Positions 1 through 64,000 of a DNA stretch of 64,000 nucleotides are shown in pieces. The notes under the pieces were generated by a model that saw only the letters and a program-made list of their open reading frames with translations, was not told where the DNA came from and searched no databases. Every line of letters begins with the position of its first letter. Position 1 is the stretch's first letter. The DNA is taken from contig NZ_JALTON010000017.1 in NCBI RefSeq assembly GCF_027000115.1, forward strand, positions 1 through 64,000, read 5' to 3'. Position numbers and translations under genes: made by a program. The stretch is from Thiohalobacter sp. (GTDB lineage: Bacteria; Pseudomonadota; Gammaproteobacteria; Thiohalobacterales; Thiohalobacteraceae).

Positions 1-33
1 ACCGTGGACGGTTAATCGGGCATTTTTATGGCT

Positions 34-103
34 GTTCATTCGGGGTCCTCGAAGCATTGGTTTGGGTCGCACCTCCAATTCTCCGGGTAAACCCCGAGTG
101 AAC
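34..103. other. Large stem-loop, candidate structured RNA
   Basis: Positions 34-45 and 92-103 pair over 12 base pairs with a single G-U. The 46-base interior holds a nested hairpin (ATTGG near 56-60 with CCAAT near 75-80). No protein gene is convincing in 1-257. The structure could belong to an RNA running off the window on either strand. I do not recognise an Rfam family; the GEMM c-di-GMP riboswitch was considered and does not fit well. Confidence 0.35.
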
Positions 104-198
104 AACCTACTGGAAGATCACAGCTAGCCCGCATATTGCACCAGGAGTTTACGGCCGCTTTGCAGTGCCGGGCGACCCTGCTACCATTCCCTTGGAGG

Positions 199-218
199 AG
201 TGCCGGTTTTCCGGCGCT
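199..218. promoter_or_regulatory. 8-bp hairpin with UUUU loop in the leader of the ATPase gene
   Basis: Positions 199-206 pair with 211-218 around a four-base T loop, about 40 bases before the start codon at 258. It may be a leader structure of the downstream gene, or a terminator of a minus-strand transcript, although no clear T tract follows. Confidence 0.3.
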
Positions 219-257
219 TGAAACGAAAAACCACGGGGAATCATAGAGAACAAGCGC

Positions 258-2066
258 ATGCCCCGGATTCTGAGCATCACCAGCGGCAAGGGCGGTGTAG
301 GCAAGACCACGCTCAGCGTCAATCTGGCGCTGGCGCTGGCCGCCCGCGGCAGGCGGGTGTGCCTGTTCGACGCCGATCTCGGACTGGCCAACGCCAACAT
401 CCTGCTGGACCTGAAGCCCGAGCAGACGCTGGAGCAGGTGCTTGAGGGGGCATGCCGGCTGGCCGATATCATCCTCCCCGCGCGTCAGGGCCTGGACGTG
501 GTGCCGGGGGCCTCCGGGGTGGAAGCGCTGGCGAATCTCGAACCTCTGCTGCTGGCCGACCTGCAGGCCCAGTTCGCCGCGCTGGACGACTACGACTACG
601 TGATCTTCGACACCGCCTCCGGCATCGGCCACGGCGTGATGCAGCTGGTGCTGGCCTCACCGGAGGTGCTTGTGGCCCTGTCCCCGGAGCCGACTTCGCT
701 GACCGACGCCTACGCGCTGGTCAAGCTGTTGCGCCAGCACCGCCACCGGGGCCGGTTGGACGTGGTGGTGAACATGGCGCGTACCCGTGCGCTGGGGCGG
801 CATACCTTCGACAAGTTCCGGGAAGTCGCGCGGGTCTACCTGCAGATGGAGCTGGAGCTGCTGGGCACCGTGCCCCATGACAAGCGGGTCCCGGAGGCCA
901 TCCGGGCGCGGCGTGCAGTGGTGGAAAGCGAACCGGAGGGGCCGGCGAGCCGGGCGATGCAGGGGCTGGCCGAGGCCCTGGAGGCCCGTGCCGACGAGAT
1001 CCCCGGTACCGACATGGCCGAGTTCTTCTGGCGTTACACCAATGTGCCGGTGCCCGTGCTGGATGCCGGGCCGGCCGTCGATGGCCGACCGGCGAAAGCG
1101 GCTGCGAACGCGCGAAGGCCTGTTCACGCCGAAGCGGGGCCCGAGGCCGAAGCGGGATCCGAGAACCAAGCGGGACCCGAGGCCGGGCCGGTCGTGGATG
1201 CCGTGCATGCGCGGCTGGATACCATTGCCGCGGCCGTCGAAGCCCTGCGCGCGGAAGTGGCGGCGCTTCGACAGGACCGTGCCACGGACACGGAGCCCGC
1301 GCCCGAAGCCGAGCCCCTTGTGGAGCCTGCCCTGTCAACTGACACGGCCGCCAGTCCCGGTTCCGGGCATACAGCCGAAGCAGCGAGCCTGGACGATGCC
1401 CTGCCGCCACCGGTCGAACGCCGTGCCGGTGGCTCGTGGGGTCCGGGACATTCGCGTGCCGTGCGCGGTGACCGCCGCGCCACGCCCATCGACAGCGTCC
1501 AGTTGCGGCGGGTGCTGGGGCGTTTGCTGACCCGCGCGGTGGCAGAGGGCAGGACCGACCGGCCATTGCGGGTCGATTCCGGCACCGAGAGGGTCGCCGA
1601 TGGCAATCGCTGCCGGTTGCTTCCGGGGCGCTATTCCCGCATCAGCCTGCACCTGGATGGGCATCCGGCGCCGGATACCTTTGTCGAAGAGGTCTTCGAG
1701 GCGTGTGACATCACCGGCTGCAAGGTGCATGCGCTGGGTGGGGATGCGCGCTACTGGCTCACCGCGGCGCGCGACGGCGGGATTCTGCTGGAAACGCCGG
1801 CCGGCGGAGAAACCCGCCTGCATGTCTACCTGCCGATGGGGCAGGATGCGGCGGCATTGCCGGACGCAAACGATTCGGAACGGGTCGAGGTCCCGCTGGC
1901 CGTCAAGAGGCCGCAAAGCCTCCGCGAGCGGCTGGCGGAACGTCTGGAGAAGGCGTCGGCCGGTGACGGGGTCGATTTCTACCGCCTGCGCCGGGAAGGG
2001 CCGCCGGTGCTGTTTGCCGTCAGCCGCGAAGCAACCGCAGCGCCGGGACGCCAGTCCCGGCCCTGA
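258..2066 (+). CDS. FleN/FlhG-like MinD/ParA-family ATPase with unknown C-terminal domain
   Basis: A 602-residue protein. Residues 1 to about 255 are a MinD/ParA-type ATPase: deviant Walker A GKGGVGKTT (10-18), DADLG around 38-42 and Walker B YVIFDTA (114-120). The wording SPEPTSLTDAYALVKLL is typical of the flagellar-number regulator FleN/FlhG. A low-complexity Ala/Glu/Pro linker (about 270-410) follows, then a compact C-terminal region of roughly 180 residues that I do not recognise. FleN is normally under 300 residues, so this protein is about twice that length. No flagellar or chemotaxis gene is nearby, so a flagellar role is not supported. It may act in polar localisation or another membrane-positioning job. 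It converges with ppiC across a 36-base gap. Confidence 0.8.
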   Translation: MPRILSITSGKGGVGKTTLSVNLALALAARGRRVCLFDADLGLANANILLDLKPEQTLEQVLEGACRLADIILPARQGLDVVPGASGVEALANLEPLLLADLQAQFAALDDYDYVIFDTASGIGHGVMQLVLASPEVLVALSPEPTSLTDAYALVKLLRQHRHRGRLDVVVNMARTRALGRHTFDKFREVARVYLQMELELLGTVPHDKRVPEAIRARRAVVESEPEGPASRAMQGLAEALEARADEIPGTDMAEFFWRYTNVPVPVLDAGPAVDGRPAKAAANARRPVHAEAGPEAEAGSENQAGPEAGPVVDAVHARLDTIAAAVEALRAEVAALRQDRATDTEPAPEAEPLVEPALSTDTAASPGSGHTAEAASLDDALPPPVERRAGGSWGPGHSRAVRGDRRATPIDSVQLRRVLGRLLTRAVAEGRTDRPLRVDSGTERVADGNRCRLLPGRYSRISLHLDGHPAPDTFVEEVFEACDITGCKVHALGGDARYWLTAARDGGILLETPAGGETRLHVYLPMGQDAAALPDANDSERVEVPLAVKRPQSLRERLAERLEKASAGDGVDFYRLRREGPPVLFAVSREATAAPGRQSRP

Positions 2067-2102
2067 TGCGCGGGCCCGGCGGCCGCCAGGCCCGCCTGTA
2101 CA

Positions 2103-2912
2103 TCACTTGATTTCGATCTTCGCCTTGTCACGCAACCCCTTGAGAAAGGCATCGATGCGCGCATTCTGCAGGCGCGCCTGCAGCTCCGGCTTCAGGGACT
2201 CGAAGTCGGGCGGCGGCACCTCGCGCATGTCCTCGAGCAGGATGACGTGCCAGCCAAACTGCGTCTTCACCGGTGCGCGGCTGAATTCACCCTTCTTCAG
2301 CTTCTGCACCGCGGTACCGAATTCCGGCACCATCTGATCGGGACTGAACCAGCCGAGATCGCCACCGTTCTTGCCAGTGGGGCCGGTGGATTTGCGCTTC
2401 GCCAGTTCCGCGAAGTCGGCACCCTTCTCCAGCTCGGCGATGATGGCCTTTGCTTCCTCCTCGCTCTTCACCAGGATGTGGCGGGCCTTGTATTCCTTGC
2501 CCGGGTGGGCAGCCTTGCGTTTTTCGTAGGCGGCCTTGAGATCGGCCTCGGTCACCGGGTTCTGTTCGAGGTATTCGCGCATGCCCAGGCTCACCAGCAC
2601 GCCGCGCCGGTGCCAGTCCAGCTCGCGCTTGACCTCGGGTCGCTGGTCGAGCTTCTTGCGCTCGGCGTCCTGCAGCATCAGTTCCACGTTGATGAGTTCC
2701 TGGAGCGCGGTCTGCTCGTCGATTTCATGTCCGTGACCCTGGTGGCTGCGCCGCGCACGCTGGGCACGGTAGACGTCCAGCATTTCCTGGGTGATGGGCT
2801 TGCCGTTCACCAGGGCACGGACCTTGTCGCCCTCGGCGGCATGCAGGGGGGTGGCGAGGGCCGTGGTGAATACCAGGGCCAGGGTGGCGGCCAGATATAG
2901 GGGTGCTTTCAT
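2103..2912 (-). CDS. Periplasmic PpiC-type (parvulin) peptidylprolyl isomerase
   Basis: 269 residues with a clear signal peptide (Lys near the start, hydrophobic stretch, Ala-rich cleavage zone near residue 25). A SurA/PrsA-like N-terminal helical region follows (about 30-130, with VNGKPIT and ELINVELMLQDAERK), then a parvulin domain (about 140-232, ARHILV, GGDLGWF and FGWHVILLED). The likely job is proline isomerisation and chaperoning of exported proteins. It is the last gene of the leftward run yciB-yciI-bolA-ppiC, 45 bases after bolA. One parvulin domain and the short length separate it from SurA, which has two. Confidence 0.88.
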   Translation of the reverse strand: MKAPLYLAATLALVFTTALATPLHAAEGDKVRALVNGKPITQEMLDVYRAQRARRSHQGHGHEIDEQTALQELINVELMLQDAERKKLDQRPEVKRELDWHRRGVLVSLGMREYLEQNPVTEADLKAAYEKRKAAHPGKEYKARHILVKSEEEAKAIIAELEKGADFAELAKRKSTGPTGKNGGDLGWFSPDQMVPEFGTAVQKLKKGEFSRAPVKTQFGWHVILLEDMREVPPPDFESLKPELQARLQNARIDAFLKGLRDKAKIEIK

Positions 2913-2957
2913 GGATCTTCCTTGTTTCGGTAAGGATTGGGAACCGTGCCTCCGGCC

Positions 2958-3230
2958 TCAGGTTTCGTCGGGGGTACGGGCGTCGATGCTCAGGGCATGG
3001 ATTTCGGTCTGCATGGCATCTCCCAGTGCCTCGAACACCATGCGGTGGCGCTGAACGGGCGTCTTGCCGGCAAAGGCCGTGCTGACGATGCGCACGATGA
3101 AATGGCCGCCGCCACCGCGCGCGCCGGCATGGCCCGCATGTTTGGCGGTGTCGTCCTGAATGTCGATGGATTCCGGGGCCAGCGCGGCCTGCAGCCGTTC
3201 CCGGATCATGTTGACGCGTGTTTCGCTCAC
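2958..3230 (-). CDS. bolA: BolA family protein
   Basis: 90 residues. The BolA fold is visible from the pattern [27 protein letters not shown] and IHALSI. BolA proteins pair with monothiol glutaredoxins in iron-sulfur handling and influence cell shape and stress responses. The start is GTG at 3230, sharing GTGA with the stop of the upstream yciI-like gene, which implies translational coupling. The second helix is preceded by a His-rich [14 protein letters not shown] stretch typical of the family. Whether this is BolA itself or a YrbA/IbaG paralogue is uncertain; the order next to yciI and yciB favours BolA as seen in many betaproteobacteria and gammaproteobacteria. Confidence 0.85.
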
Positions 3231-3529
3231 TTCGGAAATACCTTGCGGAAGGGTTTGACTTCGGTGGACTGGTAGACGCCCGCGGCCCGGTAAGGGTCGG
3301 CATCGGCCCAGACGCGCGCCGCCTCCAGGGAATCGAATTCCGCTACCACCAGGCTGCCGGTGAATCCGGCCGGGCCCGGATCTTCGGCGTCGATGGCCGG
3401 GTGAGGGCCGGCCAGCAGCAGGCGTCCCTCTGCCTGCAGGGCCTCCAGCCGTGCCAGATGTGCGGGCCGGGCCTCCAGGCGTCGGTCCAGGCTGTCCGGC
3501 CGGTCACGCGAGATGATGGCGTAGAGCAT
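3227..3529 (-). CDS. YciI-like protein
   Basis: 100 residues, starting at the ATG at 3529. It matches the YciI family by MLYAIISRD at the N terminus, the [19 protein letters not shown] core with its conserved His, and the central [21 protein letters not shown] segment. The family has a ferredoxin-like fold related to muconolactone isomerase and is thought to be enzymatic, but the substrate is unknown. It starts two bases after the yciB-like gene ends and overlaps bolA by four bases, so the three genes are almost certainly one transcript. Confidence 0.85.
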
Positions 3530-3531
3530 GT

Positions 3532-4089
3532 TCAGGCTTCTTCCTCGGGTGCGGCCGTCGCCTTCTGCTCGGCAACGCGCGCCAGATACAAGCCCTGCGC
3601 CAGGATGAACAGCAGGGTCAGTCCCAGACTGCCGAACAGCTTGAAGTTGACCCAGGTATTCTCGGAGAAGCTGTAGGCGACATAGAGGTTGAGGGCGCCC
3701 ATGGCGATGAAGAACAGTGACCAGGCGTAGTTGAGCCGCGTCCAGACGGCCGTAGGCGCGGCCAGTGCCTGCCCCATCATGCGCTCGGTGAAATTGGCGC
3801 GGCCGATGAACTGGCTGCCCAGAAAGCCCAATCCGAACAGCCAGTAGGCCACGGTGGGCTTCCACTTGATGAAGGTCGGATCATGTAACAGCAGGGTGGC
3901 GCCACCGAACAGCACGATGATGGCCAGGGTCAGCAGATGGGCCTTTTCCACGCGCCGGAAGCGCAGCCAGAAACCGGCGATCAGCACGGCGGTAGCGACG
4001 ATGGCGGTGGCGGTCGCCGGGTAGATGCCATACAGCTTGTAGACGATGAAGAACAGCAGTATGGGCAGAAAGTCGAAAAAGAGACGCAT
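3532..4089 (-). CDS. yciB: YciB/IspZ family inner-membrane septation protein
   Basis: 185 residues with about five hydrophobic segments (8-23, 29-41, 53-67, 81-95, 121-140, 150-170). It opens with [14 protein letters not shown] and carries [18 protein letters not shown] and the NFTERMMG motif, all hallmarks of YciB (intracellular septation protein A). In E. coli YciB interacts with division and elongation proteins and affects envelope integrity. It is the first gene of the leftward operon with yciI, bolA and ppiC. The promoter should lie in the 113-base gap shared with the divergent phosphoesterase gene. Confidence 0.92.
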
Positions 4090-4190
4090 ACGGTCCTGTT
4101 GACAGTGTTGGTTCCGGAACCGGAAGTTTACCCGATCCCGGCCGGGCCTGCCCCTGCGGCGAGCAGGGACATCGGGGCAGGCGAGTGGGT

Positions 4191-4196
4191 TACAAT
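4191..4196 (+). promoter_or_regulatory. Candidate -10 box TACAAT just before the phosphoesterase start
   Basis: TACAAT ends seven bases before the ATG at 4203, so a transcript starting at the usual distance would begin at or next to the start codon. No good -35 hexamer is visible 16-18 bases upstream. Read only from the sequence. Confidence 0.3.
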
Positions 4197-4202
4197 GGCC
4201 GG

Positions 4203-5042
4203 ATGCCTCGAACTCACGATCTGCATACCCATTCCACGGCGTCGGACGGCAGCCTGGCGCCTGCCGAACTGGTCCGGCGTGCGGCAGCGGCCGGCGTCGA
4301 GGTCCTCGCCCTGACTGACCACGACACCCTGGATGGAGTTCCCGAGGCCCAGGTCGCCGCAGACGCGGCCGGCATCGAGCTGGTCCCCGGGGTGGAGATC
4401 TCGGTGAGCTGGCAGGGGCACACCATCCACGTGCTCGGCCTGGGCGTCGATCCGGGCACGCCGGCGCTGCGCCAGGGACTGGCCGGGCTGCTGGCCTTTC
4501 GCGACTGGCGTGCCGAGGAGATCGGTCGCCGGCTGGGCAGGGCCGGCATCGACGGCGCCTTCGAGGCGGCACGGGCGCGGGCGCAGGGCCGCATCGTCAG
4601 CCGCACCCACTTTGCCCACTTCCTGGTCGAGGCGGGGCATGCCCGCGACCTGCGCCAGGTGTTCAAGCGCTATCTGGTACAGGGCCGTCCCGGCCATGTG
4701 CCCGGCCGCTGGGCCGAGATGGAGACGGCCGTGGGCTGGATCCGCGAGGCAGGCGGGGTGGCGGTGATCGCCCATCCGGCGCGTTACCGGCTGACGGCCA
4801 CCCGCCTGCGCCGCCTGATCGGCGAATTCCGCGAATGCGGCGGCGAGGGGCTGGAGGTGGTGTCCGGCAGCCACTCGCCTGCAGAGGTGAGCCACATGGC
4901 CGGCGTCGCGCGCCGCGAAGGCCTGCTGGCGTCCTGCGGGTCGGACTACCACGGCCCCGAGCACCCTTGGGTCGAACTCGGCCGGCTGGCGTCCCTGCCG
5001 GAGGACTGCACGCCGGTCTGGACCGCCTGGGCCGCGGCCTGA
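4203..5042 (+). CDS. PHP-domain phosphoesterase, RNase AM (YciV/TrpH) type
   Basis: 279 residues from the ATG at 4203. The PHP metal-site motifs are all present: HDLHTHSTASDG near the N terminus, LALTDHDTLDG, a Glu-containing LVPGVEIS segment, VAVIAHPARY, and CGSDYHGPEH near the C terminus. E. coli YciV (RNase AM) is a 5'-3' exonuclease that trims rRNA 5' ends and acts on short RNAs and 3',5'-pAp. Its place beside a yciO-like gene matches the E. coli trpH-yciO neighbourhood. An in-frame GTG at 4185 exists, but it would add residues outside the family, and it overlaps the candidate -10 box. Confidence 0.9.
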   Translation: MPRTHDLHTHSTASDGSLAPAELVRRAAAAGVEVLALTDHDTLDGVPEAQVAADAAGIELVPGVEISVSWQGHTIHVLGLGVDPGTPALRQGLAGLLAFRDWRAEEIGRRLGRAGIDGAFEAARARAQGRIVSRTHFAHFLVEAGHARDLRQVFKRYLVQGRPGHVPGRWAEMETAVGWIREAGGVAVIAHPARYRLTATRLRRLIGEFRECGGEGLEVVSGSHSPAEVSHMAGVARREGLLASCGSDYHGPEHPWVELGRLASLPEDCTPVWTAWAAA

Positions 5043-5055
5043 TCGGGCATCGGTC

Positions 5056-5676
5056 ATGAGCCAGTTCTTCGAGATCCATCCCGACAATCCCCAGCCGCGG
5101 CTGATCGGGCGTGCCGTCGACCTGCTGCGCGCGGGCGAGGTGATCGCCTATCCCACCGATTCCAGCTACGCGCTCGGCTGCACGCTGGGCAACAAGGCAG
5201 GGATGGAGCGCATCCGTCGCATCCGCCAGCTCGACGATCGCCACAACTTCACCCTGGTGTGCCGCGACCTGTCCGAGATCGCCAACTACGCGCGCATCGA
5301 CAACAGCGCGTTCCGGTTGCTCAAGGCCTATACGCCCGGGCCCTTCACCTTCATCTTCAAGGCCACCCACGAGGTGCCGCGGCGGCTGCAGCATCCGAAG
5401 CGCAAGACCATCGGCATTCGTATACCCGACCATCGCATTGCCCGGGCGCTGCTGGAGATGCTGCGCGAACCGCTCATGAGCAGCACCCTGATCCTGCCGG
5501 GCGAGGACCTGCCCGAGACCGATCCCTGGGAGATCCGCGACAAGCTGGAGCACGAGCTGGGCGCGGTGATCGCCGGCGGTGCCTGCAGCCCGGAGCCGAC
5601 CACGGTGGTCGACATGACCGAGGGCACGCCACGCATTCTGCGTCAGGGCCGCGGTCATATCGAAGGCATCGACTGA
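5056..5676 (+). CDS. yciO: YciO-like Sua5/YrdC family protein
   Basis: 206 residues of the threonylcarbamoyl-AMP synthase fold. Conserved pieces are GEVIAYPTDSSYALGC, IRRIRQLDDRHNFTLVC, LLKAYTPGPFTFI, KTIGIRIPDH and EPTTVVDM. The opening SQFFEIHPDNPQ and the overall length fit the YciO branch rather than TsaC or Sua5. YciO proteins have the TsaC fold, but their physiological role in tRNA t6A formation is unsettled. It follows the phosphoesterase by 13 bases in one apparent operon, as in E. coli. Confidence 0.88.
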   Translation: MSQFFEIHPDNPQPRLIGRAVDLLRAGEVIAYPTDSSYALGCTLGNKAGMERIRRIRQLDDRHNFTLVCRDLSEIANYARIDNSAFRLLKAYTPGPFTFIFKATHEVPRRLQHPKRKTIGIRIPDHRIARALLEMLREPLMSSTLILPGEDLPETDPWEIRDKLEHELGAVIAGGACSPEPTTVVDMTEGTPRILRQGRGHIEGID

Positions 5677-5702
5677 ATCCCCAAGCCACCGACCGGAACC
5701 GA

Positions 5703-5708
5703 TATACT
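5703..5708 (+). promoter_or_regulatory. Candidate -10 box TATACT just before the protease start
   Basis: TATACT lies seven bases before the ATG at 5716. No convincing -35 is visible. The position would again give a transcript with almost no leader. Confidence 0.3.
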
Positions 5709-5715
5709 GACGCCC

Positions 5716-6369
5716 ATGCAGGAACTCTCCACCATCCAGTACATCGCCGTGGCGGCATTGCCGCTGCTGTTCGCCATTACCGTGCACGAGGTTGCCCACG
5801 GCTGGATGGCGCTGCGCTTCGGCGACCGCACCGCCCAGATGCTGGGAAGGCTGACGCTCAACCCGGTGAAGCACATCGATCCGCTGGGCACCATCGTCAT
5901 CCCCGTTCTGCTGATGATGATGGGCGGCTTCATCTTCGGCTGGGCCAAGCCGGTGCCGGTGGACTGGCGCAACCTGCGCAATCCCAAGCGCGACATGGCC
6001 GTCGTGGCGCTGGCCGGACCGCTGGCGAATCTCGCCATGGCGCTGGGCTGGGCCATCGTGGCCAAGATCGGCCTGCTGCTGGTCGACAGCTTTCCCTGGG
6101 CCTCGGTGCCCATGGTGCTGATGGGCAAGATCGGGGTGTTCCTGAATCTGATCCTGATGGTGCTCAACCTGTTGCCCTTGCCACCCCTGGACGGCGGCCG
6201 GGTGCTTGCCGGACTGCTGCCCAACCCGCTCGCGGCTCAGGTCAACCGGATAGAGCCCTACGGCTTCTTCATTCTGCTCGGCCTGCTGGTCACCGGCGTG
6301 CTCGGCATGCTGATCGGGCCGCCGATCCATCTTCTGGAACGGATCATCTACGGGCTGATGGGGCTTTGA
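5716..6369 (+). CDS. Site-2 protease family (M50) membrane metalloprotease
   Basis: 217 residues, largely hydrophobic, with about six membrane segments. The zinc-binding HEVAH lies at residues 24-28 in the first membrane helix, and the second active-site motif, PLPPLDGGRVL, is near residue 155. This is the short S2P type without a PDZ domain (YwhC/Rip-like), not RseP. The physiological substrate is unknown. It lies between yciO and trpS, an arrangement seen often in gammaproteobacteria. The next gene starts 47 bases on with its own strong ribosome site. Confidence 0.9.
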   Translation: MQELSTIQYIAVAALPLLFAITVHEVAHGWMALRFGDRTAQMLGRLTLNPVKHIDPLGTIVIPVLLMMMGGFIFGWAKPVPVDWRNLRNPKRDMAVVALAGPLANLAMALGWAIVAKIGLLLVDSFPWASVPMVLMGKIGVFLNLILMVLNLLPLPPLDGGRVLAGLLPNPLAAQVNRIEPYGFFILLGLLVTGVLGMLIGPPIHLLERIIYGLMGL

Positions 6370-6416
6370 TGCGGTAGAATGCCCTGCCATACGACGAACA
6401 GGGGAGGAGAAACACG

Positions 6417-7634
6417 TTGAACAGTACGGTGCCGACCAACGGCCGCGTCCTGTCGGGCATGCGGCCGACGGGGCAACTGCATCTGGGGCACTATCATGGG
6501 GTCCTCAAGAACTGGCTGCGGTTGCAGCACGAATACGACTGTTTCTTCTTCGTCGCCGACTGGCATGCGCTGACCACCCATTACGAGGATTCCCGCGACA
6601 TCGTTGCCCATACCTGGGACATGGTGATCGACTGGCTGGCGGCGGGCGTCAACCCGGGTGCGGCCAAGCTGTTCATCCAGTCCCGCGTGCCCGAACACGC
6701 GGAACTGCATCTGTTGCTGTCCATGATTACTCCCCTGGGCTGGCTGGAGCGGGTACCCACCTACAAGGATCAGCAGGAGCAGCTCAAGGAACGCGATCTC
6801 GCTACCTACGGCTTCCTTGGTTACCCGTTGCTGCAAAGCGCCGACATCCTCATCTACCGTGCGACCGGCGTTCCGGTCGGGGAGGACCAGGTTGCCCACG
6901 TCGAACTGACCCGGGAGGTCGCCCGCCGCTTCAACCATCTTTATGGGCGGGAGCCCGGATTCGAGGAAAAGGCCGAGCAGGCCATCCGCAAGATGGGCAA
7001 GAAGAATGCTCGTCTTTACAATGAATTGCGTCGAAAATATCAGGAGAAGGGTGACCATGAGGCGCTGGCCGTCGCGCGCGCCCTGCTGGAGGACCAGCAG
7101 AACCTGTCGCTCGGCGACCGGGAGCGCCTGTTCGGTTACCTTGAGGGCAGCGGGCGCATCATCCTGCCCGAGCCCCAGGCCCTGCTGACCCCGGCCTCGA
7201 AGATGCCGGGGCTGGACGGACAGAAGATGTCCAAGTCCTATGGTAACACCATCTCGCTGCGCGAGGAACCCGACTCGGTGGCGCAGAAGCTGCGCACCAT
7301 GCCCACCGATCCGGCGCGCGTGCGACGCAGCGATCCGGGCGACCCCGACAAGTGCCCGGTGTGGCAACTGCACCAGGTCTACTCCGACGAGGCGCGTCAG
7401 GCCTGGGTACGCGAGGGCTGCACCTCCGCGGGCATCGGTTGCCTGGACTGCAAGCAGCCCATCATCGAGGCCGTGCAGGCGGAGCTGAAGCCCATCCGCG
7501 AGCGTGCGCGGGAGTATGTGGACAATCCGGCGCTGGTGCGCACCATCATCGAGGAGGGTTGCGAGGAGGCACGCGATGTGGCGCGTGAGACCTTGCAGGA
7601 AGTTCGTGCCGTAATGGGTCTGAGTTACAAGTGA
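6417..7634 (+). CDS. trpS: Tryptophanyl-tRNA synthetase, long form
   Basis: 405 residues. Class I synthetase motifs are PTGQLHLGHYHG near the N terminus (HIGH equivalent) and KMSKSYGN near residue 275. The start is TTG at 6417, supported by a very strong ribosome site (AGGGGAGGAG) nine bases upstream and by the N-terminal fit. Many TrpS enzymes are about 330 residues; this one carries an inserted Lys/Glu-rich segment (about 180-255) before the KMSKS loop, as in some other gammaproteobacteria. Cys residues in the C-terminal part (CPVWQLHQVY, GCTSAGIGCLDCKQPI) may bind a metal, which is inferred. A candidate -10 TAGAAT is at 6375-6380. Confidence 0.95.
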   Translation: MNSTVPTNGRVLSGMRPTGQLHLGHYHGVLKNWLRLQHEYDCFFFVADWHALTTHYEDSRDIVAHTWDMVIDWLAAGVNPGAAKLFIQSRVPEHAELHLLLSMITPLGWLERVPTYKDQQEQLKERDLATYGFLGYPLLQSADILIYRATGVPVGEDQVAHVELTREVARRFNHLYGREPGFEEKAEQAIRKMGKKNARLYNELRRKYQEKGDHEALAVARALLEDQQNLSLGDRERLFGYLEGSGRIILPEPQALLTPASKMPGLDGQKMSKSYGNTISLREEPDSVAQKLRTMPTDPARVRRSDPGDPDKCPVWQLHQVYSDEARQAWVREGCTSAGIGCLDCKQPIIEAVQAELKPIRERAREYVDNPALVRTIIEEGCEEARDVARETLQEVRAVMGLSYK

Positions 7635-7703
7635 TTTTACATTTGGATCCTGATGCCGCAGAGCCCGGCCCCGGAATGCCGCCCGATGTCGCCGCGATTC
7701 GGG

Positions 7704-7709
7704 TACAAT
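7704..7709 (+). promoter_or_regulatory. Candidate -10 box TACAAT upstream of scpA
   Basis: TACAAT at 7704-7709, 34 bases before the scpA ATG, in the 109-base gap after trpS. No clear -35. Seen directly; activity inferred. Confidence 0.3.
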
Positions 7710-7743
7710 CGCTGCAACACCCGCTTTCGGCTGCAGCAGTTCG

Positions 7744-8622
7744 ATGACCGACGAGACATCCCCGACCCCCGAGTCAGCGCGTCCCGAACAGGTCGAGATG
7801 CCCTTCGCCATGGTTCAGGGCGAGGCTGTCACCGAGCTGCCCCGGGACCTCTACATTCCGCCGGACGCGCTGGAAGTCTTCCTCGAGGCCTTCGAGGGGC
7901 CGCTGGACCTGCTGCTCTATCTCATCCGCCGCCAGAACCTCGACGTGCTCGACATCCCGGTGGCGGAGATCACCCGGCAGTACATGGAATACATCACCCT
8001 GATGAAGGAGCTGCGGCTGGAGGTCGCGGCCGAGTATCTGGTGATGGCCGCCATGCTCGCCGAGATCAAGTCGCGCATGCTGCTGCCGCGACCGACCGAG
8101 GGCGAGGGCGAGGAAGAGGATCCGCGTGCCGAACTGGTGCGGCGGCTGCAGGAATACGAGCGTTACAAGCAGGCCGCCGAGGATCTGGACGCCCTGCCGC
8201 GGGTACAGCGCGACCTGTTTCCCGCTACCGCCAAGGCGCCCGAGCGTCAGCAGTCGCGACAGCAGCCGGACATCGAACTCAAGGAGCTGTTGCTGGCCTT
8301 CCGCGAAGTGATGAAGCGGGCGGAGATGTTTTCCCATCACCATATCCAGATGGAGCCCTTGTCGGTGCGCGAACGCATGTCCGCGGTACTGTCTGCAGTG
8401 AGTCAGGAGCAGTTCACCGAGTTCACCAGCCTGTTCCGAATCGAGGAAGGGCGCATGGGCGTGGTGGTGACCTTCCTGGCCATTCTCGAACTCATCAAGG
8501 AATCGTTGCTGGAGCTGATCCAGGCCAAACCCTTTGCACCCATCCATGTCAAGGCAGCCGGCGGTTCGGCGACCATCGCGCCGGGTGATGATGCCGAGCC
8601 TCCCGAGGCCGCCGAGGCCTGA
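7744..8622 (+). CDS. scpA: Segregation and condensation protein A
   Basis: 292 residues. The kleisin ScpA is recognised by FEGPLDLLLYLIRRQNLDVLDIPVAEITRQYMEYI, the paired LVMAAMLAEIKSRMLLP helix, and the winged-helix end VVVTFLAILELIKESLLELIQ. With SMC and ScpB it forms the bacterial condensin that helps chromosome segregation. A longer polar N-terminal tail (about 40 residues) precedes the conserved part. scpB follows after 14 bases, so the two are co-expressed. Confidence 0.95.
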   Translation: MTDETSPTPESARPEQVEMPFAMVQGEAVTELPRDLYIPPDALEVFLEAFEGPLDLLLYLIRRQNLDVLDIPVAEITRQYMEYITLMKELRLEVAAEYLVMAAMLAEIKSRMLLPRPTEGEGEEEDPRAELVRRLQEYERYKQAAEDLDALPRVQRDLFPATAKAPERQQSRQQPDIELKELLLAFREVMKRAEMFSHHHIQMEPLSVRERMSAVLSAVSQEQFTEFTSLFRIEEGRMGVVVTFLAILELIKESLLELIQAKPFAPIHVKAAGGSATIAPGDDAEPPEAAEA

Positions 8623-8636
8623 GCAGAAAAAGCGCC

Positions 8637-9353
8637 ATGAGTGAGCATTCCATCAAGACCATCATCGAGGCTGCCCTGCTGGCAGCGGGCCGGCCGCTGA
8701 CCCTGGACCAGATGCAGGCCCTGTTTCCCGAGGCTGCGGCACCGGACAAGGGCGAGCTGCGCGAGGCGCTGGCGGCGCTGGGCGAGGACTATGCCGCGCG
8801 CGGCATCGAGGTGAAGGAGGTTGCAAGCGGCTGGCGCATTCAGGTGCGTGCGGAACTGGAGCCCTGGATTTCCCGGTTGTGGGAGGAAAAGGCGCCCCGG
8901 TATTCCCGCGCCCTGCTGGAGACGCTGGCCCTGATCGCCTATCGCCAGCCGATCACCCGCGGGGAGATAGAGGACATCCGTGGCGTCAGCGTCAGCTCCT
9001 CGATCATGAAGACCCTGCAGGAGCGGGAGTGGGTGCGGGTGGTTGGTCACCGGGACGTGCCCGGGCGGCCCGCCATGTATGGCACCACCCGCGAATTTCT
9101 CGATTATTTCAATCTCAGGTCGCTGGACGAGCTGCCCACGCTGCAGGCGTTGCGCGACATCGACAGCATCAACGCCGAGCTGGACCTCGAGCCGGGCGAG
9201 CCGAGGGTGGCGCGCATCGGCATGGCGGACGACCTCGACTTCGTTGCCGCGCCCGACGACAGCGATGTTGCGGTGGACGCCGGAATGACCACCGCCGCAG
9301 ACCGCAGCGAACCGTCCGTGGCCGATGCCGCCGGCGGCGAAGTCCTGCACTGA
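8637..9353 (+). CDS. scpB: Segregation and condensation protein B
   Basis: 238 residues with two winged-helix domains. Signature text includes IIEAALLAAGRPLTLDQM, YSRALLETLALIAYRQPITRGEIEDIRGVS, and the VGHRDVPGRPAMYGTTREFLDYF region. ScpB dimers bind the ScpA kleisin in the SMC complex. The last 50 residues are acidic and less conserved. It lies between scpA (14 bases) and rluB (6 bases) in a tight operon, the order found in many proteobacteria. Confidence 0.95.
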   Translation: MSEHSIKTIIEAALLAAGRPLTLDQMQALFPEAAAPDKGELREALAALGEDYAARGIEVKEVASGWRIQVRAELEPWISRLWEEKAPRYSRALLETLALIAYRQPITRGEIEDIRGVSVSSSIMKTLQEREWVRVVGHRDVPGRPAMYGTTREFLDYFNLRSLDELPTLQALRDIDSINAELDLEPGEPRVARIGMADDLDFVAAPDDSDVAVDAGMTTAADRSEPSVADAAGGEVLH

Positions 9354-9359
9354 GTCCCG

Positions 9360-10175
9360 ATGGCCGAAAGGCTGCAGAAGGTGCTGGCCCGCTGGGGCCT
9401 GGGTTCCCGTCGCGAAATCGAGGACTGGATCCGGGCAGGGCGGCTGAAGGTCAACGGCCGTGTCGCGGAGCTGGGCCAGACCCTGGCCGAGGGCGACCGG
9501 GTGCAGCTGGACGACAAGCCGCTGCGCGCGCCGCGCCGGTTCACGGGCCGGCGCCGGGTCATCCTCTATCACAAGCCGGTCGGCGAAGTCTGCACCCGCC
9601 GCGATCCCGAGGGCCGTCCCACCATTTTCACCAACCTGCCCAGGTTGCGTAGCGGGCGCTGGGTCACCGTGGGCCGTCTGGACCTGAATACGGCCGGCCT
9701 GTTGCTGCTCACCACCGACGGGGAACTGGCCAACCGGCTCATGCACCCCTCCACGGAGATCGAGCGCGAGTACGCCGTGCGGGTGCATGGCGAGGTCACG
9801 CCGGAACAACTGCGCGAGCTGCGCGAGGGGATCGAGCTCGAGGACGGTCCGGCACGCTTTCTCGACATTCGCGATGCCGGCGGCCAGGGCAGCAATCACT
9901 GGTACCATGTCGTGCTCGCCGAGGGCCGCAACCGCGAGGTGCGACGGCTGTGGGAGGCGATCGGGGTCCGGGTCAGCCGGCTGATCCGGGTGCGCTACGG
10001 TCCGGTCACCCTGCCACGCGATCTCCGCCCCGGTGAATGGCGCGATCTCGATGCAACCGGTATCGCCCGCCTGCTGGATGCGGTGGGCATGCCAGCCGAG
10101 GCCGGCGAGGCCCGTGCCGAGCCGGCCCGCCGACCCCGGCGGCCGCAACGGGGGCGCGGCCGGCGCCGTGACTGA
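9360..10175 (+). CDS. rluB: 23S rRNA pseudouridine synthase B
   Basis: 271 residues. An N-terminal S4 RNA-binding domain (about 1-60, [19 protein letters not shown]) is followed by a RsuA-type synthase domain with the catalytic Asp in [14 protein letters not shown] (about 103-117) and the [14 protein letters not shown] motif near 190. RluB modifies U2605 of 23S rRNA in E. coli. The C terminus is Arg-rich, as usual for RluB. The stop overlaps the start of the next gene by eight bases. Confidence 0.92.
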
Positions 10176-10845
10176 GCTGCGACTGCCGGCGAAGCGGCTG
10201 CGCGGCCTGCATGACCGGCTGCTCGCCCGCTACGGTCCGCAGCACTGGTGGCCAGGCGACTCGGCCTTCGAGATCATGGTCGGTGCTGTGCTGACCCAGA
10301 ACACCGCCTGGACCCATGTCGAGCGCGCCATCGACAACCTGCGCCGTGCCGGGGCGCTGGATCCTGCACGCATTCTGCAACTGCCGAGCGAGCGGCTGGC
10401 CGAGCTGCTGCGGCCGTCGGGCTATTTCAACATCAAGGCCCGTCGGCTGAAGCATTTCTGTGCCTGGTATCTGGACGCCGGCGGCTGGGATGCGTTGCGG
10501 GAACGGGATACACAGGCGCTGCGTGCGGCCCTGCTGGCCGTGCACGGGGTCGGCCCGGAGACTGCCGATGACATGCTGCTCTATGCCTTCGAGCGGCCGG
10601 TGTTCGTGATCGATGCCTATACCCGCCGCCTGTTTGCGCGCCAGGGCCTGATCTCGGGAGACGAGGGCTACGAGGTGCTGAGGCGGGCCTGCGAGCAGGC
10701 GCTGGGCGAGGACGTGGCGCTGTACAACGAATTCCATGCCCTGATCGTGGCTCACGCCAAGGCGCATTGCCGGCCCCGGCCCGATTGTGCAGCCTGCCCG
10801 GTGGGCAGCGGCTGCAGTTACGCGGACAGGGTGCTGGCAGGGTAG
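10168..10845 (+). CDS. Endonuclease III-like HhH-GPD DNA glycosylase with Fe-S cluster motif
   Basis: 225 residues from GTG at 10168. The helix-hairpin-helix is [16 protein letters not shown], followed by the catalytic Asp in FVIDAYTRR. Four Cys near the C terminus are spaced C-x5-C-x2-C-x5-C, the [4Fe-4S] cluster motif of this superfamily. The lysine that endonuclease III uses for strand cleavage (GVGRKTA) is Glu here (GVGPETA), which suggests a monofunctional glycosylase such as the MagIII or 3-methyladenine type. The opening [11 protein letters not shown] fits that branch. It overlaps rluB by eight bases; an upstream ATG frame at 10033 would run deep inside rluB and is unlikely. Confidence 0.85.
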
Positions 10846-10875
10846 AACGGCGTCGTCGGATTCCGGTGCAGGGGT

Positions 10876-11781
10876 TCAGTCCTGCGCGACCTCGACCCGG
10901 TTGCGTCCCGCCTGCTTGGCGGACAGAAGTGCCTGATCGGCGCGTTCGAACAGCTTGTCGGCCTCCTCGGCCGGGTTCAGTTCCGCGACACCGGCGCTGA
11001 CCGTCAGTCGCAGCGTCTCGCCGTCGCAGTCGCATTTCAGTCGCTCGACCTTGCGCCGGACGCGTTCCGCGACCACCGCGGCGCCGGCGGCATCGGTGTT
11101 GCGCAGCAGCAGCACGAACTCCTCGCCGCCATAACGGAACAGGCAGTCGCAGCCCCGCGCACAACTGCGGGCGGCGGCGACTACCTCGCGGATTGCGCAG
11201 TCGCCACGAGCATGGCCATGGGTGTCATTGATACGCTTGAAATGGTCGATGTCGAACACCACCATCGACAGCGCCGTGCGATGGCGCCGGCTGATGCTGA
11301 TCTCGTGGGCCAGGGCATCGTTCAGCGCCGCGCGGTTGCCGATGCCGGTCAGGGGGTCCCGCGAGGCCTGGGCCACCGCGGCCCGGTACAGGCAGGCATT
11401 GCGCAACGGATAGAGCAGGGCGCACATCATGTTTTCGAGCAGATGTGCCTCGTCCTCGCTGAACCGGCGGCGGCGACGGAAGCACAGGCGTCCCAGGGTT
11501 TCCTGTTCCAGACGCAGGGTATAACTGCAGGTATGGCGTGCCCGGTCGCCGGTGCGGAACACCTGTTCGCCATCGGCGGCGGTGAACTCCACGCCGTCGA
11601 GCGGCACCAGCGGACTGGCTCCTTCCACGAACAGCTCCAGTAGTTGGGGGATGTTCAGCGTGGTCTGCAGTGCCTGGGTCAGCCACATCAGCCGCGCCTG
11701 GGGCAGGGCGGCGTCGTCGGCGTGCGGCAGTGGTGCCGGTTCCCGAAGGTTACTGTGAAGGCTGTCAGCGGTCTGGCTCAT
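10876..11781 (-). CDS. GGDEF-domain diguanylate cyclase
   Basis: 301 residues from the ATG at 11781 (GGGGA ribosome site); in-frame starts at 11817 and 11841 (GTG) would add 12 or 20 residues. The N-terminal half (about 30-130) looks like a GAF-type sensor. The C-terminal half is a complete GGDEF domain: LTGIGNRAALNDAL, FDIDHFKRINDTHGH and the active-site GGEEF at 218-222. An RGCD inhibitory I-site sits five residues upstream, so product feedback is expected. It should make c-di-GMP from two GTP. It is the only intact cyclase in the window, 3-6 kb from an HD-GYP/EAL pair. No membrane segment is seen. Confidence 0.88.
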   Translation of the reverse strand: MSQTADSLHSNLREPAPLPHADDAALPQARLMWLTQALQTTLNIPQLLELFVEGASPLVPLDGVEFTAADGEQVFRTGDRARHTCSYTLRLEQETLGRLCFRRRRRFSEDEAHLLENMMCALLYPLRNACLYRAAVAQASRDPLTGIGNRAALNDALAHEISISRRHRTALSMVVFDIDHFKRINDTHGHARGDCAIREVVAAARSCARGCDCLFRYGGEEFVLLLRNTDAAGAAVVAERVRRKVERLKCDCDGETLRLTVSAGVAELNPAEEADKLFERADQALLSAKQAGRNRVEVAQD

Positions 11782-12087
11782 GGGGGCATCCCCGGATTGC
11801 GGTGTCACGGTCGGCATGATGCAATCGCCATGCCAGCGCACCCCGGTACCCGGGAATACAGCTAGGAATCAATATGATATGGGCACATAACTCGCAGGGC
11901 GCCAGGATAATGACGGAAATCCGACGCCAGTCACGGGCACTTGCGTATTTTTCCTTTCCGGTTCCCCGGCAGAAAATTGGCGTTTCGCTGCCTGTACACC
12001 GATACCCCTGTTCCGGCGGGTGTTTACGGGGAACGAAGGGCGTGGGAGGATGAACCCAAGCAGCCTGCCTGATTCCGGAGACCGGCC

Positions 12088-13131
12088 ATGAAGTCGATGC
12101 TTCCCCTTTGGCTCGCCCTGTTTTCCATCGCCCTGCCGCTGTCCGCAGAGACGCCGCCGGCGGCCGAGGATGGGCTGGAGCCCGGCATGGTCAATCCCGG
12201 CTACCACGAGCAGCCGGAGTGGTTCAAGCAGTCCTTCCTCGATCTGCGCGAGGACATCGCCGAGGCGAGCGAGGCCGGACGCCGGCTGGTGCTGTACTTC
12301 TATCAGGACGGTTGTCCCTACTGCAAGAAGCTGCTGGAGACCAACTTTTCCCAGCGTGACATCGTGGACAAGACCCGCGGCAACTTCGATGTCGTCGCCA
12401 TCAACATGTGGGGCGATCGCGAGGTGACCGACCTCGACGGCGAGCTCATGACGGAAAAGCGGTTTGCGGAGAAGATGCGGGTCATGTTCACTCCGACCCT
12501 GCTGTTCCTAGACGAGCAGGGCGATGTCGTTGTGCGGCTCAACGGTTACTATCCGCCCCACCAGTTCGAAACGGTGCTGGACTATGTCGCGGGCCGGCAC
12601 GAGAAGGACGAACCGTTGCGGGCCTTCTTCGAGAAGCGGGCGCCGCCGGCGGCCAGCGGCCGCCTGCACCGGGAGCCGGGTTTCCTCTCGCCGCCCTATC
12701 GTTTCGACCGGCGCAACGGAGACCGTCCCCTGCTGGTGCTGTTCGAGCAGCGCGAGTGCTCGCCCTGCGATGAGCTGCACATGGATATCCTGAAGCGGCC
12801 CGAGAGCCGCGCCTTGCTGGAGCGCTTCGATGTCGCGGTGCTGGACATGTGGGGCAAGGAACCGCTGGTGACACCCGCCGGCGAGCCGACGACCAGTAGC
12901 GAATGGGCGCGCCAGCTTGGCGTGCAGTATGCGCCCACAATGGTGTTCTTCGACGGATCGGGTCGGGAGGTGTTTCGTGCCGAGGCCTATCTCAAGGCCT
13001 TCCACATCCAGTCCGCGATGGATTATGTGGCCTCCGGCGCCTACCGGGAGCAGCCCAGCTTCCAGCGCTTCATCCAGGCCCGTGCCGACCGGCTCGAGGC
13101 CCAGGGCGTGCACATCGACCTGATGCAGTAG
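12088..13131 (+). CDS. Exported protein with two thioredoxin-like domains
   Basis: 347 residues with a signal peptide (1-21). The first thioredoxin-like domain (about 50-170) has CPYC in YFYQDGCPYCKKLLE; the second (about 210-330) has CSPC in LFEQRECSPCDELHMDIL. Both carry the same downstream pattern (DMWG, a polar loop, VQYAPTMVFFDG or VMFTPTLLFLDE with cis-Pro), so the gene looks like an internal duplication of a SoxW/thioredoxin_2-type unit. A periplasmic disulfide or cysteine redox role is likely; the partner is unknown. It stands alone between divergent or convergent leftward genes. No sox genes lie nearby. Confidence 0.82.
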   Translation: MKSMLPLWLALFSIALPLSAETPPAAEDGLEPGMVNPGYHEQPEWFKQSFLDLREDIAEASEAGRRLVLYFYQDGCPYCKKLLETNFSQRDIVDKTRGNFDVVAINMWGDREVTDLDGELMTEKRFAEKMRVMFTPTLLFLDEQGDVVVRLNGYYPPHQFETVLDYVAGRHEKDEPLRAFFEKRAPPAASGRLHREPGFLSPPYRFDRRNGDRPLLVLFEQRECSPCDELHMDILKRPESRALLERFDVAVLDMWGKEPLVTPAGEPTTSSEWARQLGVQYAPTMVFFDGSGREVFRAEAYLKAFHIQSAMDYVASGAYREQPSFQRFIQARADRLEAQGVHIDLMQ

Positions 13132-13203
13132 GCCCTGGCGGGGCGGCCGCGAGCCGCGCATCGCATTCCGTGCCTGGCTCGCCCTTCAGTCGGGGGCGGG
13201 GAT

Positions 13204-13303
13204 GGCCACGGAATCCACCGTATCCACGGAAGCTAGCTCGCGCGGGGTGGTTGCTGTCCTTTCCATTTTCGTGGTTTCCGTGTCTTCCGTGGCGTTCTTC
13301 GTG
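13204..13303. repeat. Degenerate phased repeat dyad (GCCACGGAA family)
   Basis: The 209-base gap between the thioredoxin gene and the reductase gene holds two arms built of short CCACGG(A/T) units spaced 8-10 bases apart, in opposite orientation (about 13204-13232 and 13262-13303). The same family appears near 29807-29927 and 32352-32392. Function unknown. Confidence 0.55.
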
Positions 13304-13340
13304 TTTCAGGTCCGCCGCGTCCGTGCAGCCGACAGGCAGC

Positions 13341-14102
13341 CTAGTCGAAATCGGAGATGTCGAACTGGCGGCCGGTGATGCCGCGGCTCTCGGGTCCCAA
13401 CAGGTACAGCAGCGGTCCGACGACGGCTTCGGGTTCGGGGTTGCGGTCCGGATCCTCTGCGGGATAGGCGTTCCGTCGCAGCCCGGTGCGCACCGCTCCG
13501 GGCGCGTAGGAATTGACGCGAATGGGGGTGTTTTCCTCGAGTTCGTCGGCCAGGATCTGCATCAGGGCCTCGATGCCGGCCTTGGAAACGCCATAGGCGC
13601 CCCAGTAGGCGCGGCCCCTGCGTCCCACACGGTCCGACAGGAACACCACCGAGGCATCCTGCGAGGCATTGAGCAGGCCGAGCAGGGCACGGGTCAGCAG
13701 GAAGGGGGCATTCAGGTTTACCTGCAGCACCCGGAACCAGCTTTCCACGTCGTAGTGGGCGATGGGCGACAGCGGGCCCAGCATGGCGGCATTGTGAACC
13801 AGGCCGTCGAGGCGGCCGAACTCGCGCTCCAGGGTTGCGGCCAGATCCTCGTGGTCCCTGACCGAGGCACCTTCCAGATTCATGGGATAGATGGCCGGCT
13901 GTGGCGCGCCGCAGGATTCGATCTCGTCGTAGACGGCCTCCAGTTTGGGGATGGTCTTGCCCAGCAGGACCAGGGTCGCCCCGGCACGGGCACAGGCCAG
14001 TGCGGTGGCGCGACCGATGCCATCGCCGGCGCCGGTGACCAGGATCACCCGGTCACGAAGAGGCTGGGTGGTGGGGTCGGGGGTGCCATTGGCTGTGGTC
14101 AT
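13341..14102 (-). CDS. yciK: YciK-like short-chain dehydrogenase/reductase
   Basis: 253 residues of classical SDR fold. The cofactor motif is VTGAGDGIGRA (about 23-33), NNAG is replaced by HNAAM, and the active site has Ser in VFLSDRVGRRGRAYWGAYGVSKAG with YxxxK. The C-terminal GRQFDIS and the ordering fit the YciK branch, whose physiological substrate is unknown. It starts at the ATG at 14102. It ends 209 bases from the convergent thioredoxin gene and lies 77 bases downstream of the EAL gene, possibly in the same transcript. Confidence 0.85.
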   Translation of the reverse strand: MTTANGTPDPTTQPLRDRVILVTGAGDGIGRATALACARAGATLVLLGKTIPKLEAVYDEIESCGAPQPAIYPMNLEGASVRDHEDLAATLEREFGRLDGLVHNAAMLGPLSPIAHYDVESWFRVLQVNLNAPFLLTRALLGLLNASQDASVVFLSDRVGRRGRAYWGAYGVSKAGIEALMQILADELEENTPIRVNSYAPGAVRTGLRRNAYPAEDPDRNPEPEAVVGPLLYLLGPESRGITGRQFDISDFD

Positions 14103-14179
14103 GGTGACTTCCGCGTGCGAGTGGAAGCCGGATTATACGCGACCGTGCCCGGCGTGCATGCGGACGCAGGGGCGACGGG

Positions 14180-15490
14180 TCAAGGCAGATCGCGGGCCGC
14201 GGCCCAGGGACTGGCACCGATCCAGGCCAGCATATCGTCCGCCGGCATGGCGCGCGCGATGTGGTAGCCCTGGGCATAGTCGCAGCCCATCTCGCGGAGG
14301 AGGGCGAGCGTGGCGTCGTTCTCCACGCCCTCGGCCACGACCCGGATACCGAAGTTGTGCGCCAGATCGATGATCGACCGCACCAGCAACTGGTCATGCC
14401 GGTTGTTGGCCATGTCCAGCACGAAGGACTTGTCGATCTTGAGCTTGTGCACCGGCAGATCGCGAAGATAGGCCAGCGAGGAATGCCCGGTGCCGAAGTC
14501 GTCGATGGCGATGGTGACGCCGATGTCGGTCAGTTCCTGCAGGGTCTTCAGGGCCGCAGCGGGATCTTCCATCATGGCGCTTTCCGTGACTTCCAGTGTC
14601 AGCGTTCCGGGCTGGGTGTTCCAGATGGTCATGGCGCGTTTGACCAGTGGTACCACGTCCTCGGCATGCAGGATGCGCGCGGAGAGATTCACCGCCACGG
14701 TCACGCAGCCCAGGTGCTGGCGGCACATGCCGCACTGGCGCAGGGCGGCGTTGAGCGACCAGTAGGTCAGGGCATCGATCAGCCCGCACTGCTCGGCCAG
14801 GGGCACGAAGATGTCCGGTGGCACGAAGCCGCGGTCGGGATGGTGCCAGCGGGTCAGCGCCTCGCCACCGGCCAGCCGACCGGTACGCAGGTCGATCTGC
14901 GGCTGGTAGTGCATGGCCAGGGCACCATCACGGATGGCGGTTTCGAGATCGCCCTTGAGGCCCAGCCAGGCCGCTTGCTCGGCCTGGCGCTGCGGGTCGT
15001 AGAGGCACCAGGGCCGGGTTTGCTCCACGGCACAGTGGAGTGCCGCATCGGCGTGGCGCAACAGCGCTGCCGCATTGCAGCCATGCTCCGGAAACAGGGC
15101 CATGCCTGCCCGACTGCGGACCGGTACGTAGCCATCGTCCTCTGCGAGATTCATGCGGGTGCAGGCCGCGAGGCGTTCCAGCGCCAGCTCGGCAACTCGC
15201 GGATTGCGCACGTCCCGCAGCAGGACGGCGAATTCATCGGCCCCGATGCGAAACAGGCGATCGTTCGGCCGCAGCATGCCGTGGATGGCATCCACCACCG
15301 CCGCCAGTACCCGGTCGCCGGTTTCGTGGCCGAACTCGATGTTGATGGCACGGAAGCCCTCGATGTTGACCAGACCGAGAGCACCGGGCGTGGGCGCCGG
15401 TTCGCCCAGCCACTCCGCCAGCGCCGTCAGCAGTGCATCCCTTCCCGGTGGGAAGGCGTCACCTGCGAGTCTGGGTTGCGGCACACTCAC
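14180..15490 (-). CDS. EAL-domain c-di-GMP phosphodiesterase with degenerate GGDEF domain
   Basis: 436 residues from GTG at 15490, which overlaps the stop of the HD-GYP gene by four bases (GTGA). The N-terminal GGDEF-like domain (about 15-165) has GADEF (83-87) instead of GGDEF, so cyclase activity is doubtful; such domains often bind GTP or act as regulators. The EAL domain (about 185-430) looks intact: YQPQID, EAL (210-212), NLS, EVTES, IDDFGTGHSSL (DDFGTG 330-335), K at KIDKSF and VAEGVE. It should hydrolyse c-di-GMP to pGpG. A longer reading frame upstream exists, but it lies within the HD-GYP gene and lacks homology. Confidence 0.9.
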   Translation of the reverse strand: MSVPQPRLAGDAFPPGRDALLTALAEWLGEPAPTPGALGLVNIEGFRAINIEFGHETGDRVLAAVVDAIHGMLRPNDRLFRIGADEFAVLLRDVRNPRVAELALERLAACTRMNLAEDDGYVPVRSRAGMALFPEHGCNAAALLRHADAALHCAVEQTRPWCLYDPQRQAEQAAWLGLKGDLETAIRDGALAMHYQPQIDLRTGRLAGGEALTRWHHPDRGFVPPDIFVPLAEQCGLIDALTYWSLNAALRQCGMCRQHLGCVTVAVNLSARILHAEDVVPLVKRAMTIWNTQPGTLTLEVTESAMMEDPAAALKTLQELTDIGVTIAIDDFGTGHSSLAYLRDLPVHKLKIDKSFVLDMANNRHDQLLVRSIIDLAHNFGIRVVAEGVENDATLALLREMGCDYAQGYHIARAMPADDMLAWIGASPWAAARDLP

Positions 15491-16755
15491 AGGTAGAAGT
15501 CCTTCGGTTCGACGCCATAGGTTCCCGGTTCCAGCGCCGTGCGTATTTCGACAGGGCGACCGTCTTCGGTGGGGTTCTGCATCAGGTCCAGAACGGGATT
15601 GGATTCCAGCGCGGCCTTGTCCCTGTCCAGGACCAGCATCACCTTGGGCCGCAGCCGCCGCACCCGGTTCTGGGCAATGACGATGCCCACCTCGCCGGTA
15701 TTCAGCTCCACCACGGTGCCCACCGGGAAAACCCCCAGGCACTGGATGAACTGTTCGACCATGTCGGTCTGGAAGTCCTTGTCCCGCCATTCGTACAGCT
15801 TCTGGATCGCAGCGTAGGAGGAGATCGCCCGGGCATAAGGCCGGTCGGACGTGATGGCGTCGTAGCAGTCGACCACGGCAGCAATGCGCCCGAACACCGG
15901 AATCTGGTGGCCGGGCACTGAGTTGGGGTAGCCCTTGCCGTTGTGACGTTCGTGGTGGTGCAGGATGGTGTCGATGATCAGCGTATTGCTGCCCTTCATG
16001 CCCGAGACGATCTCCACCCCGTAGGCGACATGACGGCGAAACAGTGCGGCCTCGGCTGAATTGAGCCGGCCCGGCTTGTGCAGCAGCTCGTCGGGCAGTT
16101 TCATCTTGCCGACATCGATCAGCAGGGTCCCGACCGCCAGGTTCTCCAGCTCCAGGCGATTGAAACCGAGATGACGGCCGAAGGCCACGGCGAGGCTGCA
16201 GGCGTCGACACAGTGCGCATAGGTGTAGTTGTCCTTGTCCTTGAGGCGGGTCAGCCAGAGGAAGGCATCCGGGTTGCGGATCACGCTGTCGATCATGCCG
16301 GAGACCGATTGGCGTACCGCAGGCACGCTCAGCTTACGGCCGGCGCGGAGGTCGTCCAGCACATTGCTGATCTCGTCCAGGGTGTGGTGGTAGGCGGCGC
16401 GCGCCGGCCCCAGTTCCTCCTCGAAGCGGGTCTGCTCCGGGTACCTGATATGGCCCGAGGGCATGCGGAAGATCTCGGCATGCTCGTCATGAGCGGGCCC
16501 CGTGTCGGTTTCGGGCAGGTAGCGGGTCGCGGGGATGCCCTTCTCGACATCGATATAGACGTACTCGCACTCCGCGCGCAGGGCCTCCAGGTCCGACTTG
16601 TCGCGAATGGTGAAGCCCTGGAACAAGAAGGAGGACTCCAGCCAGGGGCGATCGAGGCTGGCGACATACATGCCGGGTTTCAGATCCTCGACCGCGACCT
16701 TGTACTGGACCAGGGTCCGGACGGTACGTTCGGTATCGACTTCGGCACGGGGCAT
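15487..16755 (-). CDS. HD-GYP domain protein with DUF3391 N terminus
   Basis: 422 residues. The N-terminal DUF3391 region (about 15-75) reads VEDLKPGMYVASLDRPWLESSFLFQGF. The HD-GYP domain runs from about 160 to 350, with HHERHNGKGYP at 267-277. The metal-site His of the HD pair is replaced: LLIDVGK (212-218) in place of the usual LLHDxGK, so phosphodiesterase activity is uncertain. In c-di-GMP biology HD-GYP proteins degrade c-di-GMP or pGpG, or serve as effectors. It is translationally coupled to the EAL gene. Its promoter region is AT-rich and contains two palindromes. Confidence 0.88.
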   Translation of the reverse strand: MPRAEVDTERTVRTLVQYKVAVEDLKPGMYVASLDRPWLESSFLFQGFTIRDKSDLEALRAECEYVYIDVEKGIPATRYLPETDTGPAHDEHAEIFRMPSGHIRYPEQTRFEEELGPARAAYHHTLDEISNVLDDLRAGRKLSVPAVRQSVSGMIDSVIRNPDAFLWLTRLKDKDNYTYAHCVDACSLAVAFGRHLGFNRLELENLAVGTLLIDVGKMKLPDELLHKPGRLNSAEAALFRRHVAYGVEIVSGMKGSNTLIIDTILHHHERHNGKGYPNSVPGHQIPVFGRIAAVVDCYDAITSDRPYARAISSYAAIQKLYEWRDKDFQTDMVEQFIQCLGVFPVGTVVELNTGEVGIVIAQNRVRRLRPKVMLVLDRDKAALESNPVLDLMQNPTEDGRPVEIRTALEPGTYGVEPKDFYL

Positions 16756-16806
16756 GCCGTGGATAGCGGCGCGTCGGCACGGGACTTGAGCGAACCCGGG
16801 CGGCCG

Positions 16807-16824
16807 GAATGACAGAGGTCATTC
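16807..16824. promoter_or_regulatory. Palindrome GAATGAC-N4-GTCATTC upstream of the HD-GYP gene
   Basis: A perfect 7-bp inverted repeat with a four-base spacer, about 50-70 bases upstream of the HD-GYP start. It may be a regulator binding site for the HD-GYP/EAL operon, or may shape the leader RNA. Confidence 0.45.
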
Positions 16825-16835
16825 GTGAGGAATAT

Positions 16836-16856
16836 ATTATAACTATCAGAGTTATA
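16836..16856 (-). promoter_or_regulatory. AT-rich promoter and palindrome for the HD-GYP/EAL operon
   Basis: On the minus strand a TATAAT hexamer reads at 16841-16836. It overlaps a perfect palindrome, TATAACT-N5-AGTTATA (16838-16856). The surrounding run 16829-16872 is strikingly AT-rich against the background. A -35 match is not clear. The overlap of palindrome and -10 suggests repression by a dimeric regulator. Confidence 0.4.
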
Positions 16857-16919
16857 AAGAATATAAGTAACGACGATTCCGTCGCGCGCCAGCCTGCAAG
16901 CGCCTCTGGACAAGCGGGA

Positions 16920-18263
16920 TCAGGTAACCTGCGAGTGCCCCTGCGTCGCCTGCAGCACCTGCCGGGCCGCCTCGCGTCCCGAGACCACGGCGCCCTCGAG
17001 CGTGGCGGGCAAACCGGTGCGGGTGAAGTCACCGGCCAGGTACAGCCCGGGTGCCACCCGCCCGTTGGGTGGGCGCAGGGTATCGACCCCCGGCAGAGCC
17101 TCGAAGGTCGCGCGTTTTTCCCGCACCACCCGGATCGCCTGCGGCGGCGGCCAGTCCGGATGGGCCTCGGCCAGTTCGCGGGTGACAGCCGCGGCCAGCG
17201 CCTCGTTGTCCAGTTCGAGGTGCGGACCCCGGCCGCTGATCACCACGGCCAGCAGGCCCGGCTGACCGCACACTCCGCGGTCGAAACTCCACTGGCAGAG
17301 CCCGTCCAGCCAGCCTTCCACCGGCCTCGCCTGACGGACCGCTTCGGGATAGCGCAGATAAAGGGTGCAGATGGGCGCCTCCGTGAGCCGGTCCAGGCCG
17401 GCGAGTTCCGGGAGGCCCAGCGGCGCCAGCAGGCGGCGGGTCAGGGTGGGATTGACGGCCAGGATCACCCGCTGGGCCTTTACCTCGGTGTTGCGGAAGT
17501 GCAATCGGAAACCCTCGTCGCCGGCCGGTTCGAGTCGCAACAGGCGTTGGGAGAGCTGCACCTGGCCACCGTGAGCGCCAATGTAGTCGTAGGCCGGTGT
17601 CGGCAGCAGGCTGCACAGGTCGGTACGGGGAATCAGGAAGTCCGCGGCTTCCCGATCACCGGCGAGACTGCGCTGGAGCACGGCCAGGAACAGGCGGGCG
17701 GAGGCCCGGTTGAGCGGGGTGTTCATGGCTGCCAGGCACAGCGGGGCCCACAGCCGGGCGAGCAGACGGCCGCTCTGCCGTTCGGCGATCAGCAGGGCCT
17801 GTGCCGTGATGTCACGGGTGAGCCGGATCTGCCCCCGTTGCAGGCGCAGGGCGAAACGCAGCAGCCGCAGCCGGTCCACGGGGGTCAGGCCGCGTGCGGC
17901 GAGGATGCCGGCGCCCAGATGCAGCGGCGCCGGCAGGCGGCGGGCCTGCAGGTCCAGCAGTCGGCGGCGGCCGCGGCGGAGGAAGAGCGTAAGGGGCTGG
18001 CGTTCGAGGGCTTCCGCGGGATCCACGCCGATGGTTTCCAGCAGCGCCAGCAGCGCGCGGTAGGCACCGATCATCAGGTGCTGGCCGTTGTCCACGCGGA
18101 GGTCGTCGAAGGGCACGCAGCGTGCGCGGCCGCCGAGCTGGCGGCCCGCCTCGAACAGGGTGACCGGAACCTGGGCGTGGGCAAGCGTGACGGCGGCGGA
18201 GAGGCCGGCCCAGCCGCCGCCAATCACAGCCACTGGCAACGATTGCGAATCCGGCTCAGTCAT
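16920..18263 (-). CDS. hpnE: Hydroxysqualene dehydroxylase
   Basis: 447 residues from the ATG at 18263. It is an FAD-dependent amine-oxidase-like flavoprotein with the dinucleotide motif VIGGGWAGLSAAVTLA at residues 12-27, GGRAR near 44, and the C-terminal FAD end LAGDFTRTGLPATLEGAVVSG. HpnE reduces hydroxysqualene to squalene, the last step of the HpnC-D-E route. Its start overlaps the hpnD stop by eight bases. No squalene-hopene cyclase is in the window, so the end product (hopanoid or other) cannot be told. Confidence 0.92.
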   Translation of the reverse strand: MTEPDSQSLPVAVIGGGWAGLSAAVTLAHAQVPVTLFEAGRQLGGRARCVPFDDLRVDNGQHLMIGAYRALLALLETIGVDPAEALERQPLTLFLRRGRRRLLDLQARRLPAPLHLGAGILAARGLTPVDRLRLLRFALRLQRGQIRLTRDITAQALLIAERQSGRLLARLWAPLCLAAMNTPLNRASARLFLAVLQRSLAGDREAADFLIPRTDLCSLLPTPAYDYIGAHGGQVQLSQRLLRLEPAGDEGFRLHFRNTEVKAQRVILAVNPTLTRRLLAPLGLPELAGLDRLTEAPICTLYLRYPEAVRQARPVEGWLDGLCQWSFDRGVCGQPGLLAVVISGRGPHLELDNEALAAAVTRELAEAHPDWPPPQAIRVVREKRATFEALPGVDTLRPPNGRVAPGLYLAGDFTRTGLPATLEGAVVSGREAARQVLQATQGHSQVT

Positions 18264-19137
18264 CGGCCAGGACCGTGGGCAGGCCGGCACGGCGTGCCCG
18301 GCGTCTCTCGGCCCGCGCCGTGCGCCAGGCAATCCACAGCTTGCGCAGGGGCGTGAGCGCAACCCGGTGATGCATGACCTGGAAGCCGTCGCGCTCGATC
18401 TCGTCCAGCAGGGCGCGATAGATGGCGGCCATCACCAGTCCGCTGCGCTGCCGGTAGCGATCCACTTCGGGCAGTCGCGCCAGGGCCTGGTCCTGGTGCT
18501 CGCGCGCGCGGCCCGCCTCGAAGGCCAGCAGCCGCTTCAGCTCGGGGGTGTCGCGCAGGGCCAGCAGGTCCCGGACATCGACGTCGAACCGCGCCAGGTC
18601 CTCGGCCGGGATATAGATGCGCCCGCGCAGCGCATCCTCGCGTACGTCCCGTATGATGTTGACCAGTTGCAGTGCGGTCCCGAGTCGCTCGGCATAGTCG
18701 AGTGTGCGACGGTCGGAATAGCCGAAGATCTCGCATGACAGCAGCCCGACCACGCCCGCCGCGCGATGGCAGTACAGGGCCAGGTCGCTGAAGGTTTCGT
18801 AACGGGTGCCGTTCAGGTCCATGGCCATGCCGTCGATGATCTCCTGGAGGTATTCCAGCGGCAGGTTGTAGTGGGCGCGCAGCGGCAGCAGGGCGCGGGT
18901 CACCGGGTGCTGGGGCGTGCCGGCCTCCAGCCGCAGCAGCTCGTCGCGCCACCAGTCCAGCTTGCGGCGCGCCACGCCGGCATCGCTGCATTCGTCCACC
19001 ACGTCGTCCACCTCGCGGCAGAAGGCGTACAGCGCAGTAATGGCGCGGCGCTGGCGTGGCGGCAGCAGGCGAAAGCTGTAGTAGAAGCTGGAGCCGCTGG
19101 CGGCGGCGCGTTGTTGGCAATAGGTGTCGGGGTCCAT
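18256..19137 (-). CDS. hpnD: Presqualene diphosphate synthase
   Basis: 293 residues from the ATG at 19137. It belongs to the squalene/phytoene synthase family: SFYYSFRLLPPRQRRAITALYAFCREVDDVVDE (first Asp-rich motif) and LQLVNIIRDVREDALRGRIYIP (second). HpnD joins two farnesyl diphosphates to presqualene diphosphate. It lies between hpnC (49-base gap upstream) and hpnE (8-base overlap downstream) in the canonical order. Confidence 0.93.
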   Translation of the reverse strand: MDPDTYCQQRAAASGSSFYYSFRLLPPRQRRAITALYAFCREVDDVVDECSDAGVARRKLDWWRDELLRLEAGTPQHPVTRALLPLRAHYNLPLEYLQEIIDGMAMDLNGTRYETFSDLALYCHRAAGVVGLLSCEIFGYSDRRTLDYAERLGTALQLVNIIRDVREDALRGRIYIPAEDLARFDVDVRDLLALRDTPELKRLLAFEAGRAREHQDQALARLPEVDRYRQRSGLVMAAIYRALLDEIERDGFQVMHHRVALTPLRKLWIAWRTARAERRRARRAGLPTVLADD

Positions 19138-19186
19138 GGCATCGCCGGATGGGGAACCGGAGGCAAGCATAGCGGATCCGGCGGCC

Positions 19187-20044
19187 TCAGGCGGCGGCCA
19201 GCGCCCGCCACAGGATGCGCAGGCGGTCGCGGCGATCGAGGCGGGGTCGGTCGAACAGGTCCGCGCGTGGCGCGGCAAGGCGTTCCAGCACCCGTTCGCC
19301 GCTCAGCACGATGGCACGAATCTCCAGCCCCAGCCGACCCCCCAGGCGACGGCCCAGCGGTGCCCCCGCGCGCAGCAGGCGGCGGGTTCGTGCGATCTGG
19401 AAATCCAGCAGCTTGCGCATGGCGGGGTCCGAGATGCGCTGCTCGAAATGTGCCTCGGTCACGCCGAAGCGCGCCATCTCGTCCTGCGGAATGTAGATCC
19501 GCCCGTGCTCGTGCCAGTCCTGTCCGAGGTCCTGCAGGAAATTGATGAGCTGCAGGGCACTGCAGATGGCATCCGATTCGCCCAGCGAACGGTCATCCTC
19601 GCGTGCTGCGAGCGCCAGCACCAGCCGGCCGACGGGATTGGCCGAGCGCCGGCAGTAGTCCATCAGTTCGCCGAAGCTGGCATAACGCCTGCGGGTCACG
19701 TCCTGCCGGAAGGCACTGAGCAGGTCGGCGAAGGGTGCGACCGGCAGGTTGTGGCGGTCGATGACCTCCGCCAGCAGGCGGAACAGGCCGTCGGAAGGGA
19801 AGTCGCCACGGGCGATGGCGTCGAGCTGCGCGTCCATGGCATCGAGGGCGGCGAGCCGCTGTTCCGGCGAGCGCTCGCCTTCATCGGCCAGGTCGTCGGC
19901 ACTGCGCGCAAAGGCGTAGATGACCGCGAGCGGGCGGCGCAACCGGCGCGGCAGCAGCCGGGAGGCCACGGGAAAGTTCTCGTAGTGGGTGCGTGCCAGC
20001 GAAGCGCATTCGGTCAGTGCAGCCGGCATCTGCGCTGCGTTCAT
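19187..20044 (-). CDS. hpnC: Hydroxysqualene synthase
   Basis: 285 residues from the ATG at 20044, which overlaps the rmuC stop (ATGA). The trans-isoprenyl synthase family motifs are YAFARSADDLADE and LQLINFLQDLGQDWHEHGRIYIP. HpnC converts presqualene diphosphate to hydroxysqualene. HENFPVAS-type text near the N terminus (HYENFPVASRLLP) separates it from hpnD. Translational coupling to rmuC is unusual, because rmuC has no known link to isoprenoids. Confidence 0.93.
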   Translation of the reverse strand: MNAAQMPAALTECASLARTHYENFPVASRLLPRRLRRPLAVIYAFARSADDLADEGERSPEQRLAALDAMDAQLDAIARGDFPSDGLFRLLAEVIDRHNLPVAPFADLLSAFRQDVTRRRYASFGELMDYCRRSANPVGRLVLALAAREDDRSLGESDAICSALQLINFLQDLGQDWHEHGRIYIPQDEMARFGVTEAHFEQRISDPAMRKLLDFQIARTRRLLRAGAPLGRRLGGRLGLEIRAIVLSGERVLERLAAPRADLFDRPRLDRRDRLRILWRALAAA

Positions 20045-21345
20045 GAATCTTCCGCGTCTTCCGCCTGGCTGCGGTTCTCCACCTGGCGTGGCGCGCGCTC
20101 TATCTGTTCAGGGCTCCTGGCTTCCTTGTGCGCGGTGATGCCGAGCTCGGTGAAGCGGCGCGCAGCGGGGAGCAGGCGAGCGTCGAAGGATCCCACCGCC
20201 TTGTTGTACGCAGTCACGCTGCTGTCCAGGCTGCGGCCGAGTTTCGCCAGGTGCTCTGCGAACACCTGCAGGCGACCATAGAGATCTTCGCCGGCCTCGC
20301 GGATGCGTTCGGCGTTCTCGGCCAGTGCCGCCTGCCGCCAGCCATAGGCGATGGCACGGAGCAGTGCGACCAGGCTGGTCGGCGTGGCGATCACCACCCG
20401 GTTGGCGAGGGCATCCTCGATCAGGGTGCGGTCCTTGTCGAGCGCGGCGGACAGAAACTGGTCGCCGGGAATGAACAGCACCACGAAGTCGGGCGAGCGC
20501 GAAAACTGCTGCCAGTAGGCCTTGGCCGAGAGCTCCTTCACCCGCTCACGTACCTTCCGCGCATGGCGCGCGAGCTGCGTCTCGCGTTCGTTGTCGTCGC
20601 CGGCCTCGACTGCCGCCAGATAGGCATCCAGCGAGGTCTTGGCGTCGACGATGATCTCGCGCTGGTCGGGCATGCGCACCACCATGTCCGGACGCATCGC
20701 GCCAGTGTCACCCTTCACCTGCGCCTGTTCCACGAAGTCGCAGTGTTCGACCATGCCGGCCAGTTCGGCGAGACGCTTGAGCGTTAGCTCGCCCCACTGG
20801 CCGCGGACCTCGGGCCGGCGCAGGGCCTGGACCAGGTTTCGGGTCTCGCTGTGCAGCAGGCGATGCGACTGGGCCATGGTCTCGAGATGCTTGTGCAGCG
20901 AGCCGAAGGCCTCGCGGCGCTCGTTTTCCATCCGCCGCACCTCGCGCTCGGTGCGCTCCAGCGCCTCGCGGATGGGCTTGACCAGGGAAGCCACGGCCTT
21001 TTCGCGCTCGCCCAGTTCGCTCCTCGCTTCGGCCTGGAACCGCTTGAGGTTTTCCTCGGCGAGCTTGAGAAACTCGCTGCTGTTGCGCTTGAGGGCGTCC
21101 GCCGCCAGCGCGCCGAAGGCATCCCGCAACTGCGCCTCTGCCGCCTGGCGCGTCTCCCGTTCCACTGCCATCAGGCGCTGGTTGGCCTCGAGTTCGCTCC
21201 GGGCCTGCCGCGCGGCTTCGCGCGCCTGGCGCAGGCGCGGCGAGACGATCAACCACAAGGCCGCCATTCCGAGCAGGAAGCCGCCGGCGGCCGACAGGGC
21301 AGCGAGCAGCGTGGGCTGCTGGGCCAGTGACGAGAGATCGGTCAT
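20041..21345 (-). CDS. rmuC: DNA recombination protein RmuC homologue
   Basis: 434 residues. An N-terminal membrane anchor (about 12-35) is followed by a long coiled coil (about 40-180) and the RmuC core: VRGQWGELTLKRLAELAGMVEHCDF, MRPDMVVRMPDQREIIVDAKTSLDAYL, VVLFIPGDQFLSAAL and RVVIATPTSLVALLRAIAYGWRQ. The core belongs to the PD-(D/E)xK nuclease-like group; in E. coli, loss alters inversions at short inverted repeats. That is of interest given the inverted repeats in this chromosome. It overlaps hpnC by four bases and lies 23 bases downstream of gph. Confidence 0.92.
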   Translation of the reverse strand: MTDLSSLAQQPTLLAALSAAGGFLLGMAALWLIVSPRLRQAREAARQARSELEANQRLMAVERETRQAAEAQLRDAFGALAADALKRNSSEFLKLAEENLKRFQAEARSELGEREKAVASLVKPIREALERTEREVRRMENERREAFGSLHKHLETMAQSHRLLHSETRNLVQALRRPEVRGQWGELTLKRLAELAGMVEHCDFVEQAQVKGDTGAMRPDMVVRMPDQREIIVDAKTSLDAYLAAVEAGDDNERETQLARHARKVRERVKELSAKAYWQQFSRSPDFVVLFIPGDQFLSAALDKDRTLIEDALANRVVIATPTSLVALLRAIAYGWRQAALAENAERIREAGEDLYGRLQVFAEHLAKLGRSLDSSVTAYNKAVGSFDARLLPAARRFTELGITAHKEARSPEQIERAPRQVENRSQAEDAEDS

Positions 21346-21368
21346 GCCGGCATCATACCATCGACCAT

Positions 21369-22034
21369 TCAGGGCAGGCCGAGGAAGGCCAGAATGTCGC
21401 GGGGATGATCGACGAGTGCGTCCGCGCCCCAGTTCTCGGGCCGCTCGTCGGCGCCGACGTAGCCGAAGCGGGCGGCAAGGGCGGGCATGCCGGCCGCGCG
21501 CGCCGCCTCGATGTCACGCAGGGCATCGCCGACATAGACACAGCTTTCCGCTGCCCGGCCCAGTTGCCGGCAGGCATGCAGCAGGGGTTCGGGGTCCGGC
21601 TTGCGCTGTGGCAGGGTATCGCCACTGACCAGCGCCGCCGCACGCTGGTCCAGCCCAAGGGCCCGCATCAGGGGCTCGGTCAGCCAGCCCGGCTTGTTGG
21701 TGACCACGCCCCAGGGGAGGCCATGCCGTTCCAGGGCGTCCATCACGCCTTCCATGCCTTCGAAGGGGCGAGTGGCATCGGCGATGTGGGCCAGGTAGTG
21801 ATCGAGAAAGAAATCACGCACCTCGGCAAAACCGGCATCGTCCGGTTCCAGGCCGAAACCCAGGCGGATCAGTGCCCGTCCGCCATGCGATACATGCGGG
21901 CGAATGACCTCGAAGGGCAGGGGGGGGCGGCCATGATGGACCAGGGTGGCATTGAGGGCGGCGGCAAGATCGGGGGCGGTGTCGAGCAGGGTGCCGTCCA
22001 GATCGAACAGCACGCCGCGAACGGGACGGGGCAT
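21369..22034 (-). CDS. gph: Phosphoglycolate phosphatase, HAD family
   Basis: 221 residues. The HAD motif I is VLFDLDGTLLDTAPD near the N terminus, followed by the cap domain, VVTNKPGW (motif II), LPQRKPDPEPLL (motif III Lys) and YVGDALRDIEAARAAGM (motif IV). Gph removes 2-phosphoglycolate formed by DNA repair and, in autotrophs, by Rubisco oxygenation. It starts four bases after ubiG ends, and the ubiG-gph pair is widespread in gammaproteobacteria. Confidence 0.92.
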   Translation of the reverse strand: MPRPVRGVLFDLDGTLLDTAPDLAAALNATLVHHGRPPLPFEVIRPHVSHGGRALIRLGFGLEPDDAGFAEVRDFFLDHYLAHIADATRPFEGMEGVMDALERHGLPWGVVTNKPGWLTEPLMRALGLDQRAAALVSGDTLPQRKPDPEPLLHACRQLGRAAESCVYVGDALRDIEAARAAGMPALAARFGYVGADERPENWGADALVDHPRDILAFLGLP

Positions 22035-22038
22035 GGGT

Positions 22039-22746
22039 TCAATCCCGGCTGCAGGCCATCAGATAGTTGACGTCGGTGTCCCGTCCCAGGCTGTAGACGC
22101 GCGTGAAGGGGTTGTAGCTCATGCCGGTGATGTCGGCGACCTCCAGACCGGTATCGCGCGCCCAGCGCGCCAGTTCCGCGGGACGGATGAACTTGCGGTA
22201 GTCATGGGTGCCGCGCGGCAGCAGTTTCAGCACATACTCGGCGCCGACGATGGCGAACAGGTAGGACTTGGGATTGCGGTTGATGGTGGAGAAGAACACC
22301 TGTCCGCCCGGCTTCACCAGGGTCGCGCAGGCGCGGACGACCGAGGCCGGGTCGGGCACGTGCTCCAGCATTTCCAGGCAGGTGACGACGTCGAAGGCCG
22401 CCGGTGCCTCCCGGGCCATGGCCTCGGCGGTGGCCTGGCGGTAGTCGACTTCCAGGCCCGATTCCAGCAGATGCAGGCGCGCCACCGACAGCGGCGCCTC
22501 GCCCATGTCGATGCCGGTGACCTGCGCGCCGCGCGCCGCCATGCCCTCGGCCAGCAGGCCACCGCCGCAGCCGACATCGATGACCCGCTTGCCCGCCAGT
22601 CCCGCGCGCTGCTCGATGTAGTCGAGCCGCAGCGGATTGATGTCATGCAGCGGCTTGAATTCACTTTCCGGATCCCACCAGCGCGCGGCCAGGGCCTCGA
22701 ACTTGCGGATCTCGCCGGGATCAACGTTGTGCGCGGCTTCGGTCAT
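22039..22746 (-). CDS. ubiG: Ubiquinone biosynthesis O-methyltransferase
   Basis: 235 residues from the ATG at 22746. The SAM-binding motif is [16 protein letters not shown], with the N-terminal [33 protein letters not shown] segment and [12 protein letters not shown] that define UbiG. It methylates the hydroxyl groups at two steps of ubiquinone synthesis. It is followed by gph (4-base gap) and preceded by mtaD (82-base gap, which carries a short GAGTGAGG repeat). Confidence 0.95.
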
Positions 22747-22785
22747 GGGGGAACAGGATAGCGGGGATGGGCGGGAGGCGGTAGG

Positions 22786-22812
22786 GGGGTCAGGAGTGAG
22801 GCGTGAGGCGTG
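22786..22812. repeat. Short degenerate GGAGTGA-type heptamer repeat
   Basis: Between mtaD and ubiG three adjacent copies of a G(G)(A/C)GTGA heptamer are visible. They resemble the long GAGGAGT array at 35480-35604. Confidence 0.4.
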
Positions 22813-22828
22813 CGAACGGCCGCCGGTG

Positions 22829-24148
22829 TCACCCCCAGGCCTTGAGTCGCTGTTCCCACAGACCGGCACGATGCAGCACGGCCTCCTCGTCCAGCCGGGT
22901 CAGGGCGCGGTCCTTGACCACATGCTCGCCGCCGACCCAGACATCGGTGACCTGGTGGCGGGAGGCGGCATAGACCACTTGCGAGACGGGGTGATAGAGC
23001 GGGCGGGTTTCCGGCTCGTCGACGGCGAGCGCGCAGATATCGGCCGACTTGCCGATCTCCAGAGAGCCGGTTTCATCGCCCAGGCCAAGGGCCTGGGCGC
23101 CGTTGAGGGTGGCCATGCGCAACACGGTGGCGGCATCGGCGGCCCGGGCATCGCCGGCAACACCCTTGGCGAGCAGCGCGGCGGTGCGCATTTCGCCGAA
23201 CAGGTCGAGGTCGTTGTTGCTGGCCGCGCCATCGGTGCCGAGGGCCACGTTGACGCCGGCATCCAGCAGCTTCTGCAGGGGGCAGAAACCGGAGGCCAGC
23301 TTGAGGTTCGATTCGGGGCAATGCACCACGTGGGCGCCGGAGTCGGCAAAGGCCGCCAGCTCCTCGTCCTCGAGCTGGGTCATGTGCACGGCGAGCAGGG
23401 AGGGGGAGACCAGCCCCAGCGCCTGCAGCCGTGCCAGCGGGCGCTGGCCGCAGCCCTCTACCGACTGCTGCACTTCGTCGGCGGTTTCGTGCACATGCAT
23501 GTGGATGGGGATGTCCAGCTCGTCGGCCAGTACCCGGATGCGCTCCAGCGGGCCGTCGGAGACGGTGTAGGGTGCGTGCGGGGCAAAGGCGGTGCGGATC
23601 AGCGGATCGTTGCGGTACTCGTCGTGCAGGGCCAGTCCCTTGTGCAGGTATTCGTCGGCGTCCGCGGCATAGGCGGTGGGAAAATCGATGACGATCAACC
23701 CGACCACGCAGCGCATGCCGGCCGCGGCGGCCACGCGCGCGGTGACCTCCGGGAAGAAGTACATGTCATTGAAGCAGGTGATGCCGCCGCGCAGCATCTC
23801 GATCACGGCCAGCTCGGAGCCGGCCTGCGCGAATTCCGGACTCACCCAGCGCTGTTCGGCCGGCCAGATGTGGCCTTGCAGCCATTCCATCAGCGGCAGG
23901 TCGTCGGCCAGGCCGCGCATCAGGGTCATGGCGGCATGGGTGTGGGCATTCACCAGTCCGGGGATCAGCACATGTCCGGGCAGGTCCAGCTCGGTTTTGC
24001 CGCGATAGCTGCGCCGGGCCTGATCACCGGGCAGGATGGCCCGGATACGGCCGTCATGGACGGCAATGCTGTGCTGTTCCAGCACCAGTCCGGCTGGCTC
24101 GACCGGGATGATCCAGCCGGCATGAATCAGGGTATCGACGGTATCCAT
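22829..24148 (-). CDS. mtaD: 5-methylthioadenosine/S-adenosylhomocysteine deaminase
   Basis: 439 residues of the amidohydrolase superfamily. Metal ligands lie in [14 protein letters not shown] (about 67-80), [11 protein letters not shown] (about 220) and the later [17 protein letters not shown] region, with Asp in [16 protein letters not shown]. It is related to MtaD and to TrzA/AtzB-type hydrolases. In gammaproteobacteria the mtaD-ubiG-gph and mtnA-gyrA neighbours recur, consistent with handling of methylthioadenosine. MtnA lies 1.9 kb away on the other strand. Confidence 0.9.
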
Positions 24149-24222
24149 TCGGGTGCCCGGATGTTGTCCGCAACCGCGGGCAGTATAGGGAAAGCGGGGA
24201 AGGGCGGCCAGGCGTGGACACC

Positions 24223-25047
24223 TCAGCCGGCCTGGTGGAGATGCACCTCCCGCTGCGGGAAGGGGATGGAAATGCCCTCGGCATCGAAGCGGGTCTTGAT
24301 GGTTTCCAGCAGATCGGAGCGAACGTCCCAGTAGTCGCCGCTGGCCACCCAGGGACGGACGTTCAGGTTGACGCTGCTGTCGGCCAGTTCGCCGACCGAG
24401 ACGGCGGGGGCGGGGTCCTTGAGGATGCGCTCGTCGGCGCCGAGGATTTCCTCCAGCAGGCCCTTGGCCTTGCGGATGTCGTCGTCGTAGCCGATGCCGA
24501 TGACCAGGTCGATGCGCCGGGTATCGCGCGCGGATACGTTGACGATGGTGCCGCCATAGATCTGTCCGTTGGGCACGATGATCTCGCGGTTGTCGCCCGT
24601 GCGCAGGACCGTATTGAAGATGCTGACCTTCTCCACCACGCCGGACACGCCGGCGGCCTCGATGAAGTCACCGACATTGAAGGGGCGAAAGACGATGAGC
24701 ATCACGCCGGACGAGAAATTGGCCAGCGAGTCCTTGAGCGCGAGGCCGACGGCCAGGCCGGCGGCGCCGAGAACGGCAAGCAGCGAAGTGGTCTGGACGC
24801 CGAGGTGATCGAGTGCCGCGATGGCCACCACGGCCAGCAGCAGTGCATACAGGATGTTGCCGAGAAACTCGGACAACATGGTGTCCATGCCGCCGCGGTC
24901 CATCATGTTGCGAACCAGCCGGGTGAGGCGTGCCGCCAGCCACTTGCCGATGAAGAAAATGGCCGCCGCGATCAGGATGCGCAGTGCCCAGGGGATCACG
25001 TAGAGGTCGAGAAAGCCCGGCTGGGCGAGTTCGGTGAGGGGTTCCAT
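24223..25047 (-). CDS. mscS: Small-conductance mechanosensitive channel MscS
   Basis: 274 residues from the ATG at 25047, behind a GGGAGGA ribosome site. It has three membrane segments (about 16-40, 58-80, 90-110). The third is the Gly/Ala-rich pore helix LAVLGAAGLAVGLALKDSLANFSSGV, followed by the beta domain (FNVGDFIEAAGVSGVVEKVS, VPNGQIYGG). It vents solutes on hypo-osmotic shock. It stands between mtaD and the OmpA-like gene, with gaps of 74 and 90 bases. A hairpin at 25089-25117 separates it from the upstream gene. Confidence 0.93.
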   Translation of the reverse strand: MEPLTELAQPGFLDLYVIPWALRILIAAAIFFIGKWLAARLTRLVRNMMDRGGMDTMLSEFLGNILYALLLAVVAIAALDHLGVQTTSLLAVLGAAGLAVGLALKDSLANFSSGVMLIVFRPFNVGDFIEAAGVSGVVEKVSIFNTVLRTGDNREIIVPNGQIYGGTIVNVSARDTRRIDLVIGIGYDDDIRKAKGLLEEILGADERILKDPAPAVSVGELADSSVNLNVRPWVASGDYWDVRSDLLETIKTRFDAEGISIPFPQREVHLHQAG

Positions 25048-25088
25048 GTCGAGTCCTCCCTTGGTGCTGGATGTTCGGGTGCCCATCA

Positions 25089-25117
25089 GGAAATCGCCCG
25101 CGCGAGGCGGGCGATTT
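25089..25117 (-). terminator. Hairpin after the OmpA-like gene
   Basis: An 11-bp perfect stem (AAATCGCCCGC with its complement) around a five-base loop, 21 bases after the stop of the minus-strand OmpA-like gene. The T tract is short, so termination efficiency is uncertain. Confidence 0.6.
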
Positions 25118-25137
25118 CAACAGGCTTTGTGATGCGC

Positions 25138-25791
25138 TTACTGGGCCTCGGGCACCATCTCGGCACCACGCAGGGTAATTTCCACGCGGCGGTTCTTCGC
25201 GCGGCCCTCGCGGGTGGCGTTGCTGGCGATGGGCTTTTCCTCGCCGTAGCCGATGGTGGTCATGATGCGTGGATCGATGCCCTGCTCGATAAGATAGTTC
25301 TTCACGGCGTTGGCCCGGCGCATGGACAGGGTCTTGTTGTATTCGGCGCTGCCGGTACTGTCGGTGTGCCCCGCGATCTCGATGCGCTCGATGTTGGCGA
25401 GCTTCTTCACATGCGCCACCAGAGCATCGAGTTCGGCGCGACCTTCCGGCTTGATCACGTCGCTGTCGACGTCGAACAGGGCGCCGGCGCCGAGGGTTAC
25501 CGTCTTGAACTTGGGCGCGGGCCTGGCGGCGGGCTTGGGTGCCGGTGCCGGGGCGGGCTTGGCCACCGGCTCGGGCTTCTTGACCAGATCTGGATCGCAC
25601 TCGGCGATGGCCTTGGCCGGGCTCCAGGAACCGCTGCGGACACAGTTGCCCGCGCTGTCGCGGACGACGTTGCCCGTGGAATCATACGCGTAGCCGCAGC
25701 TGTACTCGGATGCGGCGGTGGCGAGCACCGGTGCCGCGAGAAGGGCGGCGACCAGGGCTGCCAGACTGAACTGTCGATTATTGTCATGCAT
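25138..25791 (-). CDS. OmpA-family outer-membrane/periplasmic protein
   Basis: 217 residues from the ATG at 25791 (AAAGGAG ribosome site nine bases upstream). A signal peptide ends near residue 27 (VLATAAS). A short Cys-containing segment follows (EYSCGYAYDSTGNVVRDSAGNCVRSGSW), then a Pro/Ala/Lys linker (about 70-95), then a peptidoglycan-binding OmpA C domain (about 105-210) with HTDSTGSAEYNKTLSMRRANAV and NRRVEI. The VRSGSWSP segment resembles OmpA-like proteins of beta- and gammaproteobacteria that lack the beta-barrel. It likely tethers the outer membrane to peptidoglycan. Confidence 0.9.
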   Translation of the reverse strand: MHDNNRQFSLAALVAALLAAPVLATAASEYSCGYAYDSTGNVVRDSAGNCVRSGSWSPAKAIAECDPDLVKKPEPVAKPAPAPAPKPAARPAPKFKTVTLGAGALFDVDSDVIKPEGRAELDALVAHVKKLANIERIEIAGHTDSTGSAEYNKTLSMRRANAVKNYLIEQGIDPRIMTTIGYGEEKPIASNATREGRAKNRRVEITLRGAEMVPEAQ

Positions 25792-26039
25792 GTTGCGGGC
25801 TCCTTTGAGTCCTGTCCTGCCAGGCGGGTTGTTGGCGTCATCGTTACGTTCACTTGCCAGTGTAGAGCCCGGGCGTCTTTGAAACCAGTGGTCCCTGTGC
25901 AAGAATCGCGAGCCAATATGACAGCTTCTGCCTTGCGAGGGGTGTCCGGGGCGATATCAACACCCATGTCGCCGGTCACCTGCGTCAGCCAAGCGGGATG
26001 CCCGGAGCAGACCGGTCTCATCGACAACTGCCGAAAGCC

Positions 26040-27089
26040 ATGAACAGGGATCTTCACGACAGCGTCCGGGCGGTTGCCTGGCACGAGGACCGCTTGCAAC
26101 TGCTGGACCAGCGCCGGTTGCCGGATGAGGAAATCGTGCTCGAGTACGCGGATGCCGACGCGGTGGCCGGGGCCATCCGCGACATGGTGGTGCGCGGCGC
26201 GCCGGCCATCGGCATCACCGCCGCCTATGGCGCCGTGCTGGCGGCACGGGCCTGTCGCGCCAGCCGGCCCCACGACTGGCGCGACTGCTGGGCGCAGGCG
26301 CTCGATACCCTGGCCGAGGCCCGGCCGACCGCGGTCAACCTGTTCTGGGCGCTGGCGCGGATGCGCGAGGCGGCCGGGGGCGTGCCCGACGATCAGGTCG
26401 AGGAACGGCTGCTGGCGACTGCGCGCGCCATCCACGAGGACGACATCGCCGCCAACCGGCGCATGGGCGAACTCGGCGCCTCGCTGCTCAACGACCAGCG
26501 TGCCGTGCTCACCCACTGCAATACCGGCTCGCTGGCCACCGGCGGCTATGGCACGGCGCTGGGCGTGATCCGCGCCGGCTGGGCCAGCGGCCGCATTGCC
26601 CATGTCTATGCCGACGAGACCCGGCCCTGGCTGCAAGGGGCCCGGCTCACCGCCTGGGAGCTGGTGCGCGACCGTATCCCCGTCACCCTCATCGCCGAGG
26701 GCGCCGCCGCCCACCTCATGCGCGGCGGCCACATCCAGTGGGTGATCGTCGGCTCCGACCGCATTGCCGCCAACGGCGATGTCGCCAACAAGATAGGCAC
26801 CTACGGTCTGGCGGTGATGGCGCGTCACCACGGCGTGCGCTTCATGGTCGTCGCCCCCACCAGCACCATCGACATGGACACCCCGACCGGTGCCGACATC
26901 CCTATCGAGACCCGTGATCCGGATGAGGTGCTGGGCTGCGGCGGCCGGCGCATCGCGGCCGAGGGCGCGGCTGCCTGGAACCCCGCCTTCGACGTCACCC
27001 CGGCGGAGCTGGTGGACGCCATCGTCACCGAGCGCGGCATCGTCGAGTCGCCGACCCCGGAGGCCATGGCCGCCCTCATGGGGCGATGA
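26040..27089 (+). CDS. mtnA: S-methyl-5-thioribose-1-phosphate isomerase
   Basis: 349 residues from the ATG at 26040. It has [16 protein letters not shown], the catalytic Cys in [19 protein letters not shown], and the catalytic Asp in [19 protein letters not shown]. It converts methylthioribose 1-phosphate to methylthioribulose 1-phosphate in methionine salvage. Adjacent mtaD could feed the same salvage. Other mtn genes are not in the window. gyrA follows after 176 bases. The 248-base gap upstream is shared with the divergent OmpA-like gene and shows no further gene. Confidence 0.93.
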
Positions 27090-27265
27090 CCTAGGCCGGC
27101 GGCGGGATTTCCCGGAGAGCGCCTGAGAGCCCGCCAGAGCCGCGATCGCGGCCGTGAAGTGGTTCCCCCGCTATGCTAAGATAAGCCGAATTTGGCGCCT
27201 GTGCGTCGGTGTCGCGGCACGGGCGGTCGTCGGAGGAAATGTCATAGAAGGGTCCAACCCCACCC

Positions 27266-29803
<2,538 letters not shown>

Positions 29804-29806
29804 GAA

Positions 29807-29927
29807 ATAGCCACCGAATCTCACGGTATCCACGGGAGAACAACGCTCTATCCCGTTTCAGGCCAGGGGCGATACCCTGGAGCATTGAAAGTATTCAGTG
29901 GGTTCAGTGGATTCCGTGGCGATTTTC
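29807..29927. repeat. Phased repeat dyad between gyrA and serC (GCCACGGAA family)
   Basis: Left arm about 29809-29840 and right arm about 29890-29927 are inverted, imperfect copies of CCAC(G/C)GAAT-type units spaced 8-10 bases apart. The family matches elements at 13204-13303 and 32352-32392. Confidence 0.5.
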
Positions 29928-29944
29928 GATCGAAGAGGAAACCG

Positions 29945-31027
29945 ATGACACGCGTTTACAATTTCAGTGCCGGGCCGGCGATGCTGCCGGAGGCCGTGCT
30001 CGAACAGGCCCGGGACGAGATGCTGGACTGGCAGGGCACGGGCATGTCGGTGATGGAGATGAGCCATCGCGGCAAGGCCTTCATGTCCATCGCCGAGCAG
30101 GCCGAGGCCGACCTTCGCGAGCTGATGGGCATTCCCGACAGCTATCGGGTGCTGTTCCTGCAGGGGGGCGCCAGCACCCAGTTCGCCATGGTGCCGCTGA
30201 ACCTGACCGCGGGCGGTGCCACGGTCGATTACATCAATACCGGCGCCTGGTCCAAGAAGGCCATCGCCGAGGCGAAGCGCTTCTGCAACGTCAACATCGC
30301 CGGCAGCAGCGAGGCGCAGAACTTCACCACCGTCCCGGCGCAGGACAGCCTCCAGCTCAGCACGGACGCGGCCTATGTCCACTACACGCCGAACGAGACC
30401 ATCGGCGGTGTCGAGTTCCCCTATGTCCCCGACACCGGCGAGGTGCCGCTGGTGGCGGACATGTCCTCGACCATCCTTTCCCGGCCCGTCGAGGTGGAAC
30501 GCTTCGGTGTCATCTATGCCGGCGCCCAGAAGAACATCGGTCCCGCGGGTCTGACGCTGGTCATCGTGCGCGATGATCTCATCGGCAAGGCGCGCGGCGG
30601 CACGCCCACCATGCTCGACTACAAGGTGCATGCCGACAACGGCTCCATGTACAACACGCCACCGACCTATGCCTGGTACCTCGCCGGGCTGGTGTTCCAG
30701 TGGCTGAAGCGCAACGGCGGCCTGGCGGCGATGGCCGAGGTGAACCGGCGCAAGGCTGAAAAGCTCTACGCCGCCATCGACGGTTCCGATTTCTACAGCA
30801 ATCCGGTCGATCCGGCCTGCCGTTCCTGGATGAACGTGCCCTTCGTGCTTGCCAACCCCGGGCTCGACGCCAGTTTCCTCCAGGAGGCCGAGGCGCGCGG
30901 TCTGACCACCCTCAAGGGCCATCGCTCCGTCGGCGGCATGCGCGCCAGCATCTACAACGCCATGCCCGAGGCCGGCGTCGACGCCCTGATCGAGTTCATG
31001 GCCGACTTCGAAAGACGCCACGGCTGA
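29945..31027 (+). CDS. serC: Phosphoserine aminotransferase
   Basis: 360 residues from the ATG at 29945. It opens with [12 protein letters not shown] and has the GGASTQF phosphate-binding segment, [13 protein letters not shown], and the PLP lysine in [13 protein letters not shown]. It makes phosphoserine from phosphohydroxypyruvate and also serves pyridoxal phosphate synthesis. It is followed by its pathway partner, a phosphoglycerate dehydrogenase, after a 121-base repeat-containing gap. Confidence 0.96.
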
Positions 31028-31034
31028 CAAGATC

Positions 31035-31132
31035 CAACGCAAAGGCGCGGAGACGCAAAGAGCGCAAAGAAATGCGTTTCGAAAAGACATTTCCCTTCTT
31101 TGTGGCCTTTGCGACTTGGCGTCTTTGCGTTG
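31035..31132. repeat. Large imperfect dyad made of GCAAAG units between serC and the dehydrogenase gene
   Basis: Left arm 31035-31074 and right arm 31088-31132 are inverted copies of a CAACGCAAAG(A/G)CGC-type string with units repeated every 9-10 bases. RNA from either strand could fold into a hairpin of roughly 40 paired positions with a 13-base loop. Similar strings occur widely in intergenic DNA of proteobacteria; function unknown. Confidence 0.6.
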
Positions 31133-31148
31133 AGAAAGAGGTACCTGC

Positions 31149-32312
31149 ATGTACAAGATCCTGACGCTGAACAACATCTCCGTCGCGGGCCTGGAGCGGC
31201 TGCCGCGAGACCGTTACGAGATCGCCTCCGAGATCCAGCACCCGGATGCCATCCTGGTGCGGTCGCACAAGATGCACGACATGGAGATCCCCGCGTCGCT
31301 GAAGGCGGTGGGGCGTGCCGGTGCCGGCGTGAACAACATCCCCGTGGAAGAGATGAGCCGGCGCGGCATCTGCGTGTTCAATGCCCCGGGAGCAAATGCC
31401 AATGCGGTGAAGGAGCTGGTTCTGGCCGGCATGCTGATCGCCGCGCGTAACCTGTGTCCGGCCTGGGACTACGCCCGCAATCTCGAGGGTGACGACGCCG
31501 AAATCCATCGCCAGACGGAGGCGGGCAAGAAGCAGTTCGTCGGCTTCGAACTGCCGGGGCGCACCCTTGGCGTGATCGGCCTCGGCGCCATCGGTGTCAA
31601 GGTGTGCAACGCCGCCGTGGCGCTGGGCATGAATGTGGTGGGTTACGATCCGGACATCACTGTGCAACGTGCCTGGCAACTGTCTTCGGCGGTACAGCAG
31701 GCATCGAGCGTGGATGATCTGCTGTCGCGTTCCGACTTCGTGAGCTTCCATGTGCCACTGGTGGAAGGCACCCGCAACATGATCAACGCCCAGCGTCTGC
31801 GCAACATGCGCGAGGGCGTGGTGCTGCTCAATTTCGCCCGCGACGGCATCATCGACGATGCCGCGGTGGTCGAGGCCATCGATGCCGGCAAGGTGGGTGG
31901 CTACGTCTGTGACTTCCCGAACAAGCTGCTCAAGAATCACCCGAAGGTGGTGACCTTTCCGCATCTGGGTGCCTCGACCCGGGAAGCCGAGGAAAACTGT
32001 GCCATCATGGTTGCCGAGCAGGTTCGCGACTACCTGGAAAATGGCAACGTCCGCAATTCCGTGAATTTCCCGGAGACGGAAATGCCGCGAACCACCGAAT
32101 ACAGGCTGGCCGTGGTCAATGCCAATGTCCCCAACATGCTGGGCCAGATCTCCACCGAGCTGGGTGATGCCGGCCACAACATCGTGGACATGCTCAACAA
32201 GTCACGTGGGGACCTGGCCTATACGCTTGTCGATGTCGAGAAGCCGATCGCGGAGGCCACCCTGGATCGCCTGCGCGGTATCGAGGGTGTGCTTTCCGTT
32301 CGCGCACTGTGA
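31149..32312 (+). CDS. serA: D-3-phosphoglycerate dehydrogenase
   Basis: 387 residues. Substrate domain, NAD-binding motif LGVIGLGAIGVKVCNAAVALG (about 138-158), HVPLVEGTRNMI, catalytic pieces NFARDGIIDDAAV and FPHLGASTREAEENC, then a C-terminal ACT domain (about 315-387). This compact form lacks the intervening domain of longer SerA enzymes; serine feedback through ACT is possible. It acts upstream of SerC, so the two adjacent genes cover the first two serine steps. Confidence 0.92.
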   Translation: MYKILTLNNISVAGLERLPRDRYEIASEIQHPDAILVRSHKMHDMEIPASLKAVGRAGAGVNNIPVEEMSRRGICVFNAPGANANAVKELVLAGMLIAARNLCPAWDYARNLEGDDAEIHRQTEAGKKQFVGFELPGRTLGVIGLGAIGVKVCNAAVALGMNVVGYDPDITVQRAWQLSSAVQQASSVDDLLSRSDFVSFHVPLVEGTRNMINAQRLRNMREGVVLLNFARDGIIDDAAVVEAIDAGKVGGYVCDFPNKLLKNHPKVVTFPHLGASTREAEENCAIMVAEQVRDYLENGNVRNSVNFPETEMPRTTEYRLAVVNANVPNMLGQISTELGDAGHNIVDMLNKSRGDLAYTLVDVEKPIAEATLDRLRGIEGVLSVRAL

Positions 32313-32351
32313 ACGGGTGCGGTGCACGCGCTTCGCGCGGCGCCGTGAAAC

Positions 32352-32392
32352 ATAAGATATTTTCCGTGCTTTCCGTGTGTTCCGTGGCTATA
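32352..32392. repeat. Three tandem TTCCGTG units between the dehydrogenase gene and pheA
   Basis: Three TTCCGTG(G/C) units spaced nine bases apart occupy the gap just before pheA. They match one arm of the dyads at 13204-13303 and 29807-29927. Confidence 0.5.
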
Positions 32393-32400
32393 AATATCCT

Positions 32401-33486
32401 ATGAACGAAGACGAGAAACTGGCGGGGATCAGGGCGCGGATCGACGAGATCGATGATCGCCTCCTTGAGCTGATCTCGGAACGTGCCCGTTGCGCCCAGG
32501 AAGTCGCCGAGATCAAGCAGGGCGAGGCGGACCCGGCCGGCTTCTATCGCCCGGAACGCGAGGCACAGATCCTGGGCCGCATCCAGGCGCGCAATCCCGG
32601 GCCGCTGTCCGGTGAGGAGATCGCGCGCCTGTTCCGCGAGATCATGTCGGCCTGTCTGGCGCTGGAGCAGCCCCTGACCATCGGCTACCTGGGACCCGCC
32701 GGGACCTTCACCGAGGCCGCGGCCCTGAAGCATTTCGGGCATTCGGTGCGTACCGCGCCGCTGGGCGCCATCGACGAGGTGTTCCGCGAGGTCGAGTCGG
32801 GCAACGCCCACTACGGCGTAGTGCCGGTGGAGAACTCGACCGAGGGGGTGGTCAACCACACCCTGGACATGTTCCTGCGATCGCCGCTCAACATCTGCGG
32901 CGAGGTCCAGCTCCGGGTGGAGTTGCACCTGATGGGCAAGGTCGATGACCTGTCGCGGATAAGGCAGGTCTTCGCCCACCAGCAGGCCCTGGCTCAGTGC
33001 CGGGAATGGCTGGATGCCCGGCTGCCCCATGCCGAGCGGGTGGCGGTGTCCAGCAACGCCGAGGCAGCGCGCAGGGTCGCCGGGCGCGACGATGCGGCGG
33101 CCGTTGCCGGTGCCAATGCCGCGGAGCTGTACGGACTCGGCATTCTTGCCCAGAACATCGAGGACGAGCCGGGCAACACCACCCGCTTTCTGGTCATCGG
33201 CCGCCAGCAGCCGGCGGCCAGCGGGGCCGACAAGACCTCGCTGCTGGTCTCGGTACGCAACCAGCCCGGGGCGCTGTTCCGACTGCTCGAACCCTTTGCA
33301 CGCCATGGCATCAGCATGACCCGCATCGAATCCCGGCCCTCGCGCCAGGGGCTGTGGGACTATGTCTTCTTCGTCGACATAGAAGGCCATCGCGACACCC
33401 CGGAGGTGGCGCAGGCGCTGAAGGACCTCGAAGCCGAGGCCTCTGCCGTCAAGGTGCTGGGTTCCTACCCGAAGGCCGTGCTCTGA
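32401..33486 (+). CDS. pheA: Bifunctional chorismate mutase/prephenate dehydratase
   Basis: 361 residues from the ATG at 32401. The chorismate mutase domain (about 1-90) has IRARIDEIDDRLLELISERARCAQEV. Prephenate dehydratase (about 95-275) has GYLGPAGTFTEAAAL, PVENSTEGVVNHTLD and NTTRFLVI. The ACT domain (about 280-361) carries the Phe-binding ESRPS motif and GALFRLLEPF. It leads to phenylpyruvate and is normally feedback-inhibited by Phe. Its stop overlaps the hisC start by one base (TGATG). Confidence 0.96.
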   Translation: MNEDEKLAGIRARIDEIDDRLLELISERARCAQEVAEIKQGEADPAGFYRPEREAQILGRIQARNPGPLSGEEIARLFREIMSACLALEQPLTIGYLGPAGTFTEAAALKHFGHSVRTAPLGAIDEVFREVESGNAHYGVVPVENSTEGVVNHTLDMFLRSPLNICGEVQLRVELHLMGKVDDLSRIRQVFAHQQALAQCREWLDARLPHAERVAVSSNAEAARRVAGRDDAAAVAGANAAELYGLGILAQNIEDEPGNTTRFLVIGRQQPAASGADKTSLLVSVRNQPGALFRLLEPFARHGISMTRIESRPSRQGLWDYVFFVDIEGHRDTPEVAQALKDLEAEASAVKVLGSYPKAVL

Positions 33487-34622
33487 TGTCCGAGCCTCTG
33501 TCCTGCGACCCCGATTTTCTGCACCGGGCCCAGCCCGGCGTGCGCACGCTCGCGCCCTACAAGCCAGGCAAGCCGGTGGGCGAGCTGGAACGCGAGTACG
33601 GCATCCGCGAGGCGGTCAAGCTCGCCTCCAACGAGAATCCGCTGGGTCCCGGCGAGCGGGTGCAGGAGGCCGTTCGGGCCGCGCTGCCGGAACTGTCGCG
33701 CTATCCCGACGGCAACGGTTTCGCGCTGAAGCAGGCACTCTCCGCACGGCTGGACCTGGACCCGCGTGGCATCACCCTGGGCAACGGTTCCAACGACGTG
33801 CTGGAACTGGTGGCGCGCGCCTTTCTCGGTCCGGGGACCGAGGCGGTTTTTTCCGAACACGCTTTCGCCGTCTATCCGATCGTCACCCAGGCGGTTGGCG
33901 CGCGTTCGCGCGTGGTGCCGGCGGGCGACGGCCGGCGGGCGGCCCGTTTCGGCCATGACCTGGAGGCCATGGCCGAGGCGGTGGGCGAGGACACCCGCGT
34001 GCTGTTCATCGCCAACCCGAACAACCCCACCGGCACCCACGTCGACGGCGAGGCCCTGCAGGCACTGCTGGCGCGGGTGCCGGCCGAGGTGCTGGTAGTG
34101 CTCGACGAGGCCTATGTCGAATACGTCGAGGCCCCGGACTATCCGGACAGCCTGCCCTGGCTGGCGCGTCATCCCAACCTGGTCATCACCCGCACCTTTT
34201 CCAAGGCCCACGGCCTGGCCGGGCTGCGCGTGGGCTATGCGCTGTCGCATCCTCAGGTCGCCGATCTGCTCAACCGGGTGCGCCAGCCCTTCAATGTGAA
34301 CAGCCTGGCCCTGGCGGCCGCCGAGGCCGCGCTCGGGGATGCCGCACATCTCGCCCGCAGCATCGAGGTCAACCGCGAGGGCATGGCCTTCTGGGAGGCG
34401 TACTGTCGGGAGGCGGGGCTCGACTACATCCCCTCGGTCGGCAACTTCATCACCATCGATGTCGGCCGTCCCGGCGCGGAGGTCTACGAGGCGCTGTTGC
34501 GCGAGGGCGTGATCGTGCGCCCGGTGGCCAACTACGGCCTGCCGGATCATCTGCGCATCAGTATCGGCCTGCCGGAGGAAAACCGGCGCGCCGCCGAGGC
34601 GCTGTCGCGGGTGCTGTCATGA
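33486..34622 (+). CDS. hisC: Histidinol-phosphate/aromatic aminotransferase
   Basis: 378 residues, fold-type I. The substrate region is VKLASNENPLGPG, with NPNNPTGTH, LDEAYVEY, and the PLP lysine in TRTFSKAHGLAGLRVGY. Located between pheA and tyrA, the enzyme probably acts mainly on aromatic or prephenate-pathway substrates as a HisC2-type protein, although a histidine role cannot be excluded. It overlaps pheA by one base and tyrA by four. Confidence 0.92.
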   Translation: MSEPLSCDPDFLHRAQPGVRTLAPYKPGKPVGELEREYGIREAVKLASNENPLGPGERVQEAVRAALPELSRYPDGNGFALKQALSARLDLDPRGITLGNGSNDVLELVARAFLGPGTEAVFSEHAFAVYPIVTQAVGARSRVVPAGDGRRAARFGHDLEAMAEAVGEDTRVLFIANPNNPTGTHVDGEALQALLARVPAEVLVVLDEAYVEYVEAPDYPDSLPWLARHPNLVITRTFSKAHGLAGLRVGYALSHPQVADLLNRVRQPFNVNSLALAAAEAALGDAAHLARSIEVNREGMAFWEAYCREAGLDYIPSVGNFITIDVGRPGAEVYEALLREGVIVRPVANYGLPDHLRISIGLPEENRRAAEALSRVLS

Positions 34623-35488
34623 TCCGGCGCCTGTGCATCTTCGGCGTGGGCCTGATCGGCGGCTCGCTGGCGCGCGCGCTGCGCAAGGCCGGTGCCGTGG
34701 AGGAGATCGTCGGCTGCAGCCGACGCGTCGAGCACCTCGAAGAGGCGCAGCGACTGGGCGTGATCGATCGCTTCGACACCGATCCCGCCAGCGCGGTTGC
34801 GGGCGCCGACATGGTGGTGGTCGCGGTGCCGCTGGGCGCGGTGCGGCCGGTGCTCGAGGCCCTGCGGCCGGGACTGGCGGAAGAGGCGGTGATCACGGAC
34901 GTGGGCAGCGCCAAGGGCTCGGTGGTGGCGGACGTGCGTGCCGTCTTTGGTACCATGCCGCCCAATTTCGTGCCCGGCCACCCTATCGCCGGCACCGAGC
35001 AGAGCGGGGTGGCGGCCTCCTTTCCCGAGCTGTTCGAGCATCGACGGGTGATTCTGACGCCGGTGGCGGAAACCGCGCCCGAGGCCCTGGGCCGGGTTCG
35101 GGACATGTGGGTCCGCACCGGCGCCGAGGTGGTGGAGATGAGCGTGGCCCTGCACGACGAGGTGCTCGCGGCCACCAGTCATCTGCCGCACCTGCTGGCG
35201 TTCGGTCTGGTGGACAGCCTCGCCCGGCTGCAGGAACACCGGGAGGTGTTCCGCTTCGCCGCCGGTGGCTTTCGCGACTTCACCCGCATCGCCTCCAGCG
35301 ACCCGGTGATGTGGCGTGATATCTGCCTGGCCAACCGTGATGCCGTGCTCCAGATGCTGGACCGCTTCACGGCCGACCTGGCGGAGATGCGCGCCGCCAT
35401 CGAGGCCGGTGATGGCCAGGCGCTGCTCGCGTGTTTCCAGCGCGCGAAACAGGCGCGCGATGAGCATGTGGTTGGGCGTGAGGAGTGA
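34619..35488 (+). CDS. tyrA: Prephenate/arogenate dehydrogenase
   Basis: 289 residues. NAD(P) motif FGVGLIGGSLARALRKAG at the N terminus, the conserved His in GHPIAGTEQSG (about 121), and the helical dehydrogenase domain with TSHLPHLLAFGLV and ASSDPVMWRDI. It oxidises prephenate towards tyrosine. The start overlaps hisC (ATGA). The last codons (GREE, stop at 35486-35488) already lie in the first unit of a long heptamer repeat, so array length changes would not alter the protein. Confidence 0.94.
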   Translation: MIRRLCIFGVGLIGGSLARALRKAGAVEEIVGCSRRVEHLEEAQRLGVIDRFDTDPASAVAGADMVVVAVPLGAVRPVLEALRPGLAEEAVITDVGSAKGSVVADVRAVFGTMPPNFVPGHPIAGTEQSGVAASFPELFEHRRVILTPVAETAPEALGRVRDMWVRTGAEVVEMSVALHDEVLAATSHLPHLLAFGLVDSLARLQEHREVFRFAAGGFRDFTRIASSDPVMWRDICLANRDAVLQMLDRFTADLAEMRAAIEAGDGQALLACFQRAKQARDEHVVGREE

Positions 35489-35604
35489 GGAGTGAGGAGT
35501 GAGGAGTGAGGAGTGAGGAGTGAGGAGTGAGGAGTGAGGAGTGAGGAGTGAGGAGTGAGGAGTGAGGAGTGAGGAGTGAGGAGTGAGGAGTGAGGAGTGA
35601 GGAG
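35480..35604. repeat. Perfect heptamer array (GAGGAGT) x about 18
   Basis: Seventeen complete GAGGAGT units plus a partial one, without a mismatch. It starts inside the last codons of tyrA and fills most of the tyrA-aroA gap. One strand is purine-rich (G/A/T only), so unusual DNA structures and slippage are plausible. It also creates artificial open frames on the minus strand (LTPHSSL repeats). Confidence 0.95.
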
Positions 35605-35610
35605 CAGACA

Positions 35611-35648
35611 CGATGGGCACGGCGCGATGCGCCTTTGCCCATCCTACG
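35611..35648. repeat. Palindromic intergenic element (GATGGGCA family)
   Basis: Inverted repeat with GATGGGCA at the left and TGCCCATC at the right, immediately after the heptamer array. It is the same family as the copies at 42965, 43015, 44267 and 44371. Confidence 0.6.
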
Positions 35649-35702
35649 GTTGCATTCATGGACTTGGGACCATCCCGGTTTTGAAGCAATCGAGGACAAC
35701 CA

Positions 35703-37013
35703 ATGACTGAGGTGCGTTTTCAGGTGGCACCCGGCGGCCGGCTGAGCGGCCGCGTGCGCGTGCCGGGCGACAAGTCCATCTCGCACCGTTCCATCATGCT
35801 CGGTTCGCTGGCGGACGGGGTCACCGAGATCACAGGCTTCCTCGAGGGCGAGGACAGCCTCGCCACGCTGGCGGCCTTCCGCGCCATGGGCGTGCCCATC
35901 GAGGGGCCGGATGCGGGCGCGGTGCGGATCGAGGGCGTCGGCCTGCACGGCCTCAAGGCACCTGACGGCCCGCTGTATCTGGGCAACTCCGGCACTTCCA
36001 TGCGCCTGCTCGCGGGGCTGCTCGCCGGCCAGGCCTTCGACACAGTGCTGACCGGCGATGCCTCCCTGTCCGGCCGCCCCATGCAGCGGGTGATCGACCC
36101 GCTGACCGAGATGGGCGCGCACATCGAGGCCACAGAGCAGGGTACGGCACCGCTGCACATCCATGGCGGCCGCAGGCTGCACGGCATCCACTACCGGCTG
36201 CCGATGGCCAGCGCCCAGGTGAAGTCCTGCGTGCTGCTCGCCGGCCTCTATGCCGAAGGGCGCACCTGCACCACCGAACCGGCGCCGACCCGCGACCATA
36301 CCGAGCGCATGCTGCGGGGCCTGGGCTATGCCGTCTCGGTGGCGGGGGCCACGGCCTGCCTCGAGGGCGGCGGCCGCCTGCAGGGCACCCGCATCGAGGT
36401 GCCGGCCGACATCTCCTCGGCGGCCTTCTTCCTGGTCGGCGCCAGCATCGCGCCGGGTTCGGAGCTGACCCTCGAACACGTGGGCATGAACCCGACCCGG
36501 ACCGGCGTCATCGACATCCTGCGGCGCATGGGCGGGGACATCGAGGTCAGCAACGAACGCGAGGTCGGGGGCGAGCCGGTGGCCGACCTGCGGGTGCGCA
36601 GCGCCGCCCTGCACGGCATCGAGATCCCCCCCGGGCTGGTGCCGCTGGCGATCGACGAATTCCCTGCGCTGTTCGTGGCTGCCGCCTGCGCCGAGGGCGA
36701 GACGGTGCTGACCGGGGCCGAGGAGCTGCGGGTCAAGGAGAGCGACCGCATCCAGGTCATGGCCGACGGTCTGCAGGTGCTGGGCATCGATGCCCGGCCG
36801 ACGCCGGATGGCATTCGCATTCGGGGCGGGCGGCTCGGCAGTGGCCGGGTGCACAGCCACGGCGATCACCGCATCGCCATGTCCTTCGCCATGGCCGCGT
36901 TGCGCGCGGCCGGTCCCGTCGTCATCGAGGACTGCGCCAACGTGAACACCTCCTTCCCGGGCTTTGTGCGGCTCGCCGCCGAGGCGGGGCTGAAGATAGA
37001 GGAGTGGGGGTAA
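35703..37013 (+). CDS. aroA: 3-phosphoshikimate 1-carboxyvinyltransferase (EPSP synthase)
   Basis: 436 residues. Motifs: GDKSISHRSIMLGSLADG, the glyphosate-region LGNSGTSMRLLAGLLAGQ (Gly at the key position followed by Thr-Ser-Met), ASAQVKSCVLLAG, and EELRVKESDRIQVMADGL. It makes EPSP for chorismate, upstream of PheA and TyrA. The sequence GNSGTSMRLL fits the class II type more than the E. coli class I (GNAGTAMRPL), which often tolerates glyphosate. It is separated from tyrA by the heptamer array and a palindrome, and from cmk by a REP-like element. Confidence 0.95.
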   Translation: MTEVRFQVAPGGRLSGRVRVPGDKSISHRSIMLGSLADGVTEITGFLEGEDSLATLAAFRAMGVPIEGPDAGAVRIEGVGLHGLKAPDGPLYLGNSGTSMRLLAGLLAGQAFDTVLTGDASLSGRPMQRVIDPLTEMGAHIEATEQGTAPLHIHGGRRLHGIHYRLPMASAQVKSCVLLAGLYAEGRTCTTEPAPTRDHTERMLRGLGYAVSVAGATACLEGGGRLQGTRIEVPADISSAAFFLVGASIAPGSELTLEHVGMNPTRTGVIDILRRMGGDIEVSNEREVGGEPVADLRVRSAALHGIEIPPGLVPLAIDEFPALFVAAACAEGETVLTGAEELRVKESDRIQVMADGLQVLGIDARPTPDGIRIRGGRLGSGRVHSHGDHRIAMSFAMAALRAAGPVVIEDCANVNTSFPGFVRLAAEAGLKIEEWG

Positions 37014-37079
37014 TGGCACCGGAAGGAGGTGCCCCGGATTGCCGGATCGTGCGCGGGACGGCCATGGGTTCGCGCGTAG

Positions 37080-37110
37080 CCCGGATGAAGGCCGCAGGCC
37101 GCAATCCGGG
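37080..37110. repeat. REP-like palindrome between aroA and cmk
   Basis: Inverted repeat CCCGGAT...ATCCGGG around GAAGGCCGCAGGCCGC. A related GGATGAAGGCCGCAGGCCG string is at 40137-40156. Such palindromes are common in gammaproteobacterial intergenic DNA. Confidence 0.6.
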
Positions 37111-37143
37111 AAGGCGGCGGGTTATCCCGGGGTGGCCTTGCCG

Positions 37144-37818
37144 ATGAGCGACATACCGGTTGTCACCATCGACGGGCCCAGCGGCTCGGGCAAGGGCACC
37201 GTGGGTCGGCGCATCGCGGCGGCCCACGGCTGGCATTTCCTCGACAGCGGTGCACTGTACCGCATCCTTGCCCACGAGGCCCTGCGCCAGGGCGTCCCGC
37301 TCGATGATGCCGACGCCCTGGCCCGGCTTGCCGGGACCTTGCGCATCGGCTTCCCCAGCGATTCCGATGCCATCCTCGTCGATGGCCGTGACGTCAGCCG
37401 CGACATCCGCAGCGAGGCAGCCGGCGAGGCGGCCTCGAAGGTGGCGGCGCTGCCCGAGGTGCGCGAGGCCCTGCTGGCGCTGCAGCGCGGCTTCCGCCAG
37501 CCGCCGGGGCTGGTGGCCGACGGGCGCGACATGGGCACTGTCGTGTTCCCCGATGCCCCGGTCAAGGTGTTCCTGGACGCCAGCGCAGAAACAAGGGCAG
37601 AAAGGCGCTGCAAGCAACTGGAAGAAAAGGGAATTCCCGCCGATTACGATGCGATTCTGGCCGACATCCGTCAGCGCGACGAACGTGACCGCAACCGTCC
37701 GGTGGCCCCCCTGCGGCCGGCCCCGGATGCGCGGGCGCTCGACAGCACGGGGCAGGATCCGGAGGCGACGGTGGCCGCCGTGGAGGCCCTGATCCGCGAG
37801 CGCCTGGGGGACGTCTGA
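37144..37818 (+). CDS. cmk: Cytidylate kinase
   Basis: 224 residues from the ATG at 37144. P-loop IDGPSGSGKGTVGRR, LDSGALYRILAHEAL, GRDVSRDIRSEAAG, ADGRDMGTVVFPDAPVKVFLDAS and the LID region IRQRDERDRNRPVAPLRPA. It phosphorylates CMP and dCMP. Placement before rpsA is the classic aroA-cmk-rpsA order. A longer frame from 37039 would translate through the REP element and is unlikely. Confidence 0.95.
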   Translation: MSDIPVVTIDGPSGSGKGTVGRRIAAAHGWHFLDSGALYRILAHEALRQGVPLDDADALARLAGTLRIGFPSDSDAILVDGRDVSRDIRSEAAGEAASKVAALPEVREALLALQRGFRQPPGLVADGRDMGTVVFPDAPVKVFLDASAETRAERRCKQLEEKGIPADYDAILADIRQRDERDRNRPVAPLRPAPDARALDSTGQDPEATVAAVEALIRERLGDV

Positions 37819-37858
37819 ATCCCGTTCCGGTGGGGTGGTGCTCTCCCCGGGGCGGGCG

Positions 37859-37864
37859 TATAAT
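37859..37864 (+). promoter_or_regulatory. Consensus -10 box TATAAT upstream of rpsA
   Basis: TATAAT at 37859-37864, about 125 bases before the rpsA start. The -35 position is not obvious. The long leader fits rpsA, which in E. coli has its own promoter and is controlled at the leader by S1 itself. Confidence 0.5.
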
Positions 37865-37881
37865 ACTGAATTTCTTGGGAG

Positions 37882-37906
37882 GGGCCGGATTTCTGCGATC
37901 CGGCCC
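37882..37906 (+). promoter_or_regulatory. Stem-loop in the rpsA leader (attenuator-like)
   Basis: A 9-bp perfect stem (GGGCCGGAT with its complement) around a seven-base loop, followed by TTGTATTT. It lies about 13 bases after the expected rpsA transcription start and could be an attenuator, or a terminator for read-through from cmk. Confidence 0.45.
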
Positions 37907-37989
37907 TTGTATTTGCAATCAACCCGCGGCCAGCGCGCTGCGGCACGAACCGGAACCGCCATGCACGCGGTTCAAGGAATGACTGACCC

Positions 37990-39663
37990 ATGAGCGAAAG
38001 CTTTGCTGAACTGTTCGAACAGAGTCTTGCCAACCAGCAGATGAAACCCGGTTCCATCGTCACCGGGACCGTGGTCGACATCCGCCCCGACGTGGTCGTG
38101 GTCAACGCCGGCCTCAAGTCCGAGGGCGTGATCCCCATCGAACAGTTCTACAACGAACAGGGCGAGCTGGAGGTACAGGTCGGCGACGAGGTCGATGTGG
38201 CCCTGGATGCCGTCGAGGACGGCTTCGGCGAAACCCGGCTGTCCCGCGAGAAGGCCAAGCGCGCCCGCGCCTGGAAGGAACTGGAGAAGGCCTTCGAGAA
38301 CAACGAAACCGTGACCGGCATGATCAGCGGCAAGGTCAAGGGTGGCTTCACCGTCGACATCAAGGACATCCGCGCCTTCCTGCCCGGCTCCCTGGTCGAT
38401 GTGCGCCCGGTGCGCGACACCACCTACCTCGAGGGCAAGGAACTCGAATTCAAGGTCATCAAGCTCGACCAGAAGCGCAACAACGTGGTCGTCTCCCGTC
38501 GCGCGGTGGTGGAACAGGAATACAGCGCCGAGCGCGAGGCCCTGCTCAAGAACCTGCAGGAAGGCATGGTCATCAAGGGCGTGGTCAAGAACCTCACCGA
38601 CTACGGCGCCTTCGTGGACCTGGGCGGCATCGACGGCCTGCTGCACATCACCGACATGGCCTGGAAGCGCGTCAAGCATCCTTCCGAGATCCTCAATGTC
38701 GGTGACGAGATCGAGGTCAAGGTGCTCAAGTTCGACCGCGAGCGCAACCGCGTGTCGCTGGGCCTGAAGCAGCTGGGCCAGGATCCCTGGGCGGATCTGG
38801 CGCGCCGCTATCCCGAGGGCACCCGCCTGTTCGGCAAGGTCACCAACGTCGCCGACTACGGCTGCTTCGTCGAGATCGAGGAGGGCGTCGAGGGCCTGGT
38901 GCACGTCTCCGAGATGGACTGGACCAACAAGAACGTGAATCCCGCCAAGGTGGTCCACGTCGGCCAGGAAGTCGAGGTCATGGTGCTGGACATCGACGAG
39001 GAGCGCCGCCGCATCTCGCTGGGCATGAAACAGTGCCACGCCAATCCCTGGGAGGCCTTCGCCGCCACCCACAACAAGGGCGACAAGGTCACCGGCACCA
39101 TCAAGTCCATTACCGACTTCGGCATCTTCGTCGGCCTGGAGGGCGGCATCGACGGCCTGGTCCACCTGTCCGATATCTCCTGGAACCTGCCCGGCGAAGA
39201 GGCCGTGCGCAACTTCAAGAAGGGCGACGAGGTCGAGGCCGTGGTGCTGGCGGTGGACCCCGAGCGCGAGCGCATCTCGCTGGGCATCAAGCAGCTCGAG
39301 AAGGATCCCTTCTCGAACTTCGTGGCCGAGCATGCCAAGGGCAGCATCGTCAAGGGCACGGTCAAGGAAGTGGACGCCAAGGCGGCCATCATCGACCTCG
39401 GCGACGGCGTCGAGGGCGTGCTGCGTGCCTCCGAGCTGGCCCGCGACCGGGTCGAGGACGCCCGCAGCGTGCTCAAGGAAGGCGACGAGGTCGAGGCCAA
39501 GTTCCTGGGGGTCGATCGCAAGAACCGCAGCCTGATGCTCTCCATCAAGGCTAAGGAAAGCGATGAAGAGGCCGAAGCTATCCAGGACTACAGCCGTCAG
39601 TCCGATTCCGCCAAGACCACCCTCGGGGACATCCTCAAGGAGCAGATGGAGAATCGGGACTGA
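37990..39663 (+). CDS. rpsA: 30S ribosomal protein S1
   Basis: 557 residues with six S1 (OB-fold) repeats: about 20-85, 105-170, 190-260, 275-345, 362-432 and 449-516. Each has G-(T/V)V-(K/T)-x-(I/L)-T-D-(F/Y)-G-type cores, for example [29 protein letters not shown]1 unfolds and brings mRNAs to the 30S subunit. Length equals E. coli S1. ihfB follows after 118 bases holding two hairpins, the standard gene order. Confidence 0.97.
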
Positions 39664-39673
39664 TTTGCCAAAT

Positions 39674-39699
39674 GCCTGATTTGGAGTTATAAATCAGGC
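39674..39699 (+). terminator. Hairpin after rpsA
   Basis: A perfect 9-bp stem (GCCTGATTT with its complement) around an eight-base loop, ten bases after the rpsA stop. There is no T tract, so it may act as an RNA end-protecting stem rather than a true intrinsic terminator. Confidence 0.5.
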
Positions 39700-39723
39700 G
39701 AGTGGACTGGAAAACAGGCTCGG

Positions 39724-39757
39724 GACGGCCGCCGGGCGGGCTCTGCCGGCGGCCGTC
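39724..39757 (+). promoter_or_regulatory. Strong 12-bp hairpin in the ihfB leader
   Basis: A perfect GC-rich 12-bp stem (GACGGCCGCCGG with its complement) around a ten-base loop, 24 bases before the ihfB start. It may be a terminator-like or leader control element. Confidence 0.45.
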
Positions 39758-39781
39758 TGCCTCCCAACAGGATGGAAAATA

Positions 39782-40105
39782 ATGACGAAGTCTGAACTGA
39801 TTGAGATTCTTGCCAGCAAGAACAGCCACCTCAATTACAAGGACGTGGAACTCGCCGTCAAGAGCCTGCTGGAACAGATGAGCCAGTCCCTGGCCCAGGG
39901 CCAGCGCATCGAGATCCGTGGTTTCGGCAGCTTCTCGCTGCATTACCGGCCGCCCCGAATCGGCCGCAATCCCAAGACCGGCGAGGCCGTTGCCTTGGCC
40001 GCCAAGTACGTCCCCCACTTCAAGCCCGGCAAGGAACTCCGCGAGCGCGTCAATGCCGGTCGCGACAACGAGATCAAGGCCGCCAACAACGACAACGGCG
40101 AGTGA
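39782..40105 (+). CDS. ihfB: Integration host factor subunit beta
   Basis: 107 residues of the HU/IHF family: [23 protein letters not shown], then [28 protein letters not shown] with the DNA-intercalating Pro arm, and [14 protein letters not shown]. It bends DNA with IhfA (himA, not in the window). The tail after residue 95 is polar and variable. Location after rpsA is conserved across gammaproteobacteria. Confidence 0.96.
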
Positions 40106-40136
40106 TCCGCCCGCCGATCCTCGACACCCTGAGCTG

Positions 40137-40230
40137 GATGAAGGCCGCAGGCCGGCGTCGGGCGCCGGCATTGGCAAGTCCGGAACTTGTATCCCGTACC
40201 TTGCATCCTGTATCGGATCCCTGATCCCCC
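40137..40230. repeat. Intergenic short repeats between ihfB and lapA
   Basis: The 186-base gap has a REP-like GGATGAAGGCCGCAGGCCG string (40137-40156). A degenerate heptamer series of TTGTATC/CCGTACC/TTGCATC/CTGTATC units follows (about 40187-40226). No gene is seen. Confidence 0.45.
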
Positions 40231-40291
40231 TCACACCCATCCCGTTTTCCGGCTACACTAGGCCCTCCCGCAACCTTGAGACGGAGCCTTC

Positions 40292-40585
40292 ATGTCACGC
40301 CTGCTTTCCCTGCTGGCCCTGATCCTGCTGGTGGCGCTGGGACTGGTGTTTGCGGTCCTCAATGCACGGCCGGTGGAGTTCAACTATTTCTTCGGCCAGC
40401 GCGAGGTGCCGCTGGCGCTGACCCTGGTGCTGACCCTGGCGGCCGGCGCCCTGCTGGGCCTGCTGTTCAGTGCCGGGGTGGTGCTGCGCCTCAAGCGCGA
40501 GGCCATCCGCGAGCGTCGCAAGGCCCGGATGGCCGAGCAGGAAGTGGCCAACCTGCGCAAGCTGCCGATCAAAGACACCCCCTGA
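40292..40585 (+). CDS. lapA: LapA family inner-membrane protein
   Basis: 97 residues with two membrane segments (5-23 and 42-65) and a basic, coiled C terminus. It fits DUF1049/LapA (YciS), the small partner of LapB in control of lipopolysaccharide synthesis through LpxC turnover by FtsH. It is directly followed by lapB with two bases between, as in E. coli. Confidence 0.92.
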   Translation: MSRLLSLLALILLVALGLVFAVLNARPVEFNYFFGQREVPLALTLVLTLAAGALLGLLFSAGVVLRLKREAIRERRKARMAEQEVANLRKLPIKDTP

Positions 40586-40587
40586 CC

Positions 40588-41754
40588 ATGTACGAGCTGC
40601 TGTGGCTGCTGTTGCCCGTTGCCGCAGCCTCCGGCTGGTTCGCGGCCCGGCGCAGCGCGCGCCGCAATCAGCAGGCCGGCCGCAACGAGTTCAGCCGCGA
40701 CTACTTCCGCGGCCTCAACTTCCTGCTCAACGAACAGCCGGACAAGGCCATCGAGGTGTTCGTGCAGATGCTGGAGGTGGACTCCGACACCGTCGAGACC
40801 CACCTCGCGCTGGGCAACCTGTTCCGCCGCCGCGGCGAGGTCGACCGGGCCATCCGCATCCACCAGAACCTGATCGCGCGCCCCACCCTGAGCCGGGAGC
40901 AGCGCGCCCAGGCGCTGCTGGAACTGAGCCAGGACTACATGCGCGCCGGCCTGTTCGACCGCGCCGAGAGCCTGTTGCTGGAACTGCTGGACAACAACCT
41001 TCATACCCGGCCCGCGCTGCGCCATCTGCTCGACATCTACCAGCAGGAAAAGGAATGGGACCGGGCCATCGACATCGCCCGGCGGCTGGAGAGCGAGACC
41101 GGCCGCGGCATGAAGCCGGTGATCGCCCAGTTCCACTGCGAGCAGGCCGAGGAGGCGCTGGGGCGCGGGGACCTGGCCACGGCCACCGGCCTCATCAAGC
41201 GCGCGCTCGGCCACGACCGCCGCTGTGTGCGCGCCACCCTGTTGCAGGCCGGCATCCTGATGCGTGGCCGCCAGTACAAGGCCGCGATCAAGACCCTGCG
41301 CCGGGTCGAGGAGCAGGACCCCGACTTCATTCCCGAGATCCTCGAGCCCCTGCGCCAGTGCCACGAGGCGCTGGGCACCCTGACCGCGCTGCGGGACTAC
41401 CTTGACGGCCTGGCCGAGCGCTATCCCGGCATCTCGCCGGTACTGGCGGAGGCGGATCTGCTGCGCGAACAGGAAGGTGACGATGCGGCCGTGCGCTTTC
41501 TTGCCGAGCAGCTGCGCCAGAAGCCCTCGGTGCAGGGCCTGGCGCGGCTGATCGATCTGCAGGCGGGGACCGCCGACGGCAAGGTCCGCGATGACCTGGA
41601 GATGCTCGGCCAGTTGGTCGACCGCCTGCTGGAAGGGCGCCCGGTGTACCAGTGCCGGCGCTGCGGCTTCGAGGGCAAGTCCCTGCACTGGCAGTGCCCC
41701 GGCTGCAAGGAGTGGAACACCGTCAAGCCGATCCAGGGCGTGATCGGCGAATGA
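40588..41754 (+). CDS. lapB: Lipopolysaccharide assembly protein B
   Basis: 388 residues. An N-terminal membrane anchor (3-20) precedes nine or so TPR-like repeats (about 35-350) and a C-terminal rubredoxin-like metal site with CRRCGF and CPGCKEW (about 354-372). LapB (YciM) promotes FtsH degradation of LpxC and so limits LPS. It is coupled to lapA, and its stop overlaps an alternative pyrF start at 41751. Confidence 0.95.
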
Positions 41755-41777
41755 ACCCGCTGGAGGACCGTACGACC

Positions 41778-42479
41778 ATGCCCGATTCCCCCGTCATCGT
41801 CGCCCTCGACTTCCCCACCGCCGAGGCCGCCCTGGACCTGGCCGCGCGCCTCGATCCGGCCCGCTGTCGCGTCAAGGTCGGCAAGGAGCTGTTCACCCGC
41901 AGCGGCCCCGCCGTGGTCGAGCGGCTGCAGGCGCAGGGCTTCGAGGTCTTTCTCGATCTCAAGTACCACGACATTCCCAACACGGTCGCCGCCGCCTGCC
42001 GGGCCGCGGCCGACCTCGGCGTGTGGATGGTCAATGTGCATGCCAGCGGTGGCCGGCGGATGATGGCTGCGGCGCGCGAGGCACTGGATGCCGCCCAGGG
42101 CGCCCGGCCGCTGCTGATCGGCGTCACCGTGCTCACCAGCATGGGCCCGGAGGACCTGGCCGAGGTCGGTGTTCCGACGCCCCCGGAGGAACAGGTACTG
42201 CGGCTGGCACGGCTGGGCCGGGACAGCGGCCTGGATGGCGTGGTTTGTTCCCCGCTGGAGGCCGCCCCGCTGCGCCAGGCACTCGGCCGCGACTTCAGGC
42301 TGGTCACCCCCGGGGTGCGCCCGGCCGGCGCCGCCCAGGGCGACCAGACCCGCATCATGACCCCCGCAGACGCCATGGCCGCGGGTTCGGACTACCTGGT
42401 GATTGGTCGTCCGATTACACAGGCGGACGACCCCATCGCTGCCCTGACGTCGATCCTGGCTGACATCGGACGGGGCTGA
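41778..42479 (+). CDS. pyrF: Orotidine 5'-phosphate decarboxylase
   Basis: 233 residues from the ATG at 41778, chosen for its GGAGG site 10 bases upstream; an ATG at 41751 overlapping the lapB stop would add nine residues. The TIM barrel shows [12 protein letters not shown], the catalytic [16 protein letters not shown] (Asp-Lys-x-x-Asp), [15 protein letters not shown] and YLVIGRPIT. It makes UMP. lapA-lapB-pyrF is the conserved order. Confidence 0.96.
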
Positions 42480-42558
42480 AGCCGGCTAGACTCCCTCCCG
42501 CGGAGCGGCAGGAGGCCGCCCGTTGCAACCCATCACTGGACCGACAAGGAGGTCTTCC

Positions 42559-42837
42559 ATGAAACTTCTGCGCACCCTCATGCTCGCCGGGCTGCTCGGC
42601 CTCGGCGCCGGCCCGGCCCAGGCCGAATCCGGGCCCCTGGATCTCAACAAGGCCAGCGCCGAGCAACTGGCCGACGCCCTCTACGGCGTCGGGCTGACCA
42701 AGGCCCAGGCCATCGTCGCCTGGCGCGCCGAGCACGGCCCCTTCACCAGCATCGACCAGCTCGCCGAGGTCAAGGGCATCGGCCCGGCGCTGGTCGAGCG
42801 CAACCGCGACCGCGTGATCGCCGGCAGCGGGCAGTAG
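42559..42837 (+). CDS. Small exported helix-hairpin-helix (ComEA-like) protein
   Basis: 92 residues from the ATG at 42559 behind AAGGAGG. A signal peptide ends near AQA (about 23). The rest is one ComEA-type double helix-hairpin-helix: LDLNKASAEQLADALYGVGLTKAQAIVAWRAEHGPF and LAEVKGIGPALVERNRDRV. Such periplasmic proteins bind incoming DNA in competence (ComEA) or belong to the YbaV group. It is often found after pyrF in gammaproteobacteria. No other com genes lie here. Confidence 0.88.
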   Translation: MKLLRTLMLAGLLGLGAGPAQAESGPLDLNKASAEQLADALYGVGLTKAQAIVAWRAEHGPFTSIDQLAEVKGIGPALVERNRDRVIAGSGQ

Positions 42838-42846
42838 CGAGCACAC

Positions 42847-42870
42847 GGGGCGGTGTTTCGACGCCGCCCC
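42847..42870 (+). terminator. Hairpin after the ComEA-like gene
   Basis: GGGGCGGTG pairs with CGCCGCCCC (nine pairs, one G-T) around a six-base loop, nine bases after the stop. There is no T tract. Confidence 0.5.
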
Positions 42871-42877
42871 GAATTAT

Positions 42878-43126
42878 GCGGGAAAGATTCACAAATCAGC
42901 CAATTGCCAGTGTATGCAACGCGTATAATGCACCCCCATTGGCGGGCCCTCGGCCTCGCCGTTGCGTAGGATGGGCAAAGCAAAGCGCGCCCATCAAAGA
43001 ACCTGAGGCAGTCGGGTAGGATGGGCAAAGCAAAGCGTGCCCATCAAAAGCCCGGGACAGCCGGCCCGCAGGCAAACGCCGCAACGCCGTATGACGACCC
43101 GCTCGCGCCGGGTAACAGGGAGCATT
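42878..43126. repeat. Direct repeat, copy A, left of the HEPN/NTase module
   Basis: Starts GCGGGAAAGATTCACAAATC and runs through a TATAAT (42924-42929), a Gly-Cys-rich stretch CCCTCGGCCTCGCCGTTGCG, and two GTAGGATGGGCAAAGC elements (42965 and 43015), to GCCGGGTAACAGGGAGCAT. It is near-identical in order and sequence to 44168-44471. The 43127-43386 stretch after it holds no gene I can support. Confidence 0.85.
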
Positions 43127-43401
43127 CGGCTCGCGTGGCCCGGATGGCGCGTAGCGCACAAAAGCACTGGGCGCGTTGAACGTCCGCAGGGCGGCCCGAA
43201 GGGCGAGCAGAGCCAGTAATCCGAGGACTCGGATCGCCGGGGGAGTCCGGATTCCGGCCCTCCATCCAGGCTCCGGGATCGTCGTGACGTATTCTTGCAA
43301 GGCTCGGTAATCCGGATTACCCCACGCCCCGTATCGCTTGCTGCCACAGCGAGTCCCGGCCACAATAACGTTTTCCGGTCAACGCGATGGAGCGGACCCA
43401 C

Positions 43402-43785
43402 ATGCCTTCCCGAGCGACGGACTGGCTGGCGCAGGCCGAGCGCGATCTGGCTCAGGCCGAGATGTCGGCTGCCAATGGCCTGCATGAATGGGCCTGCTTC
43501 GCCGCGCAGCAGGCGGCGGAAAAGGCGGTCAAGGCGCTGCATCTCGCGCGCGGCCAGGAGGCCTGGGGGCACATGGTGGCGAAGCTCCTGGCCGAACTGC
43601 CGCTCCCCGTGCCGGAGATGCTGGTCGAGAAGGGCCGGGTGCTGGACAACTTCTACGTGGCGACCCGCTACCCCGATGGCCATCCGGAAGGCGCCCCTTT
43701 CGAACACTATGGCCCGCTGCAAAGCGGAGAGGCTGTCGATCATGCCCGTGAGATCATTGCATTCGTCCGTACTCAGATGGCCTGA
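43402..43785 (+). CDS. HEPN-domain protein (toxin of a HEPN/MNT pair)
   Basis: 127 residues from the ATG at 43402 (GGAG nine bases upstream; ATG 43387 would add five). It is an all-helical HEPN protein (PF05168 type): ATDWLAQAERDLAQAEMSAANG, then WACFAAQQAAEKAVKALHLARG. An R-x4-H motif (RYPDGH) resembles the RNase centre of HEPN toxins. HEPN proteins of this kind pair with minimal nucleotidyltransferases. The next gene overlaps it by 44 bases and encodes that partner. The whole pair is bracketed by direct repeats. Confidence 0.82.
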   Translation: MPSRATDWLAQAERDLAQAEMSAANGLHEWACFAAQQAAEKAVKALHLARGQEAWGHMVAKLLAELPLPVPEMLVEKGRVLDNFYVATRYPDGHPEGAPFEHYGPLQSGEAVDHAREIIAFVRTQMA

Positions 43786-44128
43786 TGCCGGGGCGGTCGA
43801 GCGGGCGCTGAACGAGTGGATCAGCCGGCAGGCGGCGCAGCGTCCCGAACTCCTGCGCCTAGGGGTATTCGGCTCCTTCGCTCGCCGGACGGACTGGGGC
43901 GTCGGCAGCGACCTCGATCTGGTTGCGGTGGTCGCCGAATCCGATCGGCCCTTTGCCGAGCGCGCCCGGGACTGGGATCTGACCTCGCTTCCCGTGCCGG
44001 CCGAGCTGCTGGTGTACACCGAGGACGAGTGGCAGCGACTGATGGCACAGGGCGGCCGCTTCGCCGATACCATGGCCAGCGAAGGGGTCTGGCTGTTCGA
44101 GCGCGAAGGTGCTGGCCGCGCTCGTTGA
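43742..44128 (+). CDS. Minimal nucleotidyltransferase (MNT, partner of HEPN)
   Basis: 128 residues from the ATG at 43742, or GTG at 43748. The polymerase-beta-type active site is intact: GSFARRTDWGVGSDLDLVAVV, a GS followed nine residues later by DxD. It overlaps the HEPN gene, so translation is coupled. In characterised pairs the MNT protein nucleotidylates and silences the HEPN toxin. This pair is not the DUF86/HepT kind seen at 46351; toxin function is inferred. Confidence 0.8.
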   Translation: MPVRSLHSSVLRWPDAGAVERALNEWISRQAAQRPELLRLGVFGSFARRTDWGVGSDLDLVAVVAESDRPFAERARDWDLTSLPVPAELLVYTEDEWQRLMAQGGRFADTMASEGVWLFEREGAGRAR

Positions 44129-44167
44129 GGGTCGTCTCCATGTGCTGCGGGCGTGAGGTCGGCACAA

Positions 44168-44471
44168 GCGGGAAAGGTTCACAAATCAGCCAATTGCCCG
44201 TGTGTGCAACGCGGGTGGATTGCGTATAATGCACCCCATTGGCGGTGCCCTCGGCCTCGCCGTTGCGTAGGATGGGCAAAGCAAAGCGTGCCCATCAAAA
44301 GCCCGGGACAGCCGGGCCGCAGGCCAACGCTGCGACGCCACATGACGACCCGCTCGCCCCGGGTAGTCGCGTAGGATGGGCAAAGCGAAGCGTGCCCATC
44401 AAAGAGCCTGGGAGCCGGGCTGGAGGCCAACGCCACATGACGACCCGCTCGTGCCGGGTAGCAGGGAGCAT
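44168..44471. repeat. Direct repeat, copy B, right of the HEPN/NTase module
   Basis: Starts GCGGGAAAGGTTCACAAATC and contains TATAAT (44225-44230) and the same CCCTCGGCCTCGCCGTTGCG block. Two tandem units of about 100 bases follow, each opening with GTAGGATGGGCAAAGC (44271 and 44371) and closing near GACGACCCGCTCG. It matches copy A at 42878-43126 and fills the whole gap up to manC. No gene is seen. Confidence 0.85.
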
Positions 44472-44498
44472 GCAGTACCGCTCGCAGGGGACATTACA

Positions 44499-45920
44499 AT
44501 GACAATCTATCCCGTGATCCTCACCGGCGGGGCCGGCAGCCGGCTCTGGCCCGTATCCCGTGAACACTTCCCCAAGCCGCTGCTGCCGCTGGTCGGCGAC
44601 CAGACGCTGCTGCAGGCGACGGCCAGCCGCCTGGATGGCCTGGACAATGTTGCCGAACCTCTGTTCGTGTGCAACGAGGAACACCGCTTCCTGGTCGCCG
44701 AGCAGGTGCAGGAACTGGGCAAGACGCCCACCGGTATCCTGCTCGAACCCGAGGGCCGCAACACCGCCCCCGCACTGACCGTTGCCGCCCTCTATCTCGC
44801 CGAGCGCGATCCCGATGCCGTCATGGTGGTCATGCCCGCCGATCACGTCATCCCCGACGCCGCCGGCTTCCGCGGCATGGTGGAGGAGGGTGCGCGGCTG
44901 GCCGAGGCCGGCCACCTGGTCACCTTCGGCGTGGTACCCACCCGCGCCGAGACCGGCTACGGCTATATTCGCCGCGGCCAGGCCATCGACGGCAGCGGCG
45001 GCTTCGCCGTCGATCGCTTCGTCGAGAAGCCCGATCTGGATACCGCCGCCGCCTATGTCGAGTCCGGCGAATACCTGTGGAACGCCGGCATCTTCGTCAT
45101 GCGTGCCGACCGCTGGCTGGAGGAGATCGGCCGCTTCGAAGCGGACATGCTCGCCGCCTGCCGCGAGGCCGTGGCCACGGGCAAGCGCGATACCGACTTC
45201 TGCCGCGTCGGGAAGGATGCCTTCCTGAACTCGCCCGCCAACTCCATCGACTACGCCGTGATGGAACGCACCGACCGCGCCGCGGTCGTGCCCATGAGCG
45301 CCGAGTGGTCCGACGTCGGTGCCTGGTCGGCCATCTGGGACATCCTGCCCCGCGACGAGCGCGGCAACGTCACCAGCGGCGACGTGCTTACCCACGAGGT
45401 CGAGAACTCGCTGATCATGGCCCAGAACCGCTGCGTTGCCGCCATCGGTATCGACAACATGATCGTGGTCGAGACCCCGGACGCCATCCTGGTCACCACC
45501 CGCGACCGCGCCCAGGACGTCAAGGCCATCGTCGGCCAGCTCAAGGAGGCTGACCGCGACGAGTACCGGTTCCACCGTCGCGTGTTCCGGCCCTGGGGCG
45601 ACTACGAGGGCATCGACATGGGCGAGCGCTACCAGGTCAAGCGCCTGACCGTGAAGCCCGGCGCCTCGCTGTCGCTGCAGATGCACCACCACCGCGCCGA
45701 GCACTGGATCGTCGTCTCCGGCACCGCCCGCGTCACCTGTGGCGACGAGGTATTCATCCTCTCCGAAAACCAGTCCACCTACATCCCGCTGGGCACCAAA
45801 CACCGGCTGGAAAACCCCGGCACCATTCCGCTGGAGATCATCGAGGTGCAGTCGGGGAGCTATCTTGGGGAGGATGATATTGTGCGGTTTGAGGATGTGT
45901 ATGATCGCGTACCCGAATAG
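44499..45920 (+). CDS. manC: Mannose-1-phosphate guanylyltransferase/mannose-6-phosphate isomerase
   Basis: 473 residues from the ATG at 44499 (AGGGGA ten bases upstream). The guanylyltransferase domain (about 1-290) starts VILTGGAGSRLWPVSREHFPK and has GYGYIRRG, FVEKPD and WNAGIFV. The C-terminal cupin-type mannose-6-phosphate isomerase domain (about 360-473) has MHHHRAEHWIVVSGTARVT. It makes GDP-mannose for surface polysaccharide. It stands alone between two toxin-antitoxin modules. Its last 75 codons are repeated in decayed form at 46827-47048. Confidence 0.95.
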   Translation: MTIYPVILTGGAGSRLWPVSREHFPKPLLPLVGDQTLLQATASRLDGLDNVAEPLFVCNEEHRFLVAEQVQELGKTPTGILLEPEGRNTAPALTVAALYLAERDPDAVMVVMPADHVIPDAAGFRGMVEEGARLAEAGHLVTFGVVPTRAETGYGYIRRGQAIDGSGGFAVDRFVEKPDLDTAAAYVESGEYLWNAGIFVMRADRWLEEIGRFEADMLAACREAVATGKRDTDFCRVGKDAFLNSPANSIDYAVMERTDRAAVVPMSAEWSDVGAWSAIWDILPRDERGNVTSGDVLTHEVENSLIMAQNRCVAAIGIDNMIVVETPDAILVTTRDRAQDVKAIVGQLKEADRDEYRFHRRVFRPWGDYEGIDMGERYQVKRLTVKPGASLSLQMHHHRAEHWIVVSGTARVTCGDEVFILSENQSTYIPLGTKHRLENPGTIPLEIIEVQSGSYLGEDDIVRFEDVYDRVPE

Positions 45921-45935
45921 CGGCAAGGGCAGGCC

Positions 45936-46364
45936 ATGTCATCCGAAGCGCAACTGAGCCATGTCGAAGCACTCGCCCGGCGTCTCCGGCCGGTATTCGA
46001 GGATCGTCCCGACATCGAGGCGGTCTTTCTGTTCGGTTCCCATGCCGAGGGCCGCGCCCGCCCCGACAGCGACCTGGACCTGGCGCTGGTTGGCCCCCGG
46101 GACAGGCTGGAGAAACAGAAGCTCGACCTGCTCGCCGACCTGGCGCGCGCCGGCTTCGACCGCGTTGACCTGGTCCTGCTCGACGGTGCCGATCCCGCCC
46201 TGCGCTTCGAGGCGGTACGACCCAACTGCCTGGTCCATGCGCGCCCCGACTTCGATCGCGGCAGCTACTATTCGCTCGCGCTGCGGGAATATTTCGATTT
46301 CGAGCCCTATCTGCGAGTCCAGCGCGAGGCCCTCAAGCGGAGGTTGGCTGGTGGTCAGGCCTGA
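45936..46364 (+). CDS. mntA: MntA-like nucleotidyltransferase antitoxin
   Basis: 142 residues. FLFGSHAEGRARPDSDLDLALV holds the GS-x9-DxD active site; the rest fits type VII antitoxin MntA. MntA uses ATP to add AMP residues to the Tyr of the HepT active site and so blocks its RNase. The gene overlaps the following hepT by 14 bases and starts 15 bases after manC. A truncated second copy is at 47064-47282. Confidence 0.9.
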   Translation: MSSEAQLSHVEALARRLRPVFEDRPDIEAVFLFGSHAEGRARPDSDLDLALVGPRDRLEKQKLDLLADLARAGFDRVDLVLLDGADPALRFEAVRPNCLVHARPDFDRGSYYSLALREYFDFEPYLRVQREALKRRLAGGQA

Positions 46365-46764
46365 AGTGATCCGTCGGCGGCTGGAGAATCTCGATGGATA
46401 TCTCAAAATTCTCGAAGGTATGCGCCGCTACTCGCTGGAGGAGTTTCTCGCCGATCCCGAGCATTACGGGAGTGCCGAGCGCTTTCTTCAGCTGGCCATC
46501 GAGACCCTGCTGGACATGGGCAATCACGTCATTGCCGAAGAGGGACTGGGCACGGTCAACCAGAGCCGCGACATTCCGCGCATCTTCAGGGAACGCGGCT
46601 TGATCGAACCCGAGACCGAGGAAAGCTGGATCCGCATGATCAGTTTCCGCAACATTCTGGTACACGCCTATCTGGAACTGGACCGGAGGCATGTGCATGA
46701 GATCATCCAGAATCACCTGGATGACTTTCGGGCAGTTCAACGGGCCTTCGCGAGGTTTCTGTGA
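46351..46764 (+). CDS. hepT: HepT-like toxin (DUF86, HEPN)
   Basis: 137 residues from GTG at 46351, behind GGAGG eight bases upstream. Helical DUF86 protein with the active-site motif R-x4-H-x-Y in FRNILVHAYLELD (near residue 91) and LDMGNHVIAEEGL. HepT is an RNase or tRNA-acting toxin neutralised by MntA through AMP transfer to that Tyr. All motif residues are present, so the pair with mntA should be active. Confidence 0.9.
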   Translation: MVRPEVIRRRLENLDGYLKILEGMRRYSLEEFLADPEHYGSAERFLQLAIETLLDMGNHVIAEEGLGTVNQSRDIPRIFRERGLIEPETEESWIRMISFRNILVHAYLELDRRHVHEIIQNHLDDFRAVQRAFARFL

Positions 46765-46826
46765 ATTTTCTTGATGGTGGAACTGCGGGGCGCATCATCT
46801 CCCACGAGGCACTCGGCAACCAGTTC

Positions 46827-47048
46827 GAACACTGGATCGTAGGCTCTGTTGCCGCGCAACTGAGCTGCGGCGACGAGGTGTTCATCCTCTCCGAAAGCCA
46901 GTCCGCCTACATCCTGCTGGGCACCAGACACCGGGTGGAAAACCCCGGCACCATCCCGCTGGAGATCATCGAGGTGCAGTTGGGGAGTTATCTGGGGGAG
47001 GATGATATTGTGTGGTTTGAGGATGTTTATGATCGGGTGACGGGATAG
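46827..47048 (+). pseudogene. Remnant of a second manC 3' end
   Basis: The translated text HWIV...CGDEVFILSESQSAYILLGTRHRVENPGTIPLEIIEVQLGSYLGEDDIVWFEDVYDRVTG repeats the ManC C-terminal cupin residues almost word for word (compare manC about 400-473). Only the tail of the domain is present, read from an ATG-less upstream stretch overlapping hepT's end. It has no guanylyltransferase domain, so it cannot work as ManC. The nucleotide match to 45699-45920 is close. Confidence 0.85.
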
Positions 47049-47063
47049 CTGGGTAGGGTGGTC

Positions 47064-47441
47064 ATGTCGTCTGATGCGCAACTGAACGACGTCGAGGCAC
47101 TTGCTCAGTGTCTCCGCCCGGTGTTTGAGGATCGTCCTGTCATCGAGGCGGTGTTTTTATTCGGCTCCCATACCACGATTCGCGTGCGTCCCGACTTCGA
47201 TCATGGTGGCTACGATATCCTTGTGTTGCAGAGGTGTTTCGATTCTGCGCCCTATCTGGGTGGTCAGCACGAAGCGCTCAAATCAGGATATTCTGTTTTT
47301 CCGAAAAGAGGCGGAAGCGGGCCAGTTTATGGTGACGACCACTATGCTTCTAAAATGATGGTGTTTTGTGGGTCGGCGGTGCCGATGATCGCGGGATGTG
47401 ATAATAAGCCTGGAAAACCCTTTTACCCCAAGCGCAGGTAG
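47064..47441 (+). pseudogene. Decayed second copy of mntA
   Basis: The start (MSSDAQLNDVEALAQCLRPVFEDRPVIEAVFLFGSH) matches MntA. Then about 63 codons, including the DxD active site, are deleted, and the match resumes at RPDFDHGGY...LVLQRCFDSAPYLGGQHEALK (to about 47282). The remaining frame to 47441 is unrelated. No HepT follows. The protein should be inactive. Confidence 0.85.
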
Positions 47442-47505
47442 GACAGTCTTGGGTGGTGCCACCTTCGACCGCGTTAGCATTAGGTTGCTTGGTGGCCTTT
47501 AGTGA

Positions 47506-48519
47506 GTGAATCCCATGATGAATACGAAACCACAATCGACCAACCCTGATGAGCTTTTCTTGTCACTGGTTCTTGTTACGAGAAATCATGAGTGTGGCAT
47601 TTCCACGGTTCTTCATGAGGCGGTGCAATTGCTAGACAGCTTGGTGGCTGACTATGAAATTCTGGTAGTAGACAACGCCTCAGAGGATCATACCGTAAAT
47701 ACAATTCGTGCCAATTTAGATAGTCTGCCCAATATCCAAGTATTGGGGATCGCAAAGCGTATCGATTTTGATGCCGCTGCTTGGTTAGGTGTTGAACAGT
47801 CGATCGGAGACTATGTTGCCGTCCTTGACTCTCGCGCGGACGAAGTCAGCTTTATTCCGGCTTTACTGAAAGAGGCCACGCAAGGCGCCGATGTCGTGTT
47901 TGCCTACAACAGAAATCATCCGGCTCGCCCATTTCTGTACCGACTCGCGTCTGGTTTGTTCAGGCGATTATTTAGAGCGATCGCGAAGGTCGACCTTGAA
48001 AAAGAAGCGCCCCGATATCGCCTCATCAGTCGCCGTGTTGCACAGTATCTCATGCAGCATCGGCAGCCAGTAGCGGCGTATCGCTACCTCCCGGCAACTG
48101 CCGGTTTTGTCCGTAAGAACTTGTCATACCACTCGGCAGCCAAAGGAGTTTTTGAAGACAAAATCGGATCTGCTATAGACCGCGCCCTGAAGCTGATAAC
48201 TGCTTCGAGTAAAACCCCTCTCCGAGTTGTCGTTGGATTGACGAGCATAGGCGCCACCATCAATCTCGCTTACGTGCTGTACGTGCTCTTGATCGCTATT
48301 CTAAAAGAAGAGGTCGAGCCAGGTTGGATTACCTTATCTCTTCAGCAGTCAGGCATGTTCTTTCTCCTGTCTGTCGCCCTCTTGGTTCTAAGCGAATATG
48401 TGCTTTATATCGTGTCCTTAGTAGAAGATAAACCAAGCGCGCTAGTGAATCAGCAGTTTACAAGCGCCAACGTCCCTCGCTTCGATCGACTTAATATAAA
48501 GGACATCAAGGCAGATTGA
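47506..48519 (+). CDS. GtrB/ArnC-like polyprenyl-phosphate glycosyltransferase (GT2)
   Basis: 337 residues from GTG at 47506 (ATG at 47515 or 47518 also possible). The GT-A core (about 17-240) shows LSLVLVTRNHE, LVVDNASEDHT and YVAVLDSRADE, the last standing in for the usual DADLQ motif. Two C-terminal membrane helices (about 245-270 and 285-312) match the DPM1/GtrB/ArnC layout. It would load a sugar onto undecaprenyl phosphate at the inner membrane. It is the first gene of the AT-richer island. Confidence 0.85.
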   Translation: MNPMMNTKPQSTNPDELFLSLVLVTRNHECGISTVLHEAVQLLDSLVADYEILVVDNASEDHTVNTIRANLDSLPNIQVLGIAKRIDFDAAAWLGVEQSIGDYVAVLDSRADEVSFIPALLKEATQGADVVFAYNRNHPARPFLYRLASGLFRRLFRAIAKVDLEKEAPRYRLISRRVAQYLMQHRQPVAAYRYLPATAGFVRKNLSYHSAAKGVFEDKIGSAIDRALKLITASSKTPLRVVVGLTSIGATINLAYVLYVLLIAILKEEVEPGWITLSLQQSGMFFLLSVALLVLSEYVLYIVSLVEDKPSALVNQQFTSANVPRFDRLNIKDIKAD

Positions 48520-48572
48520 TCAGGCCCTCAATTGTTGGGGCAATGGAATGAGTAGTTGGAGGAGGTGTGTCG

Positions 48573-49748
48573 ATGGAATGGGACGCGTTGATTATTGGTG
48601 GAGGGTTCTACGGGTGCACTATCGCGCTATATCTTGCTGATGTCTACAAGTTCGATCGGGTTCTCGTTGTCGAGAAAGAGAGCGATATTTTAAAGCGCGC
48701 GTCTTTTGTCAATCAGGCACGGGTTCATACTGGCTACCATTATCCCAGAGATTTTACTACGGCCTTTCGGAGTCGGGCCAATATGCCCAAGTTTGTTGCC
48801 GACTGGCAGGATGCAATAAAAAAGGATTTTAGGAAGCTCTACGCGATAGCTCGTTCTGGCTCGTACATATCATCGAAGCAGTTTGCGGCTTTTTGCGAAA
48901 AGATTGGCGCGGAGTTGGCTGCGCCGCCAAGCCATATTAAAAGTTTATTCAACGATCGATTGATAGATGATGTTTTCCAGGTTACAGAATACGCATTCGA
49001 CGCGGCTATAATCAGAGAGATAATTCGGGAAAAGATGCATCGAGTTGGTGTGGCCTTACAGTGTCAGGCGCCTGTTGAGGGGGTATCCATTGACGGGGAT
49101 GGTACTTTTGTTGTGACCATTTCGAGCGAAGATGCATCGCCAACATCGCAGTACTCCAGCAAGCGGGTCTTTAACTGTGCATATAGTGGTATCAGTCAAG
49201 TCAGAAGCATGCCGAGTTCCCGCAGAGTTGCGCGTAAACATGAAATTACCGAAATGGCCCTCATAGCGCTTCCTGGAAGCTTAGAAGGGCTATCCGTAAC
49301 CGTTATGGATGGCCCCTTCTTCTCTGTTATGCCTTTTCCCAGTAGCGGGTTACATTCCCTTTCGCACGTCCGCTACACGCCGCATTTTGCATGGGTCGAT
49401 CGCGAAGACGTGGATCCGTATTCGTTGTTGGAGGAGTATCGTAATCGTTCTAATTTCGGGAAGATGATTCGCGATGCGGCGCGTTTTGTTCCGGCACTAA
49501 GAGATGCTCGCCATATAGAATCATTGTTCGAAATCAAGACCGTTCTCATGAGTAACGAGAACAACGATGGCCGACCGATCCTCTTTCAGCAGCATGTGCA
49601 GGCCCCGGGTTACTTTGAGATAATGGGGGGCAAGATTGATAACATCTATGATGTTCTCGATCGTATCGATAAATGTTTCATGGAATGTTTATCGATTCCG
49701 AAGTCGGGCAGATCTGTCTCTAATATCGGAGCTTTTTGCGGTAATTGA
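48573..49748 (+). CDS. FAD-dependent oxidoreductase of the DAO type
   Basis: 391 residues from the ATG at 48573 (GGAGGAGG site; a GTG at 48567 is too close to it). The Rossmann motif is LIIGGGFYGCTIALYLADV (9-27), followed by VVEKESDILKRASFVNQARVHTGYHYPR, the DAO-family pattern of an FAD-bound start and conserved HTGYHYPR. The substrate is unknown. In a sugar cluster it could oxidise an amino or keto sugar or an alcohol. AT-rich codon use matches its neighbours. Confidence 0.75.
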   Translation: MEWDALIIGGGFYGCTIALYLADVYKFDRVLVVEKESDILKRASFVNQARVHTGYHYPRDFTTAFRSRANMPKFVADWQDAIKKDFRKLYAIARSGSYISSKQFAAFCEKIGAELAAPPSHIKSLFNDRLIDDVFQVTEYAFDAAIIREIIREKMHRVGVALQCQAPVEGVSIDGDGTFVVTISSEDASPTSQYSSKRVFNCAYSGISQVRSMPSSRRVARKHEITEMALIALPGSLEGLSVTVMDGPFFSVMPFPSSGLHSLSHVRYTPHFAWVDREDVDPYSLLEEYRNRSNFGKMIRDAARFVPALRDARHIESLFEIKTVLMSNENNDGRPILFQQHVQAPGYFEIMGGKIDNIYDVLDRIDKCFMECLSIPKSGRSVSNIGAFCGN

Positions 49749-49771
49749 ATGTTGTCTGGAGAACTTTCCAC

Positions 49772-50539
49772 ATGCATGATGCGACGGCCTTGATCGGGTA
49801 TTCCGGTTTTGTTGGTACAACCTTACGCCGCCAAACCAGCTTTGATTCTCTCTACCGTTCCACAAATATTGAGAGCATTAGAGGTGGGCGCTTCTCGATG
49901 GTGGTTTGTGCGGGGGCTCCGGCGCAAAAATGGATCGCGAATCGAGAACCAGAGGAAGATTCGCGTTCGATTCGTCGCCTTATCTCGGCAATAGATGGTA
50001 TCGAAGCGGATTGTTTTATACTGATAAGTACGGTCGACGTATTTGCAAACCCTGTCTCGGTGTCTGAAGATGATGAGCCGGATGCGGCCGCGCTTCATCC
50101 ATATGGCCGCCATCGACTGCAGCTTGAGCGCTTTGTGCGCGATAAGTTCGAAAAGCACCTTGTTGTGCGGTTGCCAGGGCTGGTGGGGCCTGGTCTACGG
50201 AAGAATGTTTTGTACGATCTCAAGAATAATAATCAGGTCTCGAAAATAAATGCCGACAGTATATTTCAGTACTACCCAATGGTGAACCTTTGGGCGGACA
50301 TTGGAGTGGCATTAAGGCATAATCTTTCTCTGGTTCATCTGACTTCAGAGCCGGTTCATACCGGGGCCCTTGCGCAAGACGTATTCTCAATCAACCTTCC
50401 GGCACCGGCGCAGCCAGGGCCGCGCTACGACTTTCGGACTATGCACGCGAAGCTCTTTGGGGGTCAGGGAAACTATCAATATTCTTTGAAAGAAGAACTT
50501 CTTGCGATTCGATCTTATGCTCAGTGTGGTGAGGCATGA
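49772..50539 (+). CDS. NAD-dependent sugar epimerase/reductase-like protein
   Basis: 255 residues from the ATG at 49772. A short SDR-like fold with IGYSGFVGTTL (G-x2-G-x2-G) and ISTVDVFA; the active-site pair reads YGRHR where YxxxK is usual, so the Lys is replaced by Arg. Length is shorter than classical extended SDRs. It probably processes a nucleotide sugar made by this island. It overlaps or abuts the following isomerase gene. Confidence 0.7.
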   Translation: MHDATALIGYSGFVGTTLRRQTSFDSLYRSTNIESIRGGRFSMVVCAGAPAQKWIANREPEEDSRSIRRLISAIDGIEADCFILISTVDVFANPVSVSEDDEPDAAALHPYGRHRLQLERFVRDKFEKHLVVRLPGLVGPGLRKNVLYDLKNNNQVSKINADSIFQYYPMVNLWADIGVALRHNLSLVHLTSEPVHTGALAQDVFSINLPAPAQPGPRYDFRTMHAKLFGGQGNYQYSLKEELLAIRSYAQCGEA

Positions 50540-50576
50540 GCAGGAGGTCGCTCTGTTGACAGAAGCTACTAGACAG

Positions 50577-51395
50577 ATGAAGTTGTCTATTTCCAATATT
50601 GCTTGGTCGCCGGCCAATGACAGTGAAGTGGCTCTTCTCCTCAACAGAGAGGATGTCCATGCTATTGATATTGCGCCAGGCAAATATTTCACTGATTTTC
50701 CCAATGTCAACCTAGAGGAGGTCAGTCGGGTCAAGACTTGGTGGAATGCGCGTGGCATTGAGATCGTGGGAATGCAATCGTTGCTTTTCGGGGTCAGTGG
50801 GCTCAATGTTTTTGGTGATATGCAGACACGGCGCCGCCTCCGCCAGCATATGAAGGGAGTATTTCGGATCTCGTCAGAACTTGGCGCACTGCGGCTCACG
50901 TTTGGCTCCCCGAAAAACCGGGATCGGAGTGGGCTTTCAGATGACGCCGCTTTAGATATTGCCGCTGAGGCTTTCCTAGGTATGGCTGAGGACGCCCGCT
51001 CGTACGGAGTAACGTTGTGTCTAGAGCCCAATCCGGTGTTGTATGGATGTAATTTTTTAACAAACACAAGGGAGGTTGCGGAGTTTGTGCGTCTGCTAGA
51101 TCATCCTGCCCTCCGGTTGCAGCTCGACATAGGGGCGATGTGCATGAATAATGAGAGTCCCTCGTTGATTGAGGAAGTCATTGATTTGGTGGGGCACATA
51201 CACATTAGTGAGCCACACCTGCGCGTTCTAAGCTCACGGTCAAGCTTTCACCAAGCAGTCTTCTCAGTCCTCGAATATTTAGGGTGGGGTGATTTCGTTA
51301 CGATAGAGATGCTTTCATCGGAGAGCGCGACGGAATTGTCGGATGTATCGAATGCCTTGCTCGCGGCTAAGGCATATCTTGCGCAAGAGGTATAA
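50577..51395 (+). CDS. Sugar phosphate isomerase/epimerase (xylose isomerase-like TIM barrel)
   Basis: 272 residues from the ATG at 50577, the start that fits the family (MKLSISNIAWSP); a TTG frame from 50502 overlaps the previous gene. TIM-barrel landmarks are LRLTFGSP, LCLEPNP (metal Glu), LQLDIGAM (metal Asp), HIHISEPH (His and Glu) and VTIEML (Glu). It belongs with AP endonuclease-type sugar isomerases. In polysaccharide islands such proteins interconvert keto and aldo sugars, exact substrate unknown. Confidence 0.78.
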   Translation: MKLSISNIAWSPANDSEVALLLNREDVHAIDIAPGKYFTDFPNVNLEEVSRVKTWWNARGIEIVGMQSLLFGVSGLNVFGDMQTRRRLRQHMKGVFRISSELGALRLTFGSPKNRDRSGLSDDAALDIAAEAFLGMAEDARSYGVTLCLEPNPVLYGCNFLTNTREVAEFVRLLDHPALRLQLDIGAMCMNNESPSLIEEVIDLVGHIHISEPHLRVLSSRSSFHQAVFSVLEYLGWGDFVTIEMLSSESATELSDVSNALLAAKAYLAQEV

Positions 51396-51403
51396 CCGGC
51401 ACA

Positions 51404-51760
51404 ATGCTCAAATGGGTTGTTTTGGTGGTCGGAATCGGCGCCAACGCTGGCGCTAGTATTTTGATAAAGATCGCCGTGAGTCGCATTGAGACCCCTGGAA
51501 TCTCATGGCTGGATATCGCCTTATCGCCCTCTTTGGTGGTGGGGCTGATTCTCTACGGCATCACTTTCGCAGCGTATGCTTTGGCGTTAGCTCATCTGCC
51601 GCTTCACGTGGTTCATCCCGTTTTGACTGCCGGCGCTATTGCAGTGGTTGCCGCGTCATCGGTTTTCGTTTTCAACGAATTCGTGAGCCTTCCAGTTCTG
51701 ATCGGAATCATGCTGGTGTCCCTCGGAGTCATACTGATTACGATAGGCACAAAGCAGTAA
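51404..51760 (+). CDS. SMR/ArnE-like four-helix membrane transporter
   Basis: 118 residues with four hydrophobic segments (3-22, 37-58, 64-87, 94-115), SMR/EamA half-size type. It has AHLPLHVVHPVLTAGAI and the C-terminal FVFNEFVSLPVLIGIMLVSLGVILI pattern of ArnE/ArnF, the flippase for undecaprenyl-phosphate aminoarabinose. In this setting it may flip an undecaprenyl-phosphate sugar made by the GT2 at 47506. Confidence 0.75.
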   Translation: MLKWVVLVVGIGANAGASILIKIAVSRIETPGISWLDIALSPSLVVGLILYGITFAAYALALAHLPLHVVHPVLTAGAIAVVAASSVFVFNEFVSLPVLIGIMLVSLGVILITIGTKQ

Positions 51761-51771
51761 CACGGATAGGT

Positions 51772-52581
51772 ATGCGCGAGATGCCGAAAGCACCCGAATG
51801 GGATCTTCCAGATCACACGATTTATCAGTATAGGGCCTGCAGATCCGCCTACATGCTGTTAATCCCTGTTATAAACGAAGGGGAGAGGCTGGTAGCGCTG
51901 CTATCTGAGATCGGCAAGCTGGGGTTGCAGGATCAACTCGATGTTGTCATTGTTGATGGGGGAAGCACTGACGGTTCCACAAGTGAATCCGTACTTCGCG
52001 GTGCCGGCGTCCATGCGCTGATCGTAAAACGTGGCGTCGGGAAGCTTGGTGCTCAGCTGCGTTGCGGCTATGCCTATACCTTGCGTAACGGTTATTCAGG
52101 GGTGGTCACGATCGACGGGAACAACAAGGACGATCCGTCTGCGGTTCCCCTGTTTCTGTCTGCACTAGAGCAAGGCGTCGATTTCGTGCAGGGATCTCGC
52201 TTCGTCACGGGGGGGCGGGCGATAAATACGCCCCTGACGAGGACTGTTGCAATACGGTGTATTCACGCGCCGGCATTGCGCATCGCTTCGGGCTTCCCAT
52301 GGACAGACACGACACAAGGCTTTCGGGCATACAGTAGGAAACTTTTGGAGTCCGAGAGTGTTGCGATATTCAGGGATGTATTTCAAGAATACGAGCTATT
52401 GTTCCACCTTTCATACATTGCGCCCCGACTAGGATTTAGATGTTGTGAAGTTCCCACAACAAGGCGTTACCCGCCCGGAAAGGTGCCGACCAAGATCCAT
52501 GGCCTATCAGCCAACCTGAAGCTGTTGCGCACACTATGGAACGCATGCACGGGCAAATATCATGTTAAAGACGGCGAATGA
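51772..52581 (+). CDS. Family 2 glycosyltransferase (DPM1-like, soluble)
   Basis: 269 residues from the ATG at 51772 (51781 also possible). The GT-A core reads YMLLIPVINEGERL, VVIVDGGSTDGSTSES and VVTIDGNNKDDP, the last carrying the metal-binding Asp cluster. Unlike the GT2 at 47506 it has no C-terminal membrane helices. Homologues of this look transfer sugars to lipid carriers or to glycan cores. Its end overlaps the next gene by 20 bases. Confidence 0.78.
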   Translation: MREMPKAPEWDLPDHTIYQYRACRSAYMLLIPVINEGERLVALLSEIGKLGLQDQLDVVIVDGGSTDGSTSESVLRGAGVHALIVKRGVGKLGAQLRCGYAYTLRNGYSGVVTIDGNNKDDPSAVPLFLSALEQGVDFVQGSRFVTGGRAINTPLTRTVAIRCIHAPALRIASGFPWTDTTQGFRAYSRKLLESESVAIFRDVFQEYELLFHLSYIAPRLGFRCCEVPTTRRYPPGKVPTKIHGLSANLKLLRTLWNACTGKYHVKDGE

Positions 52582-55500
52582 CCGGACCTATTTTGTTGCG
52601 GCAACAGTGTCAGCAGGGGGTCTTGTATTTTCTATGGCGGCTTTCGCCCTTGGGAAATATGTCAGTGCGATCGCATTTCTGCTGTTTGGATCCCTGTTTG
52701 CCGTAATAGGTTATCGAAGGGGGTGGTGGGACACTGACCAAGAGGACCAGCATACTCAGCGAGACTTGGCCACGATCGCGTTCCTGTATGCTCTCTTTAT
52801 CGCGATAGTAATATTCAAAGCACATGTGCTTTCCTTCGTCTTTGATGGATTTCCCTATGATGGGCCGTTCCAATCGTTCAATCCATTACGGAGGCTCCAT
52901 CAGGGTGAGCTTCCGTACATAGATTTTCATTATTTCCATGGGACGTTTCTTCCGGTCCTTATGTGGCCAATTTTTGAATTCCTCGGTGCGAACCTGTACG
53001 CATCAGAGATGTCGCGACAAATTCTCGATTTGGGTGTTTTCTGTGCGGGGGTGTGGGTTTGCGGTCGACTACTGTTTTCGGTGAGGGAAGAGCGGCATCT
53101 CTTTTTCGTCGGATACCTCCTTATCATCATTAGCAACACTGTCCTTACGGACTTACAGAATCCGCTATTCAGCATTCATGCGCAGATTACTCGCGCTGCA
53201 CCACAATTTCTCGCTATGGTCGCCGGCTATGTCGTGTTCTCCGAGGTCTTCTCCGGGGCGTCGATGTTTCGTCAGGCGCTTCTCGCGTTCGCTTTTGGTG
53301 GAATCACTGCCCTCGCGGTCCTGGTGACTAATGAACAAGGAATTTATCTTTTTGCTTCGCTGCTCGTAGTTGTTGGAATTCGCGTCCTCCGTGCGGCGCG
53401 AGCGACTGAGGCGTTCGTAATATTTGCGGCGATTATTGGTAGTTTTGGTCTGTGCTTGGCTGCTGCTGAGTGGATGGCTGACGGGCAGGGGCCACTCTAT
53501 CAGCTTAAACAGGTTGCGCGCGACCAAGTCTGGTACTTTGGTACATTTCCGAACATTTTCCTGACTGGGCTGGATGATTTGGCGGAGGCTGAAGGTATAT
53601 ATAAGCTCCCGCGCGCTATTGCCCGTTTGATGTTTGCCATTATCATACTATGGTTGCCAATTGCCTTGTCAGGATCTATCAGGCTAACGGCACGCGGCGG
53701 CGCGCTGATTGGTGCCATATCGTACGGAATATTTGCGCTCGGCTCGCTTACTGGGTATTTCGGCCTTCACTATTTCGATCCATTACTGCGCGCCCTAATC
53801 CTTGCGACCGCCGTCTGCATTCTCACATATCGCAGTTTGGATGCTGGTAGCACAATAAGCGTGGTGAGGCCATTTAGCGCCGTGCTTCGGTTTTGGGTGT
53901 CCCATTCCAGACCGCTTCTTCTGTCTGTTTCTGGTTTGTCGGTCGTAGCGGTTATGTGGACTGCCAAACCGTGGGCGCTTGCAGAACTGCTTCGGGATGC
54001 GCAAAGGCTTCCGGTCGATCCCGTTCTTGGGGTAAAGCTTCCCGACGATCGCGCCCCCTTGAACTCGCGGTGGTCGGAACGGCTCGATGCAGTAGTTGGG
54101 CGGGCCATACTGCGGGGGAAGGGCGTTGTTCTGCCACAGAGATCATTCTCTGCTCCAACTGCTGCAGGCGTTGAAGGGCCGTTTCGGAATGGGCTGTTGC
54201 ATGTTGCCTGCCTGACTGCCAACCAACTGCCCGCAGTCGCTATCGCCCCAGGAAATGTTCTCCGAGTTTTTAGTGGTGAATATCGCCATGATTTCTCCAT
54301 TCTTCTATATGACTATATCACCAAACAGATATGCGTCGAACTCGCAGATGGCGGTGCAACGAACATCCTGATCCGCGCGCGGGAGCAGAACCGGATACTG
54401 ACTGCGCACCTCGTCTCGGATTCGGCGCTCAGGCGCCGAGAGGCCCTTGTCGTAACCACAGACTTCAATGAAACCGGCTCCCACAAGTTCAATGGCATCT
54501 ATGGAGATCGGGCGGCCGTTATATTGAAAGTTGAAGGCAAGCGCCAATTGGTGACCCGGGGTTACTTGCCGCAGCCTGGCGAAAGCCTCCGTTTTCCCTA
54601 TTCCGGTGAGCGGCAGGTAAAGGCGGTATACTCGACTGGTTATGTTGAGTTGGATTCGGGAAATCTCGACCCCTATTTGGATGGCTATCCTCAACCTATT
54701 GCTATTAACGGCAAGAGCCCGAAGTATACATCCAGGGACCCGGCTGCCTCGTTTTTTGAAGCTACAGTCCGCTCAGTAAATACGCTGCTGTTGATGAGTC
54801 CCGGGGATGCACGCCGAATTGGCGTGGGCGAAACAATAAAGGCGCGGTTTGCCAATCGGTGGGCTAAGGTCAAAAACAAATCATCACTAGGGATTGTGGC
54901 GCTGGATGGCTATTATCCTGCTACCACGAATGCTTGGCTTTATCCGCTAAATTATTGGGTCGAGTGGGTTGGCGCGAGTAATGACTGGCGTTATGACAAA
55001 AAGGAAGGAGCAGGGATGTCCCTTGATGTTCCGGCGGTCTGGTCACTGTACTCGGGAATTCCAGATGCGATCGTCGGGAGCCTAAATCCAAGTGGAGTTG
55101 ATTATGTAATCCACGCGCTTGGAACCGCCCGTGGGAAATATCCCGAGGAATTTCGAGCGGTAAGACCTGAGTGGTTTGTGACTCTTCGATCGATGCCATC
55201 ACCTATTTATAATCGCTGGCTGCTCAACATGAACTGGTCGTTAATCCTCGACGCGTTAGCGAGCTATGATGTCTCGGCCGCGACTCAGTATGCTGTATAC
55301 TGGAAGCGCCGCGACGAACCTCGTTCGGTATCCTTTGGGTTGGAAAGAGAACTCGACAGCGGGATTGTCACTCGGGAAATAGCGGGTTGTAGAGCGAGAG
55401 GTGATACCCGCTATCTTAATGTTACAGTCGACTACACCACGGAAAACCGCTTGAGGAATATTCCGGTTCTTGGGCGACTGCCGCGCTATCTTGTGACAAT

Positions 55501-55789
55501 GGAAGGTGCTGTGTTTGGTGTACCTGTCTCTGTTCCGCCATATGAGACATCTTTCAGCTTTCCTGTCCCGTTCAACTGCGAGCAAGGCCAAGGACATTTC
55601 GTCGGCAAAGTAATGGGGCTAGGGAAAGGGTTCGCCTCGTTCAATATACGAAAAGTCTCCGTCAGGCCGATTACTAGCCATTATGCTCAGCTGAATGTGC
55701 TCTTTATGCGCGACGAGCGTTCGCGGCGCCCACGAGTTGCAAGCTGGGGAAAAGCTCTCTCGGATGTCCTGCTTCCAAAATCCAGTTGA
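52562..55789 (+). CDS. Giant membrane protein, possible GT-C glycosyltransferase with large C-terminal domain
   Basis: 1075 residues. The first 470 or so are a polytopic membrane region with about a dozen hydrophobic segments (14-55, 72-90, 115-200, 220-290, 300-420, 440-470). After the second helix pair comes DGPFQSFNPLRRLHQGELPYIDFHYFHG. That type of loop with Asp residues resembles membrane glycosyltransferases that use lipid-linked sugars. The last 600 residues are soluble and unrecognised, with no obvious motif. It starts inside the preceding GT2 frame, so it is made in the same transcript. GC is low. Wzy polymerase is an alternative, but its size is unusual. Confidence 0.7.
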   Translation: MLKTANDRTYFVAATVSAGGLVFSMAAFALGKYVSAIAFLLFGSLFAVIGYRRGWWDTDQEDQHTQRDLATIAFLYALFIAIVIFKAHVLSFVFDGFPYDGPFQSFNPLRRLHQGELPYIDFHYFHGTFLPVLMWPIFEFLGANLYASEMSRQILDLGVFCAGVWVCGRLLFSVREERHLFFVGYLLIIISNTVLTDLQNPLFSIHAQITRAAPQFLAMVAGYVVFSEVFSGASMFRQALLAFAFGGITALAVLVTNEQGIYLFASLLVVVGIRVLRAARATEAFVIFAAIIGSFGLCLAAAEWMADGQGPLYQLKQVARDQVWYFGTFPNIFLTGLDDLAEAEGIYKLPRAIARLMFAIIILWLPIALSGSIRLTARGGALIGAISYGIFALGSLTGYFGLHYFDPLLRALILATAVCILTYRSLDAGSTISVVRPFSAVLRFWVSHSRPLLLSVSGLSVVAVMWTAKPWALAELLRDAQRLPVDPVLGVKLPDDRAPLNSRWSERLDAVVGRAILRGKGVVLPQRSFSAPTAAGVEGPFRNGLLHVACLTANQLPAVAIAPGNVLRVFSGEYRHDFSILLYDYITKQICVELADGGATNILIRAREQNRILTAHLVSDSALRRREALVVTTDFNETGSHKFNGIYGDRAAVILKVEGKRQLVTRGYLPQPGESLRFPYSGERQVKAVYSTGYVELDSGNLDPYLDGYPQPIAINGKSPKYTSRDPAASFFEATVRSVNTLLLMSPGDARRIGVGETIKARFANRWAKVKNKSSLGIVALDGYYPATTNAWLYPLNYWVEWVGASNDWRYDKKEGAGMSLDVPAVWSLYSGIPDAIVGSLNPSGVDYVIHALGTARGKYPEEFRAVRPEWFVTLRSMPSPIYNRWLLNMNWSLILDALASYDVSAATQYAVYWKRRDEPRSVSFGLERELDSGIVTREIAGCRARGDTRYLNVTVDYTTENRLRNIPVLGRLPRYLVTMEGAVFGVPVSVPPYETSFSFPVPFNCEQGQGHFVGKVMGLGKGFASFNIRKVSVRPITSHYAQLNVLFMRDERSRRPRVASWGKALSDVLLPKSS

Positions 55790-55847
55790 TCCGTTGCGCT
55801 AGCGCTAGCGGCTGACTCGCCTTCTACTTTCTTGCAAAAGGCGCGCC

Positions 55848-57074
55848 TTGTCCACGAATTACAAACCGGCCTACGTGCGTTATGCCATATTCCTGGCATT
55901 TCAGGGGTGGCATCAACTAGTCGGCCGTATTGTGCTTCTGGGGGCTTTGTTGTTTATAGCATCCCAGGTGGGACCAGAGGAATTCGGCAGTCTGCAGGTC
56001 GCGATCGTCTTCTTTTCGCTCGCGCTCACAGTGAACGATGCTGGGTTCGCGCCGCAAATTATCAATTTGGTCACCCCGAGGCAGCATATCCCTCGGGTGC
56101 TGATTTCAGTGAAAATATACTGGTCACTATTCGCGACAGTAGCAATGTTTATTGTCTTCTCGATCGCCTACGGCGACGCTTCTTTGGGATTGCGCTTTCT
56201 TGTTCTTATTGCAGCGTTACTCGTATCCCTTTGTTCGTTTTTCTTGGTCTGCCTTCGGGGTCTTGTGCTGCACCATATAGAGGCCGCCTTTGCGTCAGTC
56301 CAGCGAATCGGTGCGGCGCTGCTCGCATCAACGCTAGTTGTTGCGCTTGGCGAGGTGAGTGCGTACTTCATTGCGATGGCTATAACAGCGGCGTTGGTTT
56401 TGGCGTTGATCTGGCGGTCACTTACAAAGGGCGGCCTTGTCTCCAACGCCCCCTTGGTGATGCGTCGCTTCCCGGTAGGGTATCTGTTGCTAATCGAAGT
56501 AGGGACGTGGGTATATTCCAGGATTGATTTGATAATACTTGAGCATTGGCATGGGGAGGCGACTGCTGGGCAGTATGGGCTGGCTTATACCGTGTTCAGT
56601 GGGCTTGCGGTTACTTCCGTGGTACTGGTGGCTGTCATGTATCCTGAGGTTGTCTCAAGAACTGGCGGTTCTCGGGCGCGCGCCATCAAAATATCTTGTT
56701 TCGCACTGTCTATTGTCGGAGCTGCGGTAACAGGGATGGTCATGACCGTCGGAGATCGGGTGATTTCTATAGTGGCTGGTGGGGAATTTCAGTCAGCAGG
56801 GGAATTTCTTGTATTGTTGGCGCCGGGCTATCTGGCTATGTTCCCCAACGCACTACTTAGCCAAGTAGCGATACTTCGAGGGCGAACCCGAGAGTTGTCG
56901 TTGGTTATTGTGTTTGTAGCGTGCGGTAATGCAGTGGCAAATTATGTTTTTGTGCCCGACTATGGTGCCGCGGCCGCTGTTTGGATTACGGTCGCCACGG
57001 AGTTTTTCCTTGTGGGGTTCAGCTTGATATTGGTAGGCGCCATGGCGGCGACTTCTGTGCCCAATGAGCGATAG
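55848..57074 (+). CDS. Oligosaccharide flippase (Wzx-like)
   Basis: 408 residues from TTG at 55848 (AAAGG eight bases upstream). It has about twelve membrane helices, opens GWHQLVGRIVLLGALLFIASQVGPEEFG, and has the MATE/Wzx pattern of the polysaccharide transporter family. It would flip undecaprenyl-diphosphate-linked repeat units across the inner membrane. Its 3' end overlaps the next gene's start by 11 bases. Confidence 0.85.
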   Translation: MSTNYKPAYVRYAIFLAFQGWHQLVGRIVLLGALLFIASQVGPEEFGSLQVAIVFFSLALTVNDAGFAPQIINLVTPRQHIPRVLISVKIYWSLFATVAMFIVFSIAYGDASLGLRFLVLIAALLVSLCSFFLVCLRGLVLHHIEAAFASVQRIGAALLASTLVVALGEVSAYFIAMAITAALVLALIWRSLTKGGLVSNAPLVMRRFPVGYLLLIEVGTWVYSRIDLIILEHWHGEATAGQYGLAYTVFSGLAVTSVVLVAVMYPEVVSRTGGSRARAIKISCFALSIVGAAVTGMVMTVGDRVISIVAGGEFQSAGEFLVLLAPGYLAMFPNALLSQVAILRGRTRELSLVIVFVACGNAVANYVFVPDYGAAAAVWITVATEFFLVGFSLILVGAMAATSVPNER

Positions 57075-58263
57075 CAAAATTCTTGAGATAGCGGGACGGC
57101 CACTGCGTATAGGAGTGGATGCGCGGGCGTTGTGCCGGCCGACGGACGGTATTGGTCGATACCTTAGGGAGATTTTGCGGCATGTTGCCAAGATACAACA
57201 CGAGTGGATCTTGTATACCCCAACGAGGACAGACGCAATAATCGACTTACCGAACGTGACGATCAAAGGCGCGCATAGACGAGGGATGAACCGTGTAGTT
57301 CAGCAGGTTTGGGTGCAATCAGTGCTGCCGGTGTGTGCTTTTCGAGATAATGTCGATGTATTTTGGGGGCCGAGTCACCGGCTGCCGATCGGCTTGCCTC
57401 GATCAATCGCAACGGTCGTCACAATTCACGATCTGGTCTGGCGGCATGCGCCCGAGACCATGGCAAGATTCGCGCATACAATGGAAAGATTGCTGATGCC
57501 GGCGGCCATCAGGCGGGCTGATCGCATTCTTGCAGTGTCCAGTCATACTGCAAAAGACATAGGTACGGAGTACCCAAGTGCAAGCGGGAAGCTCATGGTT
57601 ACGCCGCTGGCAGCTACTGTTGTGGGTGATTGTGGCGAAGACGTTAACCACTCTAGGCCTTTCGGGCACCGATATGCGCTCTTTGTTGGAACACTGGAGC
57701 CGCGCAAGAATCTGAGGCGGTTAATACAGGCATTTTCGCTCATCCAACCGCGCTTGCATTTTCCGATGAAGTTAGTCATCGCCGGCGCAAAGGGATGGGG
57801 TGGGGTCGAATTAGAAGGAATGATCAAGAAGCTGGGATTAGAGGGTGAGATAGTGCTTATGGGACGAGTTGATGATTCTAAGCTATTCAGTCTGTACCGC
57901 CACGCGGAGATGCTCATTATGCCCTCGCTATATGAGGGCTTTGGCTTGCCGGCCGTAGAGGCAATGAATGCGGGGACACCCGTTATTGGCAGTAATCTGG
58001 CATCTCTACCAGAGGTTATCGGGCGCGGGGGACTCTATGTCAATCCATTTTCGGTAGAGTCTATCGCAGACAGAATACTCGAACTGGCGAACGATGAACG
58101 GCTTCGAGCCGCTCTCGCCAAAGCGGCTAAGGATCAGGCCAGGCGATTTAGTTGGGATCGGACGGGGATGCTCACACTACGTGCTATCAACTCGGCATGG
58201 ATGACGAGGCGTGGCCTAAAGGTGCAGGCTAGGGGGATCGGTGAGAAGGATGGTTATAGATAG
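57064..58263 (+). CDS. Family 4 glycosyltransferase
   Basis: 399 residues, GT-B fold. N-terminal half: IGVDARALCRPTDGIGRYLREI and VTIHDLVWRHAPET. C-terminal nucleotide-sugar part: FVGTLEPRKNLRRLIQA and the E-x7-E motif in PSLYEGFGLPAVEAMNAGTPV. It resembles mannosyl- or glucosyltransferases that use GDP-mannose, consistent with ManC upstream. It starts inside the flippase gene (11-base overlap) and overlaps the next gene by up to 23 bases. Confidence 0.87.
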   Translation: MSDSKILEIAGRPLRIGVDARALCRPTDGIGRYLREILRHVAKIQHEWILYTPTRTDAIIDLPNVTIKGAHRRGMNRVVQQVWVQSVLPVCAFRDNVDVFWGPSHRLPIGLPRSIATVVTIHDLVWRHAPETMARFAHTMERLLMPAAIRRADRILAVSSHTAKDIGTEYPSASGKLMVTPLAATVVGDCGEDVNHSRPFGHRYALFVGTLEPRKNLRRLIQAFSLIQPRLHFPMKLVIAGAKGWGGVELEGMIKKLGLEGEIVLMGRVDDSKLFSLYRHAEMLIMPSLYEGFGLPAVEAMNAGTPVIGSNLASLPEVIGRGGLYVNPFSVESIADRILELANDERLRAALAKAAKDQARRFSWDRTGMLTLRAINSAWMTRRGLKVQARGIGEKDGYR

Positions 58264-59413
58264 CTGCTGCTCCGGTGCAGACAGAATACGAATTCTGCAC
58301 GTATATCGCACCTATTTTCCGGATCCCCCAGGCGGTCTTCAGGAAGCCATCCGACAGATTGCGCTCGCAGTGTCCCGCATGGGTGCAGCTAGTAAGGTTT
58401 TTGCGCTGTCACCATGCCCTGTTCCGAGGTCATTAAATCGGCCGGAGGGGATAGTGGTCCGATCTCGGTCCTGGGTTGCTCCGGCATCCTGTGATATCGG
58501 AGGTCTTGATGCATTCAGGACGTATGTAGAACAAGCTGTGTGGGCAGATGTCCTCCATTTCCACTTTCCGTGGCCTTTCGCCGATGTGATGCGGCTGGTT
58601 GACCGAACTTCAAAGCCTGCTGTCATGACCTATCATTCGGATGTTGTGCAAAAGGGGATTCTCGATCTTATCTACCGACCGGTGATGCGGCGAATGCTCC
58701 GGAACATGGACACTGTGGTAGCGACGTCGCCGGCGTACGCTGGCACTAGCCCAGTTCTGATTGAGAGTAGTATCCGCAGGAAGCTCAAGATTATACCGTT
58801 GGGGATTTGCGAAGAAAGTTATCGTGACTATGTTGCTCAGTCCCAAAGAGTCGACCTCAAGCGCAGATTCGAACTTACTCCAGGCATGTATATGTTGTTC
58901 GTCGGAGTCCTTCGTCCATACAAGGGGCTCGATAGTCTCATTGAGGCTGCGGAAGGAACGGGAATTCCCTTGGTAATTGCTGGAGCTGGCCGGGAGGCGC
59001 GGCGATTGCGGGTCATGGCCGAGGGTGCTGGAAATATCCGGTTCGTGGGTCCGGTGACCGATGCAGAGAAGATAGCTTTGATTCGCGGCTGCCGCGCGCT
59101 GGTGCTCCCCTCGCATCTCAGGTCGGAGGCATTCGGAATGGTGCTGGTTGAAGCGTCCATGTGTGGTAGGCCCATGATCAGCTGCGAGATCGGTACAGGG
59201 ACGTCCTTTGTCAACAAGCACGGGGAGACGGGGCTGGTCGTGCCACCCGGGTCACCCGAGAGGCTGCGGGAAGCGATGTTCTCCCTCTTGGCGGACGCAG
59301 ACCGTGCCGAGGAGATGGGGCAGGCTGCCCGGAGACGGTATGAGCAACTCTTTTCGGGGGAGGCGCTTGGTCGCGCCTATATGGACCTTTATCGGGGCGT
59401 CCTCAATGGTTGA
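58241..59413 (+). CDS. Family 4 glycosyltransferase
   Basis: 390 residues from GTG at 58241 (ATG at 58250 is also possible). GT-B fold: HVYRTYFPDPPGGLQEAIRQIA, LHFHFPWPFADV, LFVGVLRPYKGLDSLIEA, and the E-x7-E motif in SEAFGMVLVEASMCGRPM. It adds a sugar to the growing lipid-linked oligosaccharide; donor and linkage unknown. It is the last gene of the AT-rich island. Confidence 0.87.
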   Translation: MRRMVIDSCCSGADRIRILHVYRTYFPDPPGGLQEAIRQIALAVSRMGAASKVFALSPCPVPRSLNRPEGIVVRSRSWVAPASCDIGGLDAFRTYVEQAVWADVLHFHFPWPFADVMRLVDRTSKPAVMTYHSDVVQKGILDLIYRPVMRRMLRNMDTVVATSPAYAGTSPVLIESSIRRKLKIIPLGICEESYRDYVAQSQRVDLKRRFELTPGMYMLFVGVLRPYKGLDSLIEAAEGTGIPLVIAGAGREARRLRVMAEGAGNIRFVGPVTDAEKIALIRGCRALVLPSHLRSEAFGMVLVEASMCGRPMISCEIGTGTSFVNKHGETGLVVPPGSPERLREAMFSLLADADRAEEMGQAARRRYEQLFSGEALGRAYMDLYRGVLNG

Positions 59414-59523
59414 CAGGGCCACTCCCCCATTCAAGTCAAACGATCGAGACGAAAAGGCGGGTGCGACTAGTACGGCCGAATTGCCGGCGCGACATCGAGC
59501 GCAAGCGCCAGCGGGCATGTAGG

Positions 59524-60540
59524 ATGGTTTCGGGTACACTCGCCTTCATTGTTGCTCTGGGGCTTGCGCTAGTGCTCGCGCACCCGCTAGCACCAATTAG
59601 GATCATGGATGCTCCCAACGAGCGGTCACTCCATGTGCGCCCGGTACCTCGAACGGGAGGTGTCGCGATCGTGTTCGCCACCTTGGTGGGGGGTATTTAC
59701 ACAGTTGCTGGAGGAAGGGTAGAGTTCAGTGCCGGCTTCGGAACTGGGGCGCACGGGTTTGCGATGATGGTGGTATGGGGGGGCTTGGCAGTTCTGGCAA
59801 TTGTGTCTTTCTTCGATGATGCGCTGAGCCTGGCGCCACTCTGGAGGCTGCTCGTCCAGATTGGCGTCGCGGCCGCCATAGTAAAGGCCGTGGCGGATCT
59901 CGGGGTGTGGCAAACGGCTTTTGCAGTGTTGTTGATGGTCTGGATGGTCAACCTTTACAACTTCATGGATGGCATGGATGGTTTTGCGGCAGGTATGGCG
60001 GTCGTCGGCTTCGGTGCCTTGTCTGTCGTCGCTAAACTTCAGGGCGCCGAGGCGCCTGCCGAGGGATGTGCCATTGTTGCCGGCGCGGCGCTGGGATTCC
60101 TGTTTATCAACTTCCCACCAGCGCGCCTGTTCATGGGAGACCTGGGGTCCACTCTGCTGGGTGCTCTGGCGGGATTGATGCTACTGGTGTTTCACCAAGA
60201 GGGCATTCTGCCGGTCTGGCTGGGTATCCTCATCTTTAGCCCTTTCGTCGTTGACGCAACCGTCACCCTCATCCGACGAGTCCTCCGAGGCGAACGCTTC
60301 TGGGAGGCCCACAGGCAGCACTACTACCAGCGCCTGGTTCGGCGCGGCTGGGGCCACCGGAAAACGGTTTTGGCTGAATACGTGCTGATGGCCCTGACCG
60401 CATCATCGGCGGTCATCGCCAATGGCTTGCCGCTGCGGTTGCAATGGGCGATCATCGGCGTCTGGGTCCTGATCTACGCGGTGCTCATGTACGCCATCGA
60501 CCGCACCGAGCCCAAGGAGAATGAAGCAGCCCCTGTCTGA
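59524..60540 (+). CDS. WecA/MraY-like undecaprenyl-phosphate sugar-1-phosphate transferase
   Basis: 338 residues from the ATG at 59524; a TTG frame from 59410 adds a basic stretch outside the family. It has about ten membrane helices, with conserved VPRTGG, FFDDALSL, VNLYNFMDGMDGFAAG and FMGDLGSTLLG, which define the polyprenyl-phosphate GlcNAc-1-phosphate transferase group. It starts the repeat unit on undecaprenyl phosphate. GC rises towards its 3' end, so it marks the right edge of the island. It overlaps the WbpM-like gene by 20 bases. Confidence 0.9.
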   Translation: MVSGTLAFIVALGLALVLAHPLAPIRIMDAPNERSLHVRPVPRTGGVAIVFATLVGGIYTVAGGRVEFSAGFGTGAHGFAMMVVWGGLAVLAIVSFFDDALSLAPLWRLLVQIGVAAAIVKAVADLGVWQTAFAVLLMVWMVNLYNFMDGMDGFAAGMAVVGFGALSVVAKLQGAEAPAEGCAIVAGAALGFLFINFPPARLFMGDLGSTLLGALAGLMLLVFHQEGILPVWLGILIFSPFVVDATVTLIRRVLRGERFWEAHRQHYYQRLVRRGWGHRKTVLAEYVLMALTASSAVIANGLPLRLQWAIIGVWVLIYAVLMYAIDRTEPKENEAAPV

Positions 60541-62407
60541 TCGTTGGCGCAACCCCTACCTGGTCTTCGTCCACGACCTGGTGATGGTGCCGCTCGCCTG
60601 GCTGGGGGCCTTCTGGCTGCGGTTCAACCTGGGGCCGGTCCCGGCACCCTATCTGGATGCGGCGCTGCACTGGCTGCCCTGGATTACCCTGATCCAGGTC
60701 GCCTGTTTCCGCTATCTTGGCCTCTACCGCGGCCACTGGCGCTTCGCGTCTATGCCGGACCTGATCCGCATCGTGCAGGCGGTGGCGGTCGGAACCGTGG
60801 TCAGCCTTGTGGTCATTTTCCTGTTTACGCGCCTGGAAGGCATGCCGCGCTCGGTCTTCCCGCTGTATGCACTGCTGCTCACAGGGCTGCTCGGCGGTCC
60901 CCGCTTCCTCTACCGCTGGATCAAGGACCGGCGCCTGTACCTGGGCAGCGGAAAACGGGTGCTGATCGCCGGTGCGGGCCGGGCAGGCGAGATGCTGGCC
61001 CGCGACCTGGTGCGTGATCCGGAACACCGACTGGAACCCATCGGCTTCGTCGACGACGACCGGCGCAAGCGGGGCATGGATATCCATGGCATGCCGGTGC
61101 TCGGGCCCTGCGAGCGTATCCCCGAGCTGGTGGCCGACCAGGGGGTGGAGCTGGTCATCCTAGCGCTGCCCTCGGCGCGGTCGCGGCAGATCCGGCGCAT
61201 TGTCGAGTATTGCGAGCAGGCGGGGGTGCCCTTCCGGACCCTGCCGCCGGTATCCGACCTGGTCGCGGGCCGGGTGACGGTCGATGCGGTCCGCGAGGTG
61301 TCGATCGAGGACCTGCTGGGCCGCGATCCGGTGAAGCTGGACCAGCAGGCCATCCATGCCGGCCTGTCAGGCAAGCGGGTGCTGGTGACCGGCGGCGGCG
61401 GCTCCATCGGCTCGGAGTTGTGCCGGCAGATCGCACTGATCGGCCCCGCCGAGCTGATCCTCTACGAACAGAGCGAGTTCAATCTTTACCAGATCGAGCT
61501 GGAACTGCGCCAGCGCTTTCCCGCCCTGAACATCCAGGCCGTGCTTGGCGACGTGGCCGATCCCGTCGCGGTCGAGCGGCTGTTCGCGCGTTTCCGGCCG
61601 CAGGTGGTGTTGCACGCCGCCGCCTACAAGCATGTGCCCATGCTCGAACAGCAGGCGCGCGAGGCGGTGACGAACAACGTCTGTGGCACCAAGACTGTGG
61701 CACTGGCGGCCGATCGCCACGGCAGCGAGATGTTCGTGCTGGTCTCCACCGACAAGGCGGTGAACCCGACCAACATCATGGGGGCCAGCAAGCGCATTGC
61801 GGAGATCTTCTGCCAGAACCTGAACGCGCGTTCGGGTACCCGCTTCGTCACCGTCCGCTTCGGCAACGTGCTGGGCTCGGCGGGCAGCGTGGTGCCCCTG
61901 TTCCGCGAGCAGATCCGCGCCGGCGGCCCGGTCACGGTCACCCACCCGGACATGCAGCGCTACTTCATGACCATTCCCGAGGCCTGCCAGCTCATCCTCC
62001 AGGCCGGGGTCATGGGGCAGGGCGGCGAGATCTTCGTGCTGGACATGGGGGAGCCGGTGAAGATCACCTACCTGGCGGAGCAGATGATCCGCCTGGCCGG
62101 CCTCGAACCCGGCGAGGACATCGAGATCCGCTTCACCGGGCTGCGCCCCGGCGAGAAGCTGTTCGAAGAACTTTTCCATGAAAAAGAACAACTTGAGAAA
62201 ACATCTCACAGCAAGATCCTGCTCGCGCAACATCGCGCTTGGGATTGGGATAGACTGATTCGGCTGTTCCAGGACATGGAAGACGCCTGCCGGGCCTTCG
62301 ACGAGGACCGGATCCTGGAAGGGGTGAAGACGCTGGTACCTGAACTGAACCGGAAACCGGCCGACAACAGCAAGATCATTGCTCTGGAATCGAGGCACAA
62401 GGCATGA
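60521..62407 (+). CDS. Membrane-bound UDP-GlcNAc 4,6-dehydratase (WbpM/CapD family)
   Basis: 628 residues. Four N-terminal membrane helices (10-120), a first Rossmann-like domain ([20 protein letters not shown], about 145-165), and a second dehydratase domain with [16 protein letters not shown] (about 288-303) and [17 protein letters not shown]. Met replaces the usual Tyr in the YxxxK site, as in WbpM and FlaA1-type enzymes. It makes UDP-4-keto-6-deoxy-N-acetylhexosamine, precursor of QuiNAc, FucNAc or bacillosamine sugars. It overlaps galU by four bases (ATGA). Confidence 0.93.
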
Positions 62408-63312
62408 AGGTCAAGGTCAAGAAAGCCGTATTTCCCGTCGCGGGCATGGGGACCCGCTTCCTGCCCGCCACCAAGGCCAATCCGAAGGAGATGCTGCCGG
62501 TGGTGGACAAGCCGCTGATCCAGTATGCGGCCGAGGAGGCCATCAGTGCCGGCATCGAGGAGCTGGTGTTCGTGACCAGCATGAGCAAGCGCGCCATCGA
62601 GGACCACTTCGACAAGAATTACGAACTGGAGTCCGAGCTGGAGCGGCGCGGCAAGGACAAGCTGCTGGAGTTGGTGCGCGGGGTGGTGCCCGAGGGCATC
62701 GCCTGTGTCTATGTGCGCCAGCCGGAGGCGCTGGGTCTGGGCCATGCCGTGCTCTGCGCCAAGCCGGTGATCGGCAACGAGCCCTTTGCGGTCATCCTTG
62801 CCGACGACCTGATCGACGGCGAGGGCGCAAGCTGCCTGAAGCAGATGGTGGATGCCTTCGAATACAACCGCTGCAGCCTGCTGGGCGTGGAGGAGGTCCC
62901 GCCCGAGGAAACCGACAAGTACGGCGTGGTCAAGTCCGCGCCCATCACCGACGGGCTGAACCGGGTCAGCGAGATCGTGGAAAAGCCCAAGCCCTCGGAG
63001 GCGCCCTCGAACCTGGCCGTAGTCGGGCGCTACATCCTCACGCCGCGCATCTTCCACCACCTGGAGCACACGCCGCGTGGTGCCGGCGGCGAGATCCAGC
63101 TCACCGACGCCATCGCTGCCCTGCTGAAGGAGGAACAGGTGATGGCCTACCAGTTCCGGGGCACCCGCTACGACTGCGGCAGCAAGCTGGGCTACCTGAT
63201 GGCCACGGTCGAGTACGGCCTCAAGCACCCCGAACTGGCCGCGGAGTTCGGGGACTACCTCACCGGGCGCTTCTGCGAGGCCGGGGCGGGGAAGAAACAG
63301 GCTTCGGGCTGA
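62404..63312 (+). CDS. galU: UTP-glucose-1-phosphate uridylyltransferase
   Basis: 302 residues. Nucleotidyltransferase motif [25 protein letters not shown], then [38 protein letters not shown], and [20 protein letters not shown]. It makes UDP-glucose for surface polysaccharides. The stop is followed 62 bases later by a strong hairpin that faces the tRNA gene. Confidence 0.95.
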
Positions 63313-63374
63313 ACGGGAAAGGCGCGCGAAGCGAGCAATCCGGGAATTGCCTTTACCGTAACCAGACACACGAA

Positions 63375-63395
63375 GGGCCGGTCATTGACCGGCCC
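63375..63395. terminator. Bidirectional terminator between galU and tRNA-Asn
   Basis: A 9-bp GC stem (GGGCCGGTC with its complement) around ATT, with AAGG before and CCTT after. It can stop galU transcripts from the left and tRNA transcripts from the right. Confidence 0.7.
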
Positions 63396-63410
63396 CTTGC
63401 ATTGCGAATC

Positions 63411-63486
63411 TGGCTCCCCGGGACGGGCTCGAACCGCCGACCTAGTGATTAACAGTCACCCGCTCTACCGACTGAGCTACCGGGGA
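63411..63486 (-). tRNA. tRNA-Asn (anticodon GTT)
   Basis: A 76-base tRNA read on the minus strand with encoded CCA. The acceptor stem TCCCCGG pairs with CCGGGGA. The anticodon loop reads CTGTTAA, giving anticodon GTT for asparagine. D-loop (AGCTCAGTCGGTAGAGC) and T-loop (GGTTCGAGCC) are normal. Confidence 0.97.
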
Positions 63487-63500
63487 ATTGCGAGGCGCAG

Positions 63501-63529
63501 ATCATACTGAAGGGTCCCCGGGGGGTCAA
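63501..63529 (-). promoter_or_regulatory. Promoter of tRNA-Asn
   Basis: On the minus strand TTGACC (63529-63524) and TATGAT (63506-63501) are separated by exactly 17 bases, near-consensus for sigma-70. The -10 lies 15 bases upstream of the mature tRNA 5' end. A GC-rich stretch follows the -10, a stringent-type discriminator as is usual for stable RNA. Confidence 0.8.
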
Positions 63530-63603
63530 CCTCGAAGACGCGCGCAAGTGGCCGAAAGTTGGAGCAAAGCCGGGGCGGGGGGGCTGGAACCGCGGTGGCG
63601 GAT

Positions 63604-64000
63604 TCAGTCCCGTTCCAGCAGGAAGGCGCGCAACCGCGCCACGGCCTCCCGCAGCACCTCCAGCGAGGTGGCAAACGACAGCCGCATGTGGCCGGGGGCG
63701 CCGAAGGCAGAGCCGGGGACGAGGGCGACGTTGGCCTCCTCGATCAGCCGCTCGGCCAGGGCTACATCCGATTCCAGGCCCCGGGCCGCGATCGCCTCCT
63801 GGAAGCCGGGGAAGACGTAGAAGGTGCCGTCGCCGCGCGGGCAGCTCACGCCGGGCAGGGCGTCCAGCGCCTCGACGAGGTAGTCGTGGCGTTCGCGGAA
63901 GGCCTGGCGCATGGTCTCCACGCAGCCCTGGTCGCCGTCCAGCGCGGCCACCGCCGCCGCCTGGGACACGGAGGCCGGGTTGGAGGTGCTCTGCGACTGG
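63604..64000 (-). CDS. Aspartate-type aminotransferase, C-terminal part (runs off the window)
   Basis: About 132 residues of the C-terminal end of a class I/II aminotransferase, with STSNPASVSQAAAVAAL and the C-terminal ALVPGSAFGAPGHMRLSFATS. The text fits aspartate or aromatic aminotransferases of the AspC/AAT fold-type I group. The PLP lysine and the start lie beyond position 64000. The tRNA-Asn follows in the same direction but with its own promoter. Confidence 0.85.
   Translation of the reverse strand, partial: QSQSTSNPASVSQAAAVAALDGDQGCVETMRQAFRERHDYLVEALDALPGVSCPRGDGTFYVFPGFQEAIAARGLESDVALAERLIEEANVALVPGSAFGAPGHMRLSFATSLEVLREAVARLRAFLLERD

Follow-up and report, generated by a model that had tools for sequence, protein, structure and literature searches.

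Does the stretch between positions 47,506 and 55,789 of a Thiohalobacter sp. contig (NZ_JALTON010000017.1) encode a single system for lipid-linked sugars, and which step falls to each of its products, in particular to the 1075-residue membrane protein at its end? The window analysed here is the whole stretch of 64,000 nucleotides to which these positions refer. A preliminary description had proposed one unit composed of a loader, an SMR flippase, a GT-C-like transferase and sugar-making enzymes, and this general proposal is supported by our analysis. All the features named there (GT2, FAD, SDR, TIM, SMR and the giant protein) lie where they had been placed (Table 1) and its six genes are present, but a second GT2 (GT2b, between the SMR and giant genes) had been overlooked. 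The gene order in the window is GT2a–FAD oxidoreductase–SDR–TIM barrel–SMR–GT2b–giant protein (seven genes); a Wzx-like gene (55848-57074) comes after the giant gene, and the surrounding cluster is a Wzx-type O-antigen cluster. The mechanical open reading frames of the SDR (49745-50539) and of the TIM barrel (50502-51395) differ from the homologue-supported starts adopted here (49772 and 50577, respectively), and GT2b (51772-52581) sits within a longer mechanical frame (51505-52581).

Table 1. Features of the cassette, in window coordinates.
Feature	Position	Strand	Assignment and remarks
GT2a	47506..48519	+	GtrB/ArnC-like GT2 fold, pair of TM helices at the C-terminus, catalytic residues missing; PF00535
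FAD oxidoreductase, DAO superfamily	48567..49748	+	PF01266 3e-14
RmlD-like SDR	49772..50539	+	start chosen from homologue alignment
Ketose-3-epimerase-like / xylose-isomerase-like TIM barrel	50577..51395	+	PF01261 2e-15
SMR-type 4-TM protein, predicted lipid-sugar flippase	51404..51760	+	
GT2b, DPMS/AglJ-like soluble GT2	51772..52581	+	PF00535 1.1e-6
1075-aa giant, predicted GT-C-type transferase	52562..55789	+	N-terminal TM domain (about residues 1-475) and periplasmic region
Giant, first periplasmic loop motif FPYDGPFQSFNPLRRLHQGELPYIDFHYFHGT	52850..52945	+	D100 and D121 invariant, candidates for catalysis or metal binding
Giant, extra segment, about 335 residues	54014..55021	+	missing from compact homologues
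Giant, C-terminal beta-sandwich, CBM-like	55304..55672	+	Foldseek matches, placed by alignment

The grouping of the cassette genes is far beyond chance. Their travelling together in other genomes had been set as one of the tests able to refute the proposal, and, when this test was run, the core proved to be very strongly linked: the exact order GT2a-FAD-SDR-TIM-SMR-GT2b is found in 55 of the 68 loci with enough flanking sequence, and separate searches for the FAD, SDR and TIM families in 169 Pseudomonadaceae genomes returned the identical 17 genomes, with 18 copies of each gene, adjacent to one another. Additionally, the matrices of pairwise distances are correlated among the six families, at rho 0.61-0.82 (shuffled maxima at most 0.41). 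The FAD family alone has 551 relatives (about 85,000 species genomes searched), and the core genes co-occur across hundreds of bacterial species; we found no published description of the cassette in the open-access literature. In Azospirillum, the enzymes are present with neither flippase nor membrane transferase adjacent.

The cassette is also mobile. A minimal version is carried by one small Psychrobacter plasmid of 10.8 kb, so that its substrates are likely to be housekeeping compounds, and two prophages bear it as well: in one, the complete core with a MEM1-type membrane protein lies on a phage contig that also has genes for a tail sheath and a tape-measure protein, and the second copy adjoins Pseudomonas prophage tail and lysis genes. 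Homologues of the O-antigen-type genes of the window lie within about 10 kb at only 12 of 80 loci, which indicates that the acceptor is not always made by the neighbouring genes. Given these counts, and given that a plasmid and prophages carry the cassette by itself, we rejected the notion that its six genes are merely sugar genes belonging to the O-antigen cluster. The last slot of the cassette is occupied by several membrane proteins without sequence relation to one another, swappable and without Pfam assignment (homologues of the giant fill it at two Stutzerimonas loci), and in Rhodobacter and Cereibacter GT2b is fused to a membrane protein.

We consider it probable that these seven genes together encode a Gtr-like system for three-component extracytoplasmic glycosylation that brings its own sugar-remodelling trio. 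The chemistry, the order of events on the carrier, the sidedness, the sugar, the acceptor and the role of GT2a are what we infer in the following scheme. GT2b would transfer a common hexose from its nucleotide-activated form to polyprenyl phosphate. At the cytoplasmic side of the membrane, a ring hydroxyl would be oxidised by the FAD oxidoreductase, the TIM barrel would then invert a neighbouring carbon, and the SDR would reduce the ketone, yielding a rarer epimer that is still lipid-bound. GT2a, a putatively dead GT2 with two TM helices, would anchor or organise the soluble enzymes at the membrane. After flipping of the lipid-sugar by the SMR protein, the giant would transfer the sugar, in the periplasm, to a glycan produced by the Wzx-type O-antigen cluster around the cassette, and the CBM-like domain of the giant may hold this glycan. 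This oxidise/epimerise/reduce logic would parallel DprE1/DprE2 and the 3-keto-glycoside epimerase pathway, and there is a precedent for epimerisation on the carrier (PMC11127046).

The assignments of the trio come from motifs and nearest structures. The FAD oxidoreductase, whose closest PDB entry is the L-alpha-glycerophosphate oxidase 4x9m and whose family conserves the signature RAS..NQARVH.G.HYPR, is predicted to oxidise a sugar hydroxyl. The TIM barrel matches L-ribulose/D-tagatose 3-epimerases (about 1e-12) and also the 3-keto-D-glucoside 4-epimerase 6wn6 (4.9e-6); E175, D209, H234 and E269 (numbered from the ORF start at 50502) are invariant in the alignments and correspond to the Glu/Asp/His/Glu ligand set of ketose 3-epimerase and xylose-isomerase-like barrels, so that they are predicted metal ligands and the protein a predicted keto-sugar epimerase. 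The SDR contains GxxGxxG, together with YxxxR where YxxxK is expected (catalytic Lys replaced by Arg), and is predicted to be a ketone reductase, its activity being presumed. These enzymes could instead make an unusual nucleotide sugar first, which GT2b (or GT2a) would then load as a finished sugar, in an Arn-like manner. We regard this order of events as rather unlikely, although RmlD-like SDRs often use nucleotide sugars and the Arn pathway, where ArnA and ArnB work on UDP-sugars ahead of ArnC, offers a precedent: the cassette contains no nucleotidyltransferase, the FAD and TIM proteins have their nearest PDB relatives in glycerophosphate oxidase and ketose 3-epimerases, which are not nucleotide-sugar enzymes, and the trio is tied to GT2a, SMR and GT2b at nearly every locus, none of these points being decisive.

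For the last gene, the role proposed here is that of terminal transferase, and the preliminary description had called its product GT-C-like. About ten hydrophobic windows were counted in the giant, and none lies beyond residue ~425. Single-sequence searches with it returned no relative in 369 genomes of the class, 11 of the family, plasmids or genome contigs, and no convincing match in Pfam, NCBIfam or the PDB; its relatives were reached only via the cassette neighbours, and no viral contig gave a match when the resulting family was used as query. Compact homologues (666-772 aa) do not have the extra segment, which is partly common to the Stutzerimonas homologues. The Asp motif of the first loop is conserved, with D100 and D121 invariant. 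The AlphaFold2 model of the giant (from a 7-sequence alignment) reached a pLDDT of 41, and its Foldseek result, with ArnT at ranks 1-2, was treated as weak; for a compact homologue (pLDDT 64), STT3, ArnT and AftA/AftD dominate the long membrane matches. The long ArnT/STT3 matches have a probability of 0.99 and E-values of about 4e-3 to 3e-2; no match in the Foldseek searches attained E<=0.001. The C-terminal domain matched the sugar-binding domain of EclA (6yf6) and, in the compact homologue, the CBM6 1uxz. The earlier assignment is moderately supported, by the first-loop motif and by the best long structural matches (ArnT and STT3, with E-values above 0.001 and modest pLDDT); a GT-C fold is made likelier by these models, but not proven.

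An improbable alternative is that the giant is a Wzy-type polymerase, or another enzyme of O-antigen lipid-glycans, placed beside the cassette by chance. Its gene does precede the Wzx-like gene, no separate Wzy was identified among the neighbouring genes examined, and hhalign comparison of the giant family with the Pfam PMT_2 GT-Cs and with the other terminal membrane-protein families gave no decisive link to either. Nevertheless, two homologues (L063, 971 aa, and L093, 939 aa) hold the same slot directly after GT2b and a third (L054) lies inside a cassette, between TIM and SMR; the conserved GT-C-like first loop and ArnT as the top structural match also speak against this alternative. Polymerase activity and a GT-C fold can coexist.

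The identity of the loader had to be revised. GT2a had been given this role for its two C-terminal helices, and it does have two C-terminal hydrophobic segments and PDB matches to the GtrB sll0501 (6.7e-15) and to ArnC (2e-10). The residues essential in GtrB include the DXD motif (D94/D96) and the catalytic D157, and D157N abolishes activity (PMC4728340). In the GT2a of the window, the D96 and D157 equivalents are both Arg. Among 87 family members these residues are lost in nearly all: the D96 equivalent (third DXD position) is Asp in two, and that of D157 is Gln, Ser, Pro or Arg in most, Asp not being among the commonest. GT2a is thus probably, as judged from its sequence, a membrane-anchored pseudoenzyme. 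GT2b, by contrast, retains its motifs, with DGNxKD, DTT.GFR and RYP showing little or no variation across 79 sequences; its best NCBIfam match is AglJ (7e-13, under the AglJ cut-off) and DPMS 5mlz is matched in the PDB (8e-8). With the active-site motifs of a polyprenyl-phosphate sugar synthase intact, GT2b is most likely the loader, its activity being presumed. A scheme with two lipid-linked donors, in which GT2a loads one sugar by means of an unusual active site and GT2b transfers another, we find improbable: GT2a keeps VDNASxD and D112/D113 beside the former DXD, and the DXD of GT2b is itself modified (DGN), but the inactivity of GtrB D157N speaks against it (PMC4728340), as do the alphaproteobacterial GT2a copies, so degenerate that they are annotated as hypothetical.

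For the SMR protein, flipping is predicted from its membership in one of the small membrane-protein classes known in this role (GtrA, SMR or MATE): SMR occupies the slot in the window, and GtrA replaces it in six alphaproteobacterial plasmid cassettes. That it is an ordinary multidrug exporter, in a metabolic island unconnected with glycosylation, is scarcely credible: EmrE is its best raw NCBIfam match, but far under the EmrE cut-off, the EmrE Glu14 position is Asn in all 68 sequences, GtrA takes its slot elsewhere, and GT2b from the tail-sheath phage contig matches phrog_841, GtrB-like O-antigen conversion.

Taken further, and only tentatively, the cassette may be a widespread, phage- and plasmid-borne system of glycan decoration in which a FAD–TIM–SDR relay turns a hexose bound to undecaprenyl phosphate into a rare epimer, with an obligatory dead glycosyltransferase as organiser and interchangeable membrane transferases that include new GT-C families (the 1075-residue protein). 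Periplasmic glycosylation of the three-component type is a driver of antigen variation and of resistance to phages; the cassette predicts rare sugar(s) in many bacterial surface glycans and supplies marker genes for searching. The authors of the 2024 study that defined the pentofuranose branch knew of no further epimerases in systems for O-antigen side chains (PMC11127046), and the cassette, with its conserved six-gene core and its conserved, probable pseudoenzyme, is a candidate second branch of three-component glycosylation.

Among known systems, the Gtr O-antigen glucosylation (GtrA/GtrB/Gtr GT-C; Shigella, Salmonella and their phages) shares with the proposed scheme the GT2 loader, the small flippase (GtrA itself in some cassettes), the variable terminal membrane transferase and the prophage carriage, but has no counterpart to the three predicted sugar-modifying enzymes or to the conserved, probable pseudo-GT2 of the cassette, and the candidate loader in the window has no TM helices of its own. 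With the ArnC/ArnE-ArnF/ArnT modification of lipid A it has in common the GT2 fold, a predicted SMR flippase and ArnT among the nearest solved structures in the fold search; it differs in its GT2a without catalytic residues and in its predicted sugar chemistry, and the evidence does not place it in the Arn system proper, since no cassette gene matches ArnA, ArnB or ArnD families (Pfam/NCBIfam), there is a single SMR gene instead of the ArnE+ArnF pair, and the ArnF model reaches 25 bits where its cut-off is 99. The bacterial 3-keto-glycoside epimerase pathway (dehydrogenase, TIM-barrel 3-keto-glucoside 4-epimerase, reductase) follows the same oxidise-epimerise-reduce logic, and the TIM profile matches its 6wn6; that pathway uses free glycosides and NAD-dependent dehydrogenases, whereas in the cassette the sugar would be lipid-bound and its oxidation FAD-dependent. 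DprE1 has a VAO-type fold, unlike the cassette FAD protein (PF01266, DAO). The mycobacterial DprE1/DprE2 - Rv3789 - Emb/Aft arabinan pathway resembles the proposed scheme in its lipid-linked sugar, oxidised and SDR-reduced, its SMR-type exporter and its GT-Cs with CBMs (PMC11127046), the cassette differing by the extra TIM-barrel epimerase and an unrelated loader. Finally, the Citrobacter youngae O1/O2 pentofuranose systems (GT136) resemble the proposed scheme in combining a lipid-linked donor, an epimerase whose predicted substrate is carrier-bound, a flippase and a GT-C with a CBM-like domain, but rely on a phosphoribosyltransferase loader (PRPP), a MATE flippase and one SDR, where the cassette has GT2, SMR and the FAD/TIM/SDR trio (PMC11127046).

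The preliminary description placed these genes correctly in the window, and every gene it named is present, although it overlooked an additional glycosyltransferase gene, GT2b.

Cassette genes in the window, in order
Gene	Position	Strand	Remark
GT2a	47506-48519	+	first cassette gene
FAD/DAO oxidoreductase	48567-49748	+	second
RmlD-like SDR	49772-50539	+	third
TIM barrel	50577-51395	+	fourth
SMR protein	51404-51760	+	fifth
GT2b	51772-52581	+	between SMR gene and giant gene; mechanical ORF caller extends frame upstream to 51505
Giant protein	52562-55789	+	seventh

The cassette has a G+C content of 0.51, against 0.67 and 0.66 in its flanks, a difference from which we conclude that it is probably acquired DNA. 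The left edge of this low-GC island carries an incomplete second copy of the manC 3' end and of the start of the next nucleotidyltransferase-like gene (46826-47281 and 45698-46336; 82% identity over 371 bases and 72% over another 96), which resembles a duplication scar left by the insertion, and manC is flanked by two HEPN/MNT-like gene pairs (43387-44128 and 45936-46764, judged by the look of their translations). Downstream of the giant gene lie genes for a Wzx-like protein, two GT4s, a WecA-like and a WbpM-like protein.

The proposed grouping of the genes is borne out elsewhere. The FAD protein, used as bait, brought up twelve plasmid relatives, and seven of the nine loci read carry a full or nearly full set, the exceptions being Azospirillum (partial set) and Mesorhizobium (only FAD and SDR, with the TIM gene displaced). 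When about 85,000 species genomes were scanned with a profile, 551 FAD relatives came up, of which the best 80 were analysed: the exact order GT2a-FAD-NAD-TIM-SMR-GT2b (NAD being the SDR) occurs in 55 of the 68 loci with enough flank, and the distance matrices of the six families show pairwise rho values of 0.61-0.82 (shuffled maxima <=0.41). Since this sample was picked through the FAD protein, co-occurrence was retested, free of that bias, by running the FAD, SDR and TIM profiles each alone on the same 169 Pseudomonadaceae genomes. All three match the identical 17 genomes, with 18 copies each and SDR-TIM gaps of 21-30 bases; the chance of identical sets is 1 in about 10^23, a figure that ignores kinship, as most of the 17 come from one genus. 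One Pseudomonas locus (L068:4465-15381) holds part of the cassette twice in tandem (NAD-TIM-SMR-GT2b ahead of a full set), and exosortase genes (xrtE, xrtD) adjoin the cassette in Rhodobacter and Ruegeria (L009:5105-6715, L015:12576-14228).

GT2a, previously taken as the loader, is related to GtrB (sll0501, E 6.7e-15) and to ArnC. GtrB requires D94/D96 and D157 (PMC4728340); among 87 GT2a sequences the D96 position is mostly Leu, Met or Phe, and 58 of them have Gln at the D157 position (Arg at both positions in the window), with isolated exceptions only. GT2b, a DPMS/AglJ relative most members of which are devoid of TM segments, keeps the motifs DGNxKD, DTT.GFR and RYP. Because these motifs are kept while the GT2a positions are lost, predicted sugar loading is assigned to GT2b, and for GT2a we propose the part of a pseudoenzyme anchored in the membrane.

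Glu14 is essential in EmrE, and its position is Asn in all 68 SMR members. The SMR protein is the predicted flippase, the best evidence being a swap: a GtrA gene, adjoining FAD and GT2b, takes this role in six plasmid cassettes of Alphaproteobacteria.

The remaining trio suits a sugar remodelling in which the FAD protein (DAO family, nearest to glycerophosphate oxidase) would oxidise, the TIM barrel would epimerise beside the ketone and the SDR would reduce. The closest matches of the TIM barrel are ketose 3-epimerases; it also matches 3-keto-D-glucoside 4-epimerase and has four invariant metal-ligand-type residues. The SDR combines GxxGxxG with an invariant Tyr, the usual Lys being replaced by Arg. 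We infer that the trio acts on the sugar while on its lipid carrier, given that its genes are constantly linked to those of GT2b and the flippase, that the cassette has no nucleotidyltransferase, and that DprE1/DprE2 and Citrobacter provide precedents (PMC11127046).

The giant (1075 residues) matches no Pfam family, neither NCBIfam nor PDB gives a significant match, and a single-sequence search gave no relative. Through the cassettes, homologues were found in the same slot at two Stutzerimonas loci (971 and 939 aa) and, in compact form (666-823 aa), in Roseobacter, Methylotenera, Casimicrobiaceae and Sulfuritalea. A motif in the first loop, around D100 and D121, is common to all these proteins, and the window protein has about 335 extra residues, placed after the TM domain and ahead of the conserved periplasmic part. 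With Foldseek, its poor full-length AlphaFold2 model (pLDDT 41) places ArnT at ranks 1-2 and a sugar-binding beta-sandwich third, and a compact homologue (pLDDT 64) matches STT3, ArnT, AftD and AftA along its length and CBM6 at the C-terminus, no E reaching 0.001 in either case. The layout so predicted, GT-C plus CBM, is that of the Citrobacter GT136 enzyme. In other loci this slot, or another place within the cassette, holds several clusters of membrane proteins whose sequences show no detectable relation to the giant, and those scanned received no Pfam assignment. Some loci carry two different terminal membrane proteins (MEM2 and MEM3 in L054, 1271-6527; MEM1 and MEM3 in L012, 12377-16133), as though two transferases drew on a single donor. 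Putative acyltransferase-3-type proteins and cassette-neighbour membrane proteins have a short C-terminal domain in common at L029, L058, L080, L031 and relatives (hhalign 96% over 79 columns, 1057-aa class against acyltransferase group, with blast matches too).

The cassette also travels on mobile elements. The 10.8-kb Psychrobacter plasmid pA22P4 holds, besides replication and mobilisation genes, SDR, TIM, SMR, FAD, GT2a (unannotated) and GT2b genes with a 479-residue membrane protein. Phage contig L103 carries the complete six-gene core and a MEM1-type protein along with tail sheath, tape-measure, tail and late regulator genes, its GT2b matching phrog_841 ('GtrB-like O-antigen conversion'); the cassette of Pseudomonas sp. 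GM74 (L082) comes after prophage genes for tail, endolysin and spanin. Another phage contig (L104:9980-11041) has an FAD-family member without other cassette genes, among aminotransferase-like and glycosyltransferase-like genes.

No earlier description of the cassette was found in the open-access literature; subscription journals could hold one. The general role first suggested, a lipid-linked sugar system, is upheld; the loader first named and the Arn label are not. Serotype-converting gtr operons are likewise phage-borne, with the same habits as the cassette in L103 and L082, and by analogy the system would work like the Gtr and pentofuranose three-component systems, with the remodelling trio and the proposed pseudoenzyme as its additions.
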